Assembly: GCA_022575985.1 (NCBI GenBank)
Contig: JAKSXM010000014.1
Span: forward strand, 15,128,001-15,192,000
From: Anagrus nilaparvatae
Lineage: Eukaryota > Arthropoda > Insecta > Hymenoptera > Mymaridae
Reading direction: 5' to 3'
DNA length: 64,000 bases
Part shown: positions 1 to 64,000 of the stretch, one piece after another
How positions within the stretch are numbered: position 1 is the stretch's first letter
Layout: each line of letters opens with the position of its first letter
Notes under the pieces: model-generated
What the model was told of the DNA's origin: nothing
What the model saw: the letters and a program-made list of their open reading frames with translations, nothing else
Databases searched by the model: none
Translations under genes and position numbers: made by a program

Positions 1-817
1 TTCATTATTAAATAATTAAAAATAATTTTGCTTCTCGGAGCATCTTATACACGTGATTCTTATGGGACGACATTTTACAATAAAAAATTAAAGTATTTTT
101 TGCGTACAGTTTTTGATAAAAAAATTATAACATATAAAAAACATATCGTAGAATATAATTATTCAATTTATTTTAGACTAGGGTGGTTTGTTTATAACGA
201 AAATTTTATTTATTTAACAATGCTATCGTATAGTTGTGCGCGCGCAAGGTTCTCGCTTCTATAGTAATATGATAGAAAGAGATAGTAATAGTTTCTTATT
301 TCTATTATCCCCAGCTTGGTAGTTATCATCCTTAACGCTTGCTTTGTCAGAGTCGAGGCCTCATACTTTATGCGTTTACGTATTATCTACACATGATTCA
401 ATTTACTTATTTTTTTATTTAATATAATAATAATCATTAAAAAAAATTTTATATCGATAATTAAAACGTATTAATGATAGAATTTCTCACTTATATAACT
501 TTGGTGATCATAAATACCGATATAATACACGGTAACACGAAAATTTTTAAATCGTTCAGTTAAGGTATTGGTGCATTGTGTTTTAAACGATGGAGTATTG
601 AAAATTTCATCGTCCAGGTACTGGTAAATCAGACACGTCATAAAGATCACTTAATTTCAAAAAATTTGCTTTTTTACTTCATAGTTCTTAGTTTTAAAAG
701 CATTCAACTGCAAAATGACCAATATTTTAAATAATACTATATCTCATTTTTCTCTTAAAATTATCATAAAAAATAAAGAAAACAATCTATAATTCCTATT
801 TTTAAATATTTTTTTTG
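1..817. other. AT-rich sequence, no gene seen
   Basis: If the sidestep-like gene begins outside the window this is intron sequence, otherwise upstream flank. I recognise no exon, RNA gene or transposon end here. The open frames are short and of AT-rich composition. Confidence 0.5.
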
Positions 818-2010
818 GTTCCTCAATGAGGAACCATTGTGATAGGTCAAATTTCGATTTTTGATTTTTTGGCATATAAGCACGTTTTGAGACCCCAGGA
901 AGCTAAAAAACCGGTTTTTAAAAAAAGTATGTATGTGTGTGTGTGTGTGTGTGTGTGTATGTAGCCGGTGAAATTTCACAACCATTATGGAATTAAAACC
1001 TAATTTTTTTTTCAAAAATTTTTTCATCAAAAAATCTCAAACTACTTTTTTTTTTTTTAATTTGGATGTAATACCTCATTTATTTCCACGAAAGTACTTA
1101 TATTTGAAAGTTTGGTTTTTACTCTATATCTTGAATCTGATAATTAATTTTTTTTGGATTTTTTTCCTAAATTTTTTTTCACAAAAAAATACAAAAAACA
1201 ACAATTTTTTTTTTTCTTTTTGGACGTAGTACCTAATTTATTTCTATGAGAGTACTAGTTTTAGTCAGTTCATTTATAGTAATTTTTTGGATTTGATACC
1301 GAATTTTTTCAAATTTTTTTTCTCAAAATTAAAAAAAAAAAAATTAAAAAACCTGAAATATTTTTTTTTTTTTTTGGGTGTAATACCTCATTTAATTCCA
1401 TGAAAGTACTAATATCTGAAAATATTGCAACCGGTGATGTTTCACAACCGTTATGAAATTAAGACCTAATTTTTTTTTCAAAAATTTTTTCACCAAAAAA
1501 GCTCGAGGTACTTTTTTTTTTTTTTATTTAGATGTAAGACCTCATTTATTTCCACGAAAGTACTTATATTTGAAAGTATGGTTTTTACTTGATATCTTGA
1601 ATCTGATACTTAATTTTTTTTAAATTTTTTTCACAAAATTTTCGTCACAAAAAAATAAAAAAAATACCAAATTATTTTTTCTCTTTGGACGCAGTACTTA
1701 ATTTATTTCTATGAAAGTACTAGTTTTAGAAAGTTCGTTTATAGTAACTTTTTGGATCTGATACTGAATTTTTTCAAATTTTTTTTCTCAAAATTAAAAA
1801 AAAAAAAATTAAAAAAATTGCAATATATTTTTTTTTTAGTGCAATACCTCATATAATTCCACGAAAGTACTAATATCTGAAAATATTGTAACCGGTGATA
1901 TTTCACAACTATTATGGAATTAAGAGAGAAATTTATGTATGATTGCATGGTTGTAATCGGTGATATCAGTGGTATATAAATGTATTAAGCTCATTGTTTG
2001 AGGAACCTTA
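818..2010. repeat. T-rich tandem repeat, ~470-bp period, plus flanks
   Basis: The block starting near 963 (CCGGTGAAATTTCACAACC) recurs near 1435 (CCGGTGATGTTTCACAACC) and partly again near 1891, giving two full units and a fragment with a ~470-bp period. Each unit alternates long T runs with landmarks such as CCTCATTTATTTCCACGAAAG, here given in part, and a GTACTAGTTTTAG landmark. The left flank has a perfect small palindrome, GGTTCCTCAATGAGGAACC (818-836), and the right flank near 2001 has GAGGAACC. The block may be the interior of a transposon, but no clear terminal repeat was found. Diverged fragments occur near 24800 and 47760. Confidence 0.65.
935..958. repeat. (GT)n microsatellite
   Basis: About 12 GT units, flanked by GTAT repeats, at the left edge of the T-rich tandem repeat. 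Confidence 0.95.
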
Positions 2011-4874
2011 GTGCCAGCTAGTTGGCAGGGTATTTTTTTTATAATGACACCAAGGGGCATTCTAAAAGCCTTGTAAGAGGAATCTGTAATAGAGCAGTAT
2101 GCAGAGCAGCCAACTTTATTTTAAGGTTTTAAAAAGATCTGGTAAACCCTTGGGCATCATCAACCAATAATTAAGATTTATTATTCATTAATATGTCTAT
2201 AATACAGGAAAACTGTATAAATTCTACACTAAGAACAGACCAGAAGCAAGTATTCCAGTTTTTTAACACTATCATTATACAAGAATTGAATTGGTTGATT
2301 CTTTGCTCAAAAATATCGGCATCTGCATTTCGTATGCAGATAAGCATTGCTTTCTAGTGCAACTTTGGGTACTTGTGTATACGGAAACACGAAAGAAACT
2401 GCTCATAAAGAAATTCAGAAATTGAAATGATTAATTAGATGGGCAGTTTTGATATCTTTTAGTTTTTTATAAAAAAATGATAATAATTTTAAAAAATGAG
2501 TAACATTGAATTTGAAATTGTTTTGAAAATGATGAAATCTAGGTTGCCAAGAAAATAAAGAATGGACCAGGTAGTAAGCTCCGAACGGCTACTATTTTTT
2601 AAAGCCATGATTCGTCTATTATTTTTAATCATTTTTAGGAAACGTCTATAATCCACAGATATTTAAACTTTGTAAACGTAACTTGGATCAGGTCATATAT
2701 GTTATTATTAAAAATATAATAAAATAAGTTAAAAGAAAATTCGTGTAGAAAATAAAATAGCTTTAAATTTCTTTTATTCATAAAGCGGACCTTATTCTTT
2801 CGAAAGCTGACAATCGGTATTTTAAATCCATATATATTGCTGCTACTTTTTTTTATTTAAGATATACAAATATATCTCTTATATTATTTTACACAGGACG
2901 TCTAAATACGATAACAAAAAAAAAAAGAAAAAGAATAAAATGAAAAGCATCGAACATATAAAAAAAAAAGTACTCAAGTTTTATTATGCCTGATATACCT
3001 TGGAAAATTTTATAGTATTCCAGAAAATAGAAGATAGTGAGAGTGCAGTTTACCATATATATAAAAAAAAGCTTGCCGACATAAATACAAATCTTTTATT
3101 TTTTTTTGTTTCTAAAAAATAGAAGAATAATGAAAAGCTTCTGTGGATGTTCGCGAGAAAAAAACCTCTGTCAACTATAAATATGCAAAAAAAGCAGAAA
3201 ATATGAAAAAGACGATCTTACGTGCAGTCCCTTAAGAGCAAAAAGCACATTACACCATAAATTTGTATACATAAGTATATATAAATTTTTATGCATGCAT
3301 GAAAAAAGAACCCTAAACTTCTATTTACATTTATACAAGAGCAAGCTATAAATGTCCCGTGCGAATCTATATTTATTATATATGCGTTAGCATAAAGCAG
3401 TAACTTTCTCTCGTTATTTCGTTATTTTTTCATGGTGCAACTGCATTTATACATGATAGATGCCATTGGTCGAGTATATTTATATTCCTGTGTCAAGTGA
3501 CAAATATATGTCTTTCTCCCTTTTTCTATCAGCATCGTACACAACTGATAAAGAGATATCAAAACGCTTCTCTATTTATACCTGTAAATGCAAATTTTGC
3601 GAGATTCTGTGATATCGTCACATATATATGCTTTTAAAAGATAAATAATTTTTCTTTTTTTTCCATACCACACGTGGCAACTTGTCATTACGGTATGTAA
3701 ATATCAATTTAATATTCTCTACTAAAATTTTATACAATATTTTGATTTATTTATTAATTAATGTTTTTTATGTAGGATACATGTATATGAGGCACAAATT
3801 CAGATGACTTCACTAAGTTTCAGAAATTAATGAGAGTGGAATTGATTGGCACAAATGATCGGGAAAAAGTTTTATTCTTTATCAAACAACTGAGACTTAT
3901 TTTTTGAAATTTTATTTCTTGATATCAATGATACATTCATTATTTTTTAGTTCTTTTTGGGACGTAAAACTGATAAAAGTTCAAAGAACTGTAAGTCTCA
4001 AAAAACGAATTTATAAATTACAAATAAAAAACAATATATATTTTAAATAGAAAAATTGCGATTTTTAAAAATTTTATTTTAATAAAACAAAGTGTTCTGT
4101 ACTTATTTAATTTTGGGGATCAATATTTGTATGTCTAAACATCATTTCTATCTATTAGCTAGTGTTTAAAAAAATTTTGAAGCTCGTTAAAAAATTAGAA
4201 AGCTGAAAAGTCAAAATTCCCATGTTATTTAAATAGGAAACTTCAAAAGCTCAATGGCAAGGATTTTTAAAATCGAAAACCAAAACCCTTGGAGCTGGGG
4301 GGTTTTTATGACCAAAATATCCGAAGAAAATAGGGAGAGCAAAAAAATCTCGAAAACGAAAAAATAAGACACACTCTAATGTATATTATACAGAGAAGAA
4401 TTACTTATAAAGATGAATAAAAGCTTTTTAAATTTATATGGTACTTAAAAAGTAAAAAGGAAAAAAAGATAGAAAGTAAAATACTTATTAAATTTGATTT
4501 ATTTGTTACATATTTTTATACGACAAATATTATTCTTTTTTGTAATAAAAAAGATTAAAGGCAGTATGCGTGAAATTTTGAAGTACAGAAATTTTTATAT
4601 CCGTTGAAAAATGTTCAATTTTACTTTTTTTCCTAAACTGCTTATTTTAATAAATTTTATTTTGCTACAAATTTTAAATTTTTTAACTTTTAAAATTTTA
4701 AACTTTTTTTTGATTAATTGATTGATTGAAAATTTTTATTTTTACATAATTGGACAAAATGGTTGAATTACAAAAAGTGGTAATTTTTTAATTGTTCCAA
4801 CACGTACAGGTTGTTTAACAATTCTTATGTGAAAAATTAAAATTATAGAATTTAAATTTAAAAGCTAATATATA
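2011..4874. other. AT-rich sequence, no gene seen
   Basis: No exon or transposon end was recognised. Near 4711-4735 a GATTAATTGATTGATTGA run followed by T-rich sequence resembles the reverse strand of a LINE 3' tail, similar to 21299-21320, but nothing coding flanks it. Confidence 0.45.
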
Positions 4875-5125
4875 CACTGTAAAAAGTAACTTCCTTTTAT
4901 GAACAAAAAAATTAGAAAATTTTCGAAAAAATTTGTAAAATTCGAAAAAAATCGTAAATATTCGAGAATTCTCTTGTGCATTTACGAAAAAAGTTGCAAA
5001 TTCACAATTATTTTTCGTAAATTTACGATTTTTTTCAAATATTTACAAATTTTTTTGAAAATTTACTTATTTTTCGAAAATTTTTTAATTTTTTTGTTAA
5101 TATAAGGAAGTTACTTTTTACAGTG
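4875..5125. mobile_element. Mariner-type MITE, copy 1 (251 bp)
   Basis: Inverted ends CACTGTAAAAAGTAACTTCC and its complement (ending CTTTTTACAGTG at 5125) are flanked by TA on both sides (4873-4874 and 5126-5127), the target duplication of Tc1/mariner elements. The body is AT-rich, largely self-complementary and rich in TTTTTCG/CGAAAAA, with no transposase. A second copy lies at 37641-37992. Confidence 0.85.
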
Positions 5126-5457
5126 TAGAAAATAAAAATATAAAAGTTTAATTTATAAGTTTTAATTTATATGTCTTTTGAAAATTAATAATTTTTATTA
5201 CTCGTTTGTAATTCTTAATCAATAATATTTATAATCGACCTTTTTACGAGTATCCGCATATAAAAAGCGTGGGCGATGAATTTGTAAATTCATTTAATAC
5301 CATGTACTCGTAAAAAGGTCGATTATAAATATTATTGATTAAGAATTACAAACGAGTAATAAAAATTATTAATTTTCATATATAGAGCTTGGACCTAATA
5401 ACGCTCTGAGTTATAACATTCAACTCGCATTTTAATAAATATATATATATAACATCA

Positions 5458-5542
5458 TTTCTTATATACAGAACAGATGGCTAAAGCAATGTGAGTCGTC
5501 CTCACAAGTGCTAAAATCGCCATTTGTTAACTATATAAGAAA
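5458..5542. repeat. Imperfect hairpin upstream of the hammerhead
   Basis: TTTCTTATATACAGAACAG (from 5458) is an imperfect inverted repeat of the stretch ending ACTATATAAGAAA at 5542, with outer stems of about 24 nt. A small internal hairpin, GTGAG (5491-5495) with CTCAC (5501-5505), sits in the loop. It lies directly 5' of the ribozyme inside the same unit and may be part of the same structured transcript. Confidence 0.5.
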
Positions 5543-5562
5543 AATAAGGACGTGTTTACATC

Positions 5563-5636
5563 AGCGTCTGTAGCACATACACTAACACACACAGCTACAC
5601 TGATGAGATCTATGTGTTAGTGTTGATCGAAACGCT
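5563..5636 (+). ncRNA. hammerhead ribozyme, type III topology
   Basis: A complete self-cleaving hammerhead fold can be drawn. Helix III is AGCGT (5563-5567) paired with ACGCT (5632-5636), 5 bp. The cleavage-site base C17 is 5568, giving a GUC triplet with scission predicted between 5568 and 5569. Helix I is TGTAGC (5569-5574) with GCTACA (5594-5599), 6 bp. The core CTGATGA is 5600-5606. Helix II is GATC (5607-5610) with GATC (5625-5628), including the preferred G10.1-C11.1 pair. GAA is 5629-5631, followed by A15.1 (5632) opposite U16.1 (5567). Every conserved core position is present. Loop 1 (5575-5593) and loop 2 (5611-5624) hold CACTAACAC (5580-5588) and GTGTTAGTG (5614-5622), exact reverse complements that could form a kissing interaction. 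The molecule opens at helix III. Activity is inferred, not shown. Confidence 0.88.
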
Positions 5637-6240
5637 AGGTACCTTCTGTACCGACATTTAAAAACCGCGTAAATTCAAATTTTTAAATAAGTTTAAAAAT
5701 TCATCTAATGTCGCCGCTTTGTATGCCTTAATAAAAAAAGAGATGACGATAAGCATCCGCATATAAAAAGCGTGGGCGATGAATTTGTAAATTCATTTAA
5801 TACCATGTACTCGTAAAAAGGTCGATTATAAATATTATTGATTATATGTCTTTTTTTCATAAGATAATCATATGCATAGATCAATGCACTGCATATTTTG
5901 CAGCTGATCTACCCCAACTGATGAGTTACAAATGTGCTTAAATAATATATTTTAGCAAATACTAAAAGTCTTAAACAACTTTTTTTTTAATTAAATATAT
6001 ATTCAAAACCAAAAAATTTGGACTATTAGGTTTCCTGTTATATAAACAACGAAATAACTACGTTTTTGACATATAAAATTATAGATTATAATATAAGATC
6101 TTATAGTAGAAGGATCGATAAGAGGTAGTTTGAGTTATCAAACATAAAGAAAAATGGACATATATATCTTATCTAATCACTTAATAAATTTAATAATTTA
6201 AAAATGCTTAATACGTCAATAATTAAGAGCAGTAATATAA

Positions 6241-6600
6241 AACTTTGAGGTTGATAGGAGAAATATCACCTTGGATAACTAGAGGGAATGGGGATATAAA
6301 TTATTTTTTGACTCAATTTTTAAGCAGACATGGGCTTTTTTGCTCCTATTTTTTTCGAATTAATAAGATAGACAGCTTAGAATGCGTATACTGCCCTGAC
6401 AAAGAAGACGCGGCAGAACACACATTTTTTGAATGCGACAGATAGTCCATTAAAAAGTTTGAACTGAAACAAACATCGGACTAATCACACCTGATAATGT
6501 GATTACTCTGATGCTCAGAAATGAAGACGTTTGGTCCGAAATTAGCCAATAAGTGGAGTACAGACTCCACAATAAAAAAACCGTCCAAGGTAAAGGCTAA
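6241..6600 (+). pseudogene. R1-clade LINE, C-terminal end of ORF2 (relic)
   Basis: Frame 6245-6445 reads RLIGEISPWITRG, then LTQFLSRHGLFCSYFFRI and CVYCPDKEDAAEHTFFECDR. This is the C-terminal region after the reverse transcriptase in R1/TRAS-type non-LTR retrotransposons, ending in a Cys-Cys-His-Cys cluster. After a stop the match continues in another frame (TNIGLITPDNVITLMLRNED, from about 6468), interrupted by TAA at about 6550. No reverse-transcriptase domain lies upstream, so this is a 5'-truncated, frameshifted 3' fragment. The non-coding stretch to about 6690 may be its 3' UTR. The clade assignment rests on the LTQFLSxHGxF and LTPDNxIxxMLRxED patterns. Confidence 0.75.
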
Positions 6601-6690
6601 AATGGAGACTTATTGAGTTGTTGCACTAACAAACAATCAGCCCTGCCCTTACACATGACACCTCAATCAACTGTAGCTGGTAGGCTAATT

Positions 6691-9600
6691 TATTTGCATT
6701 TATTTTTTATCTAATTATTTAATTATATATTTATTTATTAACGTTCTTTTTGACGATATTAGGAAATGACATGACATTAGAAGAATGACAATGATGTGAC
6801 GAGCTTGATAAACGCTAGCTAAAATATATTTTTACAGAAGATGACAATACATAAAGATGGAATTTTAATTAGAAGGAATGACGGAGTTCTCTATTCGACT
6901 GGTGATTCACAGGATGCAAGTCAAAAGATGGAGTTCTCGAATAGAACTAAATGTCTTGAACCTGTCCTGAAGTAATGTGAAAATAGTCCCGGAATAGGCT
7001 CACATAAGGTCGAAAGTGAGTAGAGTTTTAGTAGGTGAAAGTAAGGTAATGTCAAGTCTTACATAACTGTCAGTCCGAATGCTGACCAGTATGCGTGATA
7101 CATCGATGAATATTTAATTGGTAGAAATTATGGACAGGTGTATAATGGTAAATAATACTTAGTTATAGGATAACCTCAAAAATATATCTAACTGTGTGTT
7201 ATCTTTATACAGTGTAACGTACAATAGGAAATTGACTGGGGAGATTCCCTTACTCCTTATATACATGGTATACTCTCTAATACATAGATAAATTTAGTAA
7301 ATTTTATAAGTCTCAATTACAATAATATTATACATAATATTAAAGAACCAGTTTTTTAAATTAATAAATGATAAAATAATGAAAAAATGAAGTTGTAAAC
7401 CATTGTCTATACTTTTGAAAAATCCTATTAATACCGTCAGCAACCCTAAAAAAATCTGTATAGTAATTCAGATAGCTCAGTTGCGAAAAAACTCAGTTTA
7501 ACCATTGTGCTTACTATTGCCAACTGTTTGTTTGAGCCATTTTATTCGGTTCTCTGAAGGTTCAAACTACCTGAAAACATGGGTCAGACCTGTGTAATAA
7601 TATTTTTTAAATTTTTTTAACCAAAAAAGGAGAGACCAACAGCTAAATAATCACTGGTTCTAATCCCAAGGAATTAATTTATAAAGCAATCTGATTCGTC
7701 TAACGAGCTAATGGGTTCAATTCTATAAGTAGTATATGCAGTTTGTAATCGCATTATGAGCGAACAAATATAGATCTATATAAGCGCTCAAGAAGAGTAA
7801 ATAGAAGGTATAAGAAAGTAGTAATATCATTATTTCTCAATCTACTCGTGCATAATAATATATTGCTTCGTAAATTAGCAAAGATCTTTTGATTATTGAC
7901 GTAGGCTAATGCAAGTGTTATATGTGAATGTTGGTTTCCTCCCTTTTAACGTATCAGATATTTATCTAGGATTATAAAGCAACTATATTTAAGTATACAC
8001 ATCATCAACCTGAAGATAATTAACCAATAGTTAGCACATAAACAATTAATTGCTAGATTGCTACTAAACATTCAAATGGAAAATTGAATATTGAATATTT
8101 TTCAATAACATATATTTATAAGTCAGATGATCAAACATTAGCAAAATAAGTAGAAAATTGGAAGCAAATTTATTTTTACCACTATAATAATTAGTACTAT
8201 ATAATGAAAAATTAAGTATTATAAATTATTTCTTTGTCATAAAATGACTAATTGCTGTCCCAAGGGTACAGGTAGATTCATTAGCAAAGTACACGATGCT
8301 AAGTTTTTTATGATATTGATATTGTGTAAAAAGGAAAAAAAACTTTTGACTGTAACGTAGGGAATTCTAGGAAAATGTTATACTAATATATCGCTATAGA
8401 TTTTTTGGAACCATTATGAAACCGACCCGAAAAAAAGACCGAACTTCTGGGTCGGGTACCCAGAGATTAAGGTAACCGCACACTCCTAATATTTACTTTT
8501 TTTATAGATACTGACTTGAGTTATTTTTTTGTCTTTCTTTTTTACCATGTTTTATTAATAAATATTTGTGAGGAAACTTAAATCCTTTTTCTTGCAACAA
8601 CAAACCTTAACATAATATTTTAAGAAATTCATAAAAACGTATGAAGATAAAAAAAAAACATAAGGTTAAAGAAACTTTAAGCTTGATAAAAAAAAATGTA
8701 AGTATCATCTAAGAAATTTCTCCAGAGAATAAAAAGTCATTAAAGATACTCTGAGCTGTACTTTTTGTAAGAGACATCTGCCACAACTATTGAAATCAAT
8801 TTGAATCTAAGTTAGTTTTTTTAACCACATTAAACTGGGTAGTATATATTACATTAGGTTAAGTCTCCGAAATGAAAGTAAAATATGTACTTCAAGAGAC
8901 TTTTTCTTTGGTGTAACGAATAAATAATGATAACAAAAGCTAGGTGCTAAAAATAATAAGAATGAAAAAATAAAGGCTTTAAAAATACAAAAGGATTTCT
9001 AATTCTCTCTCTCTCTCTCTCTCTCAAATGTAACGTTGAAATAATAATTACTTTTTAAAAGCTTCTTGAGAAAACACTTAAAATTATTTAAAACGTCAAT
9101 AAGGTAAAAAAATTAATTATTAAAATAAATAAAATTTATTTAATTTAAATTAAATTTAGAACTGGGTAAGAGTATACAGATAATATTCTAAGTGTAGAAA
9201 TTATACACGCTTTGTATTAAATCGTCTCTTATAATATAGCTATTCTGTCTCAGTAAATATATTACTTTTACTGACGCTTACTTGAAATTATAATTTATTA
9301 TAATATTTATCATTATATAATTTCATTTCATTTCGAATTTCAATGAATTTTAATACTTCTTATTTAGAGGGTGTTAAGGGGTTATTTATTATTCTTTCAG
9401 TCTAGTAGAAAAAAAAAAATTTTTTTAAGGTATTGAGTTATAATCGTGCTCTTTAAGTAAAAATTTAAAGCTATTTTATGATGTATTAATAAAAAGCTGT
9501 CTATTTTGATTCAAGGTTTTATTATTATAAATAATTACTAATTTCCAAACAAACTAGATAGCAAAGAAAGTAACAGGTTAAAGAATATTTTTTTTTTAGA

Positions 9601-10759
9601 TAATATGATTTTTCACTTATTTCTATCTTATAGTTATTAATTAGTAAAATAACGCTGGCTGTTCAAAACCGCATCTATGTCCACCACCCCATCCTTGACC
9701 CTACGTGAGACATCCGTAAAATAAGATTTTCGATTTTTAAATTAAACTATGCAAAATAAGTTTTTTTTAAATCAATATCTTAACTTTTAATGACAAATTT
9801 TGGGCAGGTTCAGCAAATACCTGTCCAGTCCAAGTCAATATGAAAGAAAAAATTAAGAGATATACTTAGAAAATTTTTGCCAGTAATAATGCTTTTAGGC
9901 TTAAAGTTATTGCAAAAATAAAATTTTTCATCTTTCTTTCAAATAAATATAATTATTTTAAATATGTAAAATTAACTTTCTAAGCATGCTCAAAAGAAAT
10001 TAATTATTTAAAAAAACATTTCTTAAGAATTCAAAATTTGATTAAAGTGATAGCAACAAAAATTATTAAAACTAGTGAAACTAGTATAGAAATTATAGAG
10101 ATAGATGGAAATAGCATTTCTAGGATAATCAACTTGAATAATAATGTAAGGAAGCAATGGTGACAAATTACCGAGTTTACCCCACAATGTCTGATTGATG
10201 ATGGCAATCCCTTATGTTTTAATCACCTTAGCCATTTCACATTGTTGTTATTCAAAGTGTCATTTGATAGCGTGTTAAAACATGGACTATTCAGTTGTCG
10301 AGTACGTATTACATGTTTCTTTGTGTAAATTCTAAAATAGCACTAGTTTACACGATTTTATAGATACCCTATTATTTTGAAAATTATTTTTTTCTTGCTT
10401 TCCAAAAAACAGAAAATTAAAAAAGTTTCAACTGGTTTGTTGGTTTGTTAGTTAAAACAACCAACGGGCATGGAATATGTTGACTTAAAATAGTCTTAAA
10501 TAATATTTAAAATTATTATAGGTCCAAACAGCTGAGTTATTTGACCATCCTTTCCTAAAAACGAGAACTTTTTATCCTTCACTCCCTTAAGAACGAAACT
10601 TTTCAGTTCTTTTCCTAAAATTATTAATTTTTACCACTCCCCCTTTATCACCTCCTATGTTAGAAACCATTTTCAAATGAACCTGTTAATAAACTTCATG
10701 AAAATTATATGTTATTTTAAAATATTTGAAGAAACTGAAGAAAAAAAAGCTAAATTATA
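6691..10759. other. AT-rich sequence, no gene seen
   Basis: No exon was recognised. About 7550-7592 (TTCAAACTACCTGAAAACA and flanks) matches about 33790-33833, a dispersed repeat of ~45 bp. A short hairpin-like GC patch lies near 8430-8460. The rest is unremarkable AT-rich sequence. Confidence 0.45.
9004..9025. repeat. (CT)n microsatellite
   Basis: An uninterrupted CT run of about 11 units. Confidence 0.95.
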
Positions 10760-10847
10760 CACGGTTAGGTTGCTTTACTTGAATTGATTGAATTGCTTGG
10801 ATTTTCAAGCAGCTGCTTGAAATTTCAAGCAAAGAAATCTAACCATG
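10760..10847. mobile_element. Small TA-flanked MITE (88 bp)
   Basis: The left end CACGGTTAGGTTGCTTTAC and the complement of the right end, CATGGTTAGATTTCTTTGC, form ~24-bp imperfect inverted repeats. TA flanks both sides (10758-10759 and 10848-10849). The centre, TTCAAGCAGCTGCTTGAA, is itself palindromic. It is non-coding. Confidence 0.7.
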
Positions 10848-13224
10848 TAGTCAGTCGAAAGAACAATTATGTAAAAAAAAAGGACATTTCTTGTCCATTC
10901 TGTCAAGAGTGAAATGAAAAAAAATTGGCAAATTTCTTGATTAAAACTGATATTTTTTATTATATATTTTTAATTTTCTTTATATTGACCTATCCTGGGT
11001 ATAGGACTGTTTAAATAATTAACTCTTGTTAATCAAGTCATACGTTTCGCCTGAAAATTTAGCGGCATAGTTTACAAAATATTTGCAATCTTATAAAATT
11101 TATACTTGAACTCCCTCAAGATATACTGGGAAAAAGAAGTTTGTGCTAATAAAAATTTATTTATAATTTATGGTAGAAGAAAATTCACCATATAAATAAA
11201 CATTTTCGAAATTGCTGAATACAATTATGAAGTCAATTTTTTACTTTGACACTTTGACACTTATCAGCTATCAACTTTAAAAACTAGGATATAAAAAAGT
11301 ATAAATAAATTAAGATTTTTGAAATTGATATATTTAGATTTGAAGACGATTGCAGGATTTGTTTATTTGACATTAGTCAACTGGACGTCATGTTTACAGC
11401 TGTCAAGAGATAAAATTAAAAAACTGACCTTTTATATGTTTGAATTTAGTGAACTCAGGAACATAAAATAATATAGTTTTGTTTTAAATTTCCTGATTTT
11501 CAAAAGTAAGTTGACGGCTTGTTTCTGAAAGCTGTCGGAATAAAAAAACTTACTTCATAATTGTATTCAGTGAGCTTAAAAACATAAGTAATACCTATGC
11601 TTTATTTTTAATTTTCTAGTTTTCAAAAGTAACTTGACAGCTAGATAAAATTTGTTAAGAATGAAATTTTCAAATGTGGTATAAAAATTGAATTTAGTAG
11701 TAATCGGGTAAATAAAAAATTATGAGTTTCATTATTTTTCGTCGGAATGGGCAAGAAAGTGTCCTTTTTTATGTCCTTCCATGGGGTTTTGTTTTTATTT
11801 TAATTTATAAAGTTTACTAATTAGTTAAAAATAATAGTTTAAAAAGAAACGGTTACAAAATCGTGTGCAGAATCAAAAATTTAGCAACCTGAATAAAGAA
11901 AGACTTTGGTAAACGTTATAGCTTCAAGACCACATTATGTGGTTCAAATACTTACATCTTCAACTAGTTTTAAAGTTTCTTGGCGATTGGAATAAATTCC
12001 ATTTACCACTTCTGATCCTAATTGCGGTAGGAGTTAATAACAGACTGGCCTCCGTGTTGACACTGTACTCTAGAGCATCATCAATTTTCATAGTAAACTT
12101 AAGCTCTTTGTGCAATAAATCTTTGATAAGTCTTTATAAAAGCTTGAATAAGAAATTTAGCAATGTGGCCCACAACATATCTTCTACATGCATTAAATTA
12201 TATGATAAAACTTTTTTAACTTTTTATAAAAAAAAGAAGTTAGAATTTTTTAATTGAAGATGCAATTAAAAGCAGGAAAAATAAAATAAAATAATTATTA
12301 TTCGGATAAACATAGACGCGATAGGTAAAAATGTCAAACGTTTTAAGCAAGAAAATAATTTACTTAGAATTAAAATGAAAGTATGTATGGTAGTATAACT
12401 TTTGTAATATTAATAATGCAAGAGCGTATAATAAAAACATAAAAATGTAATATACTTTGATAATAGTTTATACTGTCATTCAACTCTCGTCTTTAGAAAG
12501 CCCAAGTTTTATACAGATTTTTCATTTCCATCCGTATAATTCAAGTTGTTTTAATATCTTGTATAGAAGAATAAAAGTAGAGTAGTCGTTTATCTCTCGG
12601 CCATTATATAGAGTAACGCTTGCATCAAGTGCAGACTTATAAATATTATGCGCTAGTAGCTTTCGGTTTACTTTCCATTTAAAAACATTCGTGTTGGTGC
12701 ACTGTGTCCTATACAGCTATACTACAATATTTTTTACCATATGAATTTTCTCGAGAGTATTTTATCTTCAGAGGGATGGTCCTTTCTATAATCTCCTGAC
12801 GGACATTATCGAGAAGGCTTAGAGCAATAGAGACTTGTTAATTAACTCGTGTTTTAGAGTGGTTTAAATGACGGAGAAAATACCTTTGAATTAAACATTA
12901 TGTAAAACGCTATTAAAATTAATCGTTTGAGGGAATTACATTTTTTTTACTTTGCTCTTTTAGGATTTAATTTAATTCTATAGGGTTATAAAATTACTAC
13001 TTTTCTTTGCATTACAACAAATTTTATTATTCATATTATTTTTTCATTGCATGACATCAAGTAGTTAGGAGAATAATTACTTTCGAAATAATGGTTTGTT
13101 TAAAACAAAAAAAAATTCAGAGAATATAGTACTCAAACTAATAAATAAACTAATAAGACTTTGATTTATTATATGAATTTCAAATAAACGAATTGAATTA
13201 CATGTTAAAATTCTTCTTGTTTAG
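10848..13224. other. AT-rich sequence before the sidestep-like exon, no gene seen
   Basis: This should be the intron preceding the 13225 exon, or contain an unrecognised upstream exon. I searched by eye for the first half of an Ig V-type domain (strand-B Cys, core Trp) and did not find it. A 106-residue frame at 11937-12257 has no family features. The acceptor tract is at 13207-13224. Confidence 0.45.
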
Positions 13225-13430
13225 TTATGATGCTCGGGATATTCACTACCGAAGGACGAAAATTTGGAGTCCGGAAAACTTTTGGGGAAATAGAGCGACA
13301 TTTCGAGCTACTTCTCCAGCTCATCTAGTAATCACAAATGTTCAAGAAAGAGACGGTGGCGAATACAGATGTAGAGTTGATTTTCGCAATTCGCCAACTA
13401 AAAATCTTAAAGTCAACTTTACCATAATAG
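13225..13430 (+). CDS. sidestep-like gene, exon encoding second half of Ig domain 1
   Basis: Internal exon of a sidestep-family cell-surface immunoglobulin protein. In Drosophila, Sidestep is a membrane attractant recognised by Beaten path receptors on motor axons. The acceptor is a T-rich tract ending TTGTTTAG at 13224 and the donor is GTAAGA at 13431. The exon supplies the last base of a split codon, 68 full codons and one base of the next, so it ends in phase 1. The product contains SPENFWGNRATFRA, LVITNVQERDGGEYRCRVDF and NSPTKNLKVNFTII. DGGEYRC is the Ig strand-F D-x-G-x-Y-x-C motif with the second disulfide cysteine, and CRVDFRNSPT is very characteristic of Sidestep paralogs. The strand-B cysteine and core tryptophan must lie in an earlier exon, which I did not find in 1-13224. 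The reading frame also opens upstream into intron, which is not coding. Which Sidestep paralog this is cannot be decided. Confidence 0.86.
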
Positions 13431-13703
13431 GTAAGAACAGCTAATATATTTCTATTTCTAATATTAGTTTATCATTTTGGGAAACTGAGTCAACAATAAT
13501 AAACTCTCTTTTAAGGGTTATAATCTTAAATAATTGAATTACCTTTATTTACAAGAAACTTCGTATCTGGCCTAACACGAAATATCTTTTGTTTTTAATT
13601 TTCTTGAATTTGGCTAATTTTTTGTCAACTCGGCTATCCAGTATACTCTATAAAAATACAGTTTTTAAGATAAATAACGATTTTTTTTTGGTAACTGTCT
13701 ACA

Positions 13704-16490
13704 GCATTAACCAATTAAAGTCAAGTTTGACGGTAATTTTTTAAATATTTCAGCTGCATAATTTTTAGGAAAAAAATAGAAAAATTTAATTTTAGAACAC
13801 CTGATCTTATGTTTTTGATGTCTTTTATTTTAATTTTTATCCTTAATAATTCGATGAAATTTTTCAACGGGTATATTTATATGTTTTTTGGGTCGCTGAA
13901 CACGAATATAAAATCGGTTTTTACCGAATACAGTCCAGTTGCCCACATTCGGCAGCTTTAGGTTAATTTTTGGGGTTTTTTCTATATTCGCAAGTGTTAC
14001 TTATGTTTTTTGGGTCACTAAACACGAAAATGAAACTTGTTTTTACGAAAATTGATTTAGATGCCCACTATAGACAACTTTAGGCTATGTTTTGAGATTT
14101 TTTACTGTTATTTATGTTTTTTATCTTGTAAGGGTACGGTTGTCCCGTAATAGGCTTACGTTCGCTACCGTTAATTTTAGATACTTCCAAACACCAATAT
14201 TTGGGAAACTCGGAAACCAGGCTGGATGTAGGAAACACAATATTTAATTAGACAATGCAAAATATTTTTTTACTAAGTTTCTTTATTCGAAAAATGTATG
14301 ATCTCGGGTATAGAACTTCCTTCTAGGTTAATAAAATAATAATATTTGAATAAATGAAATAAAAAAGTTTTAATTATTTTTATTGAGAATAAAAATTATA
14401 AATTGGCATAAAAAATCTTCAGTTGCTTATTGTTCGCCATTAGACCAAAGGACCCCGCACCATTAGCATTGGAAAATTGCAAATGGTGCGATTTTCTTCA
14501 AACTTTGGGAATCGATAATTCAAGAGATTTTGAAACGAAAATGTCTTATAGAAAAATCGGAAATATTCATTCCCTTTTGAGATACGGAGGCTAGAAGTGT
14601 AAAAAAGTTAAAAAATTATTTTGCTGATACAGAAGAGGTAAGTAATAGTATATTAAGTATCAAGGGCGTAAAAGTTTTGGCACTAGCGTGAGCACTAGCA
14701 CGAGTGCTCGGCGAAGCCGGGCACAAGTGATATGTGTTCACGCTCGTGTCTAAAGTATTTCGCCCATGGTGCTTACACTATTTTTTGCCCACCGAGGCGT
14801 AGAACGAGTTCAGAAAATTCTTTACGCACGAGTTTTACGCCCGAGAGGGCAAAAAAGATTTTTCCTATAGGGTTTACCATCTGAATCAAGATTGGATTTC
14901 AATGTTTTATGGGTCACTGATTCTAATAATGATGTTCCTAAAAACACAAACGTATGCGTTAGCCCTTAAAGGGCAAAAATGGCCCTTTTAAGGGTTTTTA
15001 AGTACAAATCATAAATGCTTACTTCATAACGCAAGCTATATGTTTTTTGGATCACTGAGTCCAATAATGATGTTCCTAAAAACCCAAACGTATGTGTTAG
15101 CCCTTAAAGGGCAAAAATGGCAAGTACAAATCATAAATGCTTACATCATAACTCAAACTCTACGATATTATGGAGGATAAACTCAATGATGGTCGTCACG
15201 AAACCCAAATGGTTTATGAAGAGTTCTCAAAGGGCTACATTGCCCTTTTTAGGTCTTTTTCTTGTAATATCCTTAAGAACAATGTAAAAAACTCAAGATA
15301 AACACTTTTTGGGTGGCAAAATTACTTGACGACGATCTGAAAATCCTAACAGTATTTCTAAAGCCCTCAAAGTTGCCATTTTTAGGGCTTACTATGTATG
15401 AATCAGTGACCCAAAAAACGTATAGTTTGAGTTATGATGTAAGCATTTATGATTTGAACTTAGAAAACCTTAAAAGGGCCATTTTTGCCCTTTAAGGGCT
15501 GAAACGTACGTTTGGGTTTTAAGGAACATCATTATTAGAATCAGTGACCCATAAAACATATTGAAACCCAATCTTGATTCATACGGTAATCCCTACAAGC
15601 AAACTCTTTTACTTACGTCTTCTGTATCAGCAAAATAATTTTTCAACTGTTTTACACTTCTAGCATCCGTATCTCAAAAGGGAATGAATATTTCCGATTT
15701 TTCCATAAGACATTTTCGTTTCAAAATCTCTTGAACTATCGTTTCCCAAAGTTTGAAGAAAATCGCACCATTTGCAATTTTCCAAAGCTAATGGTGCGGG
15801 GTCCTTTGGTAAACATGCATAAAGTTGCCTTTTGTGGGCAACTGGACCGTATTCGATAAAAACCGATATCACATTCGTATTCAGCGACCTAAAAAACATA
15901 AGTAACACTTGCAAATATAGAAAAAACCTTAAAAATTAAAGTTGCCTATTGTGGACAACTGGACAATATTCAGTAAAAACCGATATCATATTCGTGTTCA
16001 GTGATCCATAAAAAACATTATACCTGTTGGGAAATTTTATCGACCTATATTAAGGGTAAAATTTGTCTAAGAAATGGGGCTCCACGTCTGCTCTATCTAT
16101 GATAATCATGAGAATCAGCCGCCATTCTGGGTTGAAACCGTTTTAATAAAACGCATCACAAAAATTTTTTTGACCATGCGCATTTCTTGTTTAAGTCCCT
16201 TTGTCCGACTTTTATTTATTTTTTGGAAGATTGAAAGCTGATTTTGGGATTATTTTTAAGATGTAACAAAAAAATAGCGCTTAAAAATGGCATTTTTTTT
16301 TTTATTAATATGGCCAAAACTCGTACAAGCTAATTCTTTTAAAAATCCGACTCTGGATTTAAAATTTGCAACCTTAAAAACATAAGATCAGGTATTCTAG
16401 AATAAAATTTTTTTATTTTTTTTTTTTAAATTATGCAGCTGAAATAATTAAAAAATATTTGTCAATCTTTACATTAATGGGTTGAATGCC
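13704..16490. mobile_element. 2.8-kb foldback element with ~1.1-kb arms
   Basis: The sequence reads nearly the same from both ends. The left end GCATTAACC (13704) mirrors the right end ending TTGAATGCC (16490). Further in, ATTTCAGCTGCATAATTT (13748 region) mirrors 16427-16445, and AACACCTGATCTTATGTTT (about 13796) mirrors 16376-16399. Landmarks also include GGGTCGCTGAACACG (about 13890) against its complement near 15995, and GCTAGAAGTGTAAAA (about 14592) against 15648-15664. The innermost part has two ~125-bp direct subrepeats (about 14935-15055 and 15060-15170) whose complement lies at 15400-15540. No transposase was found and the small open frames are arm sequence. The class is undetermined. 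Confidence 0.8.
14653..14867. mobile_element. GC-richer ~215-bp insertion in the left foldback arm
   Basis: The right arm runs from GTAAGTAAAAGAG straight to TAGGGATTACC (complement of about 15585-15620). The left arm instead has about 215 extra bases between GTAAGTAATAGTA and TAGGGTTTACC. The insert is far richer in GC (CGGCGAAGCCGGGC near 14711 is a hairpin) and contains the hairpin-forming words GGGCGTAAAAG and TTTTACGCCC at its two sides, which look like its own short inverted ends. Confidence 0.6.
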
Positions 16491-17083
16491 ATATGGTATT
16501 TTTGTATTTTAAATACGACAGGTGCAAAATAGCAAATGAACTAAAGTTGATATCACCATTGTTTTCTTGTATCCAAAACAAAAGAATGTATGCCATCAGG
16601 GCCTTGTACAATATTTCCTTTAAACATTTTCCGAGAACTAAAAATTGTTTATTATTTGGACTTTGATTGCTTCTAAATCTAGAGGTCAAAAGTAAAAAAG
16701 TTCTAGTGCGAAAAAGGCTGTTTTTTAACTTAGTTATATTCTAATTAAGGAAAATTCAAAAATTACACCGATATGTTTTAAATTCAGTAACTTTTGGGTC
16801 TTGGGTACCAATTGCAAGCAATTCTAAGTAATTTTTTGCAGTTTCTTTGATATTTTATTTTTGTAAATAGCTGTGAGATGTATCAGATAAAAACTGAATA
16901 TAGTACTCTGATATGGAATCCATAAAATATAAGAAACTAATAACAAACTTGAAAAAGCGCAAAACTTAAGCCAGAAATTCATATTATAGAGCCAATGTAC
17001 AGTTTTCAATAAAATAGAATTTCATTATCTTACAAAGCAAAAAAAATGACTACGAAATCGGGATTTTAAGATAACTAATAGTA
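16491..17083. other. AT-rich intron sequence, nothing recognised
   Basis: Small frames on the minus strand (16474-16689, 16824-17009) have no family features. Confidence 0.45.
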
Positions 17084-17449
17084 CACTGAAAAAAAAATCC
17101 AGTTTCAGCAAAAAGTAATTCCGCTTGCCATTAGCGAAATTGTTTTGTTTGCTGCTAGCAGATTTTCCACTAACCACTAGTGGTATTCAGCTGAAGTAAA
17201 AAAAAATTTTTTTTGTGGTTAGCGGATTTTTTTTTCATGCTCAAACGATTGCAAATGACTCGAAACATAAGAAAATTAAAAAAAAAAAATTTAACGGTAT
17301 GATGAACCAAAAAACAAATTCTTAAAAAATTTTTTTCAATTTTCTTTAGGCTTCAAGTCATTTGCAATTGTTTAAGCAAGCAAAAAAATTCTGCTAGACG
17401 CAAGCATAATATATTCGCTAGCAGTAAATCGATTATTTTATTTTCAGTG
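17084..17449. mobile_element. Mariner-type MITE (366 bp)
   Basis: The ends are CACTGAAAAAAAAATC at the left and GATTATTTTATTTTCAGTG at the right, flanked by TA at 17082-17083 and 17450-17451. The interior has inverted landmarks such as GCTGCTAGCAG / CGCTAGCAG and two AACCATT-type blocks. It has no open frame. A similar CACTGAAAAAAAATTCC end occurs at 52562. Confidence 0.75.
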
Positions 17450-19873
17450 TACTTAAATGATTTAAGAAAAAAAAAAAAATAATTTTTTGGTTTTAATGAG
17501 ATTTGCGACTTGAGCTTCATTTTCAGTAGCAAACTTTATTTGAAGTAAAAAATAATGTCAATGCTTATAAAGCAAAGAAAAATATTTTATTTAAAAAAAA
17601 ACAGAAGAAAAATATTGAAAACGTAAAAGCATTTTTTGTTTGGAAGAAAAAATAAAATAAAAATTTAAATAAATAGAAAAAGATAAAAAAAAATGTTTAA
17701 ATTACCTGTGCAAATTCCGTTTTTTACAAAGAGTATAAATATTTATAAAAAAAATTATTTAACTTCAAACTTATTCGAAGCTTAAAAAAAAAATATATAT
17801 ATATAAAGGGAGGAAAATTCGAGAGTTACTTCTTTTAATTTAAAAATTTGTTGACATACATCCAAAAACAAAAATTAAATTTCAAACGACTATAAAGTAA
17901 AAAAATTGATTTAAAAGTAATTTATTGTCGAAAATTTGAGTACTTATAAAGAATCTTTAAAGTATATCTTTATAAAATCGATCGTCTTTCTCTGTATTCT
18001 GTCTATCTCTTGGGAAATAGCACACACGTATCAAAGGTATGAAGACTCTTTACTCAATAGAACCAAAAGTCCTTTCACCATTGGCATCGCTAACGTAATT
18101 TGTCTTTCTATCAGCCATTAAACCGAATTAGAGCCGACGACGACTTTGGTTCTTTGAAAACTTTCAGTTATATATACAAGCTGTATCCTCTAGACATATA
18201 TAATACATATTCTCTATTGCGATATCAAAGACTCGAAAATATAAAAACCATATTCCCGTATTTTCATAGAAAAGCTTATTTTAATTATAAAAAAAATTTA
18301 TAAAAAAATCCATTTTTTTACGACAATAGATGGAAATTCAATTAACAAAGAGAACGAATATATTGAAAAGATAACGCATAGAATATATAATTCCAATATA
18401 TTCTTTTTGAAAAATTAATTTACCATTATCATATCATTCGCGTAGAAAAAAAGTAGCTTTTGTCATTTTTTGTGGGTGTAAGAAAATGAAAGAAAAACAG
18501 CCACAAGTGAGAAATACCTCTATATACATTATTCAGGGTCAACGATCGTTGGCAAACTGCCAAGTAATATATTTTCAATAAAGCATCAATTAAATAACAA
18601 GGCAGAGCTAAATTCAACCAAGTATTTACCAGTCAACACTCTTCATAAACTGAAATCTCAGAGTCCTTATGGAAAAATTAATAAAATGCTAAAAAAAATT
18701 CTCAGAAATATAATATACATGAAAATTGGCTTAAAGCCCAAATTAAAAGTTTACATCATAAAAGCACCCTTACGTATTTTACGACAAAGAATTTTTCTTC
18801 TCGATATAATGATTAATGATATTTATAGTGTATAAATAGGAAATAAAAAATTTAAAGTTGATGAAAAAAAATTACACGTTACCGTCGGTTGATGAGAAGC
18901 GACGCTTCGTAATTTGAAGGACGTTACAGAAAAAAAATCAAGTGCGTTACCTGCCAATATCTTATCGATGCTTTTTCTGCTTGCTATGAAAAAATATTAA
19001 AGCTTAGAAAGCTTAAAAAAAAAAGAGCGATGAGTACTTTTCCTTGTCAATCCTTTTTATTTCAGATAAAAAAGAAAAGCAACGTCATATATTAATTTTT
19101 CAGGATAAAAAAGATAAATTTTTCTAGCATGTTATTTAATATGCTTGTTGATAAAAAATGTAAATTAAAAATTTATGTCATATTCTATAATATTATTTTA
19201 AAAAAAAGAAAATGCAAATATATTAAACCGTATGTGCATTCACGTAAAAACTAATTGTTGCGAAATATGAAATGAAATCTGCAATTACTAATATTACATT
19301 CTTTTTTACATCAAAGAAATTTTAATCTATTTCTATATGAGGAAATCTACAAAAATATAATTCGAATTCATTCAATTGTATTCAACACAACTCTGATTAA
19401 ATCGTATTTATTTTTTTGTAATATTTCAAAAATAGATTTTTAACCATTTATGTACACATTATGCGTGCATTATTTATAAATATTTTTATCAATAAATCTT
19501 AACTTGGAATTGAAACTAGCAATTTTAAATATAAGCGAACCAAAATTTATTTTTTTAAAAGTTTGGAACTTGCTAGCAATAAAAGTAAGAGAAAGTTTTT
19601 TAATAATGCCTAAAAATGCCTTAAAAAAAATAACAAATCCAAGCTTTATTTGAAAATTCATTTTTTTAAAAGATGAATTTTTTCTGGATTTTCTCACGTA
19701 TATGGACGATATAAGTTAAAAAGTTACATTATTTATATTTTACAATTCAATTCACGTACATATCAAGATATAATTTTGTCTAATATAAATCTTCTTGTTT
19801 TAAATTTAATTTTAAAAAAATTTTAATTCTTCACAATATAATTATTCATAGCATACTTAAATTTTAGTTTACT
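17450..19873. other. AT-rich intron sequence, no gene seen
   Basis: The open frames at 17936-18303 and 18429-18617 have no recognisable motif and unremarkable AT-rich composition. No transposon ends were seen. Confidence 0.45.
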
Positions 19874-20303
19874 ATCCGAGAACACGAACTCACGAACGTT
19901 CGTGGAACACGAACAATTTTTCGACTAGAGAAAAACAGAGCTTTCACGAAAATTCGTGGAACACGAACAATTTTCCGATTTAAGAAAGACAGCTTTCACA
20001 AACGTTCGTGAATTAAAAAAAGGGTTATAAAGCACAGGGGGGCCGAAGGCCCCGTGCGCCAAATCATCCACACGCAATTATTGAGTTCTCTTTTTTTTTA
20101 GTTAATTTTTTATAACGAATTGGCGCACGGGGCCTTCGGCTCCCCTGTTCTTTATAACCCTTTTTTTAAATTTTCTTATTTATTTCACGAACGTTCGTGA
20201 AAGCTCTGTTTTTCTTCAGTTGTGTCTGTCTTTCACATTTTTCCAAGGCATGAAAGATGCACGTTCGTGTTCCACGAACGTTCGTGAGTTTGTGTTCTCG
20301 GAT
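19874..20303. mobile_element. 430-bp foldback MITE with ACT target duplication
   Basis: The ends ATCCGAGAACACGAACTCAC and the complementary stretch ending GTGTTCTCGGAT are flanked by ACT on both sides (19871-19873 and 20304-20306). The subterminal regions are arrays of CACGAACGTTCGTG palindromes. A second inner inverted repeat pairs AAAGGGTTATAAAGCACAGG (about 20020) with its complement ending at about 20165, enclosing GC-rich GGGGCCTTCGG / CCGAAGGCCCC stems. It is non-coding. The 3-bp duplication would fit a PIF/Harbinger-like element, but that is inference. Confidence 0.82.
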
Positions 20304-21560
20304 ACTGAATAGACCAAGTCTTGATTTAATTTTAAAAGATCAGATTCAAATTATAAATTTTAATTTTTATGCTCTTGTTACTGGTACTTCAGTGAAAGTA
20401 AAGAAAATTTTACAGAAACGGAAATAAATTTTATTTACAATCAAAGATAACATTGATAAAATTATCAAATTATAAAATTTATCTATTAATTTGTTAAAAA
20501 AATACGTTTCATAATAAAGTTAAAAATAAGTTTAAGTTAAATTTTAATTATTTAAAATTAGAATTAATTCGATGTGTGGTTAAAGAATAGTTGATAGTCG
20601 TTGTCTATCATGTGCCAATGTAACGGCACAGAATAATATATTGTAGTTTGATGAAACTTTATACATAATTGTAAGAAATCAATCAAATAAACTTTATCTT
20701 AATATAATTTTCACGGTAGAACTGACCAATTGATTGAAATTTCAACCAAAAGCTAAAACACAAAAAATACAAAATATAAATGTGTACCTGATTATCGTAT
20801 AGGGTAAAAAAATTATCTGTATTAGTGATTTTCTATATATTGAAATTCATTCGCTCATTTGGTTCTGAAGCTGTGGAATGACTAATTAAAAAGATTATTT
20901 AATTTAATTGAAATCAACAATCAATAACTTTTGTAAAAATTAATTTAAAAAAGTGTAATTTAATATTTATGCTCCATCAATCGGCAGAGTACATTTTTTT
21001 TATTCGCAAAAAAATAAGTAAATTTACATTAATAATAAGAATTAGAATAGCTATAAATAATTATAAGAATTCAAATTATAAGTAAATATATAAATAAAAG
21101 TAATTTATGTCTTCAAAAGTACGTAAATAATATATAAAGTAAAAAAAATAGTTATTATAAATAAAGAATTTACTCTCTAAATCGAAAAGTGTAAATTCCC
21201 CTAAAAAATATACCATTACACCTTATTATAAGTAATAAGTTTTTACGTTTACACCTTTCGCATACATTACTCAGAAAGTGTAAATTTATTTACACTTTTG
21301 ATTGATTGATTGAAGTTTTTATTTATACATACTTTTACAAAATTATAGGCACAGAGTTAAGTGTATAATATAGAAAATATTGTGCTAGCACGTTAATTTA
21401 CAAAAGTTTAGTTTAAAATTTGAAATAAAGCAAAAGTAAAATAAAAAATAAGAATATAACAAAATAACAATTAAAATTTTTAGAATATAAAAATTTTGAT
21501 AAAGTATTAAATAAAAATATTTGATTTCTGAGCTAACAATTATTTGCTTTATTTTTTCAA
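20304..21560. other. AT-rich intron sequence, no gene seen
   Basis: Nothing coding was seen. Near 21299-21330 a GATTGATTGATTGAAG run followed by TTTTTATTTATAC looks like a LINE 3' tail read on the opposite strand. Confidence 0.45.
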
Positions 21561-21602
21561 TAAATTGCCCACGTTTCGAAGACCTTCAGTCTTCATTATC
21601 AA
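21561..21602 (-). repeat. Retroelement-terminal stem motif (Penelope-LTR-like)
   Basis: The minus strand reads TTGATAATGAAGAC, TGAAG, then GTCTTCGAAACGTGG: a GAAGAC/GTCTTC stem followed by CGAAACGTG. This stem plus CGAAACG(T) arrangement is common in terminal repeats of Penelope-like and other retroelements. The first strand is not a proper hammerhead core (CTTGATAATGA rather than CTGANGA), so I do not call a ribozyme. About 260 bp downstream on the same strand lies the tail-like run at 21299-21330. Confidence 0.45.
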
Positions 21603-22080
21603 GGCTAAAAATTTACAATATTTTACAATTTTATAAAAATTTTTTTACATGATTTCAAATTTAAAATTAACTTTACCTTATTAAATATTTTTAAGTAAAG
21701 TATGTACAATATTCTTCACTGGGTAACGATCTTATACTAATCTTTGAGTTTTTAAAAAATAAAGAGTGCTAGATTTTTTTACAGGATGGAACATAATATA
21801 AACAAAATATAAAGATTGTAACTCTAACGTACAATTTTTAATGATTATTTTTTAATATAAAACTTATTACTCATTATTAAGTACTCTGAATCTATAAATT
21901 TTCAAAATAATTTTTTTGTCGGTCTCTCAACTCTTCTACATGATTTTTAACATATATCTAAATGTTCAAAGATATGGATTTTAAATACTAGTTAACATTA
22001 ATATAAAAACTATTTACAATAATTTGAGAGTTTTAGTTTTTTTTTAATTTAAATATTTGGTATATTTTATAAAATTTGGG
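21603..22080. other. AT-rich sequence, nothing recognised
   Basis: This may include the 3' end of the minus-strand LINE copy that follows. A G-rich patch (AAGGGGGGGGGAGATAGG) lies at 22091-22108. Confidence 0.4.
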
Positions 22081-22890
22081 AAGAGGAGAGAAGGGGGGGG
22101 GAGATAGGAAGTAATGTGGAAGGGGACAGAGAGATTATTCATAAGGTATTTGTGAGATGTTATGAGAAAGAGAAGATAGAGTCTTGTTGCAGAAGATATT
22201 GGTGGATGTGTTTGAATGAATCTAAAGTAGGAGCAAGGTGAACATATTCATGGAGAGTGTTCCAGAAGTCGAGCATATGAACTAAGGAGGAATTATTGAG
22301 TTGGGAACATTTGGAAGTAGGGACTTTAAGGTGTGGGCGAAGATCTCTAGAGGGAATATAAATATTAATTTTATCTTTTAAATAGGGGAGGTTATTACTT
22401 AAAATAGGTATTTTTGGCGCAATCTGACATTTAGTCACCCTAATTGGAGTCTAGAAAGCGAGATCCTGTTTGGAAATCTGATATCAGATACATATCTGAC
22501 TGTGGCATTTTGAAGCTTTTGGAGTCTGTCATACTGATGGCCTAATAGCTTGCCCATGAGGAAAGCACCATAATCAAAAAAAGTGAAAAATTAGAGAACT
22601 GAGTAAGCGTTTATGGAGTATAGGGGTAATATAATTTTTAAAATATCTAAACCTGTAAAGCACGTAATTAATAGATTTAAGCATACGATTTATTTGAGTG
22701 TTCCAACTCATGGCGTGATCAAGAAAAAGGCCAAGATTTTTTACAATTTTGGATACAGAGATATGTGTGCCACTGAAGTAAAGGAGGTATTGTTGAGATC
22801 GAGAGATCTATCGCCAAAAATAATAAAATCACTTTACTTGATATTTTTAAAAGCTAACCCGAAAATTTTAAAATGCACTATACTGACTAT
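22081..22890 (-). pseudogene. LINE copy B, 3' part of reverse-transcriptase ORF (relic)
   Basis: The minus strand encodes, in shifting frames from about 22870 down to 22160, SVSKIVKNLGLFLDHAMSW, then FDYGAFLMGKLLGHQYDRLQ and LQKLQNATVRYVSDIRFP, and finally a 92-residue C-terminal block (22438-22160) with INIYIPSRDLRPHLKV and NSSLVHMLDFWN. Each block aligns with the neighbouring copy A (VVNNLGIFFDSDMKW, LQKLQNAAVRYVCDIKYP, INIYTPARELRP, NSSLVYMISFWN). It is therefore a second, diverged member of the same non-LTR family with several frameshifts and stops. The catalytic RT motifs are absent because the copy is truncated at its 5' side, where the poly(A) end of copy A abuts it. Confidence 0.82.
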
Positions 22891-22896
22891 TGAGTA

Positions 22897-24670
22897 TTTT
22901 TTTTTTTTTTTTTTATTTTTTTATTTATTGTATAAATATTATACAAAGAATTGAGATTAAATATGATTTAACTTAATTACATTGCACATGAAATAAAAAG
23001 ATAAAAAATTTTTAATGAAAAACATAAATATATAAAAAGTAAGAATAAAAATAACTGAAAAATATTATATAAATTCAAAATAAAAAAATATAATAAGTAT
23101 TCAATCTGTAGTGTTGGTAAGTGTAAGGATGAGTAAAAGGAGGAAACAGTTTATAAATAATTGCTTAAAAAATTATGAAGGAAGTTAGAGATGGGGGGAC
23201 AACGAAGGAATACCCGATTCTCGTGAATCAATTTCTAGTAAGAATTTGTTTAAATTTGCTAAGGAGCTAATTGAGGACGAGAATCTAATATTTTCGAGAA
23301 TTGAATTCCAAAAGGATATCATATAAACGAGGGAAGAATTACTGAAAAAAGGATTTTTTGTGAGATCAACTTTTAGATGGGGCCTGTTTTTTGGACGCAG
23401 CTCTCGGGCTGGCGTATATATATTGATTTTGGATTTTAAATAAGTAGGTTTACCAAAATGAAGTATGTTGTAAATATATGAAGCACAAAGATATTTAGCC
23501 CTTAATTTAACTTTTAGCCAACCTAGACTTATCCTAGCAGGAGAGGTCCTAAGAGGATATTTAATATCACAGACATATCGAACTGCCGCGTTTTGTAATT
23601 TTTGTAACCTCACATATTGATGTTCAGGAAGATTACCTATAGGAAACATACAATAGTCTAATAAGGGAAAGATAAGAGCAGAAACTAACTGCTTGCGAAG
23701 GTTTTTTGTAATTAAATTTTTAAAATACCTTAATTTATAAAGGGAATAATTTACTGTTTTGACAACATGATTAATGTGAGTACTCCATTTCATGTCTGAA
23801 TCGAAGAATATGCCAAGATTGTTAACTACTTTAGAGAGTTTTATATTTACACCACCAAAATAAAATGAATTATCAGCGTTATAAAAATCATTTACATTTC
23901 TCCCAAAAAGAATTATTTTAGTTTTATCTTTGTTTATAACAAAATTGTTTAAAGAGGACCAGGCTTCTATTTCCTTAATATCATTTTGTAGTAGAGAAAT
24001 ACCTAGATCAAAATCCTTATAGGAAGTTTGAATATAAATTTGAAGATTTTCAGCATAAAGAAGCCTTTTAGAATACACAATTTTAGTACCTAAGTCATTT
24101 AAATATATAAGGAAAAGAAGTGGGCCCAACACCGAACCCTGTGGAACTCCACTTATAATTTTTTTTATGGAGGAGGCCTTATCATCATAAATCACTGATT
24201 AAGTTCTATCAGAGAGATACTCAGAGAACCAGCCTATAGCACTATCAGAGAAGACAAAAACTGAATGCTTCTTTAAGAGGATTTCATGAGAGACCCTATC
24301 AAAAGCTTTTGACAAGTCAATCATGACTAAAATGGTTATTAGATACAAATGATGGCCACGACAAATATCATCAGTAAGGTTGGTCAAAGTGGTCTGAGTA
24401 CTGTGAAATTTCTGAAATCCTGATTGAAAACTATCTAACAGATTTAGTTGGTTTATGCTTATCCAGAATTTTTTCAAAAATTTTAGATATTATAAAAAGC
24501 AATGATACAGGTCTATAATCACCAAGAGAACTAGGATTTGGAACTTTAGCTGTGGGAAGAATATTACCATGTTTCCAGGCTTTGGGAAACTTGTTCAATA
24601 TGATTGATTTATTGAAAAGGGCTAAGAAAACCCTTGAAAGAGCAGGAAGACAAAGTTTCAGTTTTAGGTG
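22897..24670 (-). pseudogene. LINE copy A, reverse transcriptase, inactive
   Basis: Minus-strand non-LTR reverse transcriptase of the Jockey/CR1/L2-like assemblage. From the N-terminal side: FPKAWKHGNILPTAKVPNP and DYRPVSLLFIISKIFEKIL (fingers; about 24600-24465), a frameshift near 24455, FQSGFQKFHSTQTTL and VMIDLSKAFDRVSHE (24477-24202), an in-frame TAA at 24199-24201, then SGVPQGSVLGPLLFLIYLND (the conserved G-x-PQGS-x-x-GP motif) and a 336-residue frame to 23185. The catalytic Y-x-D-D box reads YAEN (24046-24057), so both aspartates are changed. The 3' UTR ends in AATAAA and a poly(A) tail (T run from 22897 on the + strand). It is not functional: mutated catalytic site, stop and frameshift. 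The 5' boundary, about 24670 or slightly beyond, is uncertain. Confidence 0.88.
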
Positions 24671-24900
24671 ACATTAACATTAAATATTTTGGAGCAAAAA
24701 AAGAATGCTCCAGGAAGCAGTTTACCATCCGAGGAGAGATTGACTTCGCCTCAGATGTTAATTAAGGAGCAATCTGGGCCGTTGGTTATAAATCTATACT
24801 ATTTATTTCAAACAACCATTATGCTATCAAGACCTAATTTTTTTTTTTTTTTTTAATTTTTTCATATAATTTTCATACCTCACTTGAACGTGCATAAAAT
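24671..24900. repeat. LINE 5' flank and fragment of the T-rich repeat family
   Basis: The + strand at 24812-24855 (CAACCATTATG, then AAGACCTAATTTTTTT) matches the landmark ACAACCATTATGGAATTAAAACC of the 0.96-1.9 kb tandem repeat, here in short form. Bases 24671-24800 show no clear continuation of the LINE frame. Confidence 0.45.
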
Positions 24901-26187
24901 TGAACTAAAATGTTAAAAAATTCTAATTGTCCAGTAACAAAATCAAATTTCAGTTAATTATTCTTTAATAAAGTTATATAACACCGAGGTAAATTGCTGA
25001 AAAGTTGACAAAAATATATCACTAAATATATTTCGAAAAGTTCAAAAAAGTTTTTGTAATCGTTTAAAATGTGCATTTCAGTATTAATGTTAAACATTTT
25101 TAATTAAATTTAGTAAAATTTTAACATTGCGTAAAAAAGCTTATTTTTGCTCGCTGTGCTCTCTGTTTTTGTTTATTTTTTCTTTTCTTGCCATACTACA
25201 ATAAAGGCATTGTATCGTCACTCTTGACGATATATACTATTTTAACTTCTGGACTTTCATCAGAGATATATTATAGAAGGAACCTTAAAAGTGCTCCAAA
25301 ATACCCAGTACATCCCTATGAATAACATTTTCTTTCACGAAAAAACATTTCAGTTTAAATTATATTAAAATTAAATGAATATAATAAAACATCAAAGTGA
25401 ATTCAAAGTATCGTTTATTATTAAAAGTTACAACTTAAGTTTTGTTACAAAATAATTTAAAATTTTATATTTTATAATACAGCATTCCTGTTGTTTTGTA
25501 AAGTTTAAATAAAGTTTTGTCAAAGTATATACAACGTTTTACTAAGAAGCTAATTAATTATATGTATGTAAAGGATTTCATCATATATTTTATTGATATT
25601 TAATTACGGCAAGTTGGAAATTTTTAATTAAAATTATTTTTCTTTTATTAATTATCGTACGCAGAATTTATAAAACTAATAAATTTTTATCGATTATTTC
25701 TTTGTTACTATACTATAGTTTTAAAAATTACGACTTTAATTTTATTTCTTGTAACATAAAAAATTTATTGCGTACATTGCATTGATTGAAAAATAATATT
25801 CATTGCTAAAAACAAACGCTTTATTTTTGCAATATTGAATAAAACTTATAAAAAATAGTTTTAAATATAAAATACCAAGTGAAAAAAATTTCCTTCTTAG
25901 CGATCAAAAACCACATACAGCTTGTTAATTTCAGTAGAAGCTCCCTGAATTGTATTGTTCTTTATCTTACGTAATAGGTGGCCCTGAAAAGGGTCGTTGG
26001 ATTTTTTAGCATTTGATGCGATGTTTCAGCCACACGTTTTAACATTAATTAATCACATGCACACAGCAAATTTAATCTCACAAAGTATACAATACATTTT
26101 CGTACACGAACTTAAAAAAGATAAATAACACACACATTTTTTCCAGGAATTTCAATGTCCACCTCTTCAAGCCTACGAGCTCGGAAA
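24901..26187. other. AT-rich intron sequence with one histone-type stem-loop
   Basis: No coding exon was seen. A sequence resembling the histone mRNA 3' stem-loop lies on the minus strand at 25980-25995 and is listed separately. Confidence 0.45.
25977..25996 (-). promoter_or_regulatory. Histone mRNA 3' stem-loop-like sequence
   Basis: The minus strand reads GACCCTTTTCAGGGCCACC. The replication-dependent histone 3' element is a 6-bp stem with a 4-nt pyrimidine-rich loop (GGCCCTTTTCAGGGCC), followed by ACC-type sequence. Here five of six stem pairs hold, with one A-C mismatch. A purine-rich AAGATAAAGAACAAT follows, where a histone downstream element would lie. No histone reading frame precedes it, so it is a relic or a coincidence. 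Confidence 0.35.
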
Positions 26188-28433
26188 GGAGGCAGTGTAA
26201 AATATGCCGATTTTTGCCCCAGAAGACACACGTTCCATTTATGAATAATATAACTAAGTGTCACCACTTGTATAAGAAAATAATATTTATAGTTTCTAAA
26301 ACGCATGGGAAATAAAAAAAAAATTAAATTTTTTTCTTAAAACAGCTAATATTTAAAAATTTTAAAATGCAACCTCTGATAAGAATAGCAGCTACCAGGT
26401 TTACTCCCTATACGTTTTTTGGGTTTCTTAATACAAAAATTGAGATCTTAAATAGTGAAAATTGGCATATCACCCTAATACATGCAAAAACTATCCTTTT
26501 TAGGGGTGACTTTTTACAATTTTTTAATAAAAACTTGAAAAAATCTCGTTAATTTTATAAATGCTGCATTTTTTCTGTAATTTAACAAAAAATGTAGCCA
26601 GTATATATATGTTACACCGTTTTACACCATTTCGTGAAATGGTCAAGTAAAATGACCAATTCATGAAATGGTAAAAAAAATAAAATTTATTTCACAAATG
26701 GGTCTACAACATTTTATTCTTTATTTTGAATACTTGTAAAAAATTATTAGGAACAATTTTTTTTTAAACCGAAATCAACAAACTTTATTTATTTCTAAGC
26801 CAATATAATTAATAATTATTATAGTAAATAACAAAATAATTTTTTTTTAATTTTATCATATTTTTCAGATATTTCACTTTTTAATCAAATTTTGATAAAA
26901 TTTTATTTTTCCCAAAAATAATAAAAATTGTAAATCTCCAAAAATACGATAGCTGAATCGCAAAACTATGGCCTATGTCACCCGCAAATATAATAACATC
27001 TCTTTCATATAAATTATCTAAAACATCGTCAAAATATCCTGTTAATAAGGATAAAGGTTCTTTTTGGTTGTATATGGCATATGCAAAATACGATAAAATG
27101 GTTGCCACGTGAGAAACAACCTACAAGACTTTTTGATTTTTCGCAACATATTTTGCAAAATAAGTCACCTTGATAAGACTTCTCCATAGGAAAGGTAGAA
27201 TAATTTAATTTTTATAAAAATTATCTATTAATTTTTTAGTAGATACAATATTTATAGTATCCTAATGACATTTTTGTAATGCGGTTTATATTCCCGCCTT
27301 ATTAGCATTTAATATGTAAAAATAGTTTGTTAAAATACACTCATTTATATAGAAATATATATAGTGATGTGTATAATTAGTACGCATGCCTAATCTCGGG
27401 CCTCTAATAAAGGAGAAGAGGAGAAGTTTGGGACCGCTGACTTATGTCAAGTTCGATCTTCTTCTCCCGGACCCCAATTAGAGTAGATCTCGGAGAGTCG
27501 CATAAGCTGTAGTTTTAATAATAGTTAATATTAAGCAAAGTTATTATATTTATAATAATATTATATTATTAGTTTAAAATAAAAATAGTGAACTAAGTGT
27601 ATAGTTTAAAATATTTAATTTTGTACGTTTATGTAAATAAATTATTCTTAAGTTTAAATTAAAGGTAAATTGTATGAAATATTATTTTATATTACCCTAA
27701 ACTCAAGGCTTAAATTTAATAAATAATCCCATATACCAATTCCATTATACTTTAACTGCGAGAAAAAAATGTAATTGAAAAAAAGTATCAAAAGATAAAG
27801 GCCGTTCTTTTTAATCTTTTGTGATTTATCCGTAAAATAATATTCTTTTTTATAATTAAATATCTATTTAGTTTTATCTAAAGAGAAAAAAACATATTTC
27901 TCAAAATTATTTACCAAATTATTTACCATTTGGAACTAAAATCATTAAAAACAACTATACAATTTTTTACTTTTTTTTCAGATAAAAATCTACTAGACTA
28001 TTTTTTTATTGTACTATTACTGTTGAACTAAACTAACTCATGGTAAACTAATTTTTAGTGATTAATATGTTGGTTAAAATTTTAAATAAATAACAGAAAA
28101 TTTGCCACGTTTATAAAATTTAACGAGATGTTTTCAGTTGTATTAAAAAATTGTAAAATGTCACCCCAAAAAAGTGTAGTTTTTGCATGTATTAGATTGC
28201 TATGCCAATTTTCTGGATTTAAGACCCCAATTTTTGTAAATAGCAACCCAAAAAACGTATAGGGTATAAACCTGGTAGCTGCTATTCTTATCGGAGGTTG
28301 CATTTTAAAATTTTTAAATATTAGCTAAATTGAGAAAAAATTAAATTTTTTTACATTTCCCATGTGTTTCAGAAACTACGAATATTATTTTCGTATATTT
28401 TATATATATTTTGGCACATTTTACACCGCCTCC
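26188..28433. mobile_element. 2.2-kb element with ~310-bp inverted arms
   Basis: The left arm (26188 to about 26570) and right arm (about 28085 to 28433) are inverted copies of roughly 85% identity. The ends are GGAGGCAGTGTAAAATATGC and its complement GCACATTTTACACCGCCTCC. Shared landmarks include AAAATGCAACCTC, TAAGAATAGCAGCTACCAGG and TATACGTTTTTTGGGTT. The right arm lacks about 60 bp present in the left near 26225-26280. The ~1.5-kb middle has no recognisable transposase. It includes small ATTTCGTGAAAT palindromes (about 26630) and an ~80-bp block (26905-26990) repeated at 63040-63125. No clear target duplication was seen. The class is unknown. Confidence 0.72.
27370..27512. other. GC-richer imperfect palindrome inside the long-TIR element
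   Basis: CTCTAATAAAGGAGAAGAGG and the complementary stretch CTTCTTCTCCCGG, with AATTAGAG after it, can fold together around about 27440. It has no tRNA-like A/B box arrangement that I trust. It could be a small nested foldback or a structured transcript. Nothing coding was seen. Confidence 0.35.
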
Positions 28434-28842
28434 TTTGCACCAAGCGATTCAAACAATCGCAGCTTAAGAGTTGCTTCAATGAGGATTCAATGTCCGAAAA
28501 CCATGGATTCCTCCAAGTATACCAAGCACACCATAAAGAAGCAAACTAGCCAAACAATCTCTTATCCATAGCATAGCCGCGTGCGTGATGGCTGAAGTCA
28601 GGACAGCAAATGCTGCTAAATTTGGCCAGAGTCGCGATTATATTTATAGGCCTTCGTTGACTTCTACCTTCACTGATTAGAGCGCGCGAGACAATATCGT
28701 TACGAAGTACACAATGCACGACATGAGCAAAGACAGCAAAGAGTTGCAAAGAAATAGCATACACGCTATGAGCAAAAGGAGCAAAGCGATCGTAAAGAAA
28801 TAGTATGCCCGCTATGAATCAAGCGAGGTAAAGTCAAGCCAA
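28434..28842. other. GC-richer non-coding patch between two foldback structures
   Basis: Base composition is markedly richer in GC than the surroundings. It contains a ~52-bp direct repeat: AAAGAAATAGCATACACGCTATGAGC (given in part, from about 28749) recurs as AAAGAAATAGTATGCCCGC, from about 28795. Short frames on both strands carry no family motif. Confidence 0.45.
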
Positions 28843-29642
28843 CACTGGGAATGAATCGGTTGCGCGAGAGAACAAATCGTAGTCGTCGCGCGCCACTAAT
28901 ATTTGTTTTCTCGAGCAACAAATTTTGTCGTCTCAGACGCCGAAAATGTTTGCTCTCGAGATGCAGCGTGCGCACCTGCCCCGAGTAATCATATACTGTA
29001 CATATTTTATAAGCATGTGCTATATGTATATTATATATTTTGTGTAATTTTAATAAAAAAATAATTAATTATGTGATAGATAGTTTTAAATATTAATAGT
29101 TTAAAAGAAGATTTAGAAATTAAAAGTTTTTTTAAAAAGCATAATCAATACAAAGAATTTTATACGTGCATGAGTATGCAAATGTTTGTATAATTCTCAT
29201 TTTTCATGTAAATAAAGTGAAAAAAAATAAATTCGTTATGTTTATTATTAAAAATTATATTTAAAAATTAAAAATACAAACATTTGCATACTCATGCACG
29301 TATAAAATTCTTTGTATTGATTATGCCTTTTAAAAAAACTCTCCATTTCTAAATCTTCTTTTAAACTAATATTTAAAACTATTTATCACATAATTAATTT
29401 ATTTTAAATCACAAGTAAATTTATTTTTTTATTAAAAGCACAAAAACTACATAATATACATATAGCTCATGCTTATAAAATATGTACAGTATATGATTAC
29501 TCGGGGCAGGTGCGCGCGCTGAACTTCGAGAGCAAACATTTTCGGCGTCTGAGACGACAAAATTTGTTGCTCGAGAAAACAAATATTAGTGGCGCGCGAC
29601 GACTACGATTTGTTCTCTCACGCAACCGATTCATTTCCAGTG
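28843..29642. mobile_element. 800-bp near-palindrome (foldback element)
   Basis: The left arm 28843 to about 29195 and right arm about 29271 to 29642 are inverted copies around a ~75-bp AT-rich centre near 29240. Outer landmarks are ATGAATCGGTTGCGCGAGAG on the left and its near-complement at the right. Others are GACGCCGAAAATGTTTGCTC, CACCTGCCCCGAGTAATCAT and CGTGCATGAGTATGCAAATG, each present in both arms. The outer ~130 bp are GC-rich and the inner part AT-rich. The arms are very similar, with small indels. It has no transposase, and the frames seen in both arms are mirror images of each other. Confidence 0.82.
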
Positions 29643-30502
29643 AAAGGCTACGCGCTTCCAAGCTCGTGGCAAGGCTGTCAAGAAGCACAGCAAGGCTAGA
29701 GTCCGCAACAAAGTTACGAACAGATATTTTTAAGTGCCTAAAAGTAACACAGCTAATACAATCGTAATTTATAAAACGTAGTTAATAGTTACTGCACCTT
29801 AAATTTGACAAATTCTAAAAATGTAGAAATTTTTAAATAATTGATTTCTTTTTTAAAGTTATTATCTTTAAATCATCAACTATATAGCAAAATCAAGAAA
29901 TATTATTTTTACTTAAATTCTGTAGAAATATAACTATTTAAATTTATGTCAACTTGAGTAATTTTATTGATTTAAACTTTGTCAAAGCCAAGTAAATTTG
30001 TAAAATTAATTTCTTTACTTTTGCATAATGGAAAAAAAAACTTAGTATTTTACTTTTTAAGTTAAAGAAAGACTTATATTTTTTATCCTTTTATATTTCC
30101 GTCAGACACAGACAAACAGAATTTCATACGATTATTCAGATACGTATATACTATATAGGTATATAGTATGATCAGTCTAGCATGTAAAAAGAATGGATGA
30201 GTTTCGAAAACTTTAATTTTTCACGCCTTCCATGTCTTATTTTTTTTTTTTTAAACTTATAAAAGTATACATATTATAGACGTGAATATCTACACATTGC
30301 TCGAAGTTTTCTTAAATGCATGTAATTGTTTAATAACATGAACATAATTTAGTCAAAACTAAAATCAATAATATTATGTCAATTTAATAATTTTAAGATT
30401 AATTTGATATATATTCCATACCTATGAGATTATATTTAAAATCATCTTGCTGATAGGTATACTAATATTACACATTATAAGCAATTTATATTTTAATCTT
30501 AT
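29643..30502. other. AT-rich intron sequence, nothing recognised
   Basis: The first ~80 bp continue the GC-rich composition of the palindrome without a mirror on its left side. The rest is AT-rich. Confidence 0.4.
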
Positions 30503-30540
30503 TTAACCTTCAGAAGCACGGGTAGGGTCCAGTGGACCCC
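30503..30540. mobile_element. piggyBac-type terminal repeat, solitary end
   Basis: TTAA (30503-30506) is followed by CCTTCAGAAGCACGGGTAGG and then GTCCAGTGGACCCC with a GGTCCAGTGGACC palindrome. TTAA plus CC(C)TT and a GGTCC-x-GGACC subterminal palindrome is the pattern of piggyBac-like ends. No opposite end was found in the next kilobase before the LINE, so the element is truncated or its other end was lost. Confidence 0.6.
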
Positions 30541-30854
30541 ATAGTAGTTTTAACAAACATGGAATTATCCTAAATCTGTAGTTGCATATTATGTTTGGTA
30601 ATTCGTTTTGATGTAGTATTAACATAAAAAAAATAAGCAATTTTTTTTTTAAACACACAGTACTCTTAATTTTGATCATTTTATATTTTTTTAATTTAAT
30701 AAACAATTAAAATTTTTAATAATATCATTTGAGTTTATAAAAGTATACAAAGAATTACTGTGCCTACACTCATACTATTACATTTTTTTTTTCAATGTGG
30801 AATTTTCCGGAAGAAAATTTTAATGAAAATTAGAAAAATATAAGTTAATACACT

Positions 30855-31671
30855 ACTGCTGCAATTTGATTTCAGTAAGGCATTAGACTCCATTGCACCA
30901 TCGAAGCTTATAGTCAAATTAAAGTCCATGGGCTTCTCAAAAAATGCCTTGCTGTGGATCAAATCCTACCTCCAAGACAGAAAATTACAAGTCTCCTCAA
31001 AAACTTCTTCCTCTGACTCACTTGGAGTTAACCTGGGTGTTCCACAAGGGTCTGCGTTGAGTCCCCTCCTGTTTTGACTTTACGTAAATGACGTCAAACT
31101 ACACCTTGACGAGGACATCTTTCATCTTTTATACGCAGATGACTTACAGATATACGTGCAAACACCACCTAAGAATGTAAATGAGGCAATTGATAAGCAA
31201 TCATTAGCGGCTCATAACATCAATATCTGGGCCAAAAGTGTATCCTTGAGACTGAACCCAGACAAAACTAAAGCTATACACTTTGGCACTAGCCATTTTG
31301 TAGAACAATTGGAAAGACTTATCCTACCTGGTGTGACTGTGAGTGAAGGTGTTACGGTACCCTTTGTTAAAGAGGTCAAGAGTCTAGGTGTAATCCTGGA
31401 CAATAAGTTATCTTGGGAGCCGCATATTACATCAATTGGTAAAAAAGTGAATAGGGTCCTCTATACGCTCAGGTTTATCAGGCAATGCACCACGGAGGCT
31501 CTTCGCATTAAGCTTGTACAAGCACTAGTTGTCCCTCACTTGGATTATTGCTCTGTCGTATATCTTGATTGTTCAACAAATTTAAGGGATAGAATACAAA
31601 GTTAAGCAATACATGCCTAAGGTATATCTTTGGAGTTCGTAGGGACACACACATTTCTCCTTATCGAGAAA
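30855..31671 (+). pseudogene. LINE copy C1, reverse transcriptase, first part
   Basis: 5'-truncated non-LTR reverse transcriptase. In order: FDFSKALDSIAPSKLIVKL, LLWIKSYLQDRKLQV, NLGVPQGSALSPLLF, an in-frame TGA (31075-31077), LYVNDV, the intact catalytic box LLYADDLQIYVQT (YADD at 31132-31143), LRLNPDKTKAIHFGTS, VKSLGVILDNKLSWEPHI, and LVVPHLDYCSVVYLD, ending RDRIQ. A frameshift near 31600 leads to NTCLRYIFGVRRDTHISPYR in another frame, up to 31671. The same element resumes at 32408. One stop and one frameshift make it a pseudogene, but it is better preserved than copy A and belongs to a different family of the same broad assemblage. Confidence 0.88.
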
Positions 31672-32098
31672 TGTAAATGTAAATGTAAATAGTCTCTTTA
31701 TTTGTAAAATACAAAAAATTTCTGATACAGAATAACATGGTAATAGTATAATAGCATAGTATAACAATTATAACATATAAATAAAATAAAGTACACTAAT
31801 AAGAAACAAATTAGCAGTATCATAGCAACAATAAGTGGTATATAGCGAACGAATAGCGAATTTTTGGTAACATTAATGTGTTTCAGTCCTGATAAAATAT
31901 TAGAAAACCGAATCTTTATATGTATGACTAGAACTTTTCAAGTACTTAAATAAGCCTGTTTTAAAGGAGTTAATTGAAGGAATGAATCGTATTGATGTAG
32001 GGAGAGAGTTCCAACTTTTTACCCCTTGTACTTGAAATGAGGAGAAAGGTTAGAGTGGCTAACTTGCAACATGCGTAGGCTTTATTTTACATCAATAA
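31671..32098 (-). mobile_element. LINE copy C2, 3' end, inverted inside C1
   Basis: The minus strand encodes the C-terminus of the same LINE family as C1: SWNSLPTSIRFIPSINSFKT, GLFKYLKSSSHTYKDSVF and then a stop. Compare C1 at 32570-32689, which reads SWNSLPSAIRFLHSIDSFKA. It has a 1-base frameshift before SWNSLP. Its 3' tail, on the + strand (ATGTAAATGTAAATGTAAAT, 31671-31690), is a hexamer repeat preceded on the minus strand by AAATAAAGAGACTA, matching the C1 end AAATAAAGAATA. The tail abuts the C1 frame exactly where C1 breaks off, so C2 inserted into C1, or the block arose by twin-priming or inversion. Confidence 0.82.
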
Positions 32099-32100
32099 TA

Positions 32101-32406
32101 GGTGGCTTGCATGGGTCGGAATTTTAATGATTTTTTTGCATAATTTGAATCTAGATCAAAAAATATTAGACACGTAATTTTTTGTTTTTCAAAAAAATGA
32201 AAATTAAAAAAGTGATGACGTCACGCCTACCGTATACAAATACATTGTGACGTCAGACCTCTGACGAAAATCTGGTTTTTGAAACCTCTATAACTTTGTT
32301 AATTTTCGTAATTTTAAAAAATAAAAAAATACGTGTCTAATATTTTTTTATATAATTTCAGATTATGCACAAAAATTACCAACATTTTGACCCATGCAAG
32401 CCCCCT
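32101..32406. mobile_element. ~306-bp MITE at the C2/C1 junction
   Basis: Inverted ends GGTGGCTTGCATGGGTC and the complement GACCCATGCAAGCCCCC are flanked by TA on both sides (32099-32100 and 32407-32408). The next ~60 bp are also inverted (TTTTTTGCATAAT..., TATTAGACACGTA...). The centre has two TGACGTCA palindromes (about 32216 and 32251). It is non-coding. It sits precisely between the inverted LINE fragment and the resumed LINE frame. Confidence 0.78.
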
Positions 32407-32407
32407 A

Positions 32408-33060
32408 TTATGTACAAAATTCTTCGTCTACATCAGACTGAATACCTGACCCCGACTTTTGTTAAGTATATCCCCAAAGAAACAGCTAGAGGTGAGCTAA
32501 TAACACGCGAGCTCAAAGTACCTGAACTAGATGAATGGCATGGAGACTTCTCGTTTCAGGTCCAAGGAACAAAAAGTTGGAACTCCCTCCCCTCAGCAAT
32601 AAGATTCCTTCATTCAATCGACTCATTCAAAGCAGGTTTATTCAAATACTTAAGAACCACAAACCACACATACGATGATTCAGTTTTTTAAATTTGTTGT
32701 GACAATATTGAGCTGTTTTACCAAGATTTAGATGTATAAATGTTACACATTGTTATAAATTGTTGCTTACGGCTGTATTATTTATTAATTTACTTAAATA
32801 TTGACTGTGATAAAATTATAGTACCAAAATTACTTGGCAGAAATTAATTAAATAATTAATGCTATACCTGCTATAACTCGTTGCTACCATGCTATTCTTT
32901 TCTTTTCTATTTTTTATTTTTTATTTTTTTCTTATTTATTTTTAACTATTTATTTATTTATAAAAACTATAGTTATTTATTTTATGTTATGCTATCATGT
33001 TATATATATATCATATTTTGTAAAAGAGCAAATAAAGAATAATATACAAATATACAAATA
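32408..33060 (+). pseudogene. LINE copy C1, C-terminal part and 3' UTR
   Basis: The frame resumes IMYKILRLHQTEYLTPTF, VKYIPKETARGELITREL, FSFQVQGTKSWNSLPSAIRF and ends SVF at 32689. The 3' UTR of about 370 bp ends AAATAAAGAATAATATACAA with a short ATACAA-type repeated tail at 33060. About 20 residues are missing relative to a continuous protein between the two halves. The first 14 residues of the apparent open frame (from 32365) are MITE sequence. Confidence 0.85.
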
Positions 33061-34175
33061 TTTATTACGTAGCCAGCTATTAGCCGGGTATAAGACAATG
33101 TTATATCAATGTTTATAACATTGTTATATCCTATTTTTTACATGGGAGAAATTACGTATTGCATAAAATTGAAAAAATTTGTAATTTTTGACAAATAAAC
33201 GTGTAAAAATAAAAAATATTTGGGCATATAATCTTTAATGGAGTGTTATTTGCTTGAAAAAATATATTTTATGAGATAAAAATAAAATACACAAAATATT
33301 TAAGATAGAAAAGTATTTTTGCTTCATTTTAACTAAAATTTAAAAATTAGGACTCTAGGGGTTCTATCATTGTAGCGCACTAAAATAATTATTTACGGGC
33401 ATCTTAAAGGTATGTAACAATCATTTTGGACTAAAAATTATCAATATTTACCATTTTACTCTCTTACATAGATTAAAAACAGCCTCAGATGCAAGAGAAA
33501 ATAATAAAACAAAATTTGAAAAATAGCAAAAAATGAAAACCGGTTTTCTAGCTTATAAATTTCAAATTTTGTTAAAAAACGATGCTAAATCCTAGTTTCT
33601 ATTAGTTTTGAACTTGCTTTAACTTTTCAAAAACCGAACGAAATCCCGAAAAATATCATGAAAAACCCCTGAAATAAAAATTTTCGAAAATCGGGTAGCT
33701 CAGTTATAAAAAAAGGCAGTTTTTGACATAAAAGTGGAAAAATTTTTTTGGCACCTATCGCCGATTTCTTGTATACGATTTTTTACGGTTTTCTGAAGGT
33801 TCAAACTACCTGAAAACACGGGTCATATCGATGTCCTTTCAATTTTTTTTTTCAGTTTTTTGTCCAAGTTAAGTAGTAAAAAAAAATAATGCCTCATATA
33901 GTTTTATAAATACTTTCTAGGAATTTTAATTTAATTTAATACATTCTAGAAATTTTTACACAAGTAATTAGAGGTATTACGATTTAAAATAAGTATCTTT
34001 TTATTTTTTCAATCTACTTCAGAAGGTCATAGCATTATACAAATTCCTTATGTGATTTATTTCTTTCCATTCACTAAATACATATTTTCAGATATTATTT
34101 ATTTTATTTTTCATTATTTTTCTTGGTATATGGTAAGATTACTTGTGTTTTTGAGTGTGTTAGTTTTGATATATA
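33061..34175. other. AT-rich intron sequence, small hairpin, no gene seen
   Basis: A foldback of ~50 bp pairs ACAATGTTATA (about 33098) with TATAACATTGT (about 33114). A ~45-bp block at 33786-33833 matches 7548-7592. No coding sequence was seen. Confidence 0.45.
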
Positions 34176-34220
34176 ATCCTATCCTATCCTATCCTATCCT
34201 ATCCTATCCTATCCTATCCT
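34176..34220. repeat. (ATCCT)n microsatellite
   Basis: Nine uninterrupted ATCCT units. A second, less regular block of the same pentamer lies at 34602-34656. Confidence 0.95.
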
Positions 34221-34601
34221 ATATATATATAAATCTTTAATTATGTGTGTGTGTGTGGGTATGTCCGAACGCGATAAACTAGAAAGCGATTAAAGCTATA
34301 GACATAGGGTTTACAGCAAAAGACGGCAAAAATTACGGGTCAAAACATAGGCTAGGTTTTATTTCAATTGATAACGACAAAAAATTTGCATGTTGAAAAA
34401 ACTGAATTTTCAAGAAAAAAATTTTTATCAAATTTTCAAAAAAAACTAAAAAAACTGAAAACCAAGGAAAAATTTTTTTTTCAAAAAAAATTTCAATCGA
34501 TTCGGGTATATTTTTTACGTATCCACCTAAATTTTCAAGGCGATCGGCTGGATCTGTCAAAAGTTACAATAATTTTTCGAAAATTATAAAGTTTAGGACT
34601 A

Positions 34602-34656
34602 ATCCTATCCTATCCTTTCCTATCCTATCCTATCCTATCCTATCATATCATATCAT
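34602..34656. repeat. (TATCC)n microsatellite, degenerate
   Basis: A pentamer array with CATAT variants at its right end. Together with the block at 34176-34220 it brackets the first copy of the Helitron-like 5' region. Confidence 0.9.
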
Positions 34657-34664
34657 ATATATAT

Positions 34665-35934
34665 GGGTCAATATTTGTGAACTGTATATGACTTTGCATG
34701 GGTGGGTCTCGAAATGTACTCCAAAGTATGTTTGGTCGAAAGTATATATAAAAAAAATAATTTTCCCCAATTTTTAGCTTTTTAGATCCAATCCTCTATT
34801 TTTTACAGCGATTTTTGTTTTTTTCAATTTTTTGAAATTTTTAATTTTTAAAATAGAATTAAAATAGAATTTTAAAATAGAATAACAATGTTATAAAATA
34901 GGATTTTTTTTCATAATCTTTAATACAAAGCTGCAACCTCGCCAGCTAACCAAAATACTTCCAATTGGTCTTATTTTTTCGGTATACATATCAACATTTA
35001 TTTACCGTACACCACATTTATTTGTTGTTAATTCTCTCATGGCGATAGTCAATAAATCAAATCCCTATTCTTACCCAAAAATGACCAAATTTTAAAATTG
35101 CTGCCAAAATTCTAATTTTTAAAAGAAACGAGTTCTATAGGTCTCAAAAATTTTTTACAAGCCCTTAGTTTCCAAAAAATTTTTACTCGTCTTTTTATAA
35201 TTATTTGTTTAACAGATATGATAATTCAAGTCAGAGTCCCATTTTTAGGGTTTTTTAAAAAAAGTCAATTTTAATCTTTATCTTTAAAATGGGATATCTT
35301 AGAAACTATTTAATGAAATAAGACGAAAATTGGTGTCCTTATGTAAAATTTTCCGCTAAATCCGAATTTTCAGTCAGATTTTCATTTGGTCACGTGACTT
35401 GGCGGAAAATTCAAAATTTGTGAAAAATGATTTTTTAAAAATCGCTATTTTTCAATTTTAGTGCTTTTAAAATAAATTTACCCAAAAAAATGATTTCATA
35501 TGCTGAAAGTATATGAAAAAACCTACAATTTGAGACCAACAGGATGAAAATTGAGCTGTCTGCAGCTGAGGCATATAAGCTAGAAAAGGCAAAGCAAGAA
35601 AGTTGATTTTCTCGCGCATGCGCAGTTCAAAAAAAAATTTGGACCCCAGAATCGAATTCTACGGGAAATTTCCTATGGGGTACTTTAAGTAAAAAAAATT
35701 TTATTGTAAAGTGCGCGTTTGCGAGAAAAATTAATGAACATAAATTTCTCAAAAATTAAAAATTTCAAAAAATTGAAAAAAACAAAAATCGCTGTAAAAA
35801 ATAGAGGATTGGATCTAAAAAGCTAAAAATTGGAGAAAATTATTTTTTTTATATATACTTTCGACCAAACATACTTTGGAGTACATTCTGAGACTCGAAA
35901 ATCCAAACTGTATACACTTCACAAATATTGACCC
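34665..35934. mobile_element. 1.27-kb element with ~195-bp inverted ends
   Basis: The left end GGGTCAATATTTGTGAA mirrors the right end ATTTGTGAAGTG-type sequence closing with ATTGACCC at 35934. Matching inner landmarks are GTACTCCAAAGTATGTTTGG, AGCTTTTTAGATCCAATCC and TTTTTACAGCGATTTTTG. The flanks are AT/TA runs on both sides, so a TA-type duplication is likely but ambiguous. The middle (about 34870-35690) has no open frame of note. It lies between the two copies of the Helitron-like block. Confidence 0.75.
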
Positions 35935-36692
35935 ATATATAAATCTTTAATTTTGTATGTTTGTTTGTCCGAAATGGATAAACTAGAAAGCGATAAAAGT
36001 TAGAGGCGCGGGGTTTACGGCAAAAGATGGCAAAAATTACCGGTCAAGCACAGGCTAGGTTTCGTTTTGATTGATAACGACAAAAATTTTTTATGTTGAA
36101 ATAACTGGATTTCCAAGGATAAAATTTTTATCAAATTTTTAAAAAAAATCTAAAAAACTGAAAACCAAGGAAAAATTTTTTTATCAAAAAGAATTTTATT
36201 CGATTTGGATATATTTTTTACGTATCCACCTAAATTTTCAAGGAGGTCGGCTGGATCTGTCAGAAGTTACAATAATTTTTCGAAAATTATAAAAGTTTAG
36301 GACTAATATTATATATATTTCTAATTTTTATCAGTCACTGATGTAGTAACTGAATATAGTAACTAAAAGAAACTTGAAAGGCTATTATCAGGCAGAACCC
36401 TAAAATGGGTAGTCGAGGGAAACAACGACTGCTTGTGGATCCTATATGGAAGGGTAGCGAAGCTTTGTATTGCTGATCAATAATTATCCGTCTGGGTTCG
36501 TATGCCCGAAATGCGTAATTTTTATGATTCAGTAAATTTTAAATAATACTTCGGGTAAAAAAAGGTTATTTTACAAAATTTTGAGTAACATAAAACAATA
36601 TATTTTTGGAAAATGAAAGTCGCAGGGGTCCAGGGGGGCACAGCCCCCTTGGTGGCTGCCGGGGCGAGCGAAGCGAGCCGGAGGCAGCTAGT

Positions 36693-37139
36693 ATATAATA
36701 TAATACATACAGCTTTGCTGCTTCAATCAATCGATTGAACTTTACTTAGCACTATATACACTTTTTAGGATTTTTATTTTTTCTTATTTTTTTTTTTACT
36801 TTCTATTTCTTTTTATTATTATTTTTTTTTTTAATACTGCAGTTATCAGAAAGACCAAGATTATTCTGAACACGTTCAAATTCGTCATAGTCGCCACGAT
36901 TTCTTGCTTTGTTACCTTTATTACGTGATTATTACACTGGTACAACAAAAGAAATGATTTTTTTAAGTGCGTTTTCAAGTATAACACAATATGAATCAAG
37001 TTAATTTAAAAATATTTTTAAAAAAATATCATCGCATGCTGAAATAAGATTTAGTATAAGTACCATTAGAGTTTTATTATTATTAAAGGATATATGAAAA
37101 TGCAAAACTCGAAACATCATTACAAGAAAGAATCAAAAA
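36693..37139. other. AT-rich intron sequence, nothing recognised
   Basis: A CTTCAATCAATCGATTG run at about 36720 recalls LINE tails. The minus-strand frame at 36796-36999 has no family motif. Confidence 0.4.
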
Positions 37140-37330
37140 TTGAAATTAAATAAAGCCCCAGAATTATTTTTTTATCGATTAAAAGAAAAATTATGGGACT
37201 CAACTAGCGTTACTCCTTAAATTCTTTGCAGTCATTGATAATTACAACAGATGCTTCAGGATTTGCCATAGGTGCAACTATTTTACAAGGAAAGATGGTA
37301 CAATGATGTATAGATTAATTACCCCGCAAG
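37140..37330 (+). pseudogene. Gypsy-type LTR retrotransposon RNase H fragment
   Basis: In one frame RLKEKLWDSTSVTP (about 37169-37216) precedes a stop, followed by LQSLIITTDASGFAIGATIL, QGK (about 37228-37300). LKEKL about 20 residues before ITTDASGFAIGA-x-LxQG is the start of the RNase H domain in Ty3/Gypsy polyproteins, with the catalytic Asp in TDAS. It is a short relic. Downstream to about 37600 I see only weak, frame-shifted resemblance, and no LTR was identified. Confidence 0.68.
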
Positions 37331-37640
37331 ATAGAAAAAATGATTCTTAAATATCAGCTAAAAAAATTGGTATCATAGAAATCAATTAAACATAATGCAT
37401 ATTTATGAGATTATCCTGGCAAAATAGTTTTTACCGAATAAATTTATAACTATTCTCTCTCTATATGCCTATTGTCTTCTTATAAACTATAGTAAAAGCT
37501 TAGATTATAATAAAAAAAGAACGAGCATTAGCAAAAAGATTTTAAATGTTAGTAACGCATCACAGCAGCATATCTTTGGTCCGAAAATAAAAAAAATCCC
37601 CAAATGTTAGATACATCAAACGGCATCCTTGCTATACCTG

Positions 37641-37992
37641 CACTGTAAAAAGTAACTTCCTTATATTAACAAAAAAATTAGATCATTTTCGATAAATTAG
37701 TAAATTTTCGAAAAAATTTATACATACTAGATAAAAATCGTAAATTTACTAAATTTAGTATATTAACAAAAAATTCGACTGTTCTAGATTTTTTTTTGTA
37801 AATTCGCAAGAAAAATTGATAATTTACAACTTTTTTCGTAATTTCACAAAAAAAAAAATCGAGAATTTTCGAATTTTTCGATAATATACTAAATTCCGTA
37901 AATTTACGATTTTTTTTGAATACTTACAAATTTTTTTGAAAATTTACTAATTTTTTGAAAACATTCTATTTAAGAAGTTACTTTTTACAGTG
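37641..37992. mobile_element. Mariner-type MITE, copy 2 (352 bp)
   Basis: It has the same terminal repeats as the copy at 4875-5125: CACTGTAAAAAGTAACTTCC at the left and TTACTTTTTACAGTG at the right. The body has the same CGAAAA/TTTTCG texture and is about 100 bp longer. The flanking dinucleotide is TG on both sides rather than TA. It is non-coding. Confidence 0.8.
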
Positions 37993-39340
37993 TGTATAAA
38001 TAGATTGTTAGCTATTACTTTCTAAGAGACGATCCTACGCGATCAAGCAAACGTTGACCGAGTACCTCATTCTATACATGATATATTGGTATCATTTATT
38101 GCTGTAGTATTCTGAACCAATACTTAGACAATATTTACCGGAAAATTATTCCCAGCACTGGATCTTATTAGTTATAGAAAAATTTCCACTTAGCAAAGAT
38201 GAAATATCTCATTAAAACATTGATTGAGCAGATAAATGCTTACAAAAATGTCTTTCCTAAATAGTAGTATTTTTATAGGAATGAAGAATCAAACAGTTTA
38301 TTTAGCTCGTTTTCTAAACCTTTGGGGCCCTCTTTTTGCAACCTCGTCTTTTCTATTTGAAAATCAGAACTGACTTTTAGCTGGCATGGTAAATGGTAAC
38401 TAGAATATAGAGAAAAAGAAATTGATAAAAAATTAAAACTTTAGATTAATTATGATTCTCTTGAATAAAGTATTATTTAATATCTGTAAAGGTTAGAAGA
38501 AATTGTATGATATCAGATTGATGAACAAGATATAAAAAAATATTTAAATCTGAAGAATTAGCAGCAATAATAAATTTATGCAAAACAGATAAGAACTTTT
38601 AATATACGATCGGTACAAAATAAATAACATTTTATACACATCACAAATTTATATCGAATGCGAGACAAACAGCTATAAGGTCGAAATAAAATCTAAAAAT
38701 CTATTCGGATTTAAATTTTTTTCAATTGTATGCTTTTTTTTGTATAAAGATTGTATAATGATTCTTACTTATTAATTTGCAATCCCTTAACTACGGTAGA
38801 ATTTAAGAGACCGTTAATAACAGATTTAAATATTTTAGTTTCTAATGTTTTGCCTATGTAGGTATTACCACAATCCGTGATTATTAAGGCTGATGACATA
38901 ATTAAAATAAAGCATATAATTATGGTTGATAATTATGTTTTCATAGAGCTTTTCATAGACTATAATGTTATTATGTAATAAATTAATTCATGGATCTAAT
39001 TTGTTATTCCTTACAATTGATAATGAAACATCAAAATTAATTTACAAAGTAGCAAAATGTAATTTTATTGAATAACTAATGACTATTGCGTTAGAAAATT
39101 AACATTTTTATTGGTTAAATATAAAAAAAATCATATTTAATTTGGTCACGTCGATCATAAAAATAAAATTTTTCATGTATAAACATGAAAATATTGTGTA
39201 ATGAATTTTACCAGATATTTTATTTATTTGTTTAATAAAAAAATGTTTTAGCCATAAAAAATTTTAAATAATAGTCGATTTGTTAATGTGTTATTAAAAT
39301 TTGTTTTTATAATTTAATCAAAATAGTTTATAATTTTAAG
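37993..39340. other. AT-rich intron sequence, no gene seen
   Basis: It may contain further decayed Gypsy polyprotein sequence (38000-38500), but I could not support a specific domain. Confidence 0.35.
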
Positions 39341-39836
39341 GCACGATCGCCCTATATATCCAATTATAGATGAAATCGTGCTTTATAAATTTGTCAGATC
39401 ATTTCGATCCTCTAACATGCTTATATCAAATGTCTGTGTGTAGGTTTATATGTTCGAAAAGGTGTATCCTGAAAATGTCAGAGCCTACTCGATGAATTAA
39501 AAAAGCTCTAGATGAAAATTTTTTTAATTTGATTTAGTTAGGCCAGCAGAAATCCAAAATTTATTTTATCCAGTTGTTATCGAGTAATCACAAAATAACT
39601 AATTTTGGACGTCAAAAAAATTGATTAAAAACTAACAACTTTTTGAAAAACTAACAATTGATGAAAAAATTAACAAATTTTTAAAATCAACAAATTTTTT
39701 TCATAAAATTATATCAATATTAAATTTTCTTCATTTTGTATTCATTTATCAATATTTTAAGCCAATAAAATCTGAAATATTAGCAAAAATATATACAATG
39801 GATTAAGCCTCCAGTAATTAGGTTATCGTGCCCAAA
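39341..39836. mobile_element. Possible small TIR element
   Basis: GGCACGATCGCC at 39341 and the complement of GGTTATCGTGCCC near 39823-39835 form an imperfect ~14-bp inverted pair. A hairpin of GCACGAT (39342) with ATCGTGC (39376) sits at the left end. No clear target duplication was seen. Weak call. Confidence 0.35.
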
Positions 39837-39990
39837 ATAAAAAACCCTAGCTTTTTATAATCTAGTGCGATTTTTATTTTTTACCATTAAAATAACATGT
39901 AGAAAAAAAAATTCAAGTCAAATAGGTAATATGTTAGTTATAATATTATTAATTTTTCTTGTCAGCGGCCAGAAAGCACGTATTTCCCGG

Positions 39991-40174
39991 CCGCTGCACG
40001 ACCGGAAAAGACGCGTTTCCTCGCCACTGACAAAGAAAAATCGTATACGACCCTTGTCCATAAATACAGAATGGCCCAAATCGCAGTTTACCAACCTCGG
40101 ATTCGCCTCGGAAGGTAATTTCCGTGCGATTTGAGCCATTCTTAACTTTTCTGGACACGGGATCGTAATATACT
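39991..40174 (+). repeat. Dispersed partly palindromic repeat, copy 1
   Basis: It matches 63486-63658 in inverted orientation over about 175-185 bp. Shared blocks are TCGCCACTGA, AAAAATCGTATACGACCC, TGTCCATAAATA, CTTTTCTGGACA and CGTAATATACT. Its centre is a palindrome (AATGGCCCAAATCGCA... with ...TGCGATTTGAGCCATTC). Being GC-richer, it generates overlapping frames on both strands that are not genes. Confidence 0.72.
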
Positions 40175-43100
40175 ATTTTTAGTAAATAAATTAAATTAAA
40201 TGTAATAAAATTTTTAAAAAAACATACATTTACTCAAAATTTTGCAGTTATTATCGTTTTAATAATGTAAAATTAACTTAAGTAAATGCTTTTTAAAATA
40301 TGTTTATAAAAAATTACAATTATTTATTAATGAAAGAAAAGAAAAAAAATTTTAAATAAAACGTATTTAATAATAAGATGTTATATTAAAAATATAACTG
40401 ATCAATTTGACGTTTTTTATTCATCACCAAGATTCTATTTCCTTGAAGTTATTAAAAAAATATAAAAGAATCAAAATCTATTTTTTTCCACAGGTCTCTG
40501 AAGATTTCTTTAGATCAAAAGAGATCTGCAGAGATCTAAAAATACCTAATTGTACCATATTTTAGAATACGTTATAATGGAATATTGCAGGGAAAAAAAT
40601 GCATAAAATATCAAGCATCGAACGAGTACACTTTCTGCGGTACTCGAATTTATTAATTGCCTCAGGCCATTGGATACTTCATACTTGTACGAACACTCAA
40701 TCAAATGCACGTATGTCAAAGATTATTAGTTAATTCAAGATTCGTTTTTTAAATTGTGATACATGCATATTATCGATTCATTCAATCTATAATACGACAA
40801 TTTTTAGTCAACATATTTTTATTTTATTAAATTATTTTTTAAAATAAACTCGTGTACTTCCAATATAACTAAAAGCATTAATTTTATAATGTTACGTTTT
40901 TATCTCTATGATAATAAATTTAGTTTTTTTTACGAGCCTCGTTATAGTTTACATATTTATTTTGGTTATTTTTTAAAATAAAATATCTCAAGCGAAATGT
41001 GATATAGCGAGCTAAACATTGAAGTTGATTTTTGAAGAAAAAAAAAGAAAAACAATTGTTATATTTTATAGTTTTAAAAGTTTTCGTCGAGCGTAACGAA
41101 CAAATTTTCGGAGACTAAAATAAAGAGTTTTTGGAAGCAAGTTAAACATGTTATTAATAGTTATAAAAAATTTAACCCAATACTTAGTTTATAGTTAAGA
41201 ATAAACGAGTTACCACATTGACACGCAATTGACTTTATATATAAAAAGCTAGCATTTTAATGTCTTTATGTACTTCTACTACTTTTTTACTTTTTTTGTT
41301 TGTTCCTTTTTAGTTTTTATATTAAGTACAAGTTTTTTTTCAACTCTATTGTATTAAAGAGTGTTTATAAGAGTGTCTCAAGCTTTTGCCTTTTTTTAAA
41401 AAACTTTTTTTTTTCTTTTGTTTAAAAAGTTAGCGATAAAACAATAGTGCGATTAGATTTATTCAGTGTGTATATTATAAAAAAGAGAGTGAGCTTATAT
41501 TCCTTGTTACTTAAAACTCTTATTGTTCATCTCATGCAATTATCGTTTGTCATGAGTACTTAAAAAAAGTTATTTTTTTTTTTGGCTCGTTTAGTTTTTA
41601 ACATAAAATACATGTGGTATTTTATATTACTTTATTTTCTTTTATTTTACTTGATACAAAAAAAAATTCAAAAATTGGATTCTATAAATTTTAAGTACAT
41701 CATTTTTTAAGTTAAATAAATTGTATAATTTTTTTTTAAATCTAAATATTGCAGAATAGTAGGAGAGAAAGCGAGGAATAGAGGATTAAAAAAATACATC
41801 AGAGTTATTTATTGTACAGAATTATAATGTTAATTTATTTTATTTATGTTCGAGTTAAAGCAAGAGCTTTTGGTACAAAAATTTGATTAATATTTTTTCA
41901 ATCATAAAATTAATTAATATTATTTTTTTTTTCGTCTGGTAAAAAAGTTTTAAAGATTTACAAAATGAATTGAGTTAACATTATCATTACAATACTTTAT
42001 ATCAAAATAATAATAATAATTGATTAATCTCAAGCAAATACACAAGTAAAATCTAACTTTTAAAAGTTTTGGCCCTTATAAAACTAATTTTCCATTTTCC
42101 CTTATACTTTTATCTGTTAATTTAACTGTCAAGTATTAATCTTCTTTAATTATGCACTTTTCTTGCTTTTGTGTTTAAGAAAGTTTACATTTTTACTATC
42201 TGAAACACGTTCTTTTTTTTTTCTTTTTTTGATAGTTTCTACTTTTTGCATATTTAAATTTTTCTCTAAATGAAATAAAATTAATGTTAGCACGTGCCCA
42301 AAAAAGGTTGCGCAGATAACGCGCTTGTGGCCAACTTATAACACGTATATACCACATTTTCAAAACTTGCAATAATTTTTCTTCTTTCTTTTTCTTTCCA
42401 TTAAAACTAAAAGTTTCGCAAGTTCAAATGAGTTTTTTTTTCATATAAACTGGGGAAAAATCTACGATAGCCTTAATTTGAGTTTTCTCTTTTTGCCTTA
42501 AAGCTCTTCGTGAATTCTTTTCCTGTAATAAGTCCGTTTTTACTTATTTTTTTTTTTTAAATATTCATTTTTATATTGCCTATGAATATTTCAAAATTTT
42601 CATTTCGCGACATATAACTTTTTATTTTTATATTTATACTTTTATTTCGTGATAAAAAAAAAAGAAAGAAAGACTTTTGAATATCTGTTTCATTTATTTT
42701 AATGTTCTGTTTCTAAACGTGTATGAAAAAACATTAAAAAAAAGGAAGTAAGAAAAAACAGCTATTCATGCATAAGACAAAGGAAATTAAATACATAAAA
42801 AAAATAAATGAAAATGATGAAAATATTACAGAAAAGCGTATCCTTGTCTAGCTGTGTATGAATCGTAAATCTTTTTACAAAACGAGCCTTGTATATAACA
42901 ATTCGAAAGATTTTCTCTCAACTTTCCAAAGATTCTTCTCGCGTTTCCACCTAAAAGAACTTCAGGAATCAAGTTTCCTCTTTTCTATTTTCTTTTATTT
43001 TTTTTTTTCAACTTTCTAACATTTCGACTTCTTGTTTCAGTTACGAAATTTTCTCTCTTTTAACTTTAACAACCTCTATATGCATTGACGTTCTATTTGA

Positions 43101-43387
43101 AGAATTGGATTATAGTTATTTTCTACATCCTTTTTTTTTTGTATAAGCAATAGCAGGAAACCTGATGGATTATCCATTTATCTCTACTACTTGATTTTCA
43201 TTTAATGGCTTTTTCAAATTTTTTTTCATACAAATATATGATTTTTTTTTCTTTTTTCTTTTAGCATTTCCTTAAAGTTTTTTTTTCCATAAAAATAAAT
43301 ATTTACTTACACCTAATTTAATTTTTAAAAAAATAAATTTTTTATTTCTTTTTAATAATTCAATGGATTTTATTTTTACAACTTCTA
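40175..43387. other. AT-rich intron sequence, no gene seen
   Basis: Long T and A runs with no inverted-end structure that I could support. A short AAAGAGATCTGCAGAGATC patch lies near 40520. Confidence 0.4.
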
Positions 43388-43903
43388 CACTGAGAAAAAA
43401 TGTTGAGTAAAATCTACTTTTTCAACTGGAAGATTTTACAATTAATTTTAGTAAAGTTATTTGAAGAATTGAAAATATTACATTTTACACTTTTGTCCAT
43501 TATTTTTTACTACAATTAAGGGTAATTTTTCTTGAAGAAGATTGCTACAAAATTTTATAATACTCTCACTCTCTCACATGTGTTTTTTTTTTTTTTAATT
43601 TTTAATTTTTTTTTTTTTTTATTAATTTTTTTTTTTTTTTTTTTTTTAAATAATTTATATTTTATAATTTATACAAGTTTGGTTCCTTATATAGTATCTG
43701 AAACCAAATTTTGTCACTTGCGAGAAAAAAATGTTTAAATAAATTCTATTAAAATTAATAGTAATTTTTTTTCCTATGCGGGTCGGTAGTTTATAAAATA
43801 TGTGTTGGTAAAAAATAACATAAAACGCCATTTTGACAACTTCAAATTATTTTACTAATCAAAGGGGTAATTTTTACCAATAAAGTTTTGTGAGTGTATA
43901 AGC
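43388..43903. mobile_element. Possible TA-flanked MITE
   Basis: The left TACACTGAGAAAAAATG and the complement of the right end, TTATACACTCACAAAAC, share a CACT-x-A-x-AAAA pattern with TA outside. The interior carries the paired words GGGTAATTTTTACC and GGGTAATTTTTCTT. The ends are weakly matched. Confidence 0.35.
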
Positions 43904-46900
43904 AATTCTATTTGAGAAAATTTTAAGATACTTCTATTTCGAATTAATTATATATAGCAAAAGTAAACATTTTTTTTTTACATTTTGGGCAGATTCTGGA
44001 CATATTGACTGGTCATAATATGGTTACAAAATGAATCAATAGATTATGTGCAGAAACTCCCATTTAATGTCATTCATTGAATAAGCACTTAATATTTTTT
44101 TTTACCAACAACTCTACTCTAAAATCAGTCTTATTTTTTCAGAAACTAGGTATACAACCATTTAAAAGCATTACTTCTCTATTTACTTTCTGGTCAAATA
44201 AACTGTCAATATTCTACCGCTAATGTAGGAAATTTAATTTTGACCATTTAAAAATGGATAGAACAGTAAAAACTACCTTCTAAATAGACTTTTTAACTAA
44301 GCTATTAAATTTTTCATGTATCTACTAAGGGGGCGTTCAAAAATTACGTAACGCGAATTTTATAAAAAAACCCATCCATGCATGGCAAAATAACACTATT
44401 TTTAGTATCTATAAAGAGGAGTTATTTTTTTGACCAAGAGGGCTAAATAAAAAATAATTGATTTATTTGCTACATTTCATGAACCTTATCAAGCTATAGA
44501 AAAAATATATTATTTATTATAAAAATATATATGTAAATTTTATATATATAACTATTCTTAGTAACTTCAATCATCTCGCGGGAGGGGATAAAAAATAAAA
44601 AATAAATATGCATTAGATTTTTCGATCTTTTATAAAGTCTCTTTACCGGTTCTCAATTTGAAGTAGTATTTGTTTAAGTGCAGTAAAATTTTAATTTTCT
44701 ACTATTTCTATCTGAATTTCAAGGGCTGCTATAAGTAAAAACGAAAAAAAAACCCAAATTATCTATTAGGTGAGATTTTTAGCCAAAAATATTCAATATA
44801 TTAACAAAAAATGAGTTTGTTCGATTTGAATAGAAAATTTTAAAGATTTTAGAAAATCTAAAATGATAATGAGAAAATCGTGTATTAAGTTAACGATTCT
44901 ACTTTTGAAAAATGCAAAGATCTTCTTTTTTTTATTCTTCTAAAGTATACATGTCAAGTTATTTAAAAGCAATTTACCATAAAAATGAAGATTTTCAGAA
45001 AAAATGCAACTGACATTTACAATACATATTTTTAATGTATTAGCGATCTCGAAAATGATTAAAACTTGAACTATCTGTATCTGATAAGTAGTTTTGTTGG
45101 TAAATGTCTTGTTGTCATTATAAGTAATATACAAGTTCTTAATTTTTTTTTTTATCAAAAATTATAATTTTGAAATTTTAAAATAATTTATTTTGATTTA
45201 TTTTTAAAAAAATGTTCATTAATTTTTAGGATTTTGCTATTTTAGAATTTCTCCAACTATTTTATTATTATAATAAAAAAAAAATTTCTAATTAAAAACT
45301 AACTTTATTTTTTGAAACTTTTAGGTACTTGCATTTCAAAATTTATATATATAAAAAATTTAATAAGGTTGCATAGGTTTCTGAGAACTTAGCTCATCTT
45401 GTACTAGAGTGATTATGTATGAAAAATACATTTTAATTAAATAATCTTTTGTTCGTCCTTTTAATAATTTTAAATCTGGAAAATTTTCTGGAACAGTAAA
45501 TAATTATTCATATTAATAGTAATTATTTATTTTCTTTATACTGACTGATTAAGAATATTTTCCAGGTGAAAAAAGAAAACCCGATGGAATTCATAAAATA
45601 ATGTAAAATTGACAATTATAATATTATTTAATTAAAAAGTTTCTCGGGTACTTTACCTATGGCATGCATTACACATCCATTGAACGTACTTTGTACAAAA
45701 GTCACTATACATGTAAATTTCAAAATCATGAAATTTAATTAATTTCATTTCATTTTGACATTCTCCAATTTCAAGTTTTAAGCTTTAGCCTCACATCTAC
45801 ATTAAATTATAAAGTATCATTGCTTGTGAATACAACTATTGTTATTACCAACTTTTGTACATAATAACTCGAAAATTCATGTTCCATTTCTGTATGAAAT
45901 TTCAGCAGCGTAGCCCAGTACTTTTATTATAATTTAAACATCCACAGTGCTTGAGTTTATTTCTTTCTTTTTTATTTAATCCTATCTGATTCAGGTTTTA
46001 ATTTAAAATACAATAGCTTATTCATTCATAACTCTAATTCACTTCACTTTATAATTTTAAACATGTTTACTATCTTCTTCAAGAGCGTATCTTTTAAATA
46101 AATTATATTTTACAATGGCTTCTTTTTTATAGACAATTTTTTTTACATTTTTTTATTTTTATGCAATAAACCTATGCACTTTTTTACTTTAGAATTTTGA
46201 AAAATATTTACTTTTTCAATAATTTATTAACATTTTGATAAATTTATATCCATTTTAAATGGCAGAAAAATTAAATCAAAATATAAAAAAACTGAATTTA
46301 AATAAGCTCGAATTTTCTTGATTTTTTCATACATTTTAGTTATAATTTCAAATCTACTTGAATAAAAAATTAACTTTTAACAAGTTCCTTAAAAAAAAAC
46401 AATTTTTCAAGCTGAAAATATAAAAAAAATCAGGCTAACTCTTGTTATTTGAACTTTATTGTTTTGATAAATAATGAAATCAATTTAAACTCAAATTCGA
46501 TAGCAACTACGCAGCCGTTTAAAATAACTCCCAGGCCAATCAAAAGATTTTTAAAGCATTTTATTTAGAGTTCTGATGAGATACTGATGTTACAATCGCA
46601 TTACTAAAAACCGTAATTTTTATATCCTAGTTTGTAATGAATTTCAATTGAAAATAAAATTTATCCCTTTTTATAGTCAATAACTTATCTAATTTATTAG
46701 ACGATTCTTCATTGTAAATGAAATTGAATAATAAACGTTTCAGTTACGAACTACCTCCGATGTAAAAATCAGAATATCTTGTTAGAAAAGAAAAAAATAT
46801 AAAATAGTTGAAATAAGATCTTTTTTTTTTCTGATGTAGTTAAATATTTAAACGAATACATATTTTATGTGTTTGACATGGTTAATGCATGTGGAATATT

Positions 46901-47759
46901 GAAATTCTGTGAGCTGAAGAAATGAGGAAAGTATTCGCATATAGATATTAAACTATAAGAATATAAAGAAAAGATAGTTTGCCGCACATGAAGCATGGAA
47001 TAGAAAAAAAACTGCAAAATCGAAATAAAAGAATATTTTAAAAAAATAGCATTCTTTAAGCGACTGTTGGAAAATGAAAATGACAATGAAACATGTCTAT
47101 GTGTATATATGCATGCATGCTTAAAACAATAGAAGAAAAAGAATTATTCAAATATACAAAGGGCAAAAAAATATATAGAAAACCACATGCGCCTCATAGG
47201 ACAAAATGACACAACCTGCATATAATGTGCCCTACATTTTTTTTCCTCTCCTGTGTCTACCTATTTTCATAGTATTTCTTTTGCTTATTTTACAGTGAGT
47301 AAAATTTTTATCACTACAAAAATGTATGATATCATGCTATTTTATATTTATACTGAAATTTCAACAACAATTTTCAAGTAAAAAAATTGCAGTGAAATTT
47401 TTTTTTTTAATCCAGCAAACATATTCTTTTTTTTATTCGTGCCGGATTACCTCGAATAAAATTTGGATTAAAAATATTAGGCAACATTTTTTTATGCATA
47501 TTATGTAAAGTAATGAACTTAATTTTTTTACTTTGACTTCAATAAATAAATTAAAATAAATATGTTTTGATTTAATTAATTAAAAATATCAAAAACATAT
47601 GACTTTTTCTATGCCTACTAGCTTTGGGAATCTTATTTTTTAGTAAATAGCCACATGGAAGTTCGTATCTGTAAAAATTTTTGTCAGGGTAATTACTACA
47701 TAGATAGTACATTTACTGTCCTGATAATTAGCAGTTATTTACTGTTGTGAAATTTGTTT
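43904..47759. other. AT-rich intron sequence, no gene seen
   Basis: No exon, RNA gene or transposon end was recognised on either strand. Confidence 0.4.
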
Positions 47760-48010
47760 CCCCAAAATTTTTTTCCTAAAAAAAAAAAATACGCCATTAT
47801 TTTTTTCATTTTGATTGTAATACCTAATTTTTTTATATTGAAGTACTACTTTCCCAAAAATCGTTTATACTAAATTTAAAAAAATTTTTGTTTCACAATT
47901 TTCGGTGTAAAAAAATGATGAAAACAGAGTTATTTTTTTTTTCTTTTTGGACGTAGTTTTCAGGTTCGTATATGGAAGTACTAGTTTTGACATGATTATT
48001 GCTAATTTAG
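47760..48010. repeat. Diverged fragment of the T-rich repeat family
   Basis: CTTTTTGGACGTAGT followed by GGAAGTACTAGTTTT (47944-47980), and TTGTAATACCTAATTTTTT (about 47816), are the same landmarks and order as in the 0.96-1.9 kb tandem repeat. Confidence 0.55.
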
Positions 48011-49435
48011 TAAACTATACTAAATAACTGATTCCTGAAAAAAATTGTATAAACTAAATTTATTTTTAAACAATTGTTATTCTTTGAGGAAGCGATTTGT
48101 CCTATTAGCATCGTTTTTAAATGTCAAAGCAAAGTACTTGCCTATTAAAAGAATTTATTGAAATAAAAAAGCTTTGAGAAATGCTGTAGGAAAAATTAAA
48201 ATAAATAAAAAAATTTGAATGATTTATGGTAATCCTTAAAGCCAATTTATTTATGTTAATGATGATTTAAAAAGTTTGAAATTTTTGCTCAACAACTGAT
48301 TTAATCCGAGTCTGAGTATATTTTATATTTAATGGAGTAAATCTGCTTTTAGCTCTATAGGTTTATAACCCAGTACATATTTTGTGCGCATATCATTATT
48401 TTGTTACTCCTTATTTACAATTGATTAGTTTAAAAAACTAAAAAATATTATTTTGAAAATTTATTTTATTTTACTGAAAAGAAAATTGAATTAGAACTGA
48501 TAATAGTTTTTAAATTTTAGCTAGAAGACAATAGAAGATAAAGAATATGTAATGTGGATATCCGTGTGTATGTAAATTTTTTTGCATAAAAGTATGGTAC
48601 TTTTTCCATTTTAATAACACAAAACACTTAGAATCATGGAATGGAAAGTAAGTGAAACATAGAGAAAAGAATTACGTACATAAATTAAAGAAAAAGTTTA
48701 TATAAAAGAAAAATATAAATATTCGCTGGACTAAACACGTATATGCGTATATAAATTTTCATAATGCTTGCATGCACATCTGAGTTTGAAAATATCTGTA
48801 CAATAGACGAATATAATATATTTAATATAAAAGTGACATTTTTTATAGATATATATTATTATATAATATATAAGAATATATTACAAAAGCATATTGCTTT
48901 GAATCTAAGAATACGTGACTTGGTCGAGTTCACGTCCGTTTACGTTTCTTCTTATTCCAAACTAAGATACTTGTACACTGGCTGTAGGAAATTTTATTTT
49001 TTTAAATAATTATTATAATAATGCGCTTTCCTCATCAAAAACTAACTTTCTTCGGAAATTTTTAGGGATAATATTATCCGGATCTTACGCACTTCCAAGA
49101 GTCCAAGAGGTACATACTTTCTATGTATAAGATATATATTTTCTTTACTCCAATTTTTAGAGGTTGTTAATATTGCCCTTTGTAAAGAAAAAAAACATTC
49201 ATAACCTCATCTAGAAATATTTATTATTACCAAATGCGATTACAGAAACTATTTATTACCTTATACCTCCGCATTTGGAAAAATAAACATTTCTACGAGC
49301 CGATTCAGAATGTACTATTAACTCTTACCTTTAAATAAACAATAATAATAATTAGTTGAATTGTAAGAAAAAAGAATTTTTCTTAGTTTAAAAAAAGTAT
49401 AAAATATAAAATACTTTCTTTGCGTTTCAATTTAA
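48011..49435. other. AT-rich intron sequence, no gene seen
   Basis: Nothing recognised. The open frame at 48764-49009 has no motif. Confidence 0.4.
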
Positions 49436-49885
49436 ATTCTAATGTAGAAAATTATTTTTTATTAACTTGTTTTTAGAAAATAATAGCTTTTTTTATTTTA
49501 CACTAACAACATGGAACATGTTCGTTGGATGGGGTATTTGAAAAGTCTGGCTAGGCAGAGGGGCGGGTGAAAAATTGACGTTTTAGGTTGGGTGAAATGG
49601 ACTTGGAATATTTTCGATTTAGGGACTTAGAATTATTTGAAGTAGGAGTCAGTCTATAATAAGAACAAAAACTTAGAATACTTTAGGTTTATGGACTTGT
49701 GATAATTTATATTCCAGGATTTATTGTAATTTCGGTTTCAGGACTTATAATAATTAGGGAGTAGAAGTTGAAACTGTTATAGAACATGTTTCATGATCGT
49801 TGGTTGTATGAAAACACAAACCAGTTATAAGTTTTATTTTCTAAAAATAAGTAAATAAAATATAATTTTCTGCATTAGAATAATA
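49436..49885. mobile_element. ~450-bp MITE
   Basis: The left ATTCTAATGTAGAAAATTAT (49436) and the complement of the right end, ATTCTAATGCAGAAAATTAT (ending 49885), are near-identical ~50-bp inverted repeats continuing through TTTTTAGAAAATAA. The interior is GC-richer than the ends, with repeated GGACTT words (about 49600-49750) and two related AACATG stretches. It has no open frame, and the target duplication is unclear. Confidence 0.72.
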
Positions 49886-50350
49886 ATTATCTTTGAATAA
49901 AATCAAATGTTCTACTTATTGTTAGTATATTAAATTTTTAATAAATTCATTGAATGATTATGGTAGTTTATAATTAAAACATTCTTCATCAAGTTACGCC
50001 TCAAACATGAGATAGCGTGGTTATAATATGACCAAACTATTATAATATATTAAATTAAATACTTTTAATGTACACATGTTACAAGAATGTCAGGCAGAAA
50101 ATTTACTCAAATATTTGTTTTATTAAAATAAAATAAAAATATTTTTTTAATTTTCCATTTTCTTTTATTTGAAATATTTCAAATGCGTCAAGGAATGAAA
50201 AAAAGAAGCTATTTGGCTCTAAAAAATGGTAATTAAAAATCATTCGTTCATTTTAAAGCATTTTATGAGTTTTATTAAGAACATGACAAATTTAAAAAAA
50301 AAAAGTACAGAAATTTTTAATAAATGCTAAAATATTTGAATTTTATTATA

Positions 50351-50519
50351 TCCACTCCGCAATAATAAGTAAGTATTTACTAGGAAAAAAGTTGGATTTT
50401 ATAAAATTATTTGAAAATTGCAAATCAAATTGGGAAATCCAACTTTTTTCTAAGTAAATTTTGAGCTATTTATTTATTTATTTATTTTTAATCAAGGCAG
50501 AATTTAATTACGGAGTGGA
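50351..50519. mobile_element. 169-bp TA-flanked MITE
   Basis: The ends TCCACTCCG / CGGAGTGGA are flanked by TA (50349-50350 and 50520-50521). A second inner inverted pair is GGAAAAAAGTTGGATTT and AAATCCAACTTTTTTCT. It is non-coding. Confidence 0.75.
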
Positions 50520-50674
50520 TAAAATAAATTTCAAATGTTTATATTTGGAACAAAATTAATTATTTCAAAAAAACTAGTGTCATTAATGCATGGTATTGTA
50601 TAATGTATATGTTACGGGTAGAGTCCGATCTTTGGATAAAGCTAGGACTATCCGGTTAAAGCTAGCTTCATTAA

Positions 50675-52087
50675 CTCATTAACGCCGGAGCGGAGAGTTT
50701 TGGAAATGAGCAAAAATAAGTATATTCCTTTATAGATAAGTGGCTAAAAAGTTCATCCTTGTAGTAAAATTTCATGTTCTTTCAGAATATGATATTAGTT
50801 TTTACCTACAACCAATAAAAATACCCTAAAAACGGGAGTAAAAGGGGTAGGTCAGGCATTATTAGGAAATGTTTGGAAAAAGCAATGAAAAAAGTATCCA
50901 ATTTTATTAAAAATGTTTGAAAACAATATTTTTTATTTAAATTTAAGTAAACTTTATATATATTGAGGTCTCATACATTTTGGCCCTATTTACAACCCTT
51001 AAAAGGTGGATAAGGGTGGTACTCCAGTCAAAATACGGGTTTGGTTGTATTATCATTGGCGAAAACCAGATTTGCTCTACTATATGTTTTTTGGGTCACT
51101 AAACACTCCAATATGGGTATATCCTGGACGCTCAAAGTGCGAAAATAACAAAAATACCCCATTTAGGGGTAGTTTTAGCTGCTTTAAGGGTGAAATATTG
51201 ATTATATATGAAAAAGGAGTCTAAATTCTTGATTAGCGACCCAAAAAACCTATATGGGCATATCCTGGATGTTAAAAGTACGAAATTAGCAAAAACACCC
51301 CTTTTTGGGGGTAGTTTTAACCAATTTACGGGTAAAATTTTAATTATTTATGAAAAAGGAGTCGAAATCCTTGATTAGCGACCCAAAAAACCTATATGGG
51401 CATATACTGAATGCTAAAAGTACGAAAATAGCAAAAACACTCCCTTTTCGGGAGAAGTTTTAACCACTTTAGGGGTGAAATTTTAATTATTTATGAAAAA
51501 GAAGTCAAATTATTGATCAGTGACCCAAAAAAACAGTATGGTGCAAATCTGAGTGCTCAAAAAGCGAATATGTAAAAAAAACTCCTTTTTGGGGGTAGTT
51601 TTTGCAAATTTAAGGGTGAAGCCCCAATTTCTCTGACAAAATTACCCCGATTTTCGTGTTCAGCGACCCAATAAACATATAGTAGAGCAAATCTGGTTTT
51701 TGCCAGTGATTATACAACCAAACTCGTATTTTGACTGGAGCACTACCCTTATCCACCTTTCAAGGGTTGTAAATAGGGCCAAAATGTATGAGACCTCAAT
51801 GTATACGAAGTTTACTTAAATTTACATAAAAAATATTGTTTTCAAACATTTTTCAATAAAATTGGATACTTTTTTCATTGATTTTTCTAAACATTTCCGA
51901 ATAATGCCTGACCTACCCTTTCACCACCGTTTTTAGGGTATTTTTGAAGGTTGTAGGTAAAAACTAATAACAGATTCTGAAAGAGCATGAAATTTTATTC
52001 TAAGGATGAACTTTATAGCCATTTATCTATAAGGGAATATACTTATTTTGGCTCATTTCCAAAACTCTCCGCCCCGGCGTTAATGAG
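50675..52087. mobile_element. TTAA-flanked foldback element, copy 1 (1.4 kb)
   Basis: TTAA lies at 50671-50674 and 52088-52091. The ends CTCATTAACGCCGGAGCGG and the complement closing GGCGTTAATGAG begin ~350-bp arms with landmarks GGAAATGAGCAAAAATAAG, AAACATTT and CCTTAAAAGGTGGATAAGG. The arms lead into an inner part starting TACTCCAGTCAAAATACGG. The core (about 51090-51640) is about four ~150-bp subrepeats, each with GATTAGCGACCCAAAAAACC, ACACCCC...GGGGGTAG and AAAATTTTAATTATTTATGA. TTAA duplication suggests piggyBac-type mobilisation, but no transposase was found. Confidence 0.82.
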
Positions 52088-53744
52088 TTAAAGCAGTGTT
52101 GGATAAAGTCCGATTCTTGATAATTTTCATTTCTTTTCTTCAACATTATCCGGTATCGCTTGGATAAATCCCGATCCATATAAAATTTAGTACAATATAG
52201 TAAAAAGTAAACAAAAATATAGTAACTTTTTTTTAAAAAATTTTATTAGATTAACTACATAAATCATATTTTTGCATTGAACTAAATTTTTTGATTTACT
52301 AGTCTATTATAAGAAAAAAAAAATTATTTAGAATGAAATAAAAAAAATATAAAATTTAAAATATTATTTATTTGTACATGGTAAGCTACCGTGGCATTTT
52401 GAATTGCATTTAAGACCACTGGTCTTGCACTTGCACTTATTATTTTTGCAACCATGTTTGCAATGTTTAAAGTTTTCTTTTCAGCTATGTTTGTTGCGTT
52501 TCTGGGTGTAAATTGACTTCGTGAAAACATTTCTTATAGTTGAAATCCCTGATGTAGTTACACTGAAAAAAAATTCCAGTTACGGTAACTGGAATTACAG
52601 TAACAGGAACCGGAATTCCAACTTCGAAAAATGGATTTTTTTTACGTCAAAGACGTAATATAAAGTAATTCTCGATGATAAAAATAGATGTTTTAAGAAG
52701 AATAATTTAAATTTTTTACACTTTTTAAATGTTATTAATTAATTATTAATATTAATATTATTTATTACGAATATTTAATTCTGATTTTTAGCAAATATGG
52801 TATAGATAAATATCATACTTAATACGCCTTACGATCATCAGAAATTTCGTAATTTAACTTATACGAGAGCCCCTAAATTTCCATAGAATTTTTAACTTGA
52901 ATCATTTTTCTCTCTATATAAGCGTCTTGAGCCAGACTAAAATATATTATTTTAATAATAATACTAACCTATTTTCCCTAAAAGATCTATTAAATAATAC
53001 TGAACTTTTGAGTTTTTTTTAATTTTAATTTTTTCTAGAAGTCTCTAATATGCTTTGCAAAATTTTAAATTTCCGGAATGAACTTTATCACCATTTGAAG
53101 TTTAAGCGCTGAGTTGAAGACTTAATTTATTTGCGTGATTTGCGAAACGAAATACAGAAAATTAATATTAAAACAAATAAGCCAAATTACGACATTGACA
53201 AAGATGTTACGAGTATCTAATAATTCACGATAAACCTTAGCTACAGTGATCAAAACCGATCCTGGTTAAGGATATAAAAATCTAATTGATATACTACAAG
53301 TTAATAAAATGCAAACATATATGAAAGTCAAATTTCTTTTTATTTTAATGATTAAAATTTTTTGTATTTTTTGAGCACAATATGATGATTATGAAGAAAA
53401 AAAAATTTGCATTTAAAATCAAAAAACAAAAAAAAAGTAATTGAAAAGCATTTACATTTTTTATTTATGCAGTATAAATACTATTACACGAGTTCATTAT
53501 ATTCATAACAACAAACATTTGTTTCCATATTTGTGTTTTTTTCACAGAAAATAAAAAGAAAATTTACATTTTTTTAATATTCATTTATTTTATTTTTTTT
53601 TCCTCATTAAGTATATATATTCTTTTGAAAGTAAAATTTTCGTTACGTTATGAATCATAATATGATAAATGTTATAAATATTAACCAGTTTTTGATTAAA
53701 TTTTTTAATTAAAAAAAAATTGAATTTCTAAAACACATTTATTC
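52088..53744. other. AT-rich intron sequence with one MITE-like end
   Basis: At 52562 CACTGAAAAAAAATTCCAG followed by GGTAACTGG / CCAGTTACC words resembles one end of the 17084-type MITE, without a matching right end. A 68-residue minus-strand frame (52530-52324) has more balanced codon composition than neighbours but no motif I recognise. Confidence 0.4.
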
Positions 53745-54168
53745 CAGGGTTGGAAAATACGGGTGATTTTGACGCGCATTAACCGTATGCCGTATATATA
53801 CGGGAACAGAAAAATACGGCCCGCATTTTTCATAGCCGTATATATGGAAAAAAATTATACAAGCCCGTATCCGTATGTACGGGTAAAGTGAATACGGGCC
53901 CGTACAAATTTTTCCGCAAATATGGATAACAATATACGAAACCCGTATTTTAGGCATCCTTACAAACGATAAAAAAAGTTGAGACCCGTATATACGGATC
54001 AGTTCTATACGGAACCGTACATCTTTTACCCGTATATACGAATAACTGAAATGCGGAACCGTATATAACCCACCCGTATATACGGGTCTCAACTTTTTTC
54101 ATCCATTTATACAGATGCCCGAAATACGGGATCCATAGATTGTTAGTATACCATTGATCCGTATATAC

Positions 54169-55309
54169 TCCAGTCAAAGTACCCGGGGGGGGGGGAGTTG
54201 TATTTTTACTGGCGAACATGAGATTTGCATTTAAAAATCGGGATCATTTCGTAAAAAAATGGGGGCTTCACCCCTAAATTTGCAAAAAACTACTCCAAAA
54301 TGGGGTTTTTTTTTACATAGTTGCACTTTGAGCGCTCAGATTCGCACCATACGGGTTTTTTGGGTCGCTGATCAAGAATTTCGATTTCTTTTTAATAAAT
54401 AATTAAAATTTCACCCCTAAATTGGCTAAAATTACCCCCGAAAAGGGGGTTTGCTATTTTGACACATTGAGCAACCAGGATATGTATATATAGGTTTTGT
54501 GGATCTTTAATCAAGAACTTCGACTCCTTTTTCATAAATATTCAATATTTCACCCATAAATAGTTAAAACTACTCCTAAAAGGTGTGTTTTTGCTATTTT
54601 CAAACTTTGAGCATCCCAATTATGTCTATTCAGGTTTCTGGGCCGCTGATCAATAAAAATTTATTATTTTTGTATAAAAAATTTATACTTACCTGAAAAA
54701 TAAATTATTATAGTGAAGGTAAAAATGAATATTTTTTTTTTTTTATAATGCATACTCAAGAAATATTGAATACTTATGAAAAATAAATCAAAATTCTTGA
54801 TTAGCGAAGAAAAAAACCTATCTGGACATATCCTGGATACGCAAAGTGAACAAATAGCAAAAACACCCCTATTAGGGGTAGTTTAAGCTATTTTAAGGGT
54901 GAAATATTGAATATTTATGAAAAATAAGTCGAAATTCTTGATTAGCGACCCAAAAAATCTATTTGGACATATCCTGGTTGCTCAATGTGCCCAAATAGCA
55001 AAAACACCCCATTTTCGGGGGTAATTTTAGCCAATTTAGGGGTGAAATTTTAATTATTTATGAAAAATTAATCAAAATTCTTGATCAGCGACCCAAAAAA
55101 CCCGTATGGTGCGAATCTGAGCGCTCAAAGTGCAACTATGTAAAAAACACCCCATTTTTGGATAGTTTTTTGCAAATTTAGGGGTGAAGCCCCCATTTCT
55201 TTACGAAATGACCCCGATTTTCGTGTTCAGCGACCAAAAAAACATATAGTAAAGCAAATCTCACGTTCGCCAGTAAAAATACAACCAAACCCGTATTTTG
55301 ACTGGAGCA
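54169..55309. mobile_element. Foldback element inserted in the palindrome array (1.14 kb)
   Basis: Left TCCAGTCAAAGTACCCGGGG and, complemented, the right GCTCCAGTCAAAATACGGG start inverted arms containing ATTTTTACTGGCGAAC and AAATTTGCAAAAAACTA. The target word ATATAC flanks both sides (54163-54168, 55310-55315). The core consists of the same ~150-bp subrepeats as the two TTAA-flanked elements, but the TTAA arms are absent. It is therefore the inner module moving on its own, or a related family. An 11-G run lies at 54185-54195. Confidence 0.75.
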
Positions 55310-55416
55310 ATATACGGATCACAACTTTTTTAGCCTTTAAAAAAGGGAAAATAATTTAAATTTGAATTTAAATTTTACCTATTTTCCGTCTAGCGACTTC
55401 GTTATTTGTCATTTAC

Positions 55417-55448
55417 GACATGTTTCGGAACTTATGTTCTATCATCAG
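55417..55448 (-). ncRNA. Hammerhead-like motif in the Penelope left arm (antisense)
   Basis: The inverted copy of the right-arm motif: CTGATGA at 55448-55442 on the minus strand, helix II AGAAC / GTTCC with one mismatch, GAAA at 55426-55423, then CATGTC. It lies in the terminal inverted repeat and is antisense to the element's ORF. Confidence 0.5.
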
Positions 55449-55449
55449 G

Positions 55450-56216
55450 TTTCATCATCAGCATAAACAAAAACATACAATTTACTTTAGAAATTGAAGA
55501 AAATAATTCCATAAATTTTCTAGATTTGACTTCATATAAATCAAATAATGAATTTAATTATAAAATATACAAAAAACCAACAACTACTGATACAACCATT
55601 CATGCAACATCTCATCATCCATATTCACAAAAAATGGTTGCATATAATTCATTTATACACAGATTATTAACTATTCCTCTAGAACCAGATGATTTCCAGA
55701 AAGAATTAAACATCATTAAACAAATTGCCATTGCCAATGGTTATAATAGCAATATTATAGATGAACTCATCAAAAAACAACAGTACAAGAAAAGACATCC
55801 AGATATACCAAAAAACAATGCAAAATATATATCATCTACATACGGTAATTTTACGGCACCAACTTTAACTGAAATATTTAAAAAATTAAGTATAAAAAAT
55901 TACGATCCGGACAGAAAACAAGATACAAAAAATACTGCGTCAAACAAAAAGAACTGAATTAGAGTCCAAAAGTGGAATATATAAAATTTAATGTAGTGAT
56001 TGTGATTGTGCATATATTGGACAAACAGGACACACTTTCGCCAAAAGATTTAAAGGACATATACCTGGACCAAATCAAAACGTCATCACAACAAATTATG
56101 CAAAACATCTTAATTCCACAAATCATAATGGTTTAAAATTTAATGAAAATCTAAAGGCATTGCATATATGTAAAAAAGGTAATATTATGGATACACTTGA
56201 AGAATACGATGAATAA
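55450..56216 (+). pseudogene. Penelope-like ORF: RT C-terminus plus GIY-YIG endonuclease (broken)
   Basis: The frame to 55957 contains INFLDLTSYKSNNEFNYKI, YKKPTTTDTTIHATSHHPYS, MVAYNSFIHRLLTIPL and IKQIAIANGYN, the region following the reverse-transcriptase palm in Penelope-like elements. The palm with its catalytic aspartates is missing. After a +1 frameshift (about 55935) come ELESKSGIYKI, an in-frame TAA (55989-55991), CSDCDCAYIGQTGHTFAKRF, NYAKHLNSTNHN and LHICKKGNIMDTLEEYDE, ending at 56214-56216. GIY-x10-YIG, with the CxDCxC cluster between, is the nuclease hallmark of the family. One frameshift, one stop and 5' truncation mean no functional product. The boundary of the first frame on its left lies in the terminal arm. 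Confidence 0.87.
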
Positions 56217-56678
56217 GAATAATCTATTAGAAAAATAAAACAAATAAAAATAAAATAAAAAATAAAAATAAAATAATAAATAAATAATTTAAATTGTACT
56301 CGATAAAAGGTCAAATTGTTTTATTTTTCTATTCACTAAACTCGAGTAAAACTTAAAAAAATTATAATAATCTATTAGGTATTTAAAGACAATGAAAACT
56401 TATTAAATGAACAGTTGAAATTTAAAAATAACATCATATATTATGCAGCCATTAAATTAAATGAAATATAATAATAACAAAACTGGAATTAAAATAATAA
56501 TATCAATAATAACATAACAACAAATTTCTCTTAAAATTTAAATTTTAATTTAACAATATTTAGTGCACAATTGGCATTACAACGGTGCGCACCTCGCAAA
56601 TAAAATGTAATGTTATAAAAATAAGTGACAGTGTTAATAATTAATCATCCTAATAACATTTTTTAATAATTTGGAAAC

Positions 56679-56710
56679 CTGATGATGGAACATAAGTTCC
56701 GAAACATGTC
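56679..56710 (+). ncRNA. Hammerhead-like motif in the Penelope right arm
   Basis: Core CTGATGA (56679-56685), helix II GGAAC (56687-56691) with GTTCC (56696-56700) around loop ATAA, and GAAA (56701-56704). A minimal helix III is AC (56704-56705) with GT (56708-56709), followed by C (56710). Penelope-like elements are known to carry hammerheads in their terminal repeats, often with tiny helix III. Helix I is poor here (two pairs next to the core), so activity is uncertain. Confidence 0.6.
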
Positions 56711-57664
56711 GTAAATGACAAATAACGAAGTCGCTAGACGGAAAATAGGTAAAATTTAAATTTAAATTTAAATTAATTTCCCTTTTTTAAAGAATTTTTA
56801 AAGTGACTTGGGTATACCACAAAATTAATTTTAATTAAAGTTAAAATTTTAATTAAAGTTAAAATTAATTAATTATGAATTTTTTTAGCCGTTTGTACGG
56901 ATGCCTAAAATACGGGTTCCATGTATTGTTAACCGTATATATGGATAGGATCATACTAGAACCGTACCCTCTGATCCGTTATACGGGTGAAAATGATATA
57001 CGGTTCCGCTTTCATTCTTGTCCGTATTGTTAATGTATAATTACTTTTCTTTATTAAATCGAATCATTAAAGATTTAACCCGTATATACAGGTATCTAAA
57101 ATACGGCTCCCATAAAGCGAAAACCGTATATACGGCTAGCGTTATACGAGCCACGTATTTCGAGTAACCGTATATACGGGTAAATGATATACGGTCCCGT
57201 ATATCATTTACCGTATACGACTCATCCATTTGTATGGTTGATTAAAGTTTAGACCCGTATATATGGTTGTCTAAAATACGGGAACTGTATTATGAAAACC
57301 GTATATACGGATGAGTGATATATGGACCCATACTTTTGTCAACCGTATATAGGGTAAAACAATTTTGAGAACCGTATATAAAGTTTACATAATACGGGTC
57401 CCGTACAAATTTATTCGTATGTACGGTTTTCAAAATACTGGTCCGTACATTTTTAGAACCGTATATACGGTATTTTTTACATGGATTCCACATTAAATAA
57501 ACCGTATATATGCGGCAAAAAATCAAAATTCAAAATTCTCATTTCCGTCTATACGGATTTGATGCGCGCCCCGTATTCCCAATCCTGTTTTATTGTAATA
57601 AATTTAAAATGAAGTTGTCAATTTTTTTCTATCTTTTAAATTTATATGTATTTTGTTTTTATAG

Positions 57665-57775
57665 TTTTACCATCAAAGCCAATAATCTATGACACTAAGA
57701 AACGAGACATGAGCAAGCACTTAGAGGCTTACCCCGAAGGAGCTGATCTAGATCTTATTTGTGAAGTACAAGGAG
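57665..57775 (+). CDS. sidestep-like gene, exon joining Ig domains 1 and 2
   Basis: Next exon of the same gene, 111 bp. The acceptor is a T-rich tract ending TTTTTATAG at 57664, and the donor is GTAAG at 57776. Joined to the exon ending at 13430, both in phase 1, the split codon gives Val. Translation continues LPSKPIIYDTKK and ends EGADLDLICEVQGG. The P-x-K-P-x-I-Y-D linker followed by EGxDLxLxCEVxGG is the family's Ig1-Ig2 junction, and the Cys is the strand-B cysteine of Ig2. The exon again ends in phase 1. The expected continuation (a G-x-P-x-P-x-V-x-W motif) was not found in 57776-64000, so the following intron probably runs past the window edge. The exon begins only 78 bp after the end of a hAT-like element. 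The family call is strong and the paralog is not determined. Confidence 0.86.
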
Positions 57776-60700
57776 GTAAGATATAAAGTTGTATTTCAAT
57801 TTTTATATATGGCATTTTTAAGATTTCTAAATTAAAAAAAAAAATAATAAATATTTTACGATTGATAAAAGCATGCATAGAAAATTTAAATTGATATAAA
57901 ATAAAAAACTCACAAAAACTAACGAAGCTGCTGAAGTTATTGTTAATTTACACTTATGTATTACAGTAATACTTTATACCTTGAAAAAAGAGTACTCAAA
58001 CAGCTAATATTTAATCTGTTAATACGAAATAAATTTTAGCCATATTGTGTTAACTCATCATGACATACTTTAATTTTTTCAATTTTTTTCTTTTGCTGAA
58101 AAATAATAGATTCCATTTCAACTGGGTCCAAATTAAAGAAATAGGTAAAAATGGATATTTACAATTTTAATCATTTATAAAAACGACGCTTTTCGAAAAT
58201 TACATTTTCATCTTCAGGTTAATCTTAACTATGATAAAATTAGTTTAAATTAAAAAAATAATAATAATCAATGATGACATAATCATTACATGTTTACACT
58301 TAGAGCAACTTATTATTAGAACTAAAATTATTTATAGAACATATACAATTTTCAATAAAAAAACAAATAATTGGAGCAGAGATTTAAACCCAATTCTTTA
58401 GCGTATTACATACTCTTTTTATATTCAACAATTACAATTATTTCTAAAAATGACAAGTCAAAATCTTATTTAGAAAAAAAGTTATGAACAGTTCAATATC
58501 TTTAAAGTTAAATTTCATCTCTGCGGGACAGCTATTTTTGATATTAAATGTTCAACTGTGAAATTGAAATGTAAAATTCTTAGAAAGATGTTGAACTATT
58601 CAAAACTTTTTTTTTACATAAGATTTTGACTTGTAATTTTTAAGAAACATTTCTAATTATTGGCTTCAAAAACAAGAATTAATAATTTTTTATTAAGGGC
58701 GAGTCAGATCAGATTAGTCAAACATACGACAGTCATGCCTACTCGTAATGACTTGGTCACTAAAATAAAAAAAAATTCAACTTACGCGCTAAATTTGATT
58801 TTTTAAAACATGCTTGTGAAATATTGAAAAGGTAATCAAAAAAATATTGTCTTTCCCAAAGTATTTAGTAAAATTTTTGCATTTAGCAATTAAATTAGAA
58901 ATCAAGCATTCTAAAAAAGCAATTTTTTTCAGATCATTATTGAATTTTATTCTGATCTTTTTTTTTTATTTTATATTATTATTTTCTAAAAATAAGAAAA
59001 TAAAAAATTTTTTTTTTTTTTTAAACAAAAGTAATTTTGCAAAAAAAATACATAAGTATCCTTTTTTTAAATACTTGCAAAATATTTTTATTAAAGCAAA
59101 TCAGTCTTTATTAATCCATGCACCAAATAAATAATTAATTTTTTTTTAATTTATGCAAGTATTAAAATACTTTATTTTAAAGCAATATCATCTAGCATGC
59201 ATTGCTTTTTTATACTCGCAACGAGTAAAAAATGCCAAAAAATTTTACGTACATGCACAATAAAAAAATATACACAAGATTTGTCAATAATTTATAAACT
59301 GAACATGCCAATACTAAAACAAATCTGTATAATTACATAAATATGATATGCATATCAAATATTAACATTTTTTCGAACACAATAAAGAACGCATAATAAA
59401 ATTATTTCACAGGTTATTATACGAAAAGCTGCATATTTCAATAAATCCTTATTTTTAAAGATACTAGTTTTTAGGAATAAAATATTTTACTAAACCATTC
59501 AGAATGATTTAAAAATTGTATTTATTTATTTAATAAATATTTTTTTAAATGCACAAGTTAATATTTACACGTGTTCCTTATACTAGTTTTATACTATACA
59601 GTGTAGTATGGCATATCCTGTACTAACACAATCTCATATGATTTTAGTGCATATATACACCACACTATACATAATTACTAACACATCCTTGCATAAAATT
59701 TAAGTGTCCTCATAGAGAGTGTTAGGAAATAAAATCGAGGAGGACACTAAAAGTCGCAGTCAGTACCAGAAATTGTCATGTTACTCTTATCGTCATAACC
59801 CACTAATGAACATTACTTTTGTAAATAAAAAATAATTCGCTTAAAATTTTCAAAAACTCCCAAAAGGAAAACATAAAAAAATGATTTACGAATCGATTGG
59901 CACTGTTTTAAATACTTTTTTGTAGACTTATTTGTAAAATTTTTGTTTGGAAAATTTGATCTTGCTTGGATTTATTTTTTCAAACAAAAATTTTTGCATA
60001 TGAATCTGCAAAATAATACATCAAATCTACTATTGTATTTATAAACCATTTTATAATGTTTTCCTTTTTTTAGAATTTTGATTATCGGCGGTAATTTGGA
60101 GAAAAATGCAATTTTCTGCAGCAAAACGATGAAAAGTCGGTAATGGGATTAACATTTTTTCTAAAAAATATAGCTGTCCTGTGGAGACGAAATTTTACGT
60201 TTTTTAACAGAAATGAAGAATTTAATTTTAATTATTTAAATTATGGATAATTGATTATTTTTCTTTAAAATACCTTTTTTGCAAAAATTTTTAAGTTGGA
60301 AAATTTAAAAATTATTTTTAATTTAGATTAGAAAAAAAAAAATTTAATCTTAAATTTAATAGGTTATTTTAAATTACTGTAAATAAATAAATAAATAAAT
60401 AATTACTTTTTTTAATTTTAATTTTCTAGTTCAAATTAATTCAAATAATTTTTTTTGATATTAGGTAATATGACCCAACGCTAATAAATTGTCCTGATAT
60501 AGTTATATTCTGTTCTTACTCATATAAAAGTAAGAGTAAATCTTAGCATTTACTGTTTTGTCAACGCATTTTTTTTTTCAGATTTATCTAGATAGTGCCA
60601 AAATCCAGATTTATGAATATCATTCTATGCTTCTTCAAAACTATCTTAACTGAGTTATGCTTGATCCGATTACATTTTAAATCTAATCTTATCAAAACTA

Positions 60701-61101
60701 AAAATTTCTCCGGGTATGATTATTATTGTATTGAATTCAATTTTATTGACATTTTATACTTGCAAATTTATAGTACTGCAAACACATTCAGAGCCTAGTT
60801 CTGTGGGCAAGGGATCTGATTAATTCAAAATTATTCGACACATAAATAATTCTACACAAAAAAGTTTGTGCCCCGCGAGGTCTCCAGTAAATTTATAATT
60901 ATTAATTACAGAAAGATATTTAAAAAGGTATTGGAGAGGCTATGTCCAATCCCGAAGATAATTTATTTCTTATGGAGTCAACGTTTGTCTACCACACCAG
61001 CAGAATCTAGCTTTTTTAGTATTAGTATTTTGTGTATCTTAGTACTGAAGAGACTTCAAGACCTATTATGGGTCATATTATTCGGCAAGTGATTTCATAA
61101 T
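57776..61101. other. Start of next sidestep-like intron; AT-rich, no gene seen
   Basis: GTAAG opens the intron at 57776. I looked for the remainder of Ig2 and did not find it. It contains one hammerhead-like relic (58184-58218) and long A/T runs. The frames at 58847-59134, 60595-60798 and 60868-61092 have no family features. Confidence 0.5.
58184..58218 (-). ncRNA. Hammerhead-like relic, minus strand
   Basis: The minus strand reads CTGAAGA (allowed variant of the core), a GAAAA/TTTTC helix with a TGTAA loop, GAAA, then AGCGTCG. The CTGAAGATG ... CGAAA ... CGTCG pattern is typical of Penelope-like terminal repeats. No coding sequence accompanies it, so it is probably a solo terminal repeat. 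Confidence 0.45.
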
Positions 61102-61105
61102 TTAA

Positions 61106-62795
61106 CTCATTAACGCCAGGGTGGAGAGTTATGGAAATGAGCAAAAATAAGTATATTCCCTTATAGATAAGTGGCTAAAAAGTTCATCCACATACTAAAA
61201 TTTCATACTCTTTCAAAATCTGTTTGAAAAAATCTCTTGAAAATACCCTAAAAACGGGGGTGAAAGGGGTAGGTCAGGCATTATTAGGAAATGTTTGGAA
61301 AAATCAATGAAGAAAGTATCCAATTTTATTGAAAAATGTTTGAAAATAATATTTTTTATGTAAATTTAAGTAAACTTCGTATACATTGAGGTCTCAGACA
61401 TTTTGGCCCTATTTACAACCCTTAAAAGGTTGATAGGGGTGGTACTCCAAACAAAATACGGGTTTGGCTGTATTATCACTGGCGAAAACCAGATTTGCTT
61501 TACTATACGTTTTGTGGGTCGCTGAACACGAAAATCGGGGTAATTTGGTAGAGAAATTGGGGCTTCACCCTTAAATTTGCAAAAACAATCAGGATATGCA
61601 CATATAGGTTTTTTGGGTCACTAATCAAGAATTTGGACTCCTTTTTTATATATATGTAATTAAAATTTCACCCTTAAAATTGCTAGAACTACCCCTAAAA
61701 GGGGTGTTTTTGCTATTTTTGCAATTTGAGCGTCCAAAGTACGTTCTTAAACTTTTTTTGGGACACTAATCAATAATTTCAACTTCTTTTTCATAAATAA
61801 TCAATATTTCACCATAGCTAAAAATACCCCTAATATGGGTATATACTGGACGCTCAAAGTCCGAAAATAACAAAAACACCCCATTTAGGGGTAGTTGTAA
61901 CTGCTTTAAGGGTTAAATTTTAATTATTTATAAAAAAAGAGTCAAAATTCTTGATTAGCGGCCCAAAAAACGTATACTAACGTACTTTGGACGCTCAAAG
62001 TGCAAAAATAGCAAAAAACCCCTTTTAGGGGTAGTTCTAGCTATTTTAATTATATATGAAAAAGGAGTCGAAATTCTTGATTAGTGACCCAAAAAACCTA
62101 TATGGGCATATACTGGATGCTAAAAGTACGAAAATAGAAAAAACACCCCCTTTTTGGGGGGGTAGTTTTAACTAATTTAGGGGTGAAATTTTAATTGTTT
62201 ATGAAAACGAAGTCGAAATTATTAATCAGCGACCCCAAAAACCCATATGTTGCAAATCTGAGTGCTCAAAATGCGAATATGTAAAAAAAACTCCGTTTTG
62301 GGGGTAGTTTTTGCAAATTTAAGAGTGAAGCCCCAATTTCTCTGCCAAATTACCCCGATTTTCGTGTTCAGCGACCCAAAAAACATATAGTAAAGCAAAT
62401 CTGGTTTTCGCCAGTGATAATACAACCAAACCCGTATTTTGTCTGGAGTACCACCCCTATCAACCTTTTAAGGGTTGTAAATAGGGCCAAAATGTATGAG
62501 ACCTCAATGTATACGAAGTTTACTTAAATTTACATAAAAAATATTATTTTCAAACATTTTTCAATAAAATTGGATACTTTCTTCATTGATTTTTCCAAAC
62601 ATTTCCTAATAATGCCTGACCTACCCCTTTCACCCCCGTTTTTAGGGTATTTTTAAGGGTTGTAAGTGAAAACTAATGTCAGATTTTGAAAGAGTATGAA
62701 ATTTTAGTATGTGGATGAACTTTTTAGCCACTTATCTATAAGGGAATATACTTATTTTTGCTCATTTCCATAACTCTCCGCCCGGCGTTAATGAG
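61106..62795. mobile_element. TTAA-flanked foldback element, copy 2 (1.7 kb)
   Basis: Second copy of the 50675-52087 family, flanked by TTAA at 61102-61105 and 62796-62799. It has the same ends (CTCATTAACGCC), the same arms (GGAAATGAGCAAAAATAAG, GGGTAGGTCAGGCATTATT) and the same inner ends (ACTCCAAACAAAATACGGG). It has more and rearranged copies of the ~150-bp core subrepeat, about 61560-62330. It is non-coding. Confidence 0.82.
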
Positions 62796-62799
62796 TTAA

Positions 62800-63485
62800 A
62801 TTTCGTTTTATTAAATGGATATGAAATCTTTTTGGTATTTTTTAATCTAGAGAATTTAAATCCTCTTAATAAAAAAATATCAAATAATATTTAGAGGGGC
62901 CTCAATATAGTTTATAGCGCAAGCAATATAAATCAAAAGCAATACAGTTGATTTTAGATAAAAAATTGTGCGTTTGAATCCTGGATATGCAAAATCTAGT
63001 GTTTCATAGGGCCCTTGTTTTTCATTCATGATAATCTTATTATTCCCAAAAATAGTAAAAATTCAATATTTCAAAAAGTACGATAGCTGATTCGCTAAAC
63101 TATAGCCTATGTCATCCGCAGACTTTTTTCTTTATTTTGACACCGTTTTTATGTAATTTCGTTCATTGGTTCGATCCTGATGATGAAACACAAACACACG
63201 CACAAACAGACAGAGGTATATAAATGGGTTGTAAGATATGTTTAACAACTAATAGTTTATATAAAGAAGTATAGTAGTATACTTTACTGATGATGGCTCG
63301 TATTACTATACACAGCCGAAATAAACAATTTTAAATTTTATTGAATACTTTTAGTCTGGTTACCCTGGTAAACCCTCTCAAAAGAGATAAAAAACAACCC
63401 CGATTCCTCCCTAAAACTATCTTCGAGGGGCGTAACATCCTTATTTTTACCCTTTCAACCCTTAAAATTTACTTTTTCTAAAATA
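62800..63485. other. AT-rich sequence with dispersed repeat and a degenerate hammerhead-like motif
   Basis: 63040-63125 (TACGATAGCTGATTCG, CTATAGCCTATGTCATCCGC) repeats 26905-26990 in direct orientation. At 63287-63321 CTGATGA is followed by GGCT/AGCC and GAAA, without a usable helix III. No gene was seen. Confidence 0.5.
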
Positions 63486-63658
63486 GTATATTACGAGCCC
63501 ATGTCCAGAAAAGTAAAGAATGGATCAAATCGCATGTAAATTACCATCTGAGGCGAAGCCGAACTTCGATTTTGGGCATTCTTTATTTATGGACAGGGGT
63601 CGTATACGATTTTTCTTCTTCAGTGGCGAGAAAACAAGTTTTTTCCGATCGCGCAGCT
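63486..63658 (-). repeat. Dispersed partly palindromic repeat, copy 2
   Basis: Inverted relative of 39991-40174 with the same order of blocks (AGTATATTACGAGCCC, TGTCCAGAAAAGTAAAGAAT, GGTCGTATACGATTTTTC, AGTGGCGAGAAA). Sequence to 64000 shows further repeated AACTTTTAAAGGGTGT-like words but nothing assignable. Confidence 0.68.
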
Positions 63659-64000
63659 CTATCTGTCTACTAGGTATTTTGGCTCACTAAATGTGAATTT
63701 ACCGTCAAAAACTAGTAAAACCGTCAAAAACAAGTTAAAGGGGTGTAACACTCTCATTTTCACCCTGTCAATGCTTAAAATTTAATTTTCCTTAAAAAAC
63801 TATTGTAATGGGATCGAGTAAGTATTTTTGGCTGCTTAATCTGACTTTACATTTGAAATAAAGTTAGAAGGATGAAAAACTCTTATATTTACATTTTCAT
63901 TTTTAAATTTTATTTTTCTTAAAGACTATATTTTGAGTAATTTTTAAGGGATCTATTGGATACCTGAAACTAACGTAAAAAATTATATTGGAGGGGTTTG
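63659..64000. other. AT-rich sequence to window end, nothing recognised
   Basis: TTTTGGCTCACTAAATGTG at about 63679 is a weak relative of the GGGTCGCTGAACACG motif found in the foldback elements. No gene was seen. Confidence 0.4.

Follow-up and report, generated by a model that had tools for sequence, protein, structure and literature searches.

Metazoan non-LTR retrozymes, according to the available portions of PMC7229834 and PMC7761336, are small, AT-rich, non-coding hammerhead units of about 150-450 bp which occur as dimers to multimers and show target-site duplications of more than 4 bp. Their hammerheads are of type I. In the same portions, Penelope was proposed as the mover of these retrozymes on the basis of co-occurrence; the words "head" and "inverted" are both absent from the main text of PMC7229834. 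Penelope-like elements carry a reverse transcriptase/endonuclease frame of their own. The "typical Penelope structure" set out in the accessible part of PMC3846280 consists of two direct terminal repeats (pLTRs), an adjacent inverted pLTR, an optional tail of 31 bp and a duplication of 8-10 bp, and the Penelope hammerheads described in that part and in PMC11167929 are minimal type I motifs within the pLTR. According to PMC11167929, a Penelope protein cleaves both strands and extends each of them, and internal start sites on the RNA bound a tail of 30-40 bp.

Type III hammerheads are found in plant LTR retrozymes, which are non-autonomous retroelements with LTRs, a primer binding site, a polypurine tract and 4-bp duplications (PMC7229834 and PMC7761336, in the parts available; see also PMC4918200). 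Animal type III hammerheads with Watson-Crick loop-loop pairing occur in termite and dipteran genomes and in HDV-like RNA; as described in the accessible text of PMC7936874, they are pseudoknotted, their longer helix I contains an internal loop whose pairing uses a 4-nt motif (GCCR/YGGC), and those of termites are isolated motifs. Finally, pDo500 of the insect Dolichopoda, whose repeat of about 500 bp contains a 49-nt hammerhead, is an abundant satellite that makes up about 5% of one genome (PMC2837043, as far as available).

The element described here is a hammerhead repeat in a stretch of 64 kb (the window). It resembles the metazoan retrozymes in its small, AT-rich and non-coding hammerhead unit, its multimers and its duplications of more than 4 bp, but its hammerhead is of type III and its unit is 503 bp long. 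It shares with Penelope-like elements (PMC11167929, and PMC3846280 in part) the inverted and direct terminal repeats, the optional tail of 30-40 bp, the short duplication, the AT-rich targets and the partial tandems; it differs from them in having no reverse transcriptase/endonuclease frame, in carrying a full type III hammerhead in the body of the unit, and in the length of its arrays, whose arms reach 14.9 units. Unlike plant LTR retrozymes, it has no recognisable LTRs, primer binding site or polypurine tract, and its duplications are of about 13 bp. Whereas the termite motif is isolated in the text available of PMC7936874, here an animal type III hammerhead lies inside a repeated mobile element, with a potential pairing of 11 bp between terminal loops. 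In searches of the open-licence PMC literature, no animal retrozyme or Penelope-type element was found described with a type III hammerhead.

The hammerhead had been recognised at 5563-5636 (+) by an earlier sequence-only reading. It can be read directly with its core intact over 74 nt: helix III (5563-5567/5632-5636, AGCGU/ACGCU, 5 bp including the U16.1-A15.1 pair), C17 (5568), helix I (5569-5574/5594-5599, UGUAGC/GCUACA, 6 bp), the CUGAUGA core strand (5600-5606), helix II (5607-5610/5625-5628, GAUC/GAUC, 4 bp) and the GAA core strand (5629-5631), all on the + strand. The core, the three helices and the open helix III assign it to type III. C17 is residue 5568, and cleavage is predicted 3' of 5568, as had been proposed; the lengths given then for three closed helices (5, 6 and 4 bp) are also correct, although only helices I and II are closed and helix III is open. 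An Rfam search, suggested as a check at the time, aligned model RF00008 with the full length of the motif when 1.2 kb was searched (33.4 bits, E 4.6e-5). This does not reach the gathering score of 48.5, and the motif was absent from the listings of two Rfam scans of the whole window.

A type III descriptor (core intact, helices I and II of at least 4 bp each, helix III of at least 5 bp) matched 5563-5636 as the only place on either strand of the window. In 984 first-order Markov simulations of 64 kb there was 1 match altogether, a chance expectation of about 0.001 for each 64 kb, which bears out the view that the motif is too complete for chance. The type I descriptor gave 0 matches in the window; the one motif found is of type III. 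A candidate second hammerhead at CTGATGAG (5918) was rejected, as no GAAA follows in the stretch examined and it lies outside the target-site duplication. The RF00008 search of the host genome gave no match and was uninformative, since 14 control genomes equally gave none; viral and bacterial collections gave 0 exact matches to three patterns.

The window copy is a single insertion with its own boundaries. The target-site duplication TTATATGTCTTTT, 13 nt in length, stands at 5167-5179 and at 5842-5854, the right copy sharing its first 3 nt with the end of the unit. It occurs twice in the window, and 200000 random placements gave 0 matches of 13. Between the duplications there is an inverted arm of 74 nt (5179-5252, − strand), the exact reverse complement of 5305-5378, whose outer end lies at unit position 37 (site B), and a full non-coding unit of 503 nt with 31% GC (5342-5844, +), which ends at unit position 503 (site A, 5844). 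A pLTR-like direct repeat is present at 5249-5341 and 5752-5844 (both +), the first copy overlapping the inverted arm by 4 nt (5249-5252); its copies are identical at 92 of 93 positions, which confirms the period of about 503 bp noted earlier. The insertion amounts to 1.18 copies of the unit (5249-5844) plus the 74-nt inverted piece. The duplications, the inverted arm and the loop-loop complement described below are additions to the sequence-only reading.

The stretch from site A to site B (5342-5378, +) is the equivalent of the Penelope "tail" (PMC11167929; PMC3846280 in part), and its 37 nt fit the 30-40 bp tail of PMC11167929. With inverted and direct terminal repeats, tail and short duplication, the anatomy of the insertion is the Penelope layout of the available part of PMC3846280. 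The interior of the element (5180-5841) contains no frame of 90 aa or more, and so no reverse transcriptase plus GIY-YIG frame of its own; no second copy of the element is present in the window. A DNA transposon or MITE was considered and rejected, as the inverted match 5216-5252/5808-5844 stops short of the left end of the insertion. By eye, TATAAAAA at 5259-5266 and an Inr-like TCATTT at 5290-5295 stand 33 nt apart, with a second copy at +503; the pair may be a chance occurrence in AT-rich DNA. A separate inverted repeat of 103 nt (4866-4968/5032-5134, 82% complementary) lies directly to the left of the element.

Loops 1 and 2 of the hammerhead are Watson-Crick complements over 11 nt (5579-5589 with 5613-5623, +). 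The chance of such a complement is 0.0011 with shuffled bases, 0.033 under an order-1 model and 21 in 60000 for window pairs of the same geometry, a level that is not negligible because both loops are CA/GU-rich. All 11 loop-loop pairs are kept in 134 of 144 copies, and covariation is absent. The hammerhead fold without the loop-loop helix is predicted at −11.3 kcal/mol, and the loop-loop duplex at −14 to −15 kcal/mol with the cost of closing the pseudoknot excluded. In the predicted minimum-energy fold (−19.3 kcal/mol) the same 11 bp form a nested hairpin instead; in three longer contexts the hammerhead is predicted to lie 9.4-11.7 kcal/mol above the minimum, the loop-loop helix being uncounted. 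Activity would plausibly depend on helix I forming before the loops pair. Folded as a circle, the 503-nt unit is more stable than its shuffles (z −3.07; 1 of 100 shuffles as low).

The element has at least 366 matches in the same genome (488.7 Mb; 614 first-look candidates, 40 scored). We analyzed 38 loci, namely the window and 37 places among the matches listed, a sample in which short and old copies are under-represented. They comprise 73 arm pieces and 159 unit lengths. Two opposite arms, arranged head to head, are present in 31 of the 38 loci and a single arm in 7, and the arms reach 14.9 units. In 25 of the 31 two-armed loci, one outer end lies within 11 nt of unit position 0/503 (A) and the other at unit position 30-45 (B). 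L045 has both outer ends at B. In five loci (L057, L060, L063, L065 and L067) one end is at B, but the opposite end coincides with neither A nor B; with these five left out, 25 unlike against 1 like pair gives p 8e-7 under independent ends (binomial test). L063 and L067 resemble one insertion present twice, and L034 and L044 are composite loci. Each of the 7 loci with a single arm has an end at A or at B.

End matches of at least 11 nt flank 19 of the 38 loci, as compared with 0 of 1500 random pairs treated alike. The 23 duplications of at least 8 nt, with one of the L063/L067 pair counted, are 84% AT, with modes of 13 and 12. These non-coding hammerhead units, multi-unit copies and duplications are those of a retrozyme. 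The cleavage junction is crossed by 58 of the 73 arms, for which a linear ribozyme-cut monomer could not be the template; for a circular RNA this is indirect evidence. Of 54 inner ends, 0 fall within 10 nt of the junction, which says little since only about 2 were expected, and the inner joints are distributed non-uniformly along the unit (KS p 0.0025, 27 loci). At L056/L068, retrozyme units adjoin a Penelope reverse transcriptase fragment at site A: in L068 (C337:6978500-6988400, reverse complement 3503-5534) the units end at A directly against the fragment, and an inverted partner of this fragment, broken off at the identical point, lies at 209-1146. This junction may be a nested insertion or a template switch.

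To describe uniformity within arrays, unit differences were averaged over the full units of the first 21 loci. The same-arm mean difference per 503 nt is 0.26 for the long arm of L031, a locus with 15 full units, 0 for L041 and 0.77 for L033; units of opposite arms are identical in L041, L042 and L045, and a mean difference of 2.1 separates the two arms of L031. The between-locus mean is 6.9 (range 0 to 15.1). Same-arm means are 4.4-4.7 in L034 and L040, 7.3 in L039, 8.6 in L038 and 12 in L043; these values, like the difference between the arms of L031, speak against copying from a single template. It can be seen that young arrays are near-identical within themselves and that three older arrays are not; the arrays would mostly be copies of one template. 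At many loci, every unit of both arms carries the same alleles that differ from the majority. Fixed alleles listed at one locus alone include 5728A (L033), 5380G (L035), 5430A (L042), 5525C (L044) and 5572G (L031), the last of which makes a G-U pair in helix I. The remaining variants are often singletons, and blocks of intermediate multiplicity are present in L034, L036 and L038.

Taken together, we estimate at roughly 60% the probability that the element is a non-autonomous retrozyme copied by a Penelope-type enzyme around a circular RNA whose ends are joined at the hammerhead cleavage site. Repeated copies would be transcribed, we infer; the type III hammerhead, held by its loop-loop helix, would cut after 5568 to release 503-nt units, and these would close to circles. 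Other elements would supply a Penelope-type reverse transcriptase/GIY-YIG endonuclease, and this enzyme would make a staggered cut of about 12-13 bp, the size seen in the duplications, in AT-rich DNA. Both cut ends would then serve as primers for cDNA synthesis on the RNA, at two sites separated by 37 nt, where the outer ends are observed, and each cDNA would continue past the hammerhead site for up to about 15 rounds, as the observed arm lengths suggest. Joining of the two cDNAs head to head at varying points would give the inverted arrays seen, with one A and one B end; the window copy would be a short product, with an arm of 1.18 units and an arm of 74 nt.

More specifically, though at somewhat less than even odds, two reverse transcriptases, one per cut target strand, may circle one ribozyme-closed 503-nt RNA the same way round, starting at two fixed sites with 37 nt between them; the task of the hammerhead would be to make the circle. 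As the pairing of A and B ends is near-obligatory, a single Penelope complex would give each target strand its own start site. In the accessible parts of PMC7229834 the mover of retrozymes is argued from the co-occurrence of Penelope; here the insertion scars themselves indicate that both strands were primed in the Penelope manner, and the uniform multi-unit arms fit reverse transcription around an RNA circle. With the paired A/B ends, both the choice of start sites by Penelope and the need for a ribozyme become directly testable.

A different template would leave the mover unchanged. The same Penelope-mobilised element might be copied from a long multimeric RNA, transcribed from an array already in place and left uncut; the hammerhead would then be a passenger or serve another step. 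This is unlikely in our estimate, but it draws on the seven-unit array L038 (C317:1830100-1834800), in which G5629A, a change of the core residue G12, is present in 7 of the 7 units spanning the motif. A change at G12 is expected to abolish hammerhead cleavage. L038 should therefore be a multi-unit insertion with a dead ribozyme, as predicted from its sequence, and no other result speaks as strongly against a strict ribozyme requirement. Moreover, Penelope elements themselves occur as tandems, and in PMC11167929 hammerhead mutants had no effect on insertion in vitro and uncut RNA was the main substrate. Against an uncut template, RNA with intact hammerheads in as many as 14.9 successive units would need to evade cutting, and the near-identical units with alleles common to both arms would require a homogeneous source array.

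Conservation of the motif bears on a further possibility, namely that the element is mobile and its inherited hammerhead cuts poorly or no longer. The 38 loci contain 144 units spanning the motif, and the core and all 15 pairs are kept in 115 of them; whether other copies conserve core and helices was the check set by the sequence-only reading. There are 31 distinct motif sequences, the commonest of which is that of the window (88 units, 27 loci). On locus-majority alleles the whole motif is less variable than the rest of the unit (18/2812 against 187/16302, p 0.013). By part, the values are p 0.024 for the loops, p 0.14 for core plus stems and p 0.67 for the core, so that selection on the core is not shown. 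These last two values, the competing nested hairpin of the predicted fold and the finding of 0 compensatory changes among the 31 sequences would suit a poor ribozyme; the complete core and helices, the 115 intact copies and the low variation of the whole motif do not, nor does the fact that core changes outside L038 occur in single copies. We regard a failing hammerhead as improbable.

As to the enzyme, at least 150 scored Penelope reverse transcriptase matches are present in the same genome, with stop-to-stop frames reaching 826-893 aa. Relatives of the degraded Penelope copy of the window (55394-55954, +) bear PF26215, and one of them also the GIY-YIG domain PF01541. In the window copy itself, a GIY-YIG-like stretch follows in another frame, to 56210; Pfam searches with window pieces gave nothing useful. 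The insertions might instead be made by a LINE-type enzyme. Twin priming likewise yields 5' inversions, and LINE-type reverse transcriptase frames are present in the window; but the head-to-head arms and the fixed A and B ends 37 nt apart are Penelope anatomy, and the window copy has no poly-A end. The case against LINE enzymes is one of anatomy, and it makes them, in our judgement, quite improbable. An ordinary satellite growing by unequal exchange, the comparison with pDo500 made at first, would account for tandem arrays of about 503 bp and for the intermediate-multiplicity variants of L034, L036 and L038, yet it is contradicted at the loci read by their dispersal, fixed ends, head-to-head polarity and their own duplications (in the window copy and, as end matches of at least 11 nt, in 18 of the 37 other loci), and is very improbable.

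Compared with 13 Penelope loci (L069-L081, among the at least 150 matches), the 503-nt unit has a longest common stretch of 15 nt, and this lack of similarity counts against the Penelope reading for the families compared. Minimal type I hammerhead-like cores (CTGATGA, hairpin, GAAAC, GTC) were seen by eye beside the Penelope frames of L071, L073-L076 and L079-L081. The type I descriptor on the 13 loci and Rfam on seven Penelope loci listed no hammerhead, these cores included. Rfam scans of the retrozyme loci L041 and L045 listed none either. A search of 0.9 kb brings up two L041 copies with RF00008 (33.4 bits), and the Rfam negatives are thus a filter effect at least in L041. L081/L082, taken as a control for Penelope ends, sits in a palindrome that extends past the stretch examined.

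The location of the element in an insect intron, suggested from the sequence at the outset, is plausible. An exon-like frame on the same strand (13157-13441, +) encodes an immunoglobulin half-domain that matches PDB chains of Sidestep IV and VI, closest to Sidestep IV (best E 4.1e-18), and gives the strongest hint in the sequence of an arthropod host; a simple motif scan found no upstream exon of this Sidestep-like gene. Elsewhere in the window, LINE-type reverse transcriptase fragments lie at 23185-24477 (−) and 30844-31602 (+), and tandem repeats of about 126-142 bp at 51111-51620, 54349-55188 and 61917-62159 share a stretch of the GACCCAAAAAACC type.
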